Below, in pieces: positions 1 through 64,000 of a stretch of 64,000 nt of DNA (within the stretch, counting starts at the first letter, position 1; every line of letters begins with the position of its first letter). Where the stretch lies: the NCBI GenBank assembly GCA_019096065.1, contig JAGUCH010000007.1, positions 22,501 to 86,500 on the forward strand, in the 5' to 3' direction. The position numbers and the translations under genes were made by a program. A model generated the notes under the pieces. The model searched no databases and was not told where the DNA came from. It saw nothing but the letters and a program-made list of their open reading frames with translations. Source of the stretch: Paracyclopina nana. Its lineage: Eukaryota; Arthropoda; Copepoda; Cyclopoida; Cyclopettidae.

Positions 1-2300
1 TGATAAATGATCACTGTCTTATGGGCTATTAGAAAGTGTCATCAGTTTTTATCACAGCTCAGCTGGTTCTCTGCTGAGCAGGGTTTTATGCTGAGCACAT
101 CTGGCTAAATAACTCCGCTGCTGAGCTGCTGAGCACCAAATCCTTTGGTGTGCTTACTCATGGCATCTATTAGATCAATTGTGCCAAGTCTCAGCCCAAT
201 CGGAGAACTCAGCGAAAAAGTGCACTTTTTCAGTGGGCTCAGCAGCAGTAAACTTTGACGATCGATATCTCAGCAACGGAGCGTCACAGCTCGGATCAAT
301 TTACTGTTCTGAAGTCGTGCTGAGCTCCTCTATCACTTTGTACTTCAAAGCCAAGTCCACAAGTCCACTTCCAAGTCCGCTTGCTCTGTACTGCTGAGCG
401 CTCAGCGCTATCTCAGCTCGTAGTTGTCCGATTTTCAAACTGTTTACTTCTGTGGAATTCTGAGACTCAGCAGATCATTTTTTCATTTCATAGCAAACTT
501 GATAAGTCAACTTTTACTGGCGCTACTTCTTAACGAAAAGCCCTATGTAGTACGTAGTACATAGAGCTGCGTTTCATCCGTCTATTCAACACGAAAATTC
601 GAAAAATGCTCCGATTTTGGAACTCTTTACAGTTTTGGAAATGGGAGACCAAACTGAACACTTTTTGCTTCATAGTAAACAAGATATCTGCGCTAGAAGT
701 CTCCGTAAAACTCAGCAGTTAGGCTGCTATTAAGCGAAAACTTTGGCGCGCGATATCTCCGGTTCTAGACCAGATATCTGGCTCAAATTTGTTGCTATGA
801 AGTCAGGGCAACCTCCTCTACAAGGTTTCAAGGTGTCAAAGACCGTAGACCGACTTTAATTTGATCGCTCGAAATTTGACGCGAACCGTTTTTCGCGGAA
901 AATTCCACTCTAGAATGCAATAAAGTCTTCAAATTCATGAAAAAGTCCAAGAAAACAATAAGAGGAAGCTTAGGAGGAAGAATTGACTCATTTCGGGCAG
1001 TTTTAGCCACCAAAATAAGCCAAATTCGGGCCCAAAATGAAAAGTAAACAAAGCTTCTATATAGTAAACTTCGGCGCGCGATATCTCAGCAACGGAGAGT
1101 CTCAGCTTACTTCTATTTGACCTCATGAATTCGTCTTGACATTCTCTATCACTTTTATTAGCACTCAAAGTAGCTCAGCGCATTTTCATTTACGAAGTTC
1201 TGTAGTGCTGAGCGCTCAGCGCTATCTCCGCTTGTATGAGTCCGATTTTAAAACTGTTTAGATTTTTGGAATCTAGAGACTCAGCAGAACGAACTTTCAT
1301 ATCATAGCAAAGTTCATATTTCCACTTTTACACCCGCTACTTCTTAACGAAAAGCCCTATGTACTACGTAGTACATAAGGCTGCGTTTCATCCGTCTTAT
1401 CAATGCCAAAATTCGAAAATTGCTCCGATTTTGAAACTATTTACAGTTTTGGAAATGGGAGACCAAACTGAACACTTTTTGCTTCATAGTAAACAAGATA
1501 TCTCAGCTCCTTGTCTCCGTAAAGCTCAGCAGTTAGGCTGCTATTAAGTGGTAAACTTTGGCGCGCGATATCTCCGGTTCTAGACCAGATATCTGGCTCA
1601 AATTTGTTGCTATGAAGTCAGGGCAACCTCCTCTACAAGGTTTCAAGGTGTCAAAGACCGCAGACCGACTTTAATTTGATCGGCGAAAATTTGACGCGAT
1701 CCGTTTTTCGCGGAAAATTCCACTTTAGAATGCAATAAAGTACTCAAATTCGTGAAAAAGTCTAAGAAAACCATAAGAGGAAGACTTGGCAGCAAGAATT
1801 CTCGTATTTCGGGCAGTTTTAAGCCCCAAAATTGCTGAAATTCGAGCTAAAATGCAAAAGTAAACAAAGTCTCTATATAGTAAACTTCGACCCGCGATAT
1901 CTCCGCAACGGAGCGTCTCAGCTCACTTCAATTTACTGTTTTGAAGTCGTGAGCTCATTCTCTACAACTTTTGCTTCAAAGTCATTTTCATATCTCAGCA
2001 TTTACTCCCGCTCGAACTCGCACTTTTTGTGCTGAGCCAATTCCAAAATTCAAAGATGGAATCAAAAAGTTTACTAATAAAAGTTCTAGAGAATGACTTT
2101 ATGTATTCATGTATCAAAGGGCTTGGCAAGAGGGCAAGCCGTTGGCCCACAATCCTTGGAAGAGACATTATTCACTACAATGAACTTTGCGAATCAATAT
2201 CTCAGCAACGGAGCGTCTCAGCTCACATCCATTTACTGTTATGAAGTCGTGCTGAGCTCCTCTACCACTTTGCATATCATAGTCAAGTCCATAAAATGAC
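1..2300. repeat. ~813-bp complex tandem repeat, two units plus partial copies
   Basis: A long unit recurs head to tail. Landmarks at 531 (taacgaaaagccctatg) and about 780 (ctcaaatttgttgctatgaa) return at 1345 and about 1592, giving a period of 812-814 bp. A sub-block around gatatctcagcaacggag appears near 265, 1080, 1898 and 2197, so partial third and fourth copies follow. The units are full of CTCAG/CTGAG and repeated short phrases (ttactgtt, tgtccgatttt, cttcatag) that also occur in the foldback element at 55-60 kb. No long conserved reading frame is present and the short open frames differ between copies, so I treat it as non-coding repeat DNA. Confidence 0.8.
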
Positions 2301-3875
2301 TTGGGAAAAAGTCGAGTTTCCCAAGGCCAGAGCCTTAGGGATTTTTCGACGATTTCGTCAAAAGCGGCCTAGCTCAAAAACAAGACCAGTTCTGAACTCA
2401 GTGATTTATTTGCAACAACTTTTGCTTCAATGACTTTGCTGTATCTTGCCATTTTAGGGTGCTGAGTCGCTTTACTGAGATGCTGAGATTCGGTATGTTT
2501 ACATATTTTGGGGTGCTGAGCAACTTTTGCTAAATAAGTTTTTTGATATCTCTTACCGTTTCGGCTCTACCGAGTGCTGAGAAAACGACTCAGCAGTTTT
2601 GAAATCAGCTGACTGTGCTGAGTAGGCTCCATAGAGGAAAGTGCTGGGAGCCAGAATCCAAAGTTTCATCGAATTTGGATGAAAATTGAGCCATTTAGAG
2701 CGGGTTAAAGTTTGGGGGTGACGCCCCAAGTCGGGGTCGCGAACCGGGTCCTCGTAGCCCAAATCTGAGTGCAGAATCGGGTTCAGCACCCTCGAAAACC
2801 CTACCGAGGACACCGAGCACGTCCCGATATCTCAAAGTATGGCCAAGTTGCCCCTGAGCCCCGGGGCACACCCGAGAGGGCAAAATGCCCTTTTTCGCTA
2901 TTTGCGATCGGATCGGGTCGTGCGATACGTCAAACGAAAGCTGGGGTCAAGGGGAGTAACTTTTATTAATGAGTCATTGGGGTCAGACCCGCCCATGATG
3001 GAGTTGGGGTACACAGGGTACCCCATTTGGGACCCTTCGGGTACTAGGAGTGGAGCTAGCGCCAATCTGACTTCAGATTTGGATTCCCCACCCCTGAAAA
3101 CCTGTCCAAGTACACCTCAGCCGACCCGATAGGCCACTCCACGTAGGAGTTGACCTCAGCCTGGGGGGTGGCTTCCTGCCAAAAAGTGCAGTTCACTAAT
3201 AAAGTACCCCCAAATCGGGTCCTAACCCGATTTTGACAACTGATTGGGGTTCCCAGACCCCAAGTTTCATAATAAGAATGAGAGGGTGTGGCCCCTGGGC
3301 CACTCCTTCTGAATCTTGGCGGGGTCAGCCTGCAAGGTTTCACTGTCTCTTCCGCCCCTAGCTCCCCAAATCTTTGCCCTCTTGGAACGTGACCAACGCC
3401 ATCGGGTTCCCAGAGTTTGAAATCAGTTTGGTGTTTTTTTTTCAGCCCATTCCACCTATGAAAATGGGGTCAACCCTGGCCTCAAAGTTGAAAATGGAGG
3501 CCAAAAAGTGAAAAATCGGGTTAAAACGAAGATCCTTATGAAGCGAGCGGGCCAATCTAGAAGGTGGGCAGAAAAATTTCACTAATAGAAGTTGTAGGGC
3601 GTGCCATGAATGGGCAGGGATATAAAGGGTGGGCCAAGAGGGCACACCCTCTCCCGCCCAGGGGCGGAAGAGACACCTTTTACAGACGAAACATAAGGAA
3701 AAGCGGTTTTTTTAACTTTGTGGCCGAAATCAAAGGTGGATCATGAAGGACCATAAAATACCAAATGACCGCCACAAAAATCGGGTTATTTTGTATTAAT
3801 GAAGTTTTTCAAGAGGGCAAGCCCCCGGGGCGCTAAGGGCGGAAGAGACGAGGATCTTCGTCTAGGTTAACTTAT
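2301..3875. other. GC-rich gene-free stretch with an inverted-repeat element
   Basis: No convincing coding region. Base composition is visibly richer in GC than the rest of the window. A segment starting GTCTCTTCCGCCCCT at 3345 and reading GCCCTCTTGG at its inner edge (to 3385) is repeated in inverse orientation at 3634-3674 and again at 3810-3849. The first pair could be the ends of a ~330 bp MITE-like element. The third copy ends 26 bp before the telomere-type array. Confidence 0.5.
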
Positions 3876-6109
3876 CCTAACCTAACCTAACCTAACCTAA
3901 CCTAACCTAACCTAACCTAACCTAACCTAACCTAACCTAACCTAACCTAACCTAACCTAACCTAACCTAACCTAACCTAACCTAACCTAACCTAACCTAA
4001 CCTAACCTAACCTAACCTAACCTAACCTAACCTAACCTAACCTAACCTAACCTAACCTAACCTAACCTAACCTAACCTAACCTAACCTAACCTAACCTAA
4101 CCTAACCTAACCTAACCTAACCTAACCTAACCTAACCTAACCTAACCTAACCTAACCTAACCTAACCTAACCTAACCTAACCTAACCTAACCTAACCTAA
4201 CCTAACCTAACCTAACCTAACCTAACCTAACCTAACCTAACCTAACCTAACCTAACCTAACCTAACCTAACCTAACCTAACCTAACCTAACCTAACCTAA
4301 CCTAACCTAACCTAACCTAACCTAACCTAACCTAACCTAACCTAACCTAACCTAACCTAACCTAACCTAACCTAACCTAACCTAACCTAACCTAACCTAA
4401 CCTAACCTAACCTAACCTAACCTAACCTAACCTAACCTAACCTAACCTAACCTAACCTAACCTAACCTAACCTAACCTAACCTAACCTAACCTAACCTAA
4501 CCTAACCTAACCTAACCTAACCTAACCCAACCTAACCTAACCCAACCTAACCTAACCTAACCTAACCTAACCTAACCTAACCTAACCTAACCTAACCTAA
4601 CCTAACCTAACCTAACCTAACCTAACCTAACCTAACCTAACCTAACCTAACCTAACCTAACCTAACCTAACCTAACCCAACCTAACCTAACCTAACCTAA
4701 CCTAACCTAACCTAACCTAACCTAACCTAACCTAACCTAACCTAACCTAACCTAACCTAACCTAACCTAACCTAACCTAACCCAACCTAACCTAACCTAA
4801 CCTAACCTAACCTAACCTAACCTAACCTAACCTAACCCAACCTAACCTAACCTAACCTAACCTAACCCAACCTAACCTAACCTAACCTAACCTAACCTAA
4901 CCTAACCTAACCTAACCTAACCTAACCTAACCTAACCTAACCTAACCTAACCTAACCTAACCTAACCTAACCTAACCTAACCTAACCTAACCTAACCTAA
5001 CCTAACCTAACCTAACCTAACCTAACCTAACCTAACCTAACCTAACCTAACCTAACCTAACCTAACCTAACCTAACCTAACCTAACCTAACCTAACCTAA
5101 CCTAACCTAACCTAACCTAACCTAACCTAACCTAACCTAACCTAACCTAACCTAACCCAATCCTAACCTAACCTAACCTAACCTAACCTAACCTAACCCA
5201 ACCTAACCTAACCTAACCTAACCTAACCTAACCTAACCTAACCTAACCTAACCTAACCTAACCTAACCTAACCTAACCTAACCTAACCTAACCTAACCTA
5301 ACCTAACCTAACCTAACCTAACCTAACCTAACCTAACCTAACCTAACCTAACCTAACCTAACCTAACCTAACCTAACCTAACCTAACCTAACCTAACCTA
5401 ACCTAACCTAACCTAACCTAACCTAACCTAACCCAACCTAACCTAACCTAACCTAACCTAACCTAACCTAACCTAACCTAACCTAACCTAACCTAACCTA
5501 ACCTAACCTAACCTAACCTAACCTAACCTAACCTAACCTAACCTAACCTAACCTAACCTAACCTAACCTAACCTAACCTAACCTAACCTAACCTAACCTA
5601 ACCTAACCTAACCTAACCTAACCTAACCTAACCTAACCTAACCTAACCTAACCTAACCTAACCTAACCTAACCTAACCTAACCAACCTAACCTAACCTAA
5701 CCTAACCTAACCTAACCTAACCTAACCTAACCTAACCTAACCTAACCTAACCTAACCTAACCTAACCTAACCTAACCTAACCTAACCTAACCTAACCTAA
5801 CCTAACCCAACCTAACCTAACCTAACCTAACCTAACCTAACCTAACCTAACCTAACCTAACCTAACCTAACCTAACCTAACCTAACCTAACCTAACCTAA
5901 CCTAACCTAACCTAACCTAACCTAACCTAACCTAACCTAACCTAACCTAACCTAACCTAACCTAACCTAACCTAACCTAACCTAACCTAACCTAACCTAA
6001 CCTAACCTAACCTAACCTAACCTAACCTAACCTAACCTAACCTAACCTAACCTAACCTAACCTAACCTAACCTAACCTAACCTAACCTAACCTAACCTAA
6101 CCTAACCTA
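3876..6109. repeat. (CCTAA)n arthropod telomere-type array, ~2.2 kb
   Basis: About 447 head-to-tail CCTAA pentamers (TTAGG on the minus strand) in one orientation. There are roughly ten CCCAA variants and rare slips (an extra T near 5161, a shortened unit near 5682). TTAGG is the canonical telomere repeat of most arthropods. Unique or moderately repeated DNA lies on both sides, so here it is interstitial or next to an assembly join. The orientation (CCTAA on the + strand) is that of a left-hand chromosome end, meaning the first 3.9 kb would lie distal to it. Confidence 0.97.
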
Positions 6110-7183
6110 GCAAAATTGGGGTTACATGCAAAATTTCAGGTCATTTGGTTAACTGGGAGCGGAGAAAAATGGAAGTCTGTCATTTAGCGGAAAATCAAAA
6201 AATGCCGCTATTAAAGATAATGTGCAATGGGGAGAGGAATGCACGTGCCGCCAAATTTCAGGTTGCCTACTCAACATGCGAGCCCAGGGCTCCACAATAA
6301 CCCTCATAGTCTGAAAGTTTCCACCCCCTTTCGTTCATATCGGCTCATTTCTTACTGAGCTATGAACTTCCTAAGCGCCTTGCTTTGCTTACCGCCTGCC
6401 TTACTGAGTTTTATGAGAACAAGCTATGGTCTCAAGGCACAATGCAAAAAACTGCAGCTGAATTTTTTCTAAATGGGATCCGATTACTTTGCAAAATAAA
6501 GTATGTGCAGTTTATTGCCCGCAACATGCTATGCATATGCAAGGCAGCTCAGTGCATCACGAACAGACAACCAAGCTTTAGGCTAGAGCTGGATTTCCGC
6601 AAATTTCAGCTGCATATCTCTTCTTACCAAAATGTTCTTCCCAATTAAAATGATACATTTTGGAGAATAATAATCCTTAGTGCAAGTCAACTTGATCAGT
6701 GTTCTTGTTAGTATACAGTACATGGGAATAGTTCATTTTTGATAGCGCTGATAAAGCCATTCACCATTCCGTCATAGTGTTTGGATATGTGTATTTTAAC
6801 CATGCTTTTCTTTTTGACGACATGAAAAAGTCATGTCTAATGATGGAGAAAGGCTCCATTAGAGGCGGGATTATTACAAAAAAGCCGCACTTTTCCATGT
6901 ACATACATACAGGCAATTTCACTAATGACGGCACTAATTGCCCCCGACCAGAAAAATTACTGCTAAAAGTAACTCACTCTTTCTTTTACAATTTGCTTTC
7001 TAAACATTCGGCCGGTCGGGAATGTGAAAAAACGCAAATGGTAAAAAGTGGGAGCATTTTCGCGGCGATAAAAAACCGGGCCATGGACGAAATAATTCAT
7101 CAGAGAGTGAACTGTGAAAAAGGCTTCTTCTAGTGCATCATGACAATCAAGAGTCGCAGCAAGTAGCATTTTTGATTCAGAAG
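6110..7183. other. Spacer between the telomere-type array and the TRPA gene
   Basis: Low-complexity-free DNA with no recognisable gene. The final bases contain an acceptor-like ttttgattcag (ending 7180) just before the TRPA start codon, so part of this stretch may be promoter and a 5' untranslated intron of that gene. The open frame at 6777-7133 has no recognisable similarity. Confidence 0.4.
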
Positions 7184-10100
7184 ATGGGGAAAAATTCAGT
7201 GTCGCCCGTACTCATAATGGAGAAAGAAAATGACAAGCCGCCTTTGTACAAGAAGTCGAGCAGCAAAAAGTTCAACAGGGAAGAAATGGTGGATCGTTTG
7301 GGCGAGGAGCTTCGGCTGGCCATTTGGCCCAATTACGACTATGACAAGTTCGTCCGGATTCTCGGTGATTGGCCGGATTTGCTCAATGTCAAGAGCGGGC
7401 AGATGCAGGAGACTCTGCTTCACAGGTCAATAAAATCAGGAATTATCATGAATATAACTAATTTTGAAGCAGGGCTTGTCGCTATGGAAGCAAGGCCATG
7501 GTGGTCACCCTGATCGAGAAAGGTGCTTCACCCTGCGTGGGCAACGCGAGGGGCGTGACCCCGCTGCACCTGGCCTGCCAATTCAGGCACTACGACATCA
7601 CCAAGGTGGTTAATCAATTAATAAGGATTCTTCTTTGATGAGCTTCTTCCATAAATGCAACAGCTTAATTAATTCCAGATGCTGCTGGAGCACGATGCGC
7701 AGGTGGACGAGAAAGACGACCAGGGCAACGAGCCGATTCACTCCGCGGCCAAGTCCGGATGCGTGAAAAGCGTCAATTTGCTCGTCGAATGGGGAGCCTA
7801 CATTTGCAGCCCAGGTCTTATTCCTTCATTAATTTCAATCAATAAAATGATTAAAAGGAATTCCAGGCCACTTGAAGAACACGGTGCTGCACTACGCGGC
7901 CAAAATGGGCAGGCTCGGGCTGGTGGCGCATCTCCTCAAAATCGGGTGTCCGCCCAACCTGGTGAACCGGCTCAGGGAGACGCCCCTGCACCTGGCGGCC
8001 TCGGTCCACACCAAAGGCAAAATAATTATTATCATTGTTATTAGTAGTGTAATTTGTGTACTTTTGATTCAGACAACGAGCACAACGTGTCGCTGATCGA
8101 GTGCTTGCTCGAGGCCGGCGCTCAATTGGACGCGAGAACGGAGTGGGGAGACACGGCGGTTCACTATGCCGCCAGGTGGGGAACGGATCGCGTCCTCGAA
8201 CACCTGCTCGACCGGGGCATTCCGGTCGACAAGCCCACAGGCAAATGTTTCGATTTCAGATAATAGATACTATATAATAGATATATAATAGATATATAAT
8301 AGATATATAATAGATATTTAATAGATATAAAATAGATACTATATAATAGATATATAATAGATGTATAATAGATAAATAATAGATATAAAATAGATATAGA
8401 ATAGATATAAAATAGATATATAAGAGATATAAAATAGATTATAATAGATATAATGAAACAGGTGGGGACCACTCGTTGTTTTTCGAGAAGAACGAGATCC
8501 CGCCGGATTTGGCGACGGAGTACGGCTACAGCCTGCTCCAGAAGGTGGCCAAGTCCACGTGCACCGTCAAGAGCACGCTCATGATGGATCGGATCATGAC
8601 AGCCAGGAACATCCTCACCAAGAACATGTACTACAGTGAGTAATTGACATCATTACAGTCATCATTAGTGATGAAGCATATGGGAAGTTTTGGGTAGGAA
8701 AATATTTTATGATTACTTGGACATCAAAACTGTACTGCTCAATTTAGGGCCAAATTAACAAAGAAGCAAAAAGAGAAGTAGCTGAAAAGTAAAATCAAGG
8801 ATTCTAAAATAGTAAAAAGAGAATTGGCTTTTGGTGAGCTTCAAAGTTGGAAAATGCAGTTGAATTCAAGTAGTAGCGAAAAAAGTTGATTTTCTTTTTT
8901 CGATACCGACTTTTTGGCCAGAAGAAAAGGCTGAGCAAAAACAGCATTAAGTAAGATTTTGATACATTCCTCACATAATTAGCACAAAAGCCAAATTGGG
9001 GATTTATTTGATATGATTGTAATTTTTCTGGTAGCTTTGACTCACTTTCCGGCCAACCCAATTTCGCCCTTAAAGGCCCGAAGGAATCCCCATGATCAGG
9101 ATTTCTTTAAAATAATTATTTTGATGAAGGCACCCGGGGAACTGGGGACGAGGACATCATCGAGATGAACCAGCAGCAGGTGGACTTTTTGAAAATGTCC
9201 GCGGAGCTGTACGAGGACGAGGCCACGGTGCAAATGTTCCTCAAGCACTGCCCCGAGGCCCTCCTCCACCTGTTCGACCTGTGCGTGGTGAAGCCGGACA
9301 CGGAGCAGGTGCAGGGCACCACCTACTTTGACTTTTTCCTCTTCACCAATAATGTTCCTCATGAAGATCATCATCATGGCGACTCTGAGCTGCGGCTGGT
9401 GGACAACCTCATTGCGTTCGGCAAGGAGCGCTTCCTTACTCACCCGCTGATCGAGGTGTTCCTCAAGCTCAAGTGGTACCGCACCTGGAAGTTCTACCTC
9501 CTCTACATCCTCACATACTTCGCCTTCCTCGCCGCCCTCTGCGCATTCGCACTAGCTCACCTCGGCAGCTATGACAACTATGACCTTGGAACCAGGAGCG
9601 TCTGGTGGCACGGCCTGGCCTTCACCCACTGCTACACCGCCATCATGGCCCTCTCCACCTGCTTCGAGCTCATCAAGGCCCTGGCCACCAAAAGGGCCAA
9701 TCATGATGGCTGGGCCGAGGCGGCGAGGAGAGGGCTGGACACGCTGGTCTCGCTCGCCAGAGCCTCCAGCGTGCCCGTCCTCAGTGGAGTCATACTCTAC
9801 TTGCCCGTCTCAGAGGCCACGGTCAGATACTGCACCGCAATCTGCGTCATCCTCACCTGGTAAAGTATCTATTTTGAAAAGTTGAACCTAAAGGCTTTTG
9901 GATGACATGTGTGAACATCACTCATTTTTAACTTACACACTAAGCACATTACATATCTAAAAGCTAATCTGCAAGTACCTCCTCTGCATCCTCACTTACT
10001 TCGCCTTCCTTGCTGCCCTCTGCTCCTTTGCCCTCGCCCACCTTGGCAGCAATGACAACTATGACCTTGGAACTAAGAGCGTCTGGTGGCACGGCCTGGC

Positions 10101-11886
10101 CTTAACCCATTGCTGCACCCCCATCATGGCCCTCTCCTCCTGCTTTGAGCTCCTCCAGGCCCCGGCCACCGAGAGGGCCATTCATGATGGCTGGGCCGTG
10201 GTGGCGAGGAGAGGGCTGGACACGCTGGTCTTGCTCGCCAGAGCCTCCAGCGTGCCCGTCCTCACTGGAGTCATCCTCTACTTGCCCGTCTCATAGCCCA
10301 CGGTTAGATACTGCACCGCAATCTGTGTCATCCTCACCTGGTAAAGTATCAATTTTGAAAAGTTGAACCTAAAGGCTTAGAGATGACAAGTACGTACATC
10401 ACTCATTTTTAACTTCCACACTAAGCCCATTACCTAAGTAATTAAAAATAGTCTGCTAGTCTCTCTAATGCTCAGAAGCAGAAATATTGACTGCAATAAA
10501 TTAAGGCGAGCAACAATTTTCGTCTGGTGTTCGTTTCTTGTTCCATGTAATGATTACAAATAACTTGGTTCTCTCAATTTTAGATTGTTAAGCAGAAGCT
10601 TAGGGCTAAATGTTAGATGTGAAAAGTAGGCTAAGATGTGAATGTCGATCGAAAGGAATTGCCATGATGTGCATTTCAACTTTTTTTCGCCTGTACGTAG
10701 AAAGTTTGCTTGACTTTTTCTTTTGTAGCACTTTCTTCATGGGCATCATCAGCCGGCTGCCCGGGGTCGGCCTCTACGTGCACATGCTGAGCAAGGTGAT
10801 GGTGACGGTGCTCAACTTTTTCGCCACCTACTTCTGGACGTTTTTCGGCTACGCCATCGCCTTCCACGTGCTGCTGCCCGGCACCGGGCCCTACTCCACC
10901 TTCGGCGACTCTTTCGTCAAGGTATACTCTATTACGCTGAATTATATATGTTGATGATTTTGTAGGTGCGACTCTTTTGTCAAGGTATTCGATACTCTCT
11001 TACGCTGAATTACATATGTTGATGATTTTGTAGGTGCTGACGATGCTGATGGGCGAGTACGACTACACCATCACGTTCGTCAACACGGACAACCCCTCCT
11101 GGGTGGCCAAGATCATCTTCATCGTGTTCGTGGTGGACATGTCGGTGGTGCTGATGAACCTGGTGCTCGGCTTGGCCATCTCGGACATCGAGGAGCTCCA
11201 GAAGAACTCGGCGGTCCGACGAATGATCCAGGAGACCTACACCGTCATGTTCATCAACGGCGTCCTCACCATCATTGCCCACATGCCTGGGCTTAAGAAG
11301 TGAAAAGAAAAATACTTTAAAATATAAAAAAATTAAAAATTAATAATTATCAGGCTGCTAGACAGCGTCCGGATCACGGGGGAGAGAACGTGCAGTTTCA
11401 AGGATGTCTACTATTTGGACCTCATCGACTTGGACCCAAACCCTTCAAACCGCTTGGCAATGGAAGCCTACCCAGAGGAGCCGCTCTTCTACCCATGTCC
11501 ACACCACATCGTCACCAACGTTGCAAAGTATTAATTCAAATCAATAGGATCATCTAAAAATAAATCTGAATAGGATCATCAAAAAGAGGCTCGCCAGCAA
11601 CAAGTCCGAGGAGAGAGCGAGGCAAAATAACGGGAGTAACGGGATGGAATCGTTAATGGCCACTTTGCTAGCAGAGATGAGCATGCTGAAAAGTGCTCAG
11701 AAAAACGATGTGGTGACTGATGAGAATGATAGTAGCACTCCTACTGAGCCCGGCCAGAATTTGATCAAAGTTGTGGAGAAAATGATGCTCTGCCAAAAAG
11801 TCTCCACCACGTTCAAGAGCAAGAAGCAAAAGCAACGATTTCTCTCTCAAGACGAAGGTGATGATTCTCTGGAGGAAGAAGATTGA
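7184..11886 (+). CDS. TRPA-subfamily ion channel (painless/pyrexia-like)
   Basis: Predicted non-selective cation channel of the plasma membrane; the family senses heat, noxious stimuli or dryness. Exons: 7184-7425, 7473-7605, 7679-7814, 7867-8016, 8073-8246 (or 8240), 8462-8635, 9130-9859, 10729-10921, 11034-11299, 11354-11527, 11574-11886. Phases are continuous throughout and give about 894 residues, close to painless and pyrexia and shorter than TRPA1. Residues ~70-300 hold five to six ankyrin repeats (TPLHLAC, VLHYAAKMG, TAVHYAARWG). Six membrane segments span ~455-690, with a pore motif MLMGEYDY between S5 and S6 and a long S6 ending in GLAISDIEEL. I chose the ATG at 7184 because nothing in frame upstream starts with ATG. 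Intron 4 uses a GC donor. A degraded copy of part of exon 7 lies in intron 7. An AATAAA is at 12268. Painless versus pyrexia cannot be decided by eye. Confidence 0.85.
8260..8455 (+). repeat. AT-rich microsatellite (atagatata)n in TRPA intron 5
   Basis: Imperfect repeats of ATAGATATATA fill nearly all of the intron between the fifth and sixth TRPA exons. Open frames on the minus strand here are repeat artefacts. Confidence 0.9.
9971..10341 (+). pseudogene. Duplicated, stop-containing copy of the TRPA transmembrane exon
   Basis: This lies in TRPA intron 7 and repeats the second half of exon 7 (9490-9859), covering S1 to S4, together with the following donor and the start of the intron (gtaaagtatc then ttttgaaaagttgaacctaaaggctt). 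The reading frame is still recognisable (YDLGTKSVWWHGLAL, RRGLDTLVLLARASS) but has several substitutions, and a TAG at about 10294 replaces the first-copy sequence tcagaggcc. It has no good acceptor. If spliced in it would truncate the channel in S4. Most likely a dead duplicate exon. Confidence 0.75.
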
Positions 11887-12737
11887 GCTGCTTTTTGAAT
11901 TATGCTTTTTGCCACTGTTTTTCCCCACTGAAAGTGCATTAATTGAAAAATTTGCATATGCTGATATGATGATGGAAATTCCCCAGGAAAAACAACAACT
12001 TTTCTCAATATGCAAATCAAACCTTAATAATTCGAGCATCTGGAGCTTTTACTTAATTTACCAAAACTGTATCATATATACTATAGCCAGTTTTTATGCC
12101 ATCAAAGAATTCATCATCAAAAAAGTTATTGCCACCAAATTCTATTACACCACAATATGGAAAATGACTTTTTATCAGCCTCATCTCTTCATAAAAACTG
12201 TGCCCATCTGTTCTGTTCCAGCTTGTAATGTTTTGTTTCTTCACATACAGTATTTATCTGAATCATTAATAAAACTTTGGCTAACACCAACAAATTGGCA
12301 AAATCCTAGTATTTTTATCTGTTTTTGCCAATTCAGCCCGCAAAAATCAATTTGATGGTCAATGAGATGGCAATAGATCAAATATATATTTATTGACGTC
12401 AAGATTGCAGTTGATAGATGACCGGGGCCTTCGAGATGCAATTTTGCGTTTACAAGATGGGCTTCCTCCTCTCTTTTTGTGTGGCCTCAATTTTCTGCAC
12501 AGCTTTTACGCAAAATTTGCGAGAATTTGCAGCTGATGCTCCGCGCTCTCTTCTTCGGCTCAGACTCTTTGACTTTCATTCAAGATTTCAGCCCTGAGAG
12601 GTGAGCACACGCGGTATCCACAAATTAACCTTATCTTTTCCTCTAAAACATACATTCAGTGCATTATCATTCAATGATTTCTACATTTATTTCCATTTTT
12701 CCCCAAATCAGCCTTAGTTGACCTAAAATTAGGTCTT

Positions 12738-13018
12738 AATAGCCTTAGTGGAACTTAGTTGCGGTATTTTAGCACAGAGTGGCGCCTCAGTCGATCATCC
12801 GGGCAGTTGGAAAAAAAGTCGCTAAAACTCGGTTTACAATTAGCTAATAATGCCAAACCCCCTTCTATGCGTGGAAATATCATCAAGTTTGCCTTAAAAG
12901 TCCATTAAAACCCACTGAAACCCTTGAATTTGGAAAATAATCTGCCCCGATGGAGCTCCCAGCGCCATCTCGTGTAAGAATTATCCCTACTCAAAGCTGT
13001 TGTTCCACTAAGGCTATT
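12738..13018. mobile_element. MITE-like element, 281 bp, perfect 17-bp terminal inverted repeats
   Basis: The left end AATAGCCTTAGTGGAAC (12738-12754) is the exact reverse complement of 13002-13018. The interior has no coding potential. No clear target-site duplication is visible, so the exact ends and superfamily are uncertain. It lies in the spacer between the TRPA and GPCR genes. Confidence 0.6.
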
Positions 13019-13239
13019 GGCCTACTTAACTTTGTGCATATGTTACCTCATCAAGTCAAATTTTCAATATGTTAGGCCATTTAATTGGTACAAAAAGGGA
13101 GCCTCAATTTAATAAGATCTTAACATGAAGAAATTAGATGTTAATACAAACCAATAAAATATAAATTCGAACTAATCACATCTTCATTTGAACAAATTGG
13201 CAATAAATTCCAACACATTGGATCATAAGTTGAACCAAT

Positions 13240-13485
13240 ACTTCATTGATAGAAATTAGATATAAATTCGAACAAATAAGATCTAAATTTGAACAAATAA
13301 GATCTAAATACGAACAAATAAGATCTAAACTCGAACAAATAAGATCTAAACTCGAACAAATAAGATCTAAATTCGAACAAATAAGATCTAAACTCGAACA
13401 AATAAGATCTAAATTCGAACAAATAAGATCTAAATTCGAACAAATAAGACCTAAATTTGAAGAAATTAGACCAATAAATTAGTTC
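13240..13485 (+). repeat. 21-bp minisatellite (gaacaaataagatctaaattc)n
   Basis: About eleven imperfect copies of a unit containing AGATCTAAA-TTCGAACAAATA, followed by a few diverged units on each side (13130-13510). Frames open on both strands (LEQIRSK and FEFRSYL repeats) are by-products of a unit length divisible by three. Confidence 0.92.
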
Positions 13486-13749
13486 AAATCGGATTTAAAT
13501 TCAAACAAATTATATTTAGCTCATTAAAATGAAGCAGGTTGCTAAGCAATTTCATAGCTTTGCTCAACACTTCCAGTAGATTATTAGGTCTGTGACAGGC
13601 AGATTTTATTGGCAGGAAACTGCATCATCTCACCACGCATGGCACACACAATGTTTATCCCTTTTTTAGGCTCTTGGCCCCAGGAAATGTTTGGGTTAGC
13701 AACAAACGGTGCTACTCCTCTGTAGAGTGGAGAAGTGCAACAGTGCAAA

Positions 13750-16700
13750 ATGATGGCCCAAATGTTGTATCACTCAGCTGAGGAAGAAAATATCACAACA
13801 ATAACTACTCAGCCAGAAGAAGACTCTTCAATGGACTGCACATCATCTTTAGGTAACTTATTGCCAATACTATAATATGCTATCTAAAAAGATTCCAGCC
13901 CAAGGCCAAAAGTGCATCAAATAACCTCATTCGGCTTTCAAAAGTTTCCCAACCCCCTAAAAAGTTAAACTGCTTAGGAAATAGGTTGTGGAGTACATTG
14001 AAAGTTTATTTATTCAATACAGCCTGAATCAGTGAAATTGTTAGGAATGATTAACTAAAGTCAAGCCATTGAATGTTGTAAAGAGAAATTCCCCTTTGAG
14101 GCCCAAAAGTGCATCAAAAGTCTTCCTTTGAAATTAATTTCCCAAAGATGTGTAAGGGAACTTTTGGGGTCCACTAGCAGCTTTTCTAACAAGTTCAAAT
14201 ATTTTTTTTTTGCCATGAAAAAGCACTTGAAATTGCTGAGCTCATTTAGTAGTGTGAAATTCCAGAGCTAAAAGGAAGTTAATGTGGCTTTTTTCAGGCT
14301 GCTCAAGATGTTGTGACAATCTGGATCCAGAAATTAAAGTCTGCTGGGAGGAAAGTGATGAAAACGCCACCCAAAGAAAGCCATGTCCAGGTGCAGGTAA
14401 AAGAAAAAGTACTTTCATGAATCTTTACATGATTGATGATGTTCAGCAAAGCAATGAATAACTCTTTTAAATTATGTTTTCTAAGGATATAAGAATTTGA
14501 AATCAAGCACACAATGAGTATTGAAAATCTGACTTTCTCCCAGTCAAAATGAATCTTTATTCGTTAAGAAAAAATCTTTGAGGTTATTCAAGCAGCCTTG
14601 ACTTTTTATGCGTATTCATTCAGATACAATTTTTCTTTGCAGAGTTTTTTCAGGGGAATTTTGAAGGAGGTGAGTGCCACTTTATAGCTTTATAAATGCT
14701 TTCCATTCAAAATGCCAAAAATATGTAGTCTTGAGCTTTCATGTAGCAAAAAATAATAAGAAATTATCTAATGCAGGCAAGTTTGCGTATAAAACATGCT
14801 TTCCAAATGGAACCTGGAACTTGACAGACTACTCATCTTGCCAAGAAAAAGGAAGGCTTCCCCAAGACTTGGTCCACAATGTCACAGTTGTACAGCTGAT
14901 TTTGTCAGGCATCTCACTGTTCCTTCTCCTAATTGCTCTCTACGTTTTCTGCACATTCAGGTACCTAATCAGGCTGCAACCAGCCAAAAAAGAGCTAAAA
15001 TACTCAACTTTAATTGGCTGGAGCAGAGCTGCTGCTAAACTAGAAGCGTGAAAAAAGGGTTGACTTACGCTTTTCATCCGATTTCACACTGAATGAACAA
15101 AATTGGCTAAACTTGTCAGCTGTTTTGGTATTTTCGCTTTCCAGTTACCTAGTTACTTAGGCTGAGTTCCATGACCCATTTTGCACCAGAGCTACCAGAT
15201 TACCATTCTAAAAAGAGAGTAATACTGCATACCGGCTAGAAAAAAGCCGAAAATAAAAATTAATTCGCTTTTCTAGTGAGCAACAAAGGCTGATAACTCT
15301 GGAGCGCGCGATATTTTTGCTGAGATGTCAGTTGACGCGCGCGAGTCCGCTGAGCTGCTGAGCGAGTTAGCGCGCTTCACGCTGCTCAGCCGCGCACGCT
15401 TCACATTGCTCAGCCGCGCACGCTTCACGCTGCTCAGCCGCGCACGCTTCACGCTGCTCAGCCGCGCACGCTTCACGCTGCTCAGCCGCGCACGCTTCAC
15501 ATTGCTCAGCCGTGCACGCTTCACATGGTGACAGCTGTTGCCTACTGTGCGCGCTTCAAGCCTCTAACAAATGAGCAGAATGTCAATAGTGTTCAGAGTG
15601 TTCAAAATAGTATTTACGATCAAAAGCAAGCGTCCAAAAGGCCAAAAAATAGCGAATGAAGCTGAGTTTCTTTCTTTTTAGGTCGATCCAGTGCAGTCGA
15701 CTGTCAGTGCACAAGAACTTGGTGACAGCTCTGATCATCTTCTATGTGGTCAACATCATAGTTAGTGTTCCATATGCAGCTTGGCGCATCACCTTTGATG
15801 AGGTAGTAGCAAAAGTTGTTTAAAAGTCACTTACACTTGCTCCATTGTTTGCAGTCCTGGATCTACAACCTTCTCCTGTCTCTGATGGCGTTTGCACAAA
15901 TGTCCTACACAAATTGGTTCTTCAATGAGGGATTTTACCTTCACTCCAGGATTACCACGAGCATTTTCGACTCGGAGGCTCCTTTCCCATTTTTCCATTC
16001 CATTGGCTGGGGTGAGTGCATTTTTGACAGCCAGCTGCTCACAATATTCCTTTTGGAAAATTTGGCTTGCCATAATAATTATCTTTTAAGTTCATTTTAT
16101 TTTTGCCAGCTATTAATAGACCAAGTTAGAGACTGACCCTTATTTCTTGCCTGGCATTCGAGATGATTTGAGAGGAATTTGTGCGCACATTCCTACAAGA
16201 ACTCATAAAAAGAAGTGCTCATAAATCATCCATCACATTATGACATTTTTAAATGAGCTTAGTTCCAACATTTAAATCAGATTTGGACGTGTTGCTGCCA
16301 ACTCTTTCATATTTGAATTTAAAGCGAGCCACTTTCGAGATTTCAATTGGACAATATTTGTGAAGAGTCATTTGCTGAATATTGCTGTTGATTCACGTAG
16401 GTCATTGAACCTTCATTTGGCATTCCAGGGCTGAGTGGAGTTTGCGTTTCGTTGTGGATGCTCGCAAATTACTTGACGTATGGCTTTGATTCGCACTGGC
16501 GCATGAATGGCCAATTCATCTGGATTTTGGCTGCACCGATGACAATTGTGCTACTGGTGATAACCTCTGTAGATGTCAACTATTTCATGCCTTGATTTAT
16601 TGTTACAGGTCAATTTGGTGTTCCTCATCAACATTGTGCGCATTTTGGTGACAAAGCTGCGAGCCAGCTCCACACCCGAGGCCGATCAAATAAGGTTTTT

Positions 16701-19700
16701 TCCCTTTGTGAAACTAAAAGCAATTTCTGACAAATGCCTCCTTTGAAATATTTCACAAGAAAAATCTCTTCGATGGCTTGCGCTCAAAATCAAACGGCGT
16801 TGAGCCGAGCTCAATTTGCATAAATATCATTCATATTTTCGCACTTTGAGGATGTATACGACAGCCAGACTTCAGTGAATGATGAACGCTTTTATCACTG
16901 TAGTAGTCCTGTGATTTACTTGACCGGCCTGCAAATCGCTCGCCCGCAACCGGCAAGGAGGGGCCGCTTTGTTTTTCCACATGGAACCGATCGCATGACT
17001 GCCCTCTTTTGGTGGTAATTCAAAACCCATATTCTAAGTTTTTAAGTTCAATATTTGTGCCGCCCTCAATATGCACTGCTCACTTGTAGTCCTCTTTGGT
17101 GGTAGACTTCAGCTTTTGTAGTGGGATCAGCTTACATCGCTGACTTGATTAGGGATGAGGGTTTATGCACTTACTGAAGTCTGGTCTGCTTTTCTTTTCT
17201 GCACTACAAAGCGCAATCTTTCCCATAGCAATCGCTCAACCTCGACGGTTCAGTAATTGAGCCAGCAGAGGAATTCATAAGAATTGGGCTCTTTTAAAAT
17301 TGATGAACTTGATAGAAGGTTGCTTGGCATGCTCATTATTCATTTATTAGTGAGGGTACCTTTATTTTTAGTCAACTTTCCTTTGCATGCCAATTTATTC
17401 ACTCATGAAACTGAAGGTATTTCTCTCATTTTTCATCAATGTTCCATCATGGATTTAATTAATGTTTATTTTCCTTGCAGGAAAGCAATGAAGGCGGTGG
17501 GAGTTTTGTTTGGATTTTTGGGCTTCAGCAACATTGTCTTTTCCTACAATCCCAAGGATAAGGCATTCTGGGAGAGTGCATACTTTGTCACAAATGCCAT
17601 CCTCAAAAGCCTTCACGTAAATAATTCAAGACATTCATTAATTATTATGGCCTTTCCTCTTCAGCAAAGTGTGAACTCAACTAGTGAATTGCCAGGCTTT
17701 TTTGGTTCATCTTTGAACTAGCTTGGCAGTTAGCTAGTAGCCAGCAACAAAGTCATTACTAAACCAAATAGCTCATCGTGAAACTTTACGACGGATCCTC
17801 GTTGTTGTACAAACTCATAGCACATTGGCTTGAGAGAAAACCTAACCTAGACTTCGTCAACTAAACCTAGTTCATATTCCCATTCCGTACAATTTTTAAA
17901 AAGCTCTAGCTCCCTTGGGCGTGCTTTTTCGCTGAACATCAAATCAAAGGGGCCAACTTTTTTTATTTCATAAGCAAATCGCGAGAATGGTCAGGAAAGG
18001 AGATATAACTTTATATTAAGTTGAATGTTTTGCTGTCCCTCTGTATCTCTTTTCCTGGTCATCCTAGCAACTTGCTTATGAAAATTAAAAAGTTAAATCT
18101 CACAATTTTCTTGGGGATTATTCAAATGCACGATGACAATCAAACGAAGTGGTGCAGAGCTAGAAGTTTTTCAGACTTTCATGTTATGGGTAGCCATAAT
18201 TAACACCATGCGAGTCCCCATAAAATAAGCTTTGAATACACTTTTGGGCGGTTGAGAGAGTTTGGGTTAAGAGCTCAACCAGGTCAATGTGATAGGCAAA
18301 CAGTAGCTTTAGATGCAGGCTGCTGCTCACAAATTGTGCCACTACCTCAAATGCCTTTGCATGTTTCTGTTTTGGACAAATGAGAAGGGATTGTAAAATG
18401 TTAAAGCAGCTTATATATTTCTATATGTCCAAGGGTTGCATGGCATCGGCACAAAGACGAAAAGTTGCTTAAAGGTTCAACTAGTCGAGTTCACAATTTG
18501 TCTTACAAAGAGAGAAACTTCTTGCTGACGTCAAATGAATGCACACACGCGCTTTTGTTGTGAATTTTAGCTTACTCCAGATTCCATGTAAATGCAGACT
18601 GTTGTAGATTTCCCTTCGAGAAGAAGTTGATGTCTGTATGTAGTAGAGAATCTTGTGTTTTTCCTGGGCAAATACAGCTCAGGTTACCTGAATACATTCA
18701 TAGTAGTACAACCAATGGCAAATCTTCTCAGCTTTTTATGCACTACTGCTGTTTTCCTTAGCTTTTTCTAATCTATTTCTGAAGTGAAAAACCATGATGA
18801 AATGCTGTTTATTTTTCCCCTTGGGCTCTTCTCTCTGTCTGCAATCTGGATCTTCATTTAGGGGATTTTCTCTCTTGAAGTAATGCAACAAGAAATCTTT
18901 TCTTCAGATCTCACAAAAGAGCTGAAATAGGGCCTATATAGCTTTGAAGTGTCGATTTTTTCAATTGAGAAAAGCATCCAAGGAATTTCACAATAGGGTA
19001 AAGAATTTCTCAATGGTGGCATAATTCATAAGAATGCAAAGAGAGAGAGATTTCCTCTGGGAAAAAAGCTGTGTCAATGAATTTATCATGAGATGGTTCT
19101 TGCAATGGCCAAATGACACTAGAAATGTCATCTCAAGAGTACTCAAGACCCAATTATGCTGGCAATGAAAGGCTTGCTACTTACATTAATCATTTATCCA
19201 TCTACTTAGGAATAGTTGATTGCATGCTATCAAAAAAATCACAATTAGCTTAACATGAACTGAAAGCAGATTTCCATCATGGCAATCAATGTTCATTAAC
19301 AATTGCTTCACTCTTTGAAGATTTCTGGCCAAAAATTACTGTTAAACAAAAATGGTATGTATTTTAATGATGTATTCATGCTGTATTTTTGGATAGGGCA
19401 TTGTGGTGTCCACACTGTATTGCTTCTGCTCACCGGATGTTCGCCTGGCCTGGGCCAAAAAGCGATACAGGATGAAAGTTAGATGGCACTCGAGAAATCT
19501 GCGAAGGGACAACAGCAAACGTTTCAGGCAAAGCCAAAGAGTGAGTACCATAAAACTTTAGCGTAGTGCCTTCTACCAAAACTTTCCTCCTTTAAGCAAT
19601 TGGCATTCACTCTATCCATCTACTCTAGCGTGCATAGAAAAAGAAATCTCTTCTCCTTCTAGAACAATTCGATTTCTCGGGGCTGAAAAAGAATTCACAC

Positions 19701-20333
19701 CGTGGCAATCAAGTCTCATTAGATATTGCGCTCACTCTTGGAAGTTTTGCGCACAAAAAAGCAACACACTCTAAATTGCAACTTTTTGGCTACAAAAACT
19801 GAGTATTTATGTTCTGAGAGAGGAAGTAGAGAAATTACTGCAGAGAGACGTACTTTATCCTTTCCCTTGTAGTTGGATGAGCAATTCAACCAAGTCATCC
19901 ATTTACATTTTTCCGACTCTGAAATTTTTTTGGCCCAATATCTTCAATGAATGTGGAAAATCATCGATGAGACTTGATTGCCTTCTTCAAAATTGGTTTT
20001 CAGTGGCTGGCAATTAAATTGTGCGGCAAGGATTAAAGATTTTCTTCGCGACTGGAGTGCGCTAAGCTCTTTCCTGCTAATTAGTGAATATTTTAAGGGT
20101 TTATCAGAGGCTTCTGGCGGGGGACAGTAAACTTCCTGAGAGCCTCAGGACTTGAGGAGAGTCAACTGCAACAGCCAAGAGATAACCAAAGAAAAAGGAT
20201 GAGGCTGCATCAACAACAACCATTTGGGCCTCAGGGCGAAAATCAGCCTGATCAAGGGTCAACAAATGTGTCAAGGCAAAATGCAGCAGCTCCTACAGCT
20301 CAGCCAGCAAAAAGTAAAAGGGCTTTCTCCTAA
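13750..20333 (+). CDS. Class B (secretin-family) neuropeptide GPCR, PDF-receptor-like
   Basis: Seven-transmembrane peptide hormone receptor expected to couple to G proteins. Exons: 13750-13852, 14298-14396, 14643-14669, 14777-14960, 15682-15802, 15855-16011, 16429-16556, 16609-16694, 17481-17616, 19397-19540, and a last exon from about 20157 to TAA at 20333. Phases agree at every junction and give ~453 residues. The extracellular domain (1-110) has the class B cysteine pattern with CWEES, CPGAEF and CFPNGTW, but no obvious signal peptide. TM1 starts near 112, and HKNL marks TM2. The stretch NIVRILVTKLRA then IRKAMKA resembles PDF receptors best, but DH31 or calcitonin-type receptors are possible. 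The TM3 cysteine and its partner in loop 2 both appear to be missing. The final exon boundary is the weakest part. Confidence 0.8.
15340..15535 (+). repeat. 24-bp GC-rich minisatellite in GPCR intron 4
   Basis: About seven copies of a unit built on cgcgcacgcttcacgctgctcag, preceded by gctgagctgctgagcg. It has strikingly higher GC than the surrounding DNA and contains the CTCAG/CTGAG core seen in other arrays of this window. The short open frames on both strands come from the repeat. Confidence 0.9.
19560..20156. other. Presumed last intron of the GPCR gene
   Basis: No recognisable gene or repeat. The stretch follows the strong donor gtgagt at 19541. It runs to an in-frame, phase-0 acceptor candidate (gag) just before the Gln- and Ser-rich C-terminal tail that ends at 20333. 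Confidence 0.4.
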
Positions 20334-21407
20334 TTTAAAATTCCTAATTTAAAATTCCCTTTGAACCTGAAAGGTGTCGAAGAGATCTGTACAAACATTT
20401 TTGTGTATTCAGCTACATTTTCATATTTTTTTGCCCTCCTTTTTGCTAGTATGAAAAAACTTCAAAAAGCCTAGCTGATCATGATGTTATGCTTTTTTAT
20501 TATGTAGGTCCAATGGTCACACACTGAAGGTTTGGATCCATTCGGCTCCGTCAGAAGATCAAAATCTTGTGGTCAAGGAATCCAGTGTATAAGATAATAA
20601 GAGGTTCATCTGAAAGACACTCACACACATCCACTTTTATGTTGTTTTTATAAGGGTAAGGCTGAAAAAGAAAAATACGATTATTGAGTTTTTCTGTCTT
20701 CTTGATCATCTATCTGTCATTATTTGTGAACCTTGAATAACTACTTTTTAGTGTTGCTATTTGAGAAATATGCAGTTATTTATGAAACAGATGTAATAGC
20801 ATTACGGTACTCATAACTAAGTTTTTCATGGGTAATAAACTAATAATTATAGCTTTATTGTGTATTGCTGTACTTATTGTGGGACCTGCATCAAAATTGC
20901 CAATTTACTCCATTTCTTTTCATTTGCCAAGCTCAAAGAAAAAGGGAAGAAAGCAGGGCAAAAGTCAATGGCAATTTTCTTTTCCCCTTTTGCCAGGATA
21001 TAAGAACAAAACACTTTGAAAATGTAAGCTTTTTGTTTAGGTCTTAGCCCAAAATGAAGACAGTTTCACATTTTAGGAGAGTGCCAAAGATTGGGTAAAA
21101 GAAAGCACTTTTTTGGCCCTCAATTGAGGAGATGAGCAGCCAAAAGAAGTATTTTCCAAATTCTCTGGGGGCCACAAAAAAATTCCTTCACAATGACAGT
21201 TCCCCCATAGCAATAAAACTAAAAGCCCTAGAGAAATACTACTGACTTGTCTGATTAAAGGAAAAAAGATTGGATTTTCCATTATCCACTTTTTTAATCA
21301 ATAATGAATGGCTTTATGAAACATAGTATGTAACTTTCCATGAAAAACTGATAACTGCTTTTATAATTCAATTCATCCTTATTGTCAGCTTTCTGGAAAT
21401 GGCCATG

Positions 21408-21871
21408 CACAGTGGGTTTATTTGCCGATTTCACGCGCACGGAAAAAAGTCGCGAAATCAACGTAGCACCTTTTCTTATTGGCTGTAAGCTAAAAATATT
21501 GCATCCTGGCACCCGGGAGAGCAAGTAAGAGCAGCCAATTCTGGTGGATTATCAATTTATGCTATTAGCTTGACTTCCTGACTTGGTCACTCAATTGGAG
21601 TCGTTTGGAATCAAAAGTTATGGGCGATTCAATTTTTTCTCAAATTGTGCAAAGTTGCTGTTCTACTGAATTCGCCAAAATCAACTTTTGCCCAAAAATT
21701 ATGCTTCCTTCACCAAATTTGAATCTTTATCTCTCAATTAACATTAATTTGTGCTCTTTAGATAGCCTAGAAGTCATACAAATTAGAAACTGAAAATGGG
21801 TGCTAAAATCGGAAATCTGCGATTTGACGTAATTTCTCGTGCGCGTAAAATCGACTTTTTGATCCACTGTG
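21408..21871. mobile_element. MITE, 464 bp, with 5-bp target-site duplication CCATG
   Basis: The ends are inverted: CACAGTGG on the left and CCACTGTG on the right. Homology continues inward for about 50 bp in diverged form (gatttYacgcgcacg on both sides). The element is bracketed by CCATG at 21403-21407 and 21872-21876, which looks like a real 5-bp target-site duplication. There is no transposase frame, so it is non-autonomous. Confidence 0.75.
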
Positions 21872-22129
21872 CCATGAGTAAATAAATGTCAGTTTATTGT
21901 TTGTGGAGCACAAGGCTATAACAAGCAGGGAAAGAGATCAAGTGACAATTTCAGGAAAGGGCAATAAAAAGGCTACTAAATGACCTCCCTTGGGTGAAAG
22001 TGTCAGTTTATCAGGTGGAAAAAACCTTTGCCTCGAGAGAATTTCCCCCTGCATTTAGTTAAAAGCATCCATCTCTAGCTGTGCGCTAAAGTGAAAGCAA
22101 CTTACGCTTAACGCTGTGAAAAAAGATCA

Positions 22130-23090
22130 CAAAGCTGATATGAGATTGTGAAGTGAGCATGGAACAGTGGATAAACTGCAGCACAAGGAGTCCAATGTCA
22201 ATACTGCTGTCATCCTGGATTGACAGCGGTGCACAATCTTTGGAAATCTGTATTGTGCCACTGAACTTCCCCAATAATGTCATCCATATACATAGTAGTA
22301 CTTTCAGTGTTCGCTATGTGCAGTCAGACTGGTTAACTCGTCAACTAGGCAGAGTCATGACAGCTTAACATGAGACATTGTGCTTCAAATCACCAAACTT
22401 GTCGTATCTTGTTTCAATTGACATGACACTTGTCATCAGTTAGGTTTATGTTGAAACTTTTGTCGCTTGTCGACAAAGCAAAAACAGATGTTGGTTGACT
22501 GGTTAAGCTGACAGCTGTTATGTAAACAAAGTTTGACGCACTTTTGAGTGTTTCAAAGCTGATATGAGATAGTGAAGTGAGCATGGAACAGTGGATAAAC
22601 TGCAGCACAAAGAGTCCAATGTCAATACTGCTGTCATCCTGGATTGACAGCGGTGCACAATCTTTGGAAATCTGTATTGTGCCACTGAACTTCCCCAATA
22701 ATGTCATCCATCTCCATAGTAGTACTTTCAATGTTCGCTATGTGCAGTCAGACTGGTTAAGTCGTCAAGTCATGACAGCTTAACATTGTGCTACAAATCA
22801 CCAAACTTGTCGTATCTTGTTTCAATTGACATGACACATGTCATCATCAGTCGGGTTTATGTTGAAACTTTTGTCGCTAGTCGACAAAGCAAAAACTGAT
22901 CTTTGTAGACTGGTTAAGCTGACAGCTGAAGAAGACAAACATTCGTGCTAAAAGCTGTTATGTAAACAATGTTTGACGCACTTTTGAGTGTTTCAAAGAT
23001 CACAAGGCTGATATGAGGTTGTAAAGTGGGCATGGAACAGTGGTTAAACTGTGGCACAAGGAGTTCCATGCCAATACTGCTGTCATCCTG
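22130..23090. repeat. Three tandem copies of a ~425-bp unit
   Basis: The phrase gctgatatgag then gaacagtgg then atgtcaatactgctg recurs at about 22134, 22558 and 23008, with intervening similarity (gtttgacgcacttttgagtg, tagtcgacaaagcaaaaac). Copies 1 and 2 are nearly identical. Copy 3 diverges after tcatcctggattgg. Each unit carries, on the minus strand, a short open frame ending in the same stop, discussed with the small minus-strand gene. Confidence 0.85.
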
Positions 23091-25248
23091 GATTGGCAGC
23101 ATTGGACAAACACTGGGAATCTGGATTGCTACTGTCACAACAACCCGAGCTGCATTCATCGCTGAAATCATCCCCATTGTCAATGCACACAGTGTGATAT
23201 GAGTTATCAGATGAGTTTTGGCAGCAGCTGCACGTAAACCTGAGACGCAGCCATTGCACCACGGCTGATATCCATAGATAGCCTAAAAAGGAATTTTATT
23301 TAATTTCTAGTTGGTCTGTAGAAGCTGGTCTAATACTACACTTGGAAATTCTAACCCTGGAAATCCACTTGTGTAGAACCAATCCACGAATGCATATAAT
23401 GTAGAACTTAACTACTTTGTAGGCCCAATATACTTTTTTATTGTGTAGATCAAATAAAGTAGATACAATGCACTTTTGCATATTCAATAGACTCGAGTAG
23501 ATTCAATCTACCAGTGTAGATTCAAACTACTTTCATAGATTCAATCTTCTTGTGTAGATTACATCTACTTTGTAGACCTAATTCTACTTGTTTAGATTTA
23601 ATCCATTAGTGTAGATCAAATCCATTAGTGTAGACTCAATCCACTAGTATATATATACTAATTTAGATCCATTCCATAAGTGTAGATCTAATAAAAAATT
23701 AGTACGATTCACTCGTGGATCCAATTCCTGTTTACAAGTACCCATCGACAATATAACTGATTTTCAAAGTAGATTCTTTTTTCATAGATTTTAGTAACTC
23801 CATAGGTTAAGATTCACATTCTGACATAACAATGTAGTTCCTACTTTCTTAAGTAGGTCTTATGATATCTACGTTGCTATGTAGATGCAATCTATTTTGT
23901 TTTTAAAAGAATAAAGATCTAATTTCTTCGTTTGGCTTGAGTTGATATAGCTTCAGTAGATCTCACTTCAACTCATGTCTGAATTCGGATAGCAACCCAA
24001 TTTATTTTGTAGGCTGAAAGTAGGTCAATAGCAAACATAGTACAGTACTATCAATTTTGCCCAACAAAAAGTGGCATATTTTCCAATGCTAACTCCAAGG
24101 TGAAAGTGAGCTAAAAGCTGGCTACAAACCTACAAGATTGCAATCGCAGCTCAATTTTGGGCGGATTAATTACAATATTCAAAACGACAAAAAAAAACCT
24201 CTTTATTAATAAATAAAGCGTGAATTTCCAATTTAGTGCGACTTTCAACTCTTTTTTGCCATTTTCAGCCATTTTGTTTCGCATTGGATCGATTGATGCC
24301 TAGATCATGTTACATAGAAAATGCATCAAAAAGTGAAACCCATCAAGGCCTGAAAATTGAGATTTAATCCTGCATAGATTGGCTTCAAACTTTAGCAATT
24401 GACGGTGTTTTTTATTAAAAATCTATTTTTTGGCACAAAGCAAAGTTGGTTTCAATGTAGCAAATGTTGAGACTGGATTGATAGCTATTGAATTTGGAGT
24501 CAGAGCTGGAAAATAAAATTGTGCGGCAAAGTCATTTGTGGGAAGTGCGAACAGGGTAATTGCAAATGTCGAAATCATGACATCCAATTTCGACATTTTG
24601 CTTTCTCATCCCATTTTGAGCAATCCCTTTTTGCTCTCTAATTTTCACATTTGCATTGAATTGTCAATCAGACATCATCACATTTTCTCCTTAGAAAGCT
24701 AATGAGCACAGGATAAATAATGTACCACAAAGTTATATGGCTGTAAACAAGCTTGAGCAAATATTTGCAGAGCCATACCTATTTCTGTCTAAAAAAGCTA
24801 TGAAAAGTTCAATTTTCAAAATCAGGAGAGATAAATCATGATTCTTATCACCAAAATCCACTTGAAAACTCCTTTTTTAAGGAATTCTTGAAAATGTCAA
24901 AAACAAAAGTTGGCAAATGGATAAGCTCAGAGCTTTCCAATCGTCAAGTCCTTAAGCCACTTGGACGAAGGCAAACATAAATGGAGTACCATTCAAGGTC
25001 AATATTCAAGGTAATATCTATTTTTATGCGTAAGCAGCTCATAAAACCAAGCAAGTAAACAAGTCTCTAATATGTTTATAGTAAGGGAGACCAATTCTAA
25101 TTTATGGTGAGCACTCACCTAAATCACACGCCATTGGTGGGTGGATTCGAAGCCTGGAGCAAAATATGAGAAGCAGCGAAGTGACCGAGGCCAAGGCGAG
25201 GAAAATGGCGAGGACGATGAGTGAGGCCGCGAGGTACCACAGCGGCAT
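23083..25248 (-). CDS. Possible small cysteine-rich membrane protein (hypothetical)
   Basis: No family recognised. Exon 1 (25248-25119) opens with an ATG and encodes a strong N-terminal hydrophobic helix (MPLWYLAASLIVLAIFLALA), ending at a consensus donor gtgagt in phase 1. Exon 2 (23282-23083) follows an acceptor (cctttttag) in the matching phase. It encodes a cysteine-rich tail with CSCCQ, CIDNGDDFSDEC and SGCC, loosely like an LDL-receptor class A module, and a TGA stop. Total 109 residues: a signal anchor plus a small extracellular domain. The second exon sits in the third copy of the 425-bp repeat; copies 1 and 2 keep alternative, phase-compatible terminal frames. The fit of phase and splice signals is the only support, so this could be chance. 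Confidence 0.35.
23300..24010. repeat. Degenerate gtgtagattcaat repeat region
   Basis: Loose repeats of tgtagatt(c)aatc(c)acta with heavy divergence, about 15-25 bp apart. This is most of the putative intron of the small minus-strand gene. An old minisatellite in decay is the simplest reading. Confidence 0.6.
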
Positions 25249-26239
25249 TGATGATGATGGTATTACCTGTACCAATACTATTGGAAACCTTTTTAACGGA
25301 AATGAGACGAGTTGTTACATGATCATCAATATGCACCAAAGATTTATTGCAAGTTTTCAAAAATATACTATTTAATTTTTGAAAATGTAAATATTGTTGA
25401 TATTTCATAATTACATCCCAAATTTAAACTGATTTTGCCAACTCAATTAAAAAGGCCATTTGGAAATTCCTTTAATTATGAAAAAGTGAGATGAATGTGG
25501 TACATTTACCTGAATTCATACTTGCATCATTTGCATAGCTGGAGAATTCGTAAGTAGGCAGCAGACTGAAAGTGTGCGCGGCTTTCCAGATGCATTCGCA
25601 AACTGTTCTCCTTACTACTTTTGATGTCGGCTCAAGCGTCTTTGGCAGCTCTCTCTGAATACCACACTAGGTATACTATAGTATACCACTAAGGAGTATA
25701 CCACGCACACACTGTTTTATGTATAACCACTTAACCTCACACTCCTGCATCAAGGATAAAAACTGCCCTACTTTTGATGGGTTTGACCGGATTCAAAAGT
25801 TAAATTATCATCATTTTAAGTAATGAGCTACTTTAAATCTGAATTATACAGGGAATATAGAAAGCAAGGCACAAAGGAGAGTGTTTGCATAAACAGTAAT
25901 GTACTAGACACACCATTTGCATTTCGCATACTCATTTGAAAGTGCTTTCCAAATTACATTTTCTCATATCCTAACTCTTTATTATCTCCCACATACTTTA
26001 TATCTCCTTTTCTTTATATTTCACCTGATGGTGGGATATAGATGCTCTTTGTGGGAAGTGGTCAAAAGTATTACAATACAATGCCAACAAACAATGAAAG
26101 GAATGCTATGGGGATAGCTATTAAAAACCTACAGAACTGGGCATTCCAAACTCTCTCTTCGCCCACTTGATGCAGCATACTGATCACATTTGATTTCATC
26201 ATGTATTTGACTGCATGTTTGACCTAACCTAATTAAACA

Positions 26240-27290
26240 AGTGTACTTGATGCAAGTGTACTAGATGCGAGTGTACTAGATGCGAGTGTACTAGATGCGA
26301 ATGTACTTGCGAGGCAACTGTACTAGAGACTGCTGTTCTTAAGTCGAGTGTACTAGAAGCTAATGTATTTGAGGCGAGTGTAATTGATGCAAGTGTACTT
26401 GATGCAAGTGTACTAGATGCGAGTGTACTAGATGCGAGTGTACTAGATGCGAATGTACTTGCGAGGCAACTGTACTAGAGACTGCTGTTCTTAAGTCGAG
26501 TGTACTAGAAGCTAATGTATTTGAGGCGAGTGTAATTGATGCAAGTGTACTTGATGCAAGTGTACTTGATGCAAGTGTACTTGATGCAAGTGTACTTGAT
26601 GCAAGTGTACTTGATGCAAGTGTACTTGATGCAAGTGTACTTGATGCAAGTGTACTTGATGCAAGTGTACTTGATGCAAGTGTACTTGATGCAAGTGTAC
26701 TTGAAGTGAGTGTACTTGATGCAAGTGTACTTGATGCAAGTGTACTTGATGCTAGTGAAATTGATGCAAGTGTACTAGATGCAAGTGTACTTGATGCAAG
26801 TGTACTTGATGCAAGTGTACTTGATGCAAGTGTACTTGATCCAAGTGTACTTGAAGTTAGTGTACTAGATGCAAGTGCATTAGATGCGAGTGTACTTGAA
26901 GTTAGTGTACTAGATGCAAGTGCATTAGATGCGAGTGTACTTAAGTCAAGTTTACTTAAGTATAGTGTGCTTAAGTCGAGTGTGGTTTGAGGCGAGTGTA
27001 ATTGATGCAGGTGTACTTAAGTAGAGTGTGCCTAAGTCGAGTTTACTTAAGTCAAATGTCTTTAAGTAAAGTGTGCTTAAGTCGAGTGTACTTAAGTCAA
27101 GTGTACTTAAGTCAAGTGTACTTGAAGCGAGTGCAATTGAGGCGAGTGTACTTAAGTGGAGTGTACTTGAGGCGAGTGTTCATGATGCGAGCGCACTTGA
27201 TGTTAGCGTTCTTGATGCACGTGCACTAGATGCATGTGTACTGCATACAAGTGTACTTGATTCAAATGTACTTGACGCAAATATACTCTG
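26240..27290 (+). repeat. 15-bp minisatellite (gtgtacttgatgcaa)n, ~1.05 kb
   Basis: About 65-70 copies. A homogeneous core (26530-26850) is flanked by variants based on tgtactagatgcgag, tgtacttaagtcgag and tgtacttgaagc. A higher-order block of ~145 bp (26252 onward) is repeated at about 26395. Both strands are open over long stretches because the unit length is a multiple of three. I do not consider this coding. Confidence 0.95.
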
Positions 27291-29824
27291 AAAAAAGTGG
27301 TCACTAGAAAATGCATGTATAGTGCAAGTTATCAGGGTTCTTGGTGCGTCCGTCCGATTTTGAAATATTTTTGCCTTCACTCCGCTTGGTGCATGTGCAC
27401 CCAAGACTCAAATGGCGGACCGGTATATGGTCACATTGTATTTTGGTAGTAGCACTTGCGTGGCCGAGAAAATGCTCTTGGTGCATGTGCACCTGGATCT
27501 GGGCCCAAGTGTGTGCAGGCGTACTTTCAAATGTACCATTGGTTTTTGGAACACAACAGAATCCTTGGAATCATTTCAGTATTTTGAAAATGTAGGTTTT
27601 TCAATGCTTTTTTCAGTCATATCAAGGAAATGTTCTTATTCTCATTTCAGACCTTTGAAGTTGAAAGCTTGTTTCCTTTTTACATCTTTTGAACTCGAGT
27701 TTGTGAGGATTACAAAATTCTTGCATACAACAAAAAGCCTTTTTATCACATCTTGTGCAATGTTTAAAATCAGAAGTAAAATGATGTTATTTACATTGTA
27801 AGTTTTTTTTGGAGCAATTTATTATGCAAATTGTAAAGGAAGGAAGTAGTTGAAATTCTTAGCGGAATTTCAGTTTGGCCAATTTCCCGATATTTATTCA
27901 AAGGTTCCCGCCTTTTTTGGCCTTCATGGCTTGAAGGCCAGCTGAAGCCTCCGAAAAAGAGAAAGCCTTAACTGCTATAGTACTATATTATGACAGTTTT
28001 TGTGGTGTAAACAAACCAAATTCCACATTCATGGCCAACTTTTCTTGAGGTAAGAAGTGATTGCATGAAAAAGAGAAAATATTTACAGTGAACTTCTTTG
28101 TTTTGGGTAATCATGGCATAATTATCATCAAACACCAAGTAAACATCTAGGTACATCAATGTACGCAATGCAAACATGACCTTAGCAACATTTTTATCAA
28201 AATAATGCTCCTTTTTGCGAATAAAAACTAGAGATCCAATGCACAACATCATTTCATGAAAGGTGAGCATTAAAAACTAGAACTTGGTTTTAATTACCAA
28301 AAAATGATATCGCAGACTCCATTTTAATCCTAAGCATGATTTTAAGATTACTTTTAAAAAATAGTGTTATTTTTTCTTTGGTTGATCCAATGCATAGCAT
28401 GATTTTGGGTGGGAAAAAATAAATTGTTGTGCAAAACAAAAATTAAAAATAATATTCCAGATTTCATTTGTTTCCTAAACATGATTTGTAGGTTTATTAC
28501 TTTGTATTATTATTATATAAAATTCGAAAATATAATAGATCCAATGCATTTAATGAATTTGGGAATGATAAATAATCACTTGAGGAGGGTTGTAAAACAT
28601 AATGAACAATTATGGAATTACATAATTTAAAATCCATTCAAAGTATTGTTTTTAGGTTATTTTCAACTGACATTTGCAAAAAAAACTAGATCCAGTGCAC
28701 AACACCACTTTGGGTGTGGTCAATAGTTGAGCTATGTGGAGCATTTCTTTGTTTTTAATTACATCGATTTTATAATTCTTAAATTAACATTTCTCATTGT
28801 GCTCTGCTCACTAAACTTATAAAAAATGGTGAAAAATGCCTCATGTTTTTTATTGAATCACTCTTTAAGCCAGACTCTTTGACCTTCTATTATCAAGGAT
28901 TAGGCTATCAAAGCATTCAAAATAGAAGCTTGCTTGCTACCTTTAAAAAAAGATTTCTTTAGAGTAGAAGCAAAAATGCAATAATTTTAACTGGACCAAC
29001 TTTTGTACTGCAAAGTTAAATTGAATGCATGTGACGTCACGAAGACGTTTTAGCAGGTAGAATCCCGTTGAAAAGTCTACGGCTCGTTTTCACACCAAAA
29101 AGGTAGTCAAGTCAAGCAGGATTTCTCTTATTTCTAAAAAACTTGTACTTTTTAACTTTATTTTTTTAAAATTACACTGCTCTATATTCTCATCACATTT
29201 TTTGGCAAATTTTTCAGATCATAAAATCCCATTTTTGTAAGCAGTTGTGATTGCAAAGCCAAAATCACGCATGAGACCGAGCTCGTTGATTAGTCAGTGT
29301 TTGGGTACACGTGCACCCGGCAGCAGCTACTTTTCTTTACTAGTAGTGAAGGACAGACTGCATAGCGTATCAGTGGCAATCTGGTAATTTCCAACTGTGG
29401 TAAAAGTGTCTGAGCAAAATAATTTCCCACCTGCAATTCAAAAGCCTCAATTATTTTGGTAGTCAAACCGCCAAAGAATTCAAAGGTATGCAACTTTAAT
29501 TTCAAAATTATATAACTTTACAAAAAAGTGAAAAAAAGATGGACTTTGAAAATTACTTCTACTAAAAGTACCATTAAAAGCTTGAAAAAAGACATTACTT
29601 TCTTAGGAAATTCTAAGTAGGGAAATAAACATTTTTAATTACAGAAAGTTGTATTTTTTTTGTATTTTTTTTAAATATTGGAAAACGTACTTTTGCTCAA
29701 ATTGCCAAATAGGAAAAGTAAAATAGTGTTACAAGGGCAATTTTTGATTAATGTAATTAACAACAGGAAAAAATGCTTATTAGGCCATTTTTGAACTGCA
29801 CATTTCTCTCAATTTAAGCCAGCT
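27291..29824. other. Gene-free spacer upstream of the patched-domain gene
   Basis: AT-rich DNA without a recognisable gene. It contains two copies of ttggtgcatgtgcacc (about 27386 and 27478) and a run of diffuse repeats around 'gatccaatgcaYaNcat' (28200-28700). A perfect CRE-like palindrome is at 29031-29040. Confidence 0.5.
29031..29040. promoter_or_regulatory. CRE-like palindrome GTGACGTCAC
   Basis: A perfect 10-bp palindrome containing TGACGTCA, the consensus CREB/ATF site, about 0.8 kb upstream of the patched-domain start codon. A single match of this length can occur by chance; function is inference. Confidence 0.3.
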
Positions 29825-32800
29825 ATGCAAAACAGTCATAGAAGTGAGGCCTACATTGAGAATGGCAAGAAAAGGCCGAGTTTGGCCTCCATCGCCGGTG
29901 AAGTGATCAAAAGTGAGGCCGCAAAGTCGAGGTCGTGCTGCGGCGAAGGAAAAACCGTCGGCGGGTTGGCAACATTTCTGGAAAAATGCTTTTTCAGGTA
30001 ATAACTCAAATATAGTAGGTAGTATATTTGAAAGACTTATAGTGACCATTTCTATGCGTGCACGCGTCCCATTGGTGTCAGTCCCATTAGTGTCATTTGT
30101 GTCCCATGAGCTACGGACAGCCTCAGTTTTCCAAGTCTCAGTTTTCCAGTTCTCAGTTTTCCAAGTGTCAGCATTCCAAATCTCAGCTTTCCAAATCTCA
30201 GTTTTCCAAGCCTCAGTTTTCCAAGTCTCAGTTTTCCAAGTCTCAATTCTCCAAGTCTCAGTTCTCCTATTCTCAGTTTCCCAAGTCTCAGTTTTCCAAA
30301 TCTCAGCTTTCCAAGTCTCAGTTTTCCAAGTGTCAGCATTCCAAGTCTCAGTTTTCCGAGTCTCAGTTTTCCAAGCCTCAGTTCTCATAGTCTCAGTTTT
30401 CCAAGTCTCAGTTTTCCAGTTCTCAGTTTTGCAAGTGTCAGCATTCCAAATCTCAGTTTTCCAAGTCTCAGTTCTCCAAGTCTCAATTCTCCAAGTCTCA
30501 GTTTTCCAAGTGTCAGCATTCCAAGTCTCAGTTTTCCGAGTCTCAGTTCTCCAAGCCTCAGTTCTCATAGTCTCAATTTTCCAAGTCTCAGTTTTCCGAG
30601 TCTCAGCTTTACGAGTCTCAGCTTTTCAAATCTCTGCATTCCAAAATCTCAGCTATTCAAATATCTCAGGTTTAAGTGATACAAAGTCTCATTGTAATCA
30701 GGCAGTGTGAGCATTCCCAGTAGTCTCATTGAAAGCAGCCGCCAGTATTTCCTACTTGAGCTGTGGCATTCATCGTTTTGGCCAAGTTCATGCGCACCAA
30801 TGAAAAACCGGTTTATTAGGGCAGGGTATATCTTGAGGCGACAAAGGAAAAGTACGTACCCTATTTGGATCACGGCTATAATTAAGCTTCCAAAATGCCT
30901 TTGTTGCCACATAAATAAATGTCAGCATGGGCCGAGTTCATTTTGGTGCAGATGTTAATGAGAAGTTTCTGACTTATATCTGTGAAACAATGTGACAAAT
31001 TAAAACTGAGGATCTGATTATTCGACTCTCTTCAATTTGCTGAGACTTCAAATAAATGAGTTTGTAAAATTACTGAGTTTGTTAAATTTCTGAAACTATC
31101 AAATTACTGAGACTTCTAAGTACTGAGACTGTCGCAGTCAAATTGTAGTATGTCAAATTACTGACTGTCAAATTACTGAGATTTCAAGTCACTGAGACAG
31201 TCAAATAACTGAGACTTCAATTTACTGAGACAAAATGAGACTGTCAAATTCTGAGGCTTCAATTTACTGAGACTCCAATTTACTGAATTTGCTGAGACTG
31301 TCAATTTACTGAATTTGCTGAGAATGTCAACTTACTGAATGTGCTGAAATTGTCAGCATACTGAAACTTCAATTTTAGTTTACTGAGACTCCAACTTACT
31401 GAATTTTCGGAGACTGTCAACTTACTGAATTTGCTGAAGTTGTCAGATTACTGAAACTTCATTTTTAGTTTACTGAGACTTCAATTCACCTAGACATGAG
31501 TTAGTCATTTTACACAGATTTGATCAAAAGGTCAGGGCAAAAAGTTGGGCAATCGGAATCTCTTTGGTATGCAATCAAGGCACAAAGAGTGTTTCTTGTT
31601 CGTCCGCCAAATGGAAGTTGGACAAAATGTGGATCAGCTTCTATAACTACCTGTGTAGCAGTAAAGGCGTTATGTAAAAAGTAACTGGTATGCAACACCA
31701 ATCCAGACCAAACTGGTAGCACATGAAGAGAAACTCGCCAAGAAATAAATAAAACAAAGTTTATAACTTTATGCACCCTGGTGTTTTTCTTTACAGCTTT
31801 GGCCTGCAAATAGGGCAACGCCCTTGGATGACCATTCTTTTGTCGCTGGTTCTTTGTGGCGTCTGCACAGCGGGAATGGCTTTTTGGCAGGTTAATTCAG
31901 ATGACGAGGCTCTGTGGACTCCATACGGATCACCTGTAATTTTAACATTAAAAATTACGAAAAATTGCCATTTTTTTCGACTTCTAAGCAAAGAATTTGA
32001 CAAAAATACTTTTTTTTATTTTTTTTAATTATGCCAAATATGAACATTTGTTTTGATTTCAGTTCATTGAGCAGAGGGAGTGGATTTTGGCGAATTTTCC
32101 GAAGGACACTCGCTATGAAACTCTCATCTTGTCAGCTGCTGAGCCGGGTGCAAATGCACTCACCGCTCAAAATGTGCAATACGTAAGTTGAACTCTTCTT
32201 ATCAGTTCCAAAGTATAAAATAGTGTGCAAACGTAAGCCGAGTGAAACTTTCCTCGGCCGAGCTTCAGCGAGGACTGGAAATTTACTATAGTAGATTTAA
32301 TGCTGCGTGTAGTCCAGGCAAAAAGCTCCATTAATTTAGATTATCTTGAATACGAGCCTATTAATGTCAGACCACATCATAAAGCGCTTTATTTCGGATT
32401 AGGGAAATGATTTTCCCTTACATTTCAGCTGTTGCGGGTGCACGAAGCGGTGACAAACATCAGCTCAACAACAAATGTTACCTATGAAGATCTCTGTTTC
32501 AGGTGATTTCAATTAATTCATATATTTTGCAAATTTTGCAAAATTATCCCATTTCAGATTTCCTAGCTCAAATGAGGAGGAAACTGGGTGTGCCACAAAA
32601 AGCATCCTAGGTGCAGCCATTTTAATTAAATTAATATAATAAGAAACCTAATTTTTATTTATTAAAGGCATTTGGAGCTACAATGAAAGCATCATTTCGC
32701 AATTGACTGATGAGGAAGTTTTGACTGCGGTCTCAGAGAGGCTTTCCCAGCAAAAGTGAATTAATTCAAATTAAGTATTAATTCTGAATAAAAAGCATGA

Positions 32801-35800
32801 TTTTCTTACAGCCTTCAGCCATTGGAGCAAATCGATCAAATCTTGGCTGGAGTTGAATTCCTAGATGATGGAAAACGAGTGGCGAGGGCATCAGCAATCA
32901 TGAACATTTGGCTCCTGAAGCAAAATGGCACCAAAGAGGCCGATGGCAATCTGGTTGACGAGGTCGCCAAGCAATGGGAGAAAGCTTTCATCGACCAAAT
33001 CATCCTAGACAGGATTCCAGGCCTCCATGAAAGCATCAACTTTGACGCATTAGCCGAGAGAAGGTAAAAATCATTTATACGCTCGAAAAACGCCTTTATG
33101 AACTCAAGTAGCTTTTGAAAGCTCTTAGAAAGCCTCAAAATAGCTTATTTATAGCTGGACACAGCCCTCTCAGTTTTACTTCACAATGTTACAATTCTCA
33201 ATCACATTTATGATGGGACAGCAACTTTTAATAAACCCTAAGAGACTAATCTAAGATCAAAAAAGCAATAAACTGGCTTGCAGATGCTTTCTTCTGCTGG
33301 AAGACGTTACCAAATAAAACTTTATAAAAGCATTTAGCTGGGCTTCCTAGATGAAGCAGTTTGAAAGCAATTAAAAAGCTTTCAACTGCTTTCTTCAGTT
33401 GAAAGAAGTTACTACAAAAAAGCCTTTAAAAAGCATTATAAAAGCGATAAAAAGGCTTTCAACTGCTCTCTTCTGCTGGAAGACGTTACCAAATAAAACT
33501 TTTTAAAAGCATTTTATTAGCAATTAAAAGGCTTTCTATTCCTTTCAGCTTCCTAGATGAGCTACTAAAAAAAGCCTTCAAAAAGCATTATAAAAGCAGT
33601 AAAAAGGCTTTCAATTGCTTTCTTATTTAGGAAGAAGTTACGACAAAAAGCCTTCATAACGCATTTTAAATAAATAAATAGGCTTTCAACTGCTTTCTGG
33701 TGCTGGAAGAAGTTACTTTATGACACTTTTTAAAAGCATTTTGAAAACAATTTAATGGCTTTCAATTGCTTTCTGCTTCCTAGATACACTACTAAAAATG
33801 CCTTCAAAAAGCATAATAAAAGCAATAAAAAGGCTTTCAATTGCTTTCTCATAAAGGAAGAAGTTACGACAAAAAGTCCTTATAAAGCATAAAAAAGCAA
33901 TGAAGGCAATTAAAAGGCTTTTAATTGCTGTCTTCTACCTAGCCTATAAAAGCAAAAGAAAGCCACATCGAGGCTTGGTAATGCTTTATAAAACAACTTT
34001 TTTCATTTTGTTTTTCGCAGTTTGGATGACGGAATCAATGACACCGTTGACAACAACTTCCAAGTGATGTTTGGCGGCTTCACTTTGCTCTTTTTGTACA
34101 TCGCTCTCACGCTGGGCCGATGGGACTCGCTCGAACAGAGGGTAAAAAAGGCTTGTTATTGCTTCCATTTGCTTTCTCGAGCATTTCCTAATTGCAGGTG
34201 GTGCTATCGTTCAGTGGAGTGGTGGTAATTGGCCTGTCACTCGGTGCCTCATTCGGTTTCTGCTTCTACATGGGAATTTTCTTCGCGAGGCTCCATCCAG
34301 TTATCCCCTTCTTGCTCCTGGGCATTGGAGTTGATGACATGTACGTCATTGTTCAAGCCCTGGACAACTTGAAGCCGGAAGACAAGTCCAGACCTGTCCA
34401 CCACCGAATTGGCAAGGCCTTGGAGCACGCGGGAGTCTCCATCACGGTCACCTCTGTCACAGATATGGCCGCTTTCTTCATCGGCTCGAGCACAGTGAGC
34501 ACTTTCATACACTGCATTCCAGTTCCTCTAATAAGAGATGTCATTAGTTGTGCTCTGTCCCCAGAAGAATTTTTATTTGGGCATATGAGCTGAATGCTGC
34601 GCAACTGAGCCAAATTTTTTGCAGCAAAGTTTCTATAGATAGCTATACACGGCTTGCTTAGTGAAACCTTTTGGTGCTCAGGGCAACCAAATTGTGCTTA
34701 GAACACTGTAATTGTGCTCAAAGGAGCCTTCTCTGAGATTTAGCTTTCTGCTGATTGAATCATAGGTGTGCTCAGTGCAACATAGTTGTGCTCAATGCAA
34801 CATACTTGTGCTCAGCGCAAAATATTTGTGCTCAGTGAAATATAGTTGTGCTCATCAGAGCATAGTTGTGCTCAGTGGAACATAGTTGTGCTTAGTGGAA
34901 CTTAGTTGTGCTCAGTGCAACATAGCTGTGCTCAGTGCAAAATATTTGTGCTCAGTGAAATACGGTAGTGCTCAATAGAGCAAAGTTGTGCTAAGTGGAA
35001 CATAGTTGTGCTCAGTGCAGTTCAGTTGTGCTCAGTTGAATAATAGTTGCGCTCAGTCAAATAATTGTTGTGCTCAATGTATCATAGATGTGCTCATTGC
35101 ACCATTGTTAGACTCAGTGCAAAATAGTTGTGCTTTGCGACACATAGTTGTACTCAAAACCTGCAACAATGCAAAAGTGCCAGGTTCAACTGAGTTTTGT
35201 TTTTTTAAGCAACTGAGGAGAGGATGAGTTCACAGAGCACATTTAAAAAAAGGTTTTTTCTGTTTTCCTGAAAGATGCTTGCAATGTAGCTGTATTTTGC
35301 ATTTCCTTTTTTCTGCTTTCAGAGTATGCCGATTTTGAGGGCCTTTTGCCTCTTTGCAGCAGTTGGAGTCCTGTTTTTGTACATCTTTGCCATCACCTTT
35401 TTTGTTGGGTAAGCTTTATGGAAAAAAATTCAAAGTGCTTATAAACATGAAAGAAAGCACCCAGCATCTTTGCAATCCTTATTATAGCTGTGGTCATGTG
35501 ACAATGCATAGTAAACTGTAAATGAGATTATGCTTGCCATTCTATGTACATCCAGGTTCTTTTCACTTACTATAATGTACACAGTGGAATATATTTGCAT
35601 ATTCATAGCAAAAGAAAGGTTCTTCTGTAGTAGCTCTATTAAATGTTGTATTTTTCCAGATGTTTGACATTGGATGAGAGAAGAATTGAGGCCAGAAAAG
35701 TGTTCAATCTTGATTGCATTCCACCAAAACCTCAGGATTGGACACCCAGCAAATGCAGCACCAAAAATCATGGAAAGCATTTCTTCCAAAATGTCTATGG

Positions 35801-38710
35801 CTCATTTCTCACCAAGCCAATTGTCCAAGTCAGTTTTTCCCAGGAAACAGCCTGAGAATTTCAATTTTTCATAATGTGTCTACTTTTAAGGCTTTAGTTG
35901 TTTTGATCACCATTGTTTTTGCTGGATTTGGAGCCTATGGAGTCTTCCACATTGAGCTCAACTTTGACTCCATTTGGTACATGAACCAAAATAGTTACCA
36001 GACTAGGTATTTCAAAAGACTACAAACTTCTTTTCCTGAAAGTGGAGAAAGAGTTGAAGTGTACACAGGTAAGGCACACAAAAGCTGGATTTCAAGGAAC
36101 TGCCAATAAACACTCATTTCAGGTGAAGTTCCATATTGGCTCTTCAATGAAGAAATGGCCCAAATTGAGAGCATTCTTCAGTCTAGTAAATACATCAGGA
36201 ATGACTCTGTGGAGTTTTGGTACACAAAGTTCAACCATGAATGTTGTGGTGCCAATACCAAAAATTATTGTCTTGATTACTTTGATTGGTACAATGATGT
36301 TCTCACCTGCAGTGATGGTAAGTTTAAAAAAATTAAAATAGCACTTTCTCTTGAAAGGTAACTTGACTAAGTTTTGGGCATAATTTGATAGGGTTCTATG
36401 GCTATTGAGCAATGTTAGGTTCCTGAGTCAGGTTCATTGAAAAAGATCTTTATGGGTCTTTATGGCTTGAAAAGGTTCTCAACAAGGATCTTGACGATAT
36501 TCTCGACAATTATTTTCAAGGGTCCTTGACAAATATCTTGAAGGTTCCTTGGCAATTATCTTTATACAATACTTAATAAGGATCTTGAAGAGGTTCTTGG
36601 CAATCTCGAAAGAGCTCTCGGCTAAGATCTCAAAAGGTTCTCGACAATTATCTCAACAAGATCTCGATAATGTCCATGATTGAGTTTTTAATAAAGATCT
36701 TGTTAGTGTTCTCCACAAAAATTAAATCAATACTTGATTGCTTGGTGTAAGCTTTGTTTTAAGCCCAGTTGCGGCGCTAGGGGGCGCTGCTAAAATTCGA
36801 ACACCAAATATTGGCGTATGAAGCGGGTTCTGAGAAGTTTCCGCTTTTTGTTGATTCTTTCATAAATAGTCATAGTAAGAAAAGGTTACATTACAATCTT
36901 TCCAACACCGTTGAAGTATATCAGACCCGAAAAAAGCAAAAAATCCAAAATATGGTCTCAAATTACAATAAAAAAGGTTGTCATTCTCCCTCACATAAAT
37001 GCAGACAAACGAATATTCAGCCACTGCAGATATCTTTTAGGAGTTATTTCTTTCCCTTTTCGCAATTCCTTGCTGTGGCGTAATAATTTCAGGAATTCAC
37101 TACAGAAAAAGTTCAAAATTGCAATTTAGGTTTAGTTTAGATCATTACGTAATCAAATGGATTTATGAGCGCCAAGCATCTAACGCCATCTGTGGCGGCA
37201 TCGACAACTAAATCGGCGCAGCGCAAGCAATCAAGTATTGAATCTTAAAATTATGATAATAACTGGTAAAAGCCATGTTACTCATTCCAGAGCTGGGCTT
37301 CAAGAGGAAAATGCTGCTTTTTCTGAAGCAGAACCCTTTCTATGCCCAAGACTTGAGGTTCAACATATCATTGGAAGAACTGAGCGAAGAAGAGGCAATG
37401 GATGTGTATGTTGATGGAAGCTACCAAATCACAGCATCGAGGGCAAGATTTCAGCACAATCATTTGAAAAATACTGCCATCAAGACACTTGCCATGTATG
37501 AGCTGAAGAACAGCCTGAATGAGATTCAATTTAACAAAACAGAGGCTGTTCAAAATGACAGTAACTTCCTGGAGTCACCAATTGCTTACAGTTTTATGTA
37601 CGTCCAATGGGAAGCCAATGACATCATTTCTGATGAGCTTATTCGTAATCTGAGTATTACCTTCGGCACAATTGCTATTGTCACTATTCTAATCATAGTG
37701 AACATTAAGGTAATTTCTTTAACCACTAAAAAGATAACTTTGATGAAAGTGATTTAAAAGTTTTAAAAAAGAGAGTCATTTAAAAGCCCGCAGAAAGTCT
37801 CTGAAAAGATGAAGATAAGTCTTTACTGTTAAGTATGAAATTAAAAAGATTTTGAAAAATGCTAATAATCAAAAAAAGTCTTTCAAAAGTTAAAAGCAAG
37901 TCTTTCAAGAAATCATCAAAAAATTGGCACATAAAGTCAAGTTGACTTTCATGCAGTCAAAGATACATAAATACATGTTTTCTAAAATCCGATCAAAGTC
38001 TTATCAAACAATTTTTTGCAAATCCATAAAAGTTCAATTATGAGCTTTAAAAAAGTTAATAGCCATCAAAAATAAGACTAACATTGTTTTCTTTAATGCT
38101 GATGATCTGATTTATCTTCTTCCAGATAAGTGCGATGGTTTTTGTATGTGTCGTGTTGTCTGTCATGAATGTTTGTGGATTTTCCCATTACATGGGGCTG
38201 ACCATCGAAATAGTCTCGTCAATAAACCTGATTTTATCAGTTGGCTTGGCCCTTGACTATTCAGCTCATGTGGGTGTGATATTTGCTTGCCATAAGACTG
38301 GAAGTCGAGAAGAAAAAATGAAAATCACCCTAGGGTAATACAATATTCTTAAACTTTTATTTGACTTTTTCCCAACTTTTTGCTACGTCGTTCGCAGGGA
38401 GATTGGAACAGCAGTATTAAATGGAGGAATTAGCACGCTTTTGGCATTTGTTTTGCTTGGAGCCAGTGACTCTTATGCATTTCTCACATTTTTCAAGGTA
38501 TAATAAAAAATCAAAATATTGAATAAGATCATTTATAAGTTAAAGTGCTCGTTTTTCTTCCAGATGTTTGCAATGGTTGTATTTTTTGGTCTGTTCCATG
38601 GGCTGGTGTTGTTACCTGTTTTACTATGTCTCATTGGCCCCAAAAGCCCTTCATCGTCAAATTCGAAAGGAAATGACAATCCAGCCATTGTAGTTGATGT
38701 TGAGAATTAG
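29825..38710 (+). CDS. Patched-domain-containing protein (RND family, PTCHD3/patched-related)
   Basis: Predicted 12-pass plasma- or endomembrane protein with a sterol-sensing domain; relatives move or sense sterols and lipids. Exons: 29825-29997, 31797-31935, 32063-32182, 32429-32502, 32558-32610, 32668-32755, 32812-33063, 34021-34141, 34198-34494, 35323-35408, 35660-35828, 35891-36068, 36123-36317, 37291-37709, 38126-38334, 38398-38497, 38564-38710. All phases agree and give 939 residues. Exon 1 has no counterpart frame of its own length but joins perfectly (FLEKCFF then SFGLQIGQRPW, matching the usual patched-related start). TM1 is near 66-86. TM2-6 (the sterol-sensing domain, ~305-465) include GIGVDDMYV, and TM8-12 include GLALDYSAH; these are the two RND acidic motifs and both are intact. 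AATAAA lies at 38834. Confidence 0.88.
30110..30660 (+). repeat. 15-bp minisatellite (tctcagttttccaag)n in patched-domain intron 1
   Basis: About 36 imperfect copies. Variants include tctcagcattccaaa and tctcagttctccaag. Long open frames on both strands, such as KTETW repeats on the minus strand and FQVSV repeats on the plus strand, are products of the 15-bp period. It carries the CTCAG core. Confidence 0.95.
31020..31500 (+). repeat. Degenerate ctgagact minisatellite in patched-domain intron 1
   Basis: Loose repeats of tactgagact(t)caaattt and tactgaatttgctgagactgtcaa, spacing about 17-35 bp. This second array in the same intron again has a CTGAG core. Confidence 0.8.
33080..33970 (+). repeat. 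Diverged ~115-bp tandem repeat filling patched-domain intron 7
   Basis: Repeats of aaaaagcattataaaagcaataaaaaggctttcaaytgctttct, then ggaagaagttac, occur seven or more times with strong divergence. They occupy almost the whole 957-bp intron. Confidence 0.8.
34640..35170 (+). repeat. ~19-bp minisatellite (catagttgtgctcagtg)n in patched-domain intron 9
   Basis: About 25 variable copies of gtgctcagtgnaacatagtt. It contains the CTCAG core. It lies between the exon ending at 34494 and the exon starting at 35323. Confidence 0.9.
36420..36725 (+). repeat. Diverged aaggatcttgaca/ttctcgacaattat repeat in intron 13
   Basis: Short, variable repeats of ggatcttgac, ggttctcgacaa and ttatctt spaced about 20-30 bp, ending at the left terminus of the adjacent MITE-like element. 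Confidence 0.6.
36728..37240. mobile_element. MITE-like element, 513 bp, in patched-domain intron 13
   Basis: The left end CAATACTTGATTGCTTG (36728-36744) is the exact reverse complement of 37224-37240. The interior is non-coding and contains gcgctagggggcgctg and gccatctgtggcggc segments. No certain target-site duplication is visible. Confidence 0.65.
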
Positions 38711-39041
38711 GAACCAAAAATTGTGATTACACTGAAGAAGAAGTGCATTTTTGTATAGTGCATGCTCAAGATGATACATTCTTTTTTGAAACACTTGCCC
38801 TCTATAGTCAAAAATTGTTAACAAGTTGTCGAGAATAAATATGAAAAACATACTACGATTTTTTCATCCTCAAAAAAATGAGTTTCCCATACTCATTGTC
38901 TTGCTCAAAATAAATCAAATAATTGGGTCGTGCATTGTTTGCTGTGGGGTTTAATGTAAACATTGTCTAGTTCTAGTACTCCATTGCATCTGTTGTGCAT
39001 TGGGTCGGCATAAAATCTTAAAAAAGTTTGTTTTAACTGTA

Positions 39042-42000
39042 ATGATGGAAGAAGAGCCAGTGAATGAAAGGTTTGAGACTTATGAGCAAGTGTTGGACAA
39101 AATTGGACAATTTGGACCATGGCAAAAGAAACTAATTGTCTTACTTTGGATACCACCAATGCTTGCTGGCATCGGATTCATGCAGTACAATTTTGCAGTA
39201 GGAACTCCAACTGGATACAGGTGCTTGGTAGGTGTCCACCAATCAGCTTATGACAAAACATAGGATTGCGAGATTTCTGAAAAGATCCATGACAATTTTA
39301 GTAGTTACAAAGTAGAAAAAAAGTTAGATAGCAGTCTTTTCAAGATCTAGCAAGTCCTAAAAAGCATAGAATCACGATAACTCCTAAAAAGTCAACGAAA
39401 ATTAAAAACTCTGAGTAAAATCATTTCTAGATTCCACATTGTGAGTCCCACGAGGATCCACAGAGTTCACCAGTCACCTTCAATACCAGCTGGTTGAGCC
39501 ATTTCACCTCATCAGCGATTTCTTGCTCAATGCATCAACCGGTTCTACCAGAGGAAACCAGGTTCAAATGTGAAACCCTGGCCAGCATTCCCCTGGAGGC
39601 AAATCCACAGGCATGTCAGAGCTATGTGTATTCCACCGACACCTACTCTTCCACAGCTGTCACTGAGTTTGATCTTGTCTGCGAAAAGAACCACTTGAAG
39701 GTAATAGTAGACATCTATGAAAATCCTGAATTTACCTCTCATCATACTATATAAAAATAGTCATTAATTGGAATGGGCGATGTGGCCAGTTATGGCGTTG
39801 GTGCGTCGATTATTGGCTCGCTCTCGGATAACTTTGGCCGGAAAAAGGCCATACTCTTATCAGTGGCCTTCGTGGCCTTCTTCCACACGTTATCGAGCTT
39901 CGCTACGCACTATTGGCTGTACGCGTTTTTCCAATGGTCAGCAGGTGAAGAAGAAGAAGCCGATAAAAAAGCGTGGCCGAGCAAATTTTGCGCGGACGAG
40001 CGTAGCGAGCGCGGGTAATTCACATTTTCTCATTTCTATAGCATTGTTCAATGTGGGCCTTTTTGTGGTCCCGTTTGTGGCCACTGTGGAACTTGTGGGC
40101 TTCAAATACTCAGCACTGAGCAGCATAATCATCAATTTGCCGTTTGTGGCCGGTGAGCTATTGCTCATCGCCATTTCCTACCATTTTCGCAATTTCCGCA
40201 CAATGCTGCGAGTGGCCTTTGTTCCGGCCTTTGCAATCCTCGGCCTTTGGTTCTTTCTTCCGGAATCGCCGCGCTGGCTCATTTCACAGAACCGGATTTC
40301 AGGTGCGTGCAGAGATCCGGATGACATATCAAAAAATGAGTCAAATTTGACATTTCAGAGGCCAAAGTGATCATTTTGAAGGCTGCCAAGGACAATGGCC
40401 ACCACATAGACGAAGCCTCTTTGGACAGCCTTTCTCCTCCACGTGAAGCTGGCAAGGAAGGCCAGAAAATCAGCAGCTATGTGAGCCAATTCAAGGCCTT
40501 GTTCACCAACAAATGCATGAGGAAAAGGCTTTTGTTGATGTACGTTGAATGGGTCTGTGTTGTGCTCGGATACAATGGCCTTACACTCAATTCAGTCAAC
40601 TTGGTAAGCAGCCAATTTTACACATTAAAATTCACTAATTTTCTTTCCTGTTGAGAAATCAGATATATATTTTCATGCGTGGGCAATAATTTGTCCATAG
40701 GGTGTCTAATTTACCGAATTATGTCAGATTCTGTCTAATTTCTGTCAAATTCTGCCTAATTAGCTCAATAGTGTCAAATTTTTCAGTTTTTCAAATCTTG
40801 ACACAATTGGGCTTTGCTTACGGAGGCTCAGTTAGTAATGATGTTTGCCGCTAGGAGGAGCTAATGATAGCCCAGCTAATAGCAGCGTAGGCTAAGCGGG
40901 CTGAAAATTGAATTTCGATCTGTTTCTGTTTGCACCTGCTCCGCTACAAGCCCCGATCTAAAAAAATTGAACCTCCGATCAATTTTTAAAGTCATCAGAT
41001 TTGGTATATTTCAGCTAATTTACAAATATTTTAGTCTTCTAACTTTTTAAAAGTAAGATTTAATCCAGTTTTGTTGCCATTTTATAGGCACAGTGAGTAA
41101 TAATTGTGTGCTTTGCAGGACAATTTGCCCAAGAAAAGCAAGCTTAATACACAGAGTAGCTTTCTGGAAAAGGCAGAAAATCTCTCGTTTCTTGACAAGA
41201 ACGCCAAATATTTCGTTTTTAAAAGTCAAAAAGCCAAATGATAACGATTATGCGACGAACTAGTTGAAAGGACACTGAAATAGAATCGGAGGTTACTCCT
41301 AATGCCATCTTTTTTACCTTATTCGGAAAAATGTAACTACACCGTGAGCAAAGCCCAATTTGTCGTGAATTGATCAAATTATGTTTAATTTGTCAAATTG
41401 CATCTAACTTGTCAAATGTTGTCTCACTTCTCAAATTATGTCTGGCTTGTCAAATTAAGATGCTTTTTGCAAATTACATCTAATTTGTCAAATCATTTGT
41501 TAATTGTCAGATCAAGTCTAATTTGTCAAATCAAGTCTAATTTGTCAAATCGAGTCTAATTTGTCAAATCAGGTCTAATTTGTCAAATCAGGTCTAATTT
41601 GTCAAATAATGTCTAATTTGTCAAATAATGTCTAATTTGTCAAATAATGTCTAATTTGTCAAATAATGTCTAATTTGTCAAATAATGTCTAATTTGTCAA
41701 ATAATGTCTAATTCATCAAATAATGTCTAATTTGTCAAATAATGTCTAATTCGTCAAATAATGTCCAATTCCTCAAATAATATCCAATTTGTCAACTAAT
41801 GTCTAATTCATCAAGATTTGTCAAATTCGTCAAATAATGTCCAATTTGTCAAATAATGCCTAATTCATCAAGTTATGTCAAATTTGAATATAAGTTTTCT
41901 CTTGCAGGGAGGAAGTCCTCATGTGAACATGGCAATCGGCGTGGCCATCGAAATCCCCTCCTACCTCTTTGCAGCCTTCACTCTGGACAAGCTCGGCCGC

Positions 42001-42496
42001 AAGCCCATTTTGGTGTGGACTCAAATCATGTCGGGCCTTGCTTGCCTGGCCACACTCTTGGTACCAGCATCCTATGGATCCTGGCCAATTGTGGCCTTGT
42101 CCAGCATTGGCAAGTTCGCAACCTCGGCTGCTTTCGCGGTGGTTTTCCTCCAGGTAATCTAATCTAATTTTCAAATCCAGTAAGGTTTTCTAAGGTTCTC
42201 TAACTGAGGTTTCGGTTTTCTAGGTGAGTGAAATGTTTCCAACCTCGGTGAGGAGCACAGCATTGGGAACTTGCTCGCTGTGGAGCCGGATCGGCGGCGT
42301 TATGGCGCCGTTACTCACCAACCTGCAAACCGGTAAAGCCCTACCGTTACTCATCATCGGCGTCAGCAGCCTCGTCGCAGGTTTGGCCGGTTGCTTTCTC
42401 CCGGAAACCGCCGGCCAACCGTTACCGGAATCCGTGGAAGAGGCCGAGAAATCAGACAAGGGATTCCAATGCAGGGAGCTTCTATGCTACAAATGA
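39042..42496 (+). CDS. SLC22-type organic ion transporter (major facilitator superfamily)
   Basis: Predicted 12-pass plasma membrane transporter for organic cations, anions or carnitine; the substrate cannot be told from sequence. Exons: 39042-39227, 39431-39700, 39761-39944, 40042-40302, 40359-40603, 41908-42153, 42224-42496, giving 554 residues, the usual SLC22 length. TM1 is followed by the large cysteine-rich extracellular loop typical of the family (residues ~60-150). GSLSDNFGRKK after TM2, LPESPRWL after TM6, LDKLGRKP after TM8 and SEMFPTSVRSTALG before TM11 are family signatures. The start is one of two adjacent ATGs (39042, 39045). Only 331 bp separate it from the patched-domain stop. 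An ATTAAA at 42685 may be the poly(A) signal. Confidence 0.92.
40640..41890 (+). repeat. 19-bp minisatellite (gtctaatttgtcaaataat)n in SLC22 intron 5
   Basis: Homogeneous copies of gtctaatttgtcaaataat run from about 41500 to 41790, with diverged units (gtcaaattatgtctaa and others) out to 40690 and 41885. A 556-bp inverted-repeat element interrupts the array at 40805-41360, with the same repeat type on both sides. Confidence 0.92.
40805..41360. mobile_element. MITE-like element, 556 bp, inserted in a minisatellite
   Basis: The ends AATTGGGCTTTGCTTACGG (40805-40823) and the reverse complement of 41342-41360 agree at 18 of 19 positions. Minisatellite units flank it on both sides, which dates the array before the insertion. 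No transposase frame. Confidence 0.7.
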
Positions 42497-43215
42497 CACC
42501 ATTAATTATTATAATTATAATAATTATAGAAATACATGCTATGTTAGCTGCCGAAGAAATGCTTGAATTTCCAGAAATCCGGATTCAAATCTTTCCGTTT
42601 CAGAACTCGGAAGGTTTCGCGTATTTTTTTTTAATTTCAAAGAGCAGAAAACCGAGCCATCTTTTTTCGACCCATTTATAGAGCATTAAACTTAAGGTCT
42701 GCTCCCATTTTTAGTTTTAAAAACTAGTCAGAATAGGAAAAGCCTCAAACAGCTCTCAAGAACCGGAATTGATTCAGGTAACGGTTGCTTAGTGTTCAAA
42801 AAACTATCCGGATTATGGCCTGCTGCTTGGATTGTGACTTTTTTACGATCCGTTTCAAACTGCAAACTCAAACAACAACTCCTCGTGTTAACTCGGAAAG
42901 TTTCGCCCGTTCCGGATTGGATTCAACAGGTGAAAAATACCTACATTTTGCAATTGTATTCGCTACGACCAGAAAAGCAGTCTTTTACACAATGCAATGG
43001 AACAGAGGCGTTTCCCTCAATAGCCCAACCTTTTGCTGTTATTACACTAAATTGTTGGCACTTAAAAAAAAGAGCCTTCAAAGTAACCATAATTGCGACA
43101 TGAATTTGATGGCAGTTCAGTTTTCAAAATACCCTTACACTAGGTTATCTGCGTTATTCCTCGTTTTTGAGGTCAGTCTAGTCACATTTAACATTTATGC
43201 TTTTGTTTCCATAGG
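42497..43215. other. Spacer between the SLC22 and RCC1-BTB genes
   Basis: Contains the probable SLC22 poly(A) signal (ATTAAA at 42685) and then presumably the RCC1-BTB promoter. An acceptor-like tttccatag ends right before the RCC1-BTB ATG, so a 5' untranslated intron is possible. No gene recognised. Confidence 0.5.
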
Positions 43216-44899
43216 ATGAAACAAACCGAACTGAAAAATGTTCCATTGTTGGCAAACGTTGACGAGAAATTCCTTGCCTCAATCAAGCTGGTTTCATTCA
43301 GTAATGATGGAAAAGATGCCTTGTTCACCACATTCAATGATGAGGTTTACGCAATCGGTAAAAATAAACATGGTCAGCATGGAGTTGGTGACAAAGCGCC
43401 TTCAATTGAGCCCAGGAGAGTTGATGCACTCTGCTACAAGGAAATTGTTGCCTTCAGATTTGGATTGACTCATGTTTTGGCCGTTTCCAAGGATGGAATA
43501 TTGTTTTCTTGGGGTGGAAACCACCATGGTCAATTGGGAAACAACAGCACAATTGAGAATTTGATTCCAACTCTGGTTGAATCACTCAAAGGCAAAAGAA
43601 TCAAAGCAATTGCATGTGGACAATTCCATAGGTAACTGCTTGTTTTAAGCCCTTATTACAGGAGTGATATTGTATTTTGATAGCTTGGTTCTCACTGAAG
43701 ATGGTGATGTTTTTGCTTTTGGAATCAATGGCTTTGGCCAGATAGGCGATGGCACCCAAAATAATGCTTTGGTTCCCAAAAAAGTGAATTTTGAACTGCC
43801 TTGCAAGCATTCTTGTCCAGCTGTTCAAGTGGCTTGTGGAAATGGATTCTCCATGATGCTTCTCAACACTGGAGAAATCTTCAGTTGGGGAAAAAATTAC
43901 TCTGGTCTTCTTGGTCTAGGCCATAATGAGAATCAGTCAACTCCATGCCATGTGAAAGCATTAGAAGGAAACGCCATCACAAAAATTGCATGTGGTCATG
44001 ATTTTACATTGGCCTTATCAAAGTCTGGGCACATTTTTTCTTGGGGGGAGAATAATTGTGGTCAATTGGGGAATGGAAACTTTCAGTTCTCTAGTTTACC
44101 AAAGAGGATTGCTGGAGAGGAAGGCCCATTCTGTGACATAGCTGCATTTCATCCCTCAAACTTAACAGCTGCCATCAGCCAATCTACCAAGACTTGCTAT
44201 TTTTGGGGAGAAACCAAGAAAGGCAATGTCAGTAGACCCAAGAGAACTGAGTGCATAAGCATTCAAGAGGCTTTTTTGTACCACTCAAACGGATATGCCT
44301 ATCCGGGTGAAATTGCTTTTAGTGAAAATGATGTCTACTCTTTAAAGGCTCATTTCAAGCGGGCATTCAATAACAAGGAAATGTCAAATGTCACTTTTAA
44401 AGTTGATGGCCTAGAACTGCATGCATTCAAAGAGGTACTCATGATCGGGTGCGAGCACTTCTGCACCATGTTCAACGAACGCTGGCAAGACACCACCAAT
44501 GATCAGCCAATCCTGATTGATCAAGTGTCCTACCCTGTCTACAAAGCTTTCCTTTTCTACCTGTACACTGATGAGGTTGAATTGGAAGCAATAGAGGAAA
44601 TCATTGAGCTATTGGACTTGGCCCATTCCTACCTTGAACCAGGATTGAAGAAGAAATGTGAAAGGCTTTTGATAGAAGCTATTGATGTGGACAATGCAGC
44701 GTTGCTGTGCGCTGTTGCTCTCAAATATGAAGCCGCAACATTAGAGCAATTCAGCTTACGTTTTTTTGTCAAAAACATGGCTGACATTGTCAAGACTGAA
44801 GCCTTTGCTAATCTGGATGCTGAAGTTGCTAAGACATTGTTAAAAAGAATTCCCTCAGCAGGGGCCTACAGAAATTGCTGTTGTTTTTTTGTGCTGTAA
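43216..44899 (+). CDS. RCC1 and BTB domain-containing protein (RCBTB1/2-like)
   Basis: Likely a cytosolic or nuclear Cullin-3 substrate adaptor with a beta-propeller. Two exons (43216-43631 and 43684-44899, phase 2) give 543 residues, matching the 530-550 of vertebrate RCBTB1/2. Residues ~40-330 contain RCC1 repeats (FSWGGNHHGQLGNNS, FAFGINGFGQIGDG, FSWGENNCGQLGNG). The BTB domain begins near 362 (NNKEMSNVTFKVDG) with the family phrase SYPVYKAFLFYLYTDEVEL, followed by a BACK-like helical region to about 530. The protein ends in the unusual cysteine-hydrophobic tail CCCFFVL, which could be lipidated but is not a classical CaaX box. An AATAAA is at 44944. Confidence 0.93.
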
Positions 44900-46351
44900 T
44901 TGCTCAGTCAAATAGACATTGCTCATAAGAATTGCCTCAGCCAAATAAATAAAATATATGCCCATTCATAGAAGTGTGTTTGAATTTGAAAAGCTTTTCA
45001 ATATAAACCTGCCTTCATACCAGCCATGATTATTTGCCGCTGATGGCAAAACTTGTCAAATTGTCTGAGTCTTTCATTGAGCCATAAGAGCAAAAACAAT
45101 CAAAGCTTCATACGCTTACAATGTTGACGAAAATCAAAAATTGATGCAACCTTTCTCATGTCTCTTTCCAGCAAAAAATTGGGTAGGAAAAGCCTGTTTC
45201 CGCGAAACAGATGCATGACTTGCTCTAAAGTGGCAGTTATTTCTTATCTAGAGTCAACATTGACTTTCGCTCCCCTTTTGACTTTGCCTCATTCTCAAAT
45301 TTGCAAATGGGAGATAGATTGCACTGAATTGTGCAAGCCCCAAAAGTCATAAGAGTGGCATGAGTTTTAATCTGTTATACCATAGGATATTATATTACAT
45401 TAATTCTAACTTGAACTGATTAGGTAATATGAAATAGAGCAAAGCTTCAAGAAATCACTACAGGAGTTTATTTGTCTGCTTGTCTGCAATGAGCAGAGAC
45501 AAAGTTGATAATACAATTTTTCACACACAAGTGTCAAAACTTGTTAGTTGATACAAGAAGAACTTTAATTTAAGGCCAATTTTGAGAAAAAAAGCAAAGC
45601 TAAATACTTGCTAAAACTTAGTAAACAATTCATTGGTTGATGGTTTTCAAGATGACATTAATTTTCTTTTTCAAAACTTTTTCCACAGAGAAGGAAATGC
45701 CACACATTGAGCTGAACTAGCTGAGCTGATAAGAGTGTTATCAGGCGCCAATTTTCAGAAAAGTGTTCTGGCATATGAGCTCATGTCAATAAAGCCACTA
45801 GGTGTACAAATAAATGAGGTCACATCCACAAAAGTGCAGCAGTCATGAGGAAATATGTTTCATAGTTTGCAAAATTCCCTATAAAAAGGTGATGCAAAAC
45901 CAAAGAATCATCAAAATGACACTGATGACACACTCAATGTACTACACAATAAAATGATTCATACCAAAGGAATGTTCATAAGTATTAAACTATTTATCAT
46001 TATCTATTATTAACAAAACTTAGACTTAAATTATGTAAGATAACTTAGATTTACATTTAGGAAGATAACTTAGATTTACATTTAGTAAGATAAGTTTATC
46101 CAAAAAATTGATCATTAATATGTGTAATAATTTGACGTACTTTCAAGTAAGATGACGAATATATTGTTAATTTACAAATTATACTAGCCAAAAACTAGGA
46201 GAAAAGCCACAGCTGCATGCATGATTGAGCTTATCTTCAAACTGTTGTTGAGGCTTTGTTATCTAGACACTTATTTGATCAGTTCAGTGCAACGTCTGAC
46301 ATAGGACTTACTGGTGGTGGCTGTGAGATTAAAGCGAATTCCAAGCACATA
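44900..46351. other. Spacer between the RCC1-BTB and Fasciclin-3-like genes
   Basis: AT-rich, with a short tandem repeat of gataacttagatttacatttag near 46030-46100 and no recognisable gene. The last part should hold the promoter of the adhesion gene. Confidence 0.5.
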
Positions 46352-47921
46352 ATGAATGGGTTACTCATAGTCAGTGCAGCCTTCCTTATTGGCTTCTCAA
46401 GCTCTTTGGAACTAGACAACAAAAGTGAAGATGTCAAGGTGGTCAAAGGCCAGTCCAACTCATTTTTCTGCAAGTCAGACGCCCCCATGGAGTTTTGTCA
46501 GTGGGATTTTGGCGGGAACCGGATATGCCAGTTGAAGAGTGACAGTGATGGAGTACAAACCTGCAAGGTAAACAAAGAGCTCAAGAGCTTCAAAATCAAC
46601 TTTGAGTTTTTCTAGTTTTACTGTCAAATTGGACTTAGCCAAAATGACTCATTTTTCTTTTTTTCTTTGCAGTCCTCTTATTCAGGCACAATCTCCCAAG
46701 ATGGCCTGGTTTGCACTCTGATCATCAACAATGTCAACTCCAATGATGAGGGCACCTACAAGTGTGACTTGGTCCAATTGAATCAAGGCAAGTTGTCCAA
46801 TGTCATTGGTGAAATCCAAGTCCAAGTCTTGACTCAAGCCAGGCTTGAGTTTGAGGGCCTTTTCAAGGCCCTAGGCCAGATTGAAGTCAATCTGGATGGA
46901 CCCGCATTGACTCTAGTCACCTGTTCAGCCAATGGAGGCTTCCCGGAGCCAGCATTGTCAGCCAGCATTGTCAATGCCTATGATGACATAGTGAGGGACT
47001 TGGATGAGGATGACCACATCTCCAAGCCAAGGGCATTGGCAGACTCAGTGTCCAGGTCCTTTGTCTTCTTTCCAAACCTGGAGGATGATGGAGCCCGAGT
47101 GGTTTGCTTTGCTGACCAGGATGGCTTCCCTAAGCAGTCCATCGAGAGGACCATTCAAGTTGTCTACAAGCCCACAGTGAGGCAGATCAAGGACTCAACC
47201 TTCCATTACATGGTAAGCTGGATATGTACAGTATTGTAGCTGACGAGAGAACAAACTAGTTCTCGACAACTTCTCGACATTATTACTACTTGATGACTTA
47301 CAGGAGGGCCAGCAGACGACAGTGAGTGTGATCTTCAGTGCCAATCCAGTGCCAAGGGAGCATGAGGTGATTTGGCACCACTTTGCCACCACTGAGCCCA
47401 TCTCACCGCCTCCTCCAGGATCGTTCAACCTCAGCCCTGGCCAATCGACAGCTGACTCAAAATACCAAGCGCTTAACTTGAACATAAGCGGGCATGAAGT
47501 GACTGCAACACTGATCATCAATGATGCCAATGATGACCTGCTGAAAGGGACATTTTACTTGGAAGCCTTCAATCCTCATGGCAACCTCACTCATTACTTT
47601 TCCTTCAAAGAGCACTCGGATGATGATGGGCAGCTCAGAGCTGACGATGAAGAGATCCTTGAGGACACCAAGGCTCTTGGGGGAGGAGCTATTGCAGCCA
47701 TCATAATAATTGTCCTTGGCATCATCCTTGGTTTCTCACTGGTTGCTTGGGCCAAGAAGAACAACAGGTTGTGCTTCCGCAAACCAGATCATGGCCCAGT
47801 GCCTCAAAATGATCCGGACAGCAACGATCCGGAGGCTGGCACCATTCCACCAATCATCAAGCAAGATCCCAAAGATCAGAACAGTAGTGACAAGAATGAC
47901 TCCAAAAAAATCGCATCTTAA
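46352..47921 (+). CDS. Fasciclin-3-like immunoglobulin-domain adhesion protein
   Basis: Predicted single-pass cell adhesion protein with three Ig-like domains. Exons 46352-46567, 46673-47212 and 47304-47921 are all phase 0 and give 457 residues. An N-terminal signal peptide (MNGLLIVSAAFLIGFSSS) is followed by Ig1 (SFFCKSD to DEGTYKCDL), Ig2 (LVTCSANGGFPEP to RVVCFAD) and a third domain (TTVSVIFSANPVPREHEVIW to TFYLEAFNPHG) that lacks the cysteine pair. The membrane segment is at ~378-402 (AIIIIVLGIILGFSLVAWA), then a short acidic, proline-rich cytoplasmic tail. The spacing of cysteines and the third domain without cysteines resemble arthropod Fasciclin 3, though a divergent nectin-like protein is possible. 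AATAAA lies at 47953. Confidence 0.8.
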
Positions 47922-47967
47922 AATGACCAAATCATTGCTTGATCTCAAGTCAAATAAACGGGAAACC

Positions 47968-48683
47968 GTACTTTGATCTACGTTTTAAGATCTACAGGGT
48001 GTTTATGTTTTACGATCTACGACCATATTTTTAAGATCTAAGGCTGAGTAGCTGGAGACAATTTTGTACCTGTGTTTTAAAGTCTATTGGCGTCTGTTTT
48101 AAGATCTACTATTTTAATGCCCTGTTATTAAATAACTAGTATTTCAGTCATAACTTTCAAAAGCAGTCTTACAAAAAAGGGCTAACCTTCAAACCTTACT
48201 TTGGTTTAGTCTGTCCTTACAAATTATTGAATTTGAATTGGTTCTTGGCAACCTTAACCCAATTTTCTCACATTTTGTTTGTAAGACACACTATTAGCAA
48301 AAGTTATTATTGAAAAAAAATCATTTAATGTTTCTAAATAACTGAGACTTTGCCAAGACGCCTTTTTCATGCATATTTTCTTGCTTGCTCATAATCAGCT
48401 GAAGCTAAATTAAAACCAAGCTATAATATCTATTTATATATGTAAACAATTTATAAAACAAGCTAATAAAACAGCTGAGCAAATTTTGTAAAGTAAAAAT
48501 CGAGTGGCAACTTTGCGGGCTCGAGCTTGCGAGAGCCAAGTAATGCATAGGTGTGTAGATCAAAGTACCCAGGTAAAGATGTTACCAAATAATCCAACAT
48601 AGACCTTAAAACGCCGCCAGTAGATCGTAAAACAGACGCCAGTAGACCTTAACATGTAGATATTAAAACGGACCCCTTTTTAG
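47968..48683. mobile_element. Inverted-repeat element, ~716 bp, 3' of the Fasciclin-3-like gene
   Basis: The left end GTACTTTGATCTA at 47968 pairs with TAGATCAAAGTAC ending 48683. Inside, ggcgtctgttttaagatctac (about 48090) pairs with gtagatcgtaaaacagacgcc (about 48620). Repeated ttaagatctac and its complement form subterminal repeats. It begins only 47 bp beyond the stop codon and 10 bp beyond the AATAAA. No coding capacity. Confidence 0.6.
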
Positions 48684-48723
48684 ATCAAAGTACTGGCACC
48701 AAAATAAACCATTTCAGGGATCG

Positions 48724-49585
48724 TCTTAAAACTATCAGAAAAGGACTCTCCATTTGGGATGTCACCAATTTTAAAAGGGCTTTGGCCAATTTTCCAAGGG
48801 TTTTCTAGAAATGTGACTTCAGTTACAATTTGACAAATGTCAAATTTCATATCAGTATCATAATAATAACACTGATGTAGGGCGATCCTAGCGGCCGTTT
48901 AGGGCAACAGCTGGGATTTTCAGTGTGAAAGTTAATCTTTCACCAACTTTAAAAGGGCTTTAGCCAATTTTCCAAGGTTTTACTAGATGTGCGATCCTAG
49001 CGGCCTTTTAGGGCAACAGGTGGGATTTTCAGTGACAACAAATTAATGTGAAAGTTAATCTTTCACCAATTAAAAAGGCTTTGGCCAATTGTCCAAGATT
49101 TTTCCAGAAATGTGACTTCAGTTACAATTTGACAAATGTCAAATTTCACATTAGTATCATAATAATAGCCCTGATGTTAGGGCGATCCTAGCGGCCGTTT
49201 AGGGCAACAGCTGGGATTCCAACTTTAAAAGGGCTTTAGCCAATTTTCCAAGGTTTTACCAGATGAGTGACTGCAGTTACAATTTGACAAATGTCAAATT
49301 AAATATCAATATCATAATAATAACACTGATGTTGGGCGATCCTAGCGGCCTTTTAGGGCAACAGCTGGGACTTTCAGTGACAACAAATTGATGTCAAAGT
49401 TAATCTTTCACCAATCTTAAAAAAGGGCTTTAGCTAATTTTCTAAAGTTTCACCAGAAATGGGACTTCTGTTATAATTTGTTACAATTTGACAAATGTCA
49501 AGCACATTATATTAACATAATAATAGCACTGATGTAGGGTGATCCTAGCGGCCGTTTAGGGCAACAGGTGGAATTTTCAGTGACT
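48724..49585 (+). repeat. Irregular tandem repeat with gatcctagcggcc core (five copies)
   Basis: The phrase gatcctagcggccNtttagggcaacag occurs at 48884, 48993, 49184, 49338 and 49541. Each is accompanied by variable lengths of aagggctttRgccaattttccaag and acaatttgacaaatgtcaaat. Copy spacing varies from 109 to 203 bp because internal parts are missing in some copies. Confidence 0.88.
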
Positions 49586-50409
49586 TGAAATTGATGCTAA
49601 CAAAAATATTTTTTCTTTTGAGCTCATCCAAAAAGAATTCGTCAAATTGACACGTCGATTCAAGCAGAAGACAAACTTGGTAAACGACACTTGTTTGAGT
49701 GACAGAAAATAGAGAGAAGTTTCAGTTTGAGGTTGCGTTGAGTCACCGTCAAATGTTGCGTGAAAGAAACAATCAATTTTTTCGCGCGAGCCGAAAACTC
49801 GTCAAATCGCCGAGGCAATTTCAAAATGTAAACAAACTGTGAAACCTGCGTTGCTTCGGGACTTGTAGGCCTCATTTTGACCCAAAAAATGGGTGAGTGA
49901 TGGGTTTTTCACATTTCGTAGTGATCGCTTTCCCGCTCTGTTCAAAATATTTTGGCCGAGTCAAATTGGGCCGAGGAAAAACAGCGCCAAAAAATAAAAT
50001 TAAAGCCTTTCAAATTGCTTTTTCTCCCTCCTTTTTGGCTTTTTTGACATTCATTTATGGCTTAGTTGATGACCTTAAATCTTAAATTCGAATTTTGATA
50101 ATTCATTCAAAGGAATTCAAATCTTTTTTTCAATTCACAATTTCCGAAGCCCTTCATTTTCAGCGTTTGGAGTGTGGCTAAAGCTGCTTTTTGCCCATGC
50201 ACATTAGTCAATCATTGCAATTTCCACAGCCTTGGATTCATAGGTAGGAGCATCGGATCAAGCCAAAAGTATATATTCCACCTTTGGTTGACCTTCAAGG
50301 CCAATCTGCCAGCCTTTTCCAGCCTCTTTGGTTGGCCAGCCTTGGCAGGAGCCTCATGTCAAAGTCTATTATCTATTTACGTGAATCACATCCATTTGAC
50401 GCATAGAAT
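49586..50409. other. Spacer with the probable L(3)mbt promoter
   Basis: No gene recognised. Contains several palindrome-poor AT-rich stretches. An atggg followed by gtgagtgatgg at 49889-49900 could be a donor of a 5' untranslated exon. Confidence 0.35.
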
Positions 50410-53334
50410 ATGGAGTCTTCGGAGGACAAGCCCAAAGAGAAGCAACAATTGACTGCCAGAATTCTTAGTCCATCAGTGAGCACCATTCATTTCCTATTCA
50501 TTCCTCATTTATGCGTTCTTTTTTCTGTCCAGGATTTGACATCGATGATTGCCAATTCGCAGAAAGGCTTGCCAATCCGAGTTCCTGCAGCCATCAAGGT
50601 TGTCACCACAAATGTCACACAGGTTTTAGTACCATTACAAATTGGATGTGAATTTACTGACTTTTGCCTTTCAGTCGCCTTCGAGCAATCTTCCCGGATT
50701 GATTGTGGCCAAGCCGAGCAATCTTATCATAAAGGGCAAAGCGTTTGTGATTGAACAGCCCAACAAAGATTTCACTGCCAAAGTGCCCAACATTCTGCAA
50801 AGGGGATCGCCTTCCAAAAACACTATTGACCGACAAGTGGTCAGCCATGAGGCAACTATAGAGTTGAAGAAGAACAAGCTGAAAATGCTTCATGTTGATC
50901 TCCTCAAACCTCTGACTACCATCGAAGGCACTCACGAAGATGAAATCATGGATTTGGCTGAAATGAGCATGAAATGTGAGAAAAATGAGCTGGGAGCCAT
51001 TGAGCTCAAAGGCAGTCATTCTTCTAAGCTTGATGAGTCTGAGGATCTGGATTTGGACCTCACCTGTTCAGAATCCGTTGAAGGATCCCCACCAAAAGCG
51101 AAAGACACCAATGCCAAAGCTGAAGCCAAAGTTAAAGACGATGATGAAATCCTTTGTTGTGGCGGATGCGGATGTTACGGCATGGCCGGTGAGTTCTTCA
51201 CCAACGACGCCTGTTCAAGTACTTGTCAATCCCGGATCGTTGCCAAGTGTCGCGACAAAGCCAAGAAGGAACGCGAGCTGGTCATTCAAAAGCAGCGAAG
51301 AGAGCAGCGAAAGCGAGAGTTGGCCATGGCCAAGGAGAGCAAAGCCAAACTTTTAGAATCAAACGAAGAGTCCAATGAGGAGAATGAGGAGGAATTGCCC
51401 TTCGATAGTCCCCATCCTTGGCTGGATGTGAAGCGGGGCTTCTCCTGGTCTCGATACTTGGAATGCACCAACTCGAGATCAGCACCTACCAAACTATTTG
51501 CTGAAGGCTACCCAAGTTGCCTGGAGAATCCGTTCAAAGTTGGGCAGAAGTTGGAGGCCATCGATCCTGAACATCCGGCCTTGATTTGCGTGGCAAGCAT
51601 CGCTCAAGTTCAAGGCCATAGATTGCTCATTCACTTTGACGGCTTTTCTAAAGCGCATGACTTCTGGGAGAACTCCTACTCTCCCAATTTATTTCCAGTC
51701 AATTGGTGTGAGGCGCACAGGCAGAAACTGATGCCTCCTCCAGGATGGGATTTGTTCTCCTGGCCTTCGTATTTGGAGTCGACCAGAGGCCAAGCCGCTC
51801 CGAAAGAGAACTTCAAAGCGAACAACAAACCGCTTGAATTGAACGGCTGGAAAGTTGGGCAGAAACTTGAGGCGGTGGACAAGTCCAACACCAGTCTCAT
51901 TTGTGTCGCGACAGTCACGAATGTCATGGACGGTCGAGTACTTGTCCACTTTGACGGGTGGGACTTGGACTATGACTATTGGGTCACTCCCTCAAGTCCC
52001 TACATCCACCCTAAAGGATGGTGTTCTGAGAAGGGCCTCATCCTGAATAAACCTAAGGGCTACAGGGGAGAATTCACGTGGGACAAGTACCTGGACGAGA
52101 CTCGGAGCAAACCGGTTCCCAATTGGGCTTTCAAGCAGTCGAAACAGCCCGAAATGACTCAGTTCAAGCGGGGCATGAAGCTGGAGGTTGTCGACAAGTG
52201 GAACCCCATTTTTGTCAGGGTGGCCACTGTTACTGATGTGATGAATCATCAAATCAAGGTCCATTTTGATGGCTGGCCCTTGGACACTTATGACTTTTGG
52301 ATAGAGGATGACTCGCTTGATTTGCATCCAATCATGTGGTGTGCCAAAACTGGTCATGCACTCATGCCACCCTTGAGTAAGGCCAAAAATACTACAATTA
52401 ATTGCCATTAATGTTTTCAATTTAGAGATGAGCAAAATGTTGCATTTTTTGTTTCTCGTCAAGAACTTGTAGAAAATATGTAACAAATTGTTGAGAACTT
52501 GCCAAGAACTTGTCGAGAACTTTTTGAAAAAAATAGTCAGGTTATAAATTGTCATTGCAGCAATTGAGGAAGTGTCCTATTACATGGCCAAAAATGGCTG
52601 CCCAACTCCAGGATGCCGAGGACTTGGCCATGCCAAAGGCTACGAGAATCCTAGTCACGATCGATTGGCTGATTGCCCTTACTCACCTCAAAACTTGAAC
52701 AATGACTCCATCATTCCGGACCGACTCAATTCCATCCGGGGACACAAGCGAACCCAAAGCACTGACTCAGACATGTAAGCCATTACATTTTTTAATTATG
52801 ACAACTGACTGATACTCATTTTGTGATTTCAGGCCCTCCAAATTGGATAGCGATGATGATCCTGAGCTTGGAAGGGGCAACAGGAAGAGGAAGAAGAGAA
52901 AGTTCTTTGACGAAAAGGAGGACTTTTCAGATTTGCTTTCCAATGGAGCAACCTCATCAACTCCAAAGCGTTTGAACGACTATCATCAGTCAAACAATGG
53001 CTATGTCATTCGACAAGATGTCTTTAGTCCGGATCACATCCACTCCGACTTCATGTGGGATGTCAATGCCTCATTTTTGAAAGACTCTGTGAATGCTCTC
53101 AATTCCAATTTGGTGAGGAAATGGGGAGCATGCCAAGTGGCTGCTTTCTTGGCAAATCTCCCCATCAAAAGTGATAAGGAACGGTTAAAGGCCAAAGTGA
53201 TCAACGAGGAAATTGACGGCGAAGCTTTGCTTCTAATGACACAAAATGACTTTGTCAACCTTCTGGGCCTCAAATTGGGACCTGCCATTAAAGTATTCAA
53301 TGCTTTGCTACTCATCAAAAAGTCCAAGTACTGA
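50410..53334 (+). CDS. L(3)mbt: Lethal(3)malignant brain tumor-like chromatin protein (three MBT repeats)
   Basis: Chromatin compaction and repressor protein that reads mono- and dimethyl-lysine histone marks. Exons 50410-50475, 50533-50622, 50675-52376, 52561-52774 and 52833-53334 give 857 residues. Domain order matches Drosophila L(3)mbt and human L3MBTL1: an FCS-type zinc finger (~208-245, LCCGGCGCYG), three MBT repeats (~300-408, ~416-506, ~519-616), a C2HC finger (~630-663, CPTPGCRGLGHAKG) and a C-terminal SAM domain (~785-855). In MBT2 the methyl-lysine pocket residues are present: Asp and Asn in LEAVDKSN, then Phe, Trp and Tyr in VHFDGWDLDYDYW. A KR-rich stretch GNRKRKKRK near ~700 looks like a nuclear localisation signal. 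The third intron uses an in-exon gtaagg donor at 52377. Confidence 0.94.
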
Positions 53335-54102
53335 ATTAAACGCCAATTCAAAACTCATTAATCTCACGAGATCTTGTCAAGACCTTGCTGTATAAAACAT
53401 TTTCCAAGATTTTGTAAAGCAAGGGCCAACTGTTTATTTTGTCTTATGATTTGGAGAGAAATACTGACAATTTTTATTTCGTATTGATCAAGAAGAACCG
53501 AATGTTTATAAATCTAAGCATAATGCTGACTTCAAAACTACTTTTGAAGTCTTTTTTAAGTCAAACTATTGCAGCAAAAGTAGGGCATCATCATGAATCA
53601 TGAAAATCATCTGAACAGTCCAAAAATGAGCCCAACTGAAATTGAATTGGTTTGGTTGACTTCACTGAAGTTCGGCTGTTGCATAGCTGCCTGTAATTGT
53701 GCCACAATTATCGACATTGATGTCATTCTGGGTGCAATTTCAAATAGCTAAAAAACTGCATTTAGTAAAAAATCAACTTGACTTGGGTCAAAATAGCCAT
53801 TTCAGCTATAAATAGCCACATATGGTCACCCTGGCAGTCATTGCTACAGAAACTAAATTACTATAATCAGCAGCTCTGGTAATTAGAGCTGAATTTCACT
53901 CAGAATGCCCCTGTGTGCACACTTGAACGATTTTCCTTGCAAGTTGCAGCTGATAGGGGCAGCTAGCAGAGCTGAGCAGTCACATGGTGCCAGGTCTGGT
54001 TGGAAACTGGAATTTTCACAACATAAACAACAGAATTGTTGTTGAGTAAAAAAGTTGGATAAGATTGATCTCCTTCCATCATTTCGAGCTTCTGATGGCA
54101 AC
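53335..54102. other. Spacer between L(3)mbt and SPTLC1
   Basis: No gene or repeat recognised. It should carry the L(3)mbt 3' end and the SPTLC1 promoter. Confidence 0.5.
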
Positions 54103-55100
54103 ATGTTGGCTCAATTTCAAGACCTATTTGATGACTTCATCCAGGTGAGTGTATAAACACGTATCATAATTAACTACTTATAACGTTTAGTCCATTAATG
54201 CAGGTGCCCACCTATCACTTGGTGCTAGAGGGTTTTCTTTTACTTTGGATAGTTTGGTTACTTGTCCGCCGCTACAAAAGAGGTCGCTCTGGTCGGGGTG
54301 GTAATGCCAACGAAATTAAATTGACCAAAGAAGAAGAGGATGAATTGCTAGCAGATTGGAAACCCGAGCCTTTGGTACCTGAGGTACTAAAAAAATCCCT
54401 TACTTATTTCTGTTTCAGCATAGTTTTACATTTAGGTGGATCCCAATCATCCAGCACTGCATGCTCCACTTGTGGAGAGCAAAGCTGGCCCCAAAATTAT
54501 TGTGGATGGACGTGAATGTGTCAATTTGGCCACTCATAACTACTTGGGCTTTGCTGGCAAGCCAGAAATAGAAGAGGAAGCTGTGAAGTGCATCAAAAAA
54601 TTTGGCGTGGGCTCTTGCGGTCCGAGGGCATTTTATGGAACTGCAGGTTTACTTTTGTCACGATAATGTAGTACTCCTTTTTATGAGGAGCTTCAATTTA
54701 CATTTGATTATTACAGATGTTCATGTCCATCTAGAGGAGAAGCTGGCAGAATTTTTTGGCTGTGAGCAAGCCTGCCTGTACTCTTATGGATTTTCCACCA
54801 TAGCCAGTGCAATTCCAGCCTATGCCAAAAGAGGAGACATCATTTTTGTGTAAGGATTCAAGGCTTCCTCATGACCCTTAATTTGCAATTTTTGCCCTCT
54901 CCAGGGATGAGTGTGTCCATTTCGCCATTCAAAAAGCTTTAGATGCTTCAAGGAGCAAGATTAAGTACTTCAGGCACAACGATGTTGAGCATCTTGAGCA
55001 ACTTTTGGAGCAGCAAGCCAAGGATGACAAGAAGCACCCAAAGTTGGCCAAAATGACGCGAAGGTTCCTCGTCGTTGAAGGCATCTACATGAACTCTGGT
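54103..55100 (+). CDS. SPTLC1: Serine palmitoyltransferase subunit 1, 5' part (interrupted)
   Basis: Regulatory subunit of the enzyme that condenses serine with palmitoyl-CoA, the first step of sphingolipid synthesis in the ER. Exons 54103-54144, 54204-54383, 54436-54646, 54717-54849 and 54905-55100 give 254 residues, in phase. Features: an N-terminal membrane helix ([17 protein letters not shown]), the conserved [20 protein letters not shown] with the cysteine that is mutated in human HSN1, and [19 protein letters not shown]. The exon reads MNSG at its end and then runs straight into a foldback element. The frame continues 35 codons into that element before a stop at 55206. If transcribed without removal of the insert, a ~289-residue truncated protein would result. 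The rest of the gene resumes at 60617. Confidence 0.92.
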
Positions 55101-55437
55101 CAAAGGGGATCACCCGCGAGTGCGAGCACGGAGCGAAAAAAGTACCACATATACATACGGACTAAAACGGCCGTAACTTTGCCGTTACGTAACTTTTCCG
55201 TGATGTAAGCGCATATTTGGGATCGGGGCAGCGCGCCCTTTAATTTGAGCCCAAAAAAGTCGTCAAAATGCGGCGTATAAGAAAGTTGCAATTTTCTCCG
55301 TCGTCCTTGGGCCTACAGCAAAAACAAAGACAGTTTTGGAAATCCCAGCCCGAGCTCTACAAATGTTATTTTATGAACTTTTTCAAAAAAGTCCATTCTA
55401 GTGCCTCAAAATTGCCATTTTCGTGTTTATTAGGGAG
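55101..55437 (+). repeat. Left outer inverted arm of the foldback element
   Basis: Matches the reverse complement of about 60283-60621 over ~335 bp. The three differences I can see are near 55169 (gg/cg), 55202 (t/c) and 55418 (t/c). The sharp loss of similarity after gtgttta marks the inner edge. Confidence 0.9.
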
Positions 55438-55744
55438 CAGCCCCATTAATTGAGGTCAAATTGTTGAAATATCCACAGCTCATTGTAGGAACATCAATAA
55501 AATGTAATCTTTGCACCATTGCAACCGCCTCAACATGCCATTTAATTTGAGCCCAAAAAAGTCGTCAAAATGCGGCGTACAAGAAAGTTGCCTTTATCTC
55601 AGTTGTCCTTTGGTTTTAAGCAAAACCAAAGACAGTTTTGGAAATCCCAGCCCGAGCTCTACAAATGTTATTTTATGAACTTTTTCAAAAAATTCCAGTC
55701 TTATGCCTCAAAATTGCCATTTTCGTGTTTATTTGGGTTTCCAC

Positions 55745-57690
55745 TGTCTCAGCAGTCTATAAAGTAAACATGCCAGCTCCGGTGCTGAGCCCTGAGCAGC
55801 CTGAGGTAAAAAATCAGGTCATATCCTGAAACTACATGAAAAACTGAGCCACTTTGTGCTTCATAGGCAATTCAGTATTCTGGCACTAGGCAGGAGAAAA
55901 AACCTGCGCAAACTTGGACTGAGCTCAAATTGTCACACCAATATCTCAGTGCTGAGTTGTCCGATTTGAAAACCATTTACTGTTTTGGAATTGAGGTGAG
56001 ATTAGCTAACTTTTATTACTTCATAGCCATTTTGCTAGCTCAGTGATAAGTTTCCCCTGTCTCAGCAGTCTATTAAGTAAACATGCTAGCTCCGGTGCTG
56101 AGCCCTGAGCAGCCTGAGGTGAAAAATCTGGTCATATCCTGAAACTGCATGAAAAACTGAGCCACTTTGTGCTTTAGAGCCAACTCAGCATTCTGACTCT
56201 AGACAGGAGAAAAAACCAGCGCAAACTTGGACTGAGCTCAAATTGTAATGCCAATATCTCAGCGCTGAGTTGTCAGATTTGAAAACAATTTACTGTTTTG
56301 GAAATGGCGTAAGATTAGCTAACTTTCATTGTTTCATAGCAATGTTGCTAGCTCAGTGATAAGTTTCCCCTGTCTCAGCGGTCTATTAAGTAAACATGCT
56401 ACCTCCAGTGCTGAGCCCTGAGCAGCCTGAGGTGAAAAATCTTGTCATATCCTGAAACTAGATATAAAACTGAGCCACTTTGTGCTTTAGAGCCAACTCA
56501 GCATTCTGACTCTAGACAGGAGAAAAAACCAGCGCAAACTTGGACTGAGCTCAAATTGTAACGCCAATATCTCAGCGCTGAGTTGTCCGATTTGAAAACA
56601 ATTTACTGTTTTGGAAATGGCATGAGATTAGCTAACTTTCATTGCTTCATAGCAATTTTGCTAGCTCAGCCTTTTGTTTCCCCTGTCTCAGCAGTCTATT
56701 AAGTAAACATGCTAGCTCCGGTGCTGAGCCCTGAGCAGCCTGAGGTAAAAAATCTGGTCATATCCTGAAACTACAAATAAAACTGAGCCACTTTGTGCTT
56801 CAGAGCCAACTCAGCATTCTGACTCTAGACAGGAGAAAAAACCAGCGCAAACTTGGACTGAGCTCAAATTGTAACGCCAATATCTCAGCGCTGAGTTGTC
56901 AGATTTGAAAACAATTTACTGTTTTGGAAATGGCGTAAGATTAGCTAACTTTCATTACTTCATAGCAATTTTGCTAGCTCAGTGACAAGTTTCCTCTGTC
57001 TCAGCAGTCTATTAAGTAAACATGCTACCTCCAGTGCTGAGCCCTGAGCAGCCTGAGGTAAAAAATCTTGTCCTATCCTGAAACTGCATATAAAACTGAG
57101 CCACTTTGTGCTTTACAGCCAACTCAGCATTCTAACTCTAGACAGGAGAAAAAAACAGTACAAACTTGGACTGAGCTCGCATTGTAACGCCAATATCTCA
57201 GCGCTGAGTTGTCAGATTTGAAAACAATTTACTGTTTTGGAAATGGCATGAGACTAGCTAACTTTCATTACTTGATAGCCATTTTGCTAGCTCAGTGATT
57301 AGCTTACCCTGTCTCAGCAGCCTATTAAGTAAACATGCCAGCTCCGGTGCTGAGCCCTGAGCAGCCTGGGGTGAAAAATCAGGTCACATCCTGAAACTAC
57401 ATGAAAAACTGAGCCACTTTGTGCTTCAGAGCCAACTCAGTATTCTGGCACTAGGTAGGTGAAAAAACCTTGGCAAACTCTGACCAGGCTCAAATTGTAA
57501 CACCAATATCTCAGCGCTGAGTTGACCGATTTGAAAACAATTTACTGTTTTGGAAATGGCATGAGACTAGCTAACTTTCATTACTTCATAGCCATTTTGC
57601 TAGCTCAGCATTTTGTTTCCCCTGTCTCAGCAGTCTATTAAGTAAACATGCTAGCTCCGGTGCTGAGCCCTGAGCAGCTTGAGGTGAAAA
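55745..57690 (+). repeat. ~313-bp tandem units, left arm
   Basis: Six full units and a partial seventh. Each contains gtaaacatgct, ggtgctgagccctgagcagcct, aactgagccactttgtgctt, gacaggagaaaaaacc, atatctcagcgctgagttgt and aatttactgttttggaaatgg. Units differ by scattered substitutions only. Confidence 0.93.
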
Positions 57691-57699
57691 TTCTGGTCA

Positions 57700-58640
57700 C
57701 TTTTGCCTATAAAACTTTTGCCCTTGAGACTTTTGTCCATGGACACTTTTGCCTTAAGATACATTTGCCTTTAGGAAGTTTGCCCTTGAGGACTTTTGAC
57801 CTTCAGACTTTTTCCCTTCAGACTTTTGCCCTTGGGGAATTTTGCCCTTGGGGAATTTTGCCCTTGGTGTCTTTTGCCCTTGGGGTCTTTCTCCCTTCGG
57901 GACATTTACCCTTAGGGACATTTGCCCTTGGGGACATCTGCCCTGGGGGACTTTTGCCCTTGGGGACTTTTGTCCCTTGGAACTTATGCCCTTGAAGACT
58001 GTTGGCTTTGGGGACTTGTGTCCTTGTGGACATTTGCATTTGGGGACAATTGCCCTTGGGGACCTTTGCTCTTTTAGGACTTTTTTGAAGTTCTGATAGT
58101 TTGCTTTTAACATTTGATTAGTTAAATGAAAGATAAATCTGAATTTTGTCTGGTGTACGTGTACAAGGCCCTTTGATCAACAGGACATAGTAAAAGCAAC
58201 CAAGAGAAGAGTTCCTATGGGCATCAGTCCCCTTGGGCAGTAGTCCCCACAGCCATAAGTCCCCAAAGCCAAAAGTCCTAAAGGGCAAATCTCTCAAAGT
58301 TTGCGGGGGCAAAAGTTTCCTAGGGCAGAAGTCTAAAGGGCTAAAGTCCCCAAGGGGAAATGTCCCCAAGGGCAAAAGTCCCCAAGGGCAAAAGTCTGAA
58401 GGGAAAAAGTCCCTAGGGGCAAAAGTCTCCAAGGGCAAAAGTCCCTAAGGGCAAAAGTCCCCATGGGCAAAAGTCCCCATGGGCAAGAGTCTCTAGGGTA
58501 AAAGTCCCCATGGGCAAAGGTCTCTAGAGCAAATATCCCACATGCATAAGTTCCCATGGGCAAAAGTCTCATGGGCAAATGACTCCATGGGCAAACGATC
58601 AAGGGCAAAAAGACCAAGGGCTAACAGCAAAGGGAGTCCT
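57700..58640. repeat. Central strand-switching minisatellite (cccttggggacttttg)
   Basis: From 57700 to about 58085 the repeat reads tgcccttggggacttt. From about 58220 to 58640 it reads the complement, caaaagtccccaagggc. The ~130 bp between them (58090-58215) is unique and would form the loop of a giant hairpin. Open frames on either strand are repeat artefacts. Confidence 0.9.
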
Positions 58641-58779
58641 GAGACCATTATTGTTAGACTATTAATTGTCTACAAATTGTCTATAAATGCCAACATGATC
58701 TGCTTAGATCAGCTGAGTCAGGCAAAGTGGCAATAGATTGCTGTGAGAAGGAAAGCAAATAACTGAGTTATTATTTTTT

Positions 58780-60282
58780 ACCTCAGACTGCTCAAAGCTC
58801 AGCACTGGGCTTTCTTGTTTACTTAATTGGCTGCTGAAACATAGGAAACAAATTGCTGAGCCAGCAAAATTGCTTTAAAGCAATGCAAATTAGCTGAGTT
58901 GGATATGAAGTACAAAGTGGCTCAGTTTAATATGCAGTTTCAGGATATGACCAGATTTTTTACCTCAGGCTGCTCAGGGCTCAGCACCGGAGCTAGCATG
59001 TTTACTTAATAGACTGCTGAGACAGGGGAAACAAAAGGCTGAGCTAGCAAAATGGCTATGAAGTAATGAAAGTTAGCTAATCTCATCCCATTTCCAAAAC
59101 AGTAAATTGTTTTCAAATCGGACAACTCAGCGCTGAGATATTGGTGTTACAATTTGAGCCCAGTCCAAGTTTGTACTGGTTTTTTCTCCTGCCTAGAGTC
59201 AGAATGCTGAGTTGGCTACGAAGCACAAAGTGGCTCAGTTTTATTTGTAGTTTCAGGATATGACCTGATTTTTTACCTCAGGCTGCTCAGGGCTCAGCAC
59301 TGGAGCTTGCTTTTTTATTTAATAGACTGCTGAGACAGGGGAAACTTATCACTGAGCTAGCAAAATTGCTATGAAGCAATGAAAGTTAGCTTATCTCATG
59401 CCATTTCCAAAACAGTAAATTGTTTTCAAATCGGTCAACTCAGCGCTGAGATATTGGTGTTACAATTTGAGCTCAGTCCAAGTTTGCGCTGGTTTTTTCT
59501 CCTGTCTAGAGTCAGAATGCTGAGTTGGCTCTGAAGCACAAAGTGGCTCAGTTTTATATGCAGTTTCAGGATAGGACAAGATTTTTCACCTCAAGCTGCT
59601 CAGGGCTCAGCACCGGAGCTGGCATGTTTACTTAATAGGCTGCTGAGACAGGGTAAGCTAATCACTGAGCTAGCAAAATTGCTATGAAGTAATGAAAGTT
59701 AGCTAGTCTCATGCCATTTCCAAAACAGTAAATTGTTTTCAAATCGGTCAACTCAGCGCTGAGATATTGGCGTTACAATTTGAGCTCAGTCCAAGTTTGT
59801 ACTGGTTTTTTCTCCTGTCTAGAGTTAGAATGCTGAGTTGGCTCTAAAGCACAAAGTGGCTCAGTTTTATATGCAGTTTCAGGATAGGACAAGATTTTTC
59901 ACCTCAGCCAGCTCAGGGCTCAGCACTGGAGCTAGCATGTTTACTTAATAGACTGCTGAGACAGAGGAAACTTATCACTGAGCTAGCAAAATTGCTATGA
60001 AGTAATGAAAGTTAGTTAATCTCATGCCATTTCCAAAACAGTAAATTGTTTTCAAATCGGTCAACTCAGCGCTGAGATATTGGCGTTACAATTTGAGCCC
60101 AGTCCAAGTTTGTACTGGTTTTTTCTCCTGCTTAGAGTTAGAATGCTGAGTTGGCTTTGAAGCACAAAGTGACTTAGTTTTATATGTAGTTTCAGGATAT
60201 GACAAGATTTTTCACCTCAGGCTGCTCAGGGCTCAGCGCTGGAGCTAGCATGTTTTCTTAATAGACTGCTGAGACTTGTATG
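58780..60282 (-). repeat. ~313-bp tandem units, right arm (reverse orientation)
   Basis: The reverse-complement landmark gcatgtttactt recurs at about 58997, 59310, 59624, 59937 and 60250 (period ~313), with a partial unit near 58800. These pair with the left-arm units. Confidence 0.93.
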
Positions 60283-60616
60283 CCCCTAATCAACACGAAA
60301 ATGGCGATTTTGAGGCACTAGAATGGACTTTTTTGAAAAAGTTCATAAAATAACATTTGTAGAGCTCGGGCTGGGATTTCCAAAACTGTCTTTGTTTTTG
60401 CTGTAGGCCCAAGGACGACGGAGAAAATTGCAACTTTCTTATACGCCGCATTTTGACGACTTTTTTGGGCTCAAATTAAAGGGCGCGCTGCCCCGATCCC
60501 AAATATGCGCTTACATCGCGGAAAAGTTACGTAACGGCAAAGTTACGGCGGTTTTAGTCCGTATGTATATGTGGTACTTTTTTCGCTCCGTGCTCGCACT
60601 CGCGGGTGATCCCCTT

Positions 60617-61524
60617 TGCAAGCTTGACAAAATGGTCGGGCTGAAGAGAAAGCACAAGCTCAGGCTTTTCATTGACGAGTCCATATCCTTTGGAGTCCTC
60701 GGAGCAACAGGAAGAGGCATCACTGAGCACCTCAGCATCTCAGTATAAAGAAATTCCAATTGAAAAACCAAAGCCCCCTTTAAAAAAACAATGTTATTCT
60801 TTAAGATGGATGATGTGGATTTGATCATTGCCACATTGGAATATGCAATTGGTTCCATAGGAGGATTTTGCGTGGGAAATAGCTATGTTGTGGAACATCA
60901 GACCCTGGCTGGCTTAGGTATTAGCATTTTTAATACATTTCTCCAGAAGGTAATATGAACATTTCAGGCTACTGCTTTTCTGCCTCACTGCCACCAATGC
61001 TCGCAGCTGGGGCTTTGAAAGCAATAGAGCTGATCGAGAACAACCATGGCATATTTGGAGAGCTCCAGGGCAAAGCTGAGCTGGTCCATGACCAATTTGA
61101 CCAAATGCCAGGGCTCCAATTGAGCGGAGATCGAATCAGCCCTGTCAAGCATTTGAGGCTGGAAAATCCGGAATCCATGAGTCGTGAGGGCCAAAAGGCA
61201 ATTCTCCATAAAATCGTCATAAAGGTTAGTTCTCTTTGATCAGCGTTCAAGAAAAAATTCCCTTTTCGCTGCTGACAGCATAATTTCCCTGTTTGTTGGA
61301 AATTAATTTCCATATACCCATTTCTGAAAAGCATGTTTTTCTTGCTTCTTTTGTAGGCTCGTGAGAGGGGAGTAGCTTTAACCACAGCCTCGTATTTGGA
61401 GGATGCCGAGACCCATTTGCCACTGCCAAGTATCAGATTAACCTGCTCGGTTCTCCTGGAAGACGAGCTTATCATCGAAGCTGGCAAGGTTGTGCAGCAA
61501 ATTTGCAAGGATATTTTCGAGTGA
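60617..61524 (+). CDS. SPTLC1: Serine palmitoyltransferase subunit 1, 3' part (interrupted)
   Basis: Continues the SPTLC1 frame after the foldback element. Segments 60617-60742, 60806-60917, 60968-61224 and 61357-61524 give 220 residues. It begins [16 protein letters not shown], directly after the conserved MNSG of the first part with two residues unaccounted for. [20 protein letters not shown] and [10 protein letters not shown] are conserved. The position of the PLP-binding lysine of the SPTLC2 subunit has no lysine, as expected for subunit 1. First part plus second part is 474 residues, the normal family length (human 473), so only the insert disturbs the gene. An AATAAA is at 61543. Confidence 0.92.
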
Positions 61525-61952
61525 CATCTTCATGTTAAGCTTAATAAAGGCGAACAAGTCTCATCTCAGCAAATAGCAGTTTTTTTTCTTTTATGCCAAG
61601 TCACAATGCCCTAATTAGGCAAAATAATCATGGTCCCAAGAGCCATGCCATGATGATTGAGACTTGATGAAAATACAGTACATCTATCTTTAGGCCCTCA
61701 AAACTTTTAGTAGCATCTTTTCAAGTTTGTGTCTCCTTGAAGCAGCAATGGATTTCAAACTTCGGGGCTGTCCAATTTTGTCCAATCCTTCATCACTGGA
61801 ACTGATGGCTTTTGCGTGCAAAATAACAGCCCTGACCTCCAAATAATCATGAAACACTTGCATGGTGTATTTATGCTAAGGTAAATATGGTGTTAATTAC
61901 ATAATGTATTTGAGAAGAAGTGTAGTTGTAAGCTATGTGAAATGCTCATAAA

Positions 61953-64000
61953 TCAGCCCATAGTGAAGCTGGCAGCAGCATAGCTGACAGACGAGTCTTG
62001 CATGTTTGTACATTGGTTGGACTGGTCATAGTTCCTAAACTTGAGCCTCAACTTGTGGCCATTGGTGCCATGTCCAGCTGTCAAGGCATTGATGGTCCCC
62101 AAGAGGACGCCAATGGGATGGCGACCACAGATCGTGTTCATGTACTTTTTCAAGTACGCAGAAAAACCCTCATGGTCCAAACGCTCAATAATCTCCATGC
62201 CCTGAAATTGGCAATTATCAGTCTAAGACATTGCGTATTTGATAGCCTACTAAAAGAATATTTAAATGTTTGTTGCAAATTTTCAATCAACTCAAAGTGT
62301 TTGGTCCCATTTAAAAGTCATAGAAAACCATTAAAAAGTCATAAGTTCATTGAAAAAGTTATTTTAAAGCACATTTTAAGTTATTTTAAAGCACATTTAA
62401 AGTTATTTTAAAGCACATTTAAAGTTATTTTAAAGCACATTTAAAGTCATTTTTTTAAGTCCATTCAAAAAGTTATTTTAAAGTACATTCAAAAAGTTAT
62501 TTTAAAACACATTTAAAGTTATCTTAAAGCACATTTAAAGTCATTTTAAAATCCACTTAAAAAGTTATTTTAAAGTCCAGTCAAAAAAATATTTAAACTC
62601 TCATTTAAAGTCATAAAAAAGTCATAAAAAAGTCATAAAAAAGTCATTAAAAAGTCGATTAAAAAGTCCATTTACAAAGTTATTTTAAATTCCATTAAAA
62701 AAGCCATTTTAAATTCTATTAAAAAAATCATTTTAAAGTCCATTCAAAAAGTCATTATTAAGTTCATTCTAAATAAAACCATTAAATCTGGTCAAAAGGT
62801 CATTTTAAGCATGCAAAAGACAAGTACCATGTGGTCCAAGGCCTTGATGGATTGGTGGATTTGGCCCTTGGTCTCATCAAAGTAGGTGTACCTAAAGCGG
62901 TCACCCCAGTGGCAAAAGTCCGAAGAGATGATGAACAAGTTGGTGGGATCAGCCAAGTATTTGGCAAAAATCTGGCCATACTTGGCCTCCTTGTCAGCCG
63001 AAATGGAGCCGACCAAGACTGGCACCACGGTGAACTGGTCACGTTTGCTGGCCATCACTTTGGCAACATAGGGCAGGTGCATCTCAATGCTATGCTCGGC
63101 CTCATCAGCATCCAGAGACATGACCTCGAAGGCTCCAGTGGCAAGCAGTTCCTCAGAGATTCCTCGGTCAACCTGCAAGATTTTGTATTTGAAACATGTA
63201 TGCGGCTAAAGTCAATTTCAAGCCTGACAAATAATTTCCAGTCTAACAATTTCAAGTCTGGATAACTAATGTCAAGTCTGGAAAATATTTCAAGTCTGGA
63301 AAACTAATGTCAAGTCTAGAAAACAATTTCAAGTCTAGAAAACAATTTCAAGTCTGCATTTACCAATGTCAAGACCAAGAGGTCAAGACTAGAAAAGAAA
63401 AAAGTCTGGAAAACAATTTCAAGTCTGGAAAACAATTTCAAGTATGGAAAACAATTTCAAGTATGGAAAACAATTTCAAGTATGGAAAACAATTACAAGT
63501 ATGGAAACCAATTTCAAGTCTGGAAAACAATTTCAAGTATGGAAACCAATTTCAAGTATGGAAACCAATTACAAGTCAGGAAAACAATTTCAAGTCAGGA
63601 AACCAATTTCAAGTCTGGAAAACTTATGTCAAGTCTGGAAAACCATTTCAAGTCCGGAAACAAATGTCAAGTCTGGAAAGCCAATGTCAAGCCTGGAAAA
63701 TAATTTCAAGTCTGGATAACTAATGTCAAATCTAGAAAACAAATGTCAAGTCTGGAAAGCCAATTTCAAGTCTAGAAAACTAATGTCAAGCCTGGAAAAC
63801 CAATGTCAAGTCTGGAAACTTCTTTGACTGCGTTGTTACAAAGGTCATTGGAAGCTTCCTCATTATCTGAAATTGGTTTGGATGACAAGCAAAATGTCCC
63901 AAAATAATTACAGTAAGGTCATAGATGGGCGTGGCATATTTGGTGCAGTCGGACACAGCACAGCCATTGAGTCGGTAGTGGTGAGAAGGGCCAAGGATGA
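61953..64000 (-). CDS. MEMO1: MEMO1-family protein (partial, runs off the window)
   Basis: Redox-active, metal-binding protein of the extradiol-dioxygenase-like fold that links receptor tyrosine kinase signalling to cell motility and copper/iron handling. Minus-strand exons, from 5': 64000-63912 (incomplete at its 5' side), 63172-62828 and 62201-61953, all phase 0, covering about the last 226 residues of a ~300-residue protein. Signatures: [51 protein letters not shown] and the C-terminal [16 protein letters not shown]. The GPSHH histidine and the cysteine of the last motif are metal-site residues in the human protein. The first ~70 residues, including the APHAGY motif, lie outside the window. 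It is convergent with SPTLC1, with 428 bp between the stops. Confidence 0.94.
62325..62775. repeat. Minisatellite aaagttattttaaagcacattt in the MEMO1 last intron
   Basis: About 18 imperfect copies of aaagt(t/c)attttaaagcacatt(t/c)aa, turning into aaaaagtcat runs near 62620. They fill most of the 626-bp intron. Confidence 0.9.
63225..63830. repeat. Minisatellite aatttcaagtctggaaaac in the preceding MEMO1 intron
   Basis: About 30 copies of an 18-20 bp unit (aatttcaagtctggaaaac, with aatgtcaagtctagaaaac variants). The plus-strand open frame of ENNFKSG repeats is an artefact of the unit length. Confidence 0.93.

Follow-up and report, generated by a model that had tools for sequence, protein, structure and literature searches.

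In the window (the whole 64,000-nucleotide stretch analysed, G000:C7:22501-86500) exon 5 of an SPTLC1 gene is split by a foldback element, and a second, uninterrupted SPTLC1 copy lies on contig C4. The best explanation, to which we assign a probability of about 0.85, is that a Spy-like element recently inserted into one of the two copies and broke it, leaving the other intact. The insert is a non-autonomous DNA transposon whose inverted arms are long and internally repetitive. A transposase acting in trans, presumably a DDE transposase of the Spy type, would have placed it between AAA and TTT in the CAAATTTG stretch of exon 5; host bases were neither duplicated nor deleted. The intact C4 paralogue would supply the enzyme.

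The split gene and its insert

The features of the window copy and of the element are summarized in Table 1. The gene model was built by homology alone. Apart from the insert it comprises eight exons with open frames and seven GT..AG introns; the first-pass annotation was right in calling the rest of the gene intact. That a foldback insert splits a conserved exon is likewise borne out, by the inverted arms and by the uninterrupted 328-nt exon of the C4 copy.

Table 1. Window positions of the SPTLC1 exons and of the parts of the inserted element.
Feature	Position	Strand	Basis
SPTLC1 exon 1, with putative start codon	54103..54144	+	homology to intact C4 copy, GT donor
SPTLC1 exon 2	54204..54383	+	homology to C4 copy
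SPTLC1 exon 3	54436..54646	+	homology to C4 copy
SPTLC1 exon 4	54717..54849	+	homology to C4 copy
SPTLC1 exon 5, left part; 3' end is host target half AAA (55102-55104)	54905..55104	+	uninterrupted 328-nt exon in C4 copy; empty sites
Non-autonomous foldback element, 5,510 bp	55105..60614	.	termini GGGGATCACC...GGTGATCCCC; boundaries common to 14 other copies and three paralogous empty sites
Left outer arm (terminal inverted repeat)	55105..55435	+	4/331 mismatches with right arm
First in-frame stop (TAA) for the SPTLC1 frame inside the element	55206..55208	+	frame reading
Second copy of the inner part of the left arm, 91%	55537..55737	+	repeat comparison
313-bp tandem array, 6.3 copies	55737..57699	+	tandem-repeat analysis
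Centre: degenerate ~16-bp repeats (about 57694-58073 and 58307-58595) flanking a spacer	57694..58595	.	
313-bp tandem array, opposite orientation, 4.4 copies	58893..60275	-	
Right outer arm	60284..60614	-	inverted repeat with left arm
SPTLC1 exon 5, right part; 5' end is host target half TTT (60615-60617)	60615..60742	+	homology, empty site
SPTLC1 exon 6	60806..60917	+	homology to C4 copy
SPTLC1 exon 7	60968..61224	+	homology to C4 copy
SPTLC1 exon 8, with stop	61357..61524	+	homology to C4 copy

The outer inverted repeats, 55101-55435 and 60284-60618, are 335 bp long and 98.8% alike; the near-identity noted earlier stands, with four mismatches and not about three. AAA (55102-55104) and TTT (60615-60617) are best read as host bases when other copies and empty sites are compared. 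The opposed 313-bp arrays pair as inverted arms over up to 1,383 nt at 92%, and long, internally repetitive inverted repeats make up most of the element, the feature of the foldback structural class. A misjoin at the insert is unlikely, since both edges are the usual termini of the family and host sequence resumes with nothing lost.

The SPTLC1 frame runs from exon 5 through 34 element-derived residues to the TAA. Because translation would stop there, the window copy is very likely null; with its frames otherwise intact it could still work. One way to protein would be the use of the element as a new intron, which the first-pass annotation had proposed, from a donor GCC|GTAACT (about 55173) to the AG at 60622, with 24 added residues replacing I-C-K. 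The phase arithmetic is correct, both sites being phase 0, and no stop precedes the donor. Such an intron would span about 5.4 kb, whereas the other introns of the two genes measure 50-179 nt (50-132 nt in the window copy, 55-179 nt in the paralogue), and it would lie inside a segment conserved to human SPTLC1. Donors in the SPTLC1 gene are generally loose and GTAACT falls within their range, yet the candidate sites are weak, and the window scan offers eight GT and five AG, enough for compatible pairs to be expected by chance. With several such sites to choose from, phase-compatible pairs prove nothing, including some found in two other exonic copies of the family, L012 and L013; in a third, L019, the frame is stopped two codons in, before any GT. 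The terminal bases of the element, compared with introner-like elements, are GGGG...CCCC and not GT...AG. The intact and constrained state of the remaining coding sequence speaks for the new-intron proposal, which is nevertheless very improbable.

The intact paralogue

The genome searched comprises 92 Mb in 10 contigs. An intact SPTLC1 without insert is located at G000:C4:2139261-2141239, with an uninterrupted frame of 477 codons in eight exons; a second intact copy had been one of three options offered in the first-pass annotation, which had also named such a finding as refuting the importance of the window copy, and the genome search bore it out. The protein search gave 11 matches, namely four exon pieces in the window, four on C4 and three elsewhere with 27-35% identity, and a DNA search with the downstream part of the gene matched only the C4 and window copies. 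The genome thus holds two SPTLC1 copies, one of them interrupted. The protein of the C4 copy aligns with human SPTLC1 (6m4n_A), its best solved relative, over residues 7-473 (E 6.5e-154), and scores 516 bits against human SPTLC1 versus 157 bits against human SPTLC2, a full-length SPTLC1 match. The point of insertion in the window copy falls in a segment conserved to the human protein.

Collinearity between C4 and the window is limited to the gene and its edges (window 53880-61820) within 89 kb of C4; six other matches in these 89 kb are short and out of order. As the collinearity is confined to the gene and does not include the neighbourhood, the copies are best regarded as duplicates rather than alleles. 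The start of C7, formed by a TTAGG-type array, is 77-84 kb away from the window copy, which is a subtelomeric duplicate. Diverged alleles, e.g. of an asexual or hybrid lineage, would account for there being just two copies with a dS of about 0.2, but not for the lack of collinearity beyond the gene or for a window copy near a telomere and a C4 copy at 2.1 Mb, and this possibility is very unlikely.

The two coding sequences differ at 84 of 1,419 nucleotides (12, 7 and 65 at the three codon positions) and at 15 of 473 amino acids, with dN 0.017 and dS 0.24 (NG86) or dN 0.016 and dS 0.19 (YN00); in the introns 375 of 461 aligned positions agree. The low dN at a dS of 0.19-0.24 shows that both copies have long been constrained. 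The duplication is accordingly old, and purifying selection has acted on both copies. The 15 amino acid differences were polarised by eye with human SPTLC1; the human residue occurs in C4 at five and in the window at two, the rest being uninformative, which is too few for a conclusion.

In mouse SPTLC1 is essential, homozygous exon deletion being described as lethal in PMC13329131. Survival through the C4 copy, which would presumably suffice, fits this essentiality. The paradox of a broken essential gene is dissolved by the second copy, and no exotic rescue is needed.

Element family, target site and age

The 24-base terminus of the element has 42 genome-wide matches with at most two mismatches and none in a reversed control, so that the matches are not due to chance. 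By our own count they pair into 15 elements within 10 kb. The 15 two-ended copies read are that of the window and L010-L023, with the element at C4:7436126-7440977 left out. A 15-base terminus search for an autonomous partner at one mismatch gave 64+75 matches against 67+67 in the control; only exact matches are informative there, and they added little to the 42 ends already found. Copies are 3.8-9.1 kb long, commonly 4.8-6.8 kb, the longest by way of a nested retroelement. L023 contains a nested retroelement and few 313-mers, and L018 has a damaged right end. Arms of about 330 bp (323 bp in L018) are present in all 15 copies and are 94.1-98.8% alike within a copy. Open frames of at least 150 aa in 14 copies, and of at least 120 aa in the window element, were repeat-derived or belonged to the nested retroelement (L023) or to host flanks.

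AAA stands directly 5' of GGGG in 14 of the 15 copies (exception L016, with TAA) and TTT directly 3' of CCCC in 14 of 15 (exception the damaged L018), while each triplet makes up about 4% of host triplets. Neither the window element nor any of the 13 intact-ended copies fetched is flanked by a target-site duplication of 3-9 bp. An exact empty site for L023, with both flanks matching, reads GAAA|TTTG (L038:504/505), and satellite units adjoining L010 read TAAT|TTTG. At SPTLC1 the C4 exon reads CAGA|TTTG, and DNA identity stops at 55102 and resumes at 60615. The joined window flanks give CAAATTTG; they read GGT CAA ATT TGC against GGG CAG ATT TGC in C4, the same four residues (G-Q-I-C). Two of the three empty sites are one base off AAATTT. 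By these three paralogous sites the triplets are best taken as host bases, and insertion neither duplicates nor loses host DNA. Clean excision from an unaltered AAATTT would restore the exon to the letter. Precise DNA removal of the family in some cells or generations is conceivable and would make split exons reversible, an animal counterpart to the sequences that ciliates eliminate, but it has only a very slight chance of being true.

Flanks were joined for the 13 fetched copies and the window, L018 being left out, and long frames across the junction were sought. Coding frames are split by four of the 14 copies tested (window, L012, L013 and L019), each with independent support. L012 splits a C2H2 zinc-finger array at CDICDRK^FADSN (zf-C2H2, E 1.4e-33). 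The joined frame of L019 matches another locus at 35% across residues 2-201, and that of L013 has tandem relatives, one aligned over 2-139 at 30%, with no Pfam family. For L013 and L019 no close second copy exists, the next matches by score being 37% and 35% identical, which speaks against persistence of the element being restricted to duplicated genes. The exonic share is 3/6 in the younger and 1/8 in the older subfamily, which is not significant (Fisher P 0.24).

In one frame AAATTT encodes Lys-Phe, a pair that occurs in C2H2 zinc fingers; L012 sits exactly at such a pair.

The core of the window element (57700-58323, 624 bp) shows no difference from L010 and L013; L011, L012 and L014 differ from it by one or two substitutions and no more than one gap. 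The insertion is probably recent, and the element is far younger than the SPTLC1 duplication; core identity gives a date for when the subfamily spread, and for the insertion only an approximate one. Recency had been proposed earlier from arm identity, which is no clock; identity with other copies is the better evidence. LTRs are made identical at insertion, unlike the arms of inverted-repeat elements, which therefore give no date. Arm divergence was rejected as a clock on the data as well, arms within a copy being 94.1-98.8% alike and those of the window at most 98.5% like the arms of other copies (15 copies). The locus would illustrate, with a date attached, the death of a subtelomeric duplicate.

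The young core and the flanking coding sequence without decay would also fit an insert that is polymorphic, present on the assembled haplotype and absent on others, so that most chromosomes would carry a working window copy. This view, which is compatible with a recent insertion beside an intact paralogue, draws on a single assembly and is tentative, somewhat short of even odds.

Relation to Spy and to other foldback elements

In PMC4482050 and PMC11304231, Spy elements (PHIS superfamily), which are present in insects and arachnids, are described as inserting between AAA and TTT with no target-site duplication and as carrying a single transposase ORF and TIRs of 5-691 bp. The family shares with them the insertion between AAA and TTT without target-site duplication and the terminal inverted repeats. 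It differs from those described in its copies of 3.8-9.1 kb without transposase match and in long arms with 313-bp tandem repeats. Because the insertion features match those described for Spy, the family is filed as Spy-like in insertion, and membership in Spy is likely. Non-autonomous PHIS elements may have been missed so far, as stated in PMC4482050.

The genome contains 25 matches to PF13359 (DDE_Tnp_4), none of them, by coordinates, inside the 15 copies, and no autonomous partner with matching termini was found among the transposase loci read, a minority of the 25. Two DDE_Tnp_4 loci (C6:3726580 and C1:1906597) sit 1.3 kb beyond, and outside, a lone arm; both were rejected as an autonomous copy, the arm being single and pointing away from the transposase gene; reading of 6,000 and 3,600 bases there revealed no second arm. 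An upstream ORF at these two loci is Myb-like by eye, with no Pfam family match.

No transposase links the family to Spy, and foldbacks with tandem repeats in their arms have mostly been assigned to Mutator (PMC4079207). The element could on these grounds be a foldback of another superfamily (Mutator-like, P/Galileo) whose target-site duplications were lost here. Duplications are absent from 13 of 13 intact-ended fetched copies and from the window, the empty sites show that none ever formed, the AAA/TTT flanks fit Spy as described, and the 8-10 bp duplication of Mutator-type foldbacks was not found; another superfamily is unlikely. The literature search returned no foldback family combining 313-bp tandem repeats with Spy-type insertion, and in none of the papers searched did 'foldback' occur together with 'AAATTT' or with 'Spy transposase'. 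If the link to Spy is true, a group of transposons that inserts without target-site duplication can give rise to foldback architecture, and excision in that group could in principle be perfect.

The long, internally repetitive inverted repeats resemble those of Galileo and Foldback elements as described. Galileo belongs to the P superfamily and makes a target-site duplication. Tetris of Drosophila virilis, according to PMC4079207, is likewise a non-autonomous foldback with tandem repeats (about 220 bp) inside its inverted repeats and no autonomous partner found, but has target-site duplications of 8-10 bp and is assigned to Mutator, whereas the present family inserts into AAA/TTT targets without duplication.

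Element copies in coding frames and repeats

Coding frames are split by three more copies of the foldback element (L012, L013 and L019), two of the three frames belonging to zinc-finger genes. Copy L010 is inserted in a tandem satellite (flank L004:1647-2742), the remaining units of which provide empty sites for comparison. Nested within copy L023 (C3:2369406-2378504) is a retroelement with long open frames, gypsy-like by eye.

Lone arms and possibly related repeats

313-bp repeats with ~89-94% identity occur at G000:C5:3501627-3503915, C9:919416-920871 and C2:10316302-10328312, where the genome-wide search for the 24-base terminus of the family found no match; they perhaps represent an older or differently ended relative. 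Loci L047 and L048, each with a lone arm beside a DDE_Tnp_4 (transposase) gene, share 98.6% identity across ~2.8 kb, so arm and gene were copied as one unit.

TTAGG-type arrays of contig C7

The two arrays have the same unit, cleaner in the window, and 10,000 bases of N lie between them (G000:C7:1-28610, L042-L044).

Coordinates of arrays, lone arms and element copies
Feature	Position	Basis
Long degenerate TTAGG-type array, beginning of C7	L042 52-10000	sequence
Second TTAGG-type array, 2.2 kb	window 3868-6109	sequence
Lone arm adjoining DDE_Tnp_4 gene	L047:1931-2264; L048:1-276	
L012, in coding frame	C5:6960196-6966056	
L013, in coding frame	C2:1832914-1836744	
L019, in coding frame	C2:5982518-5988619
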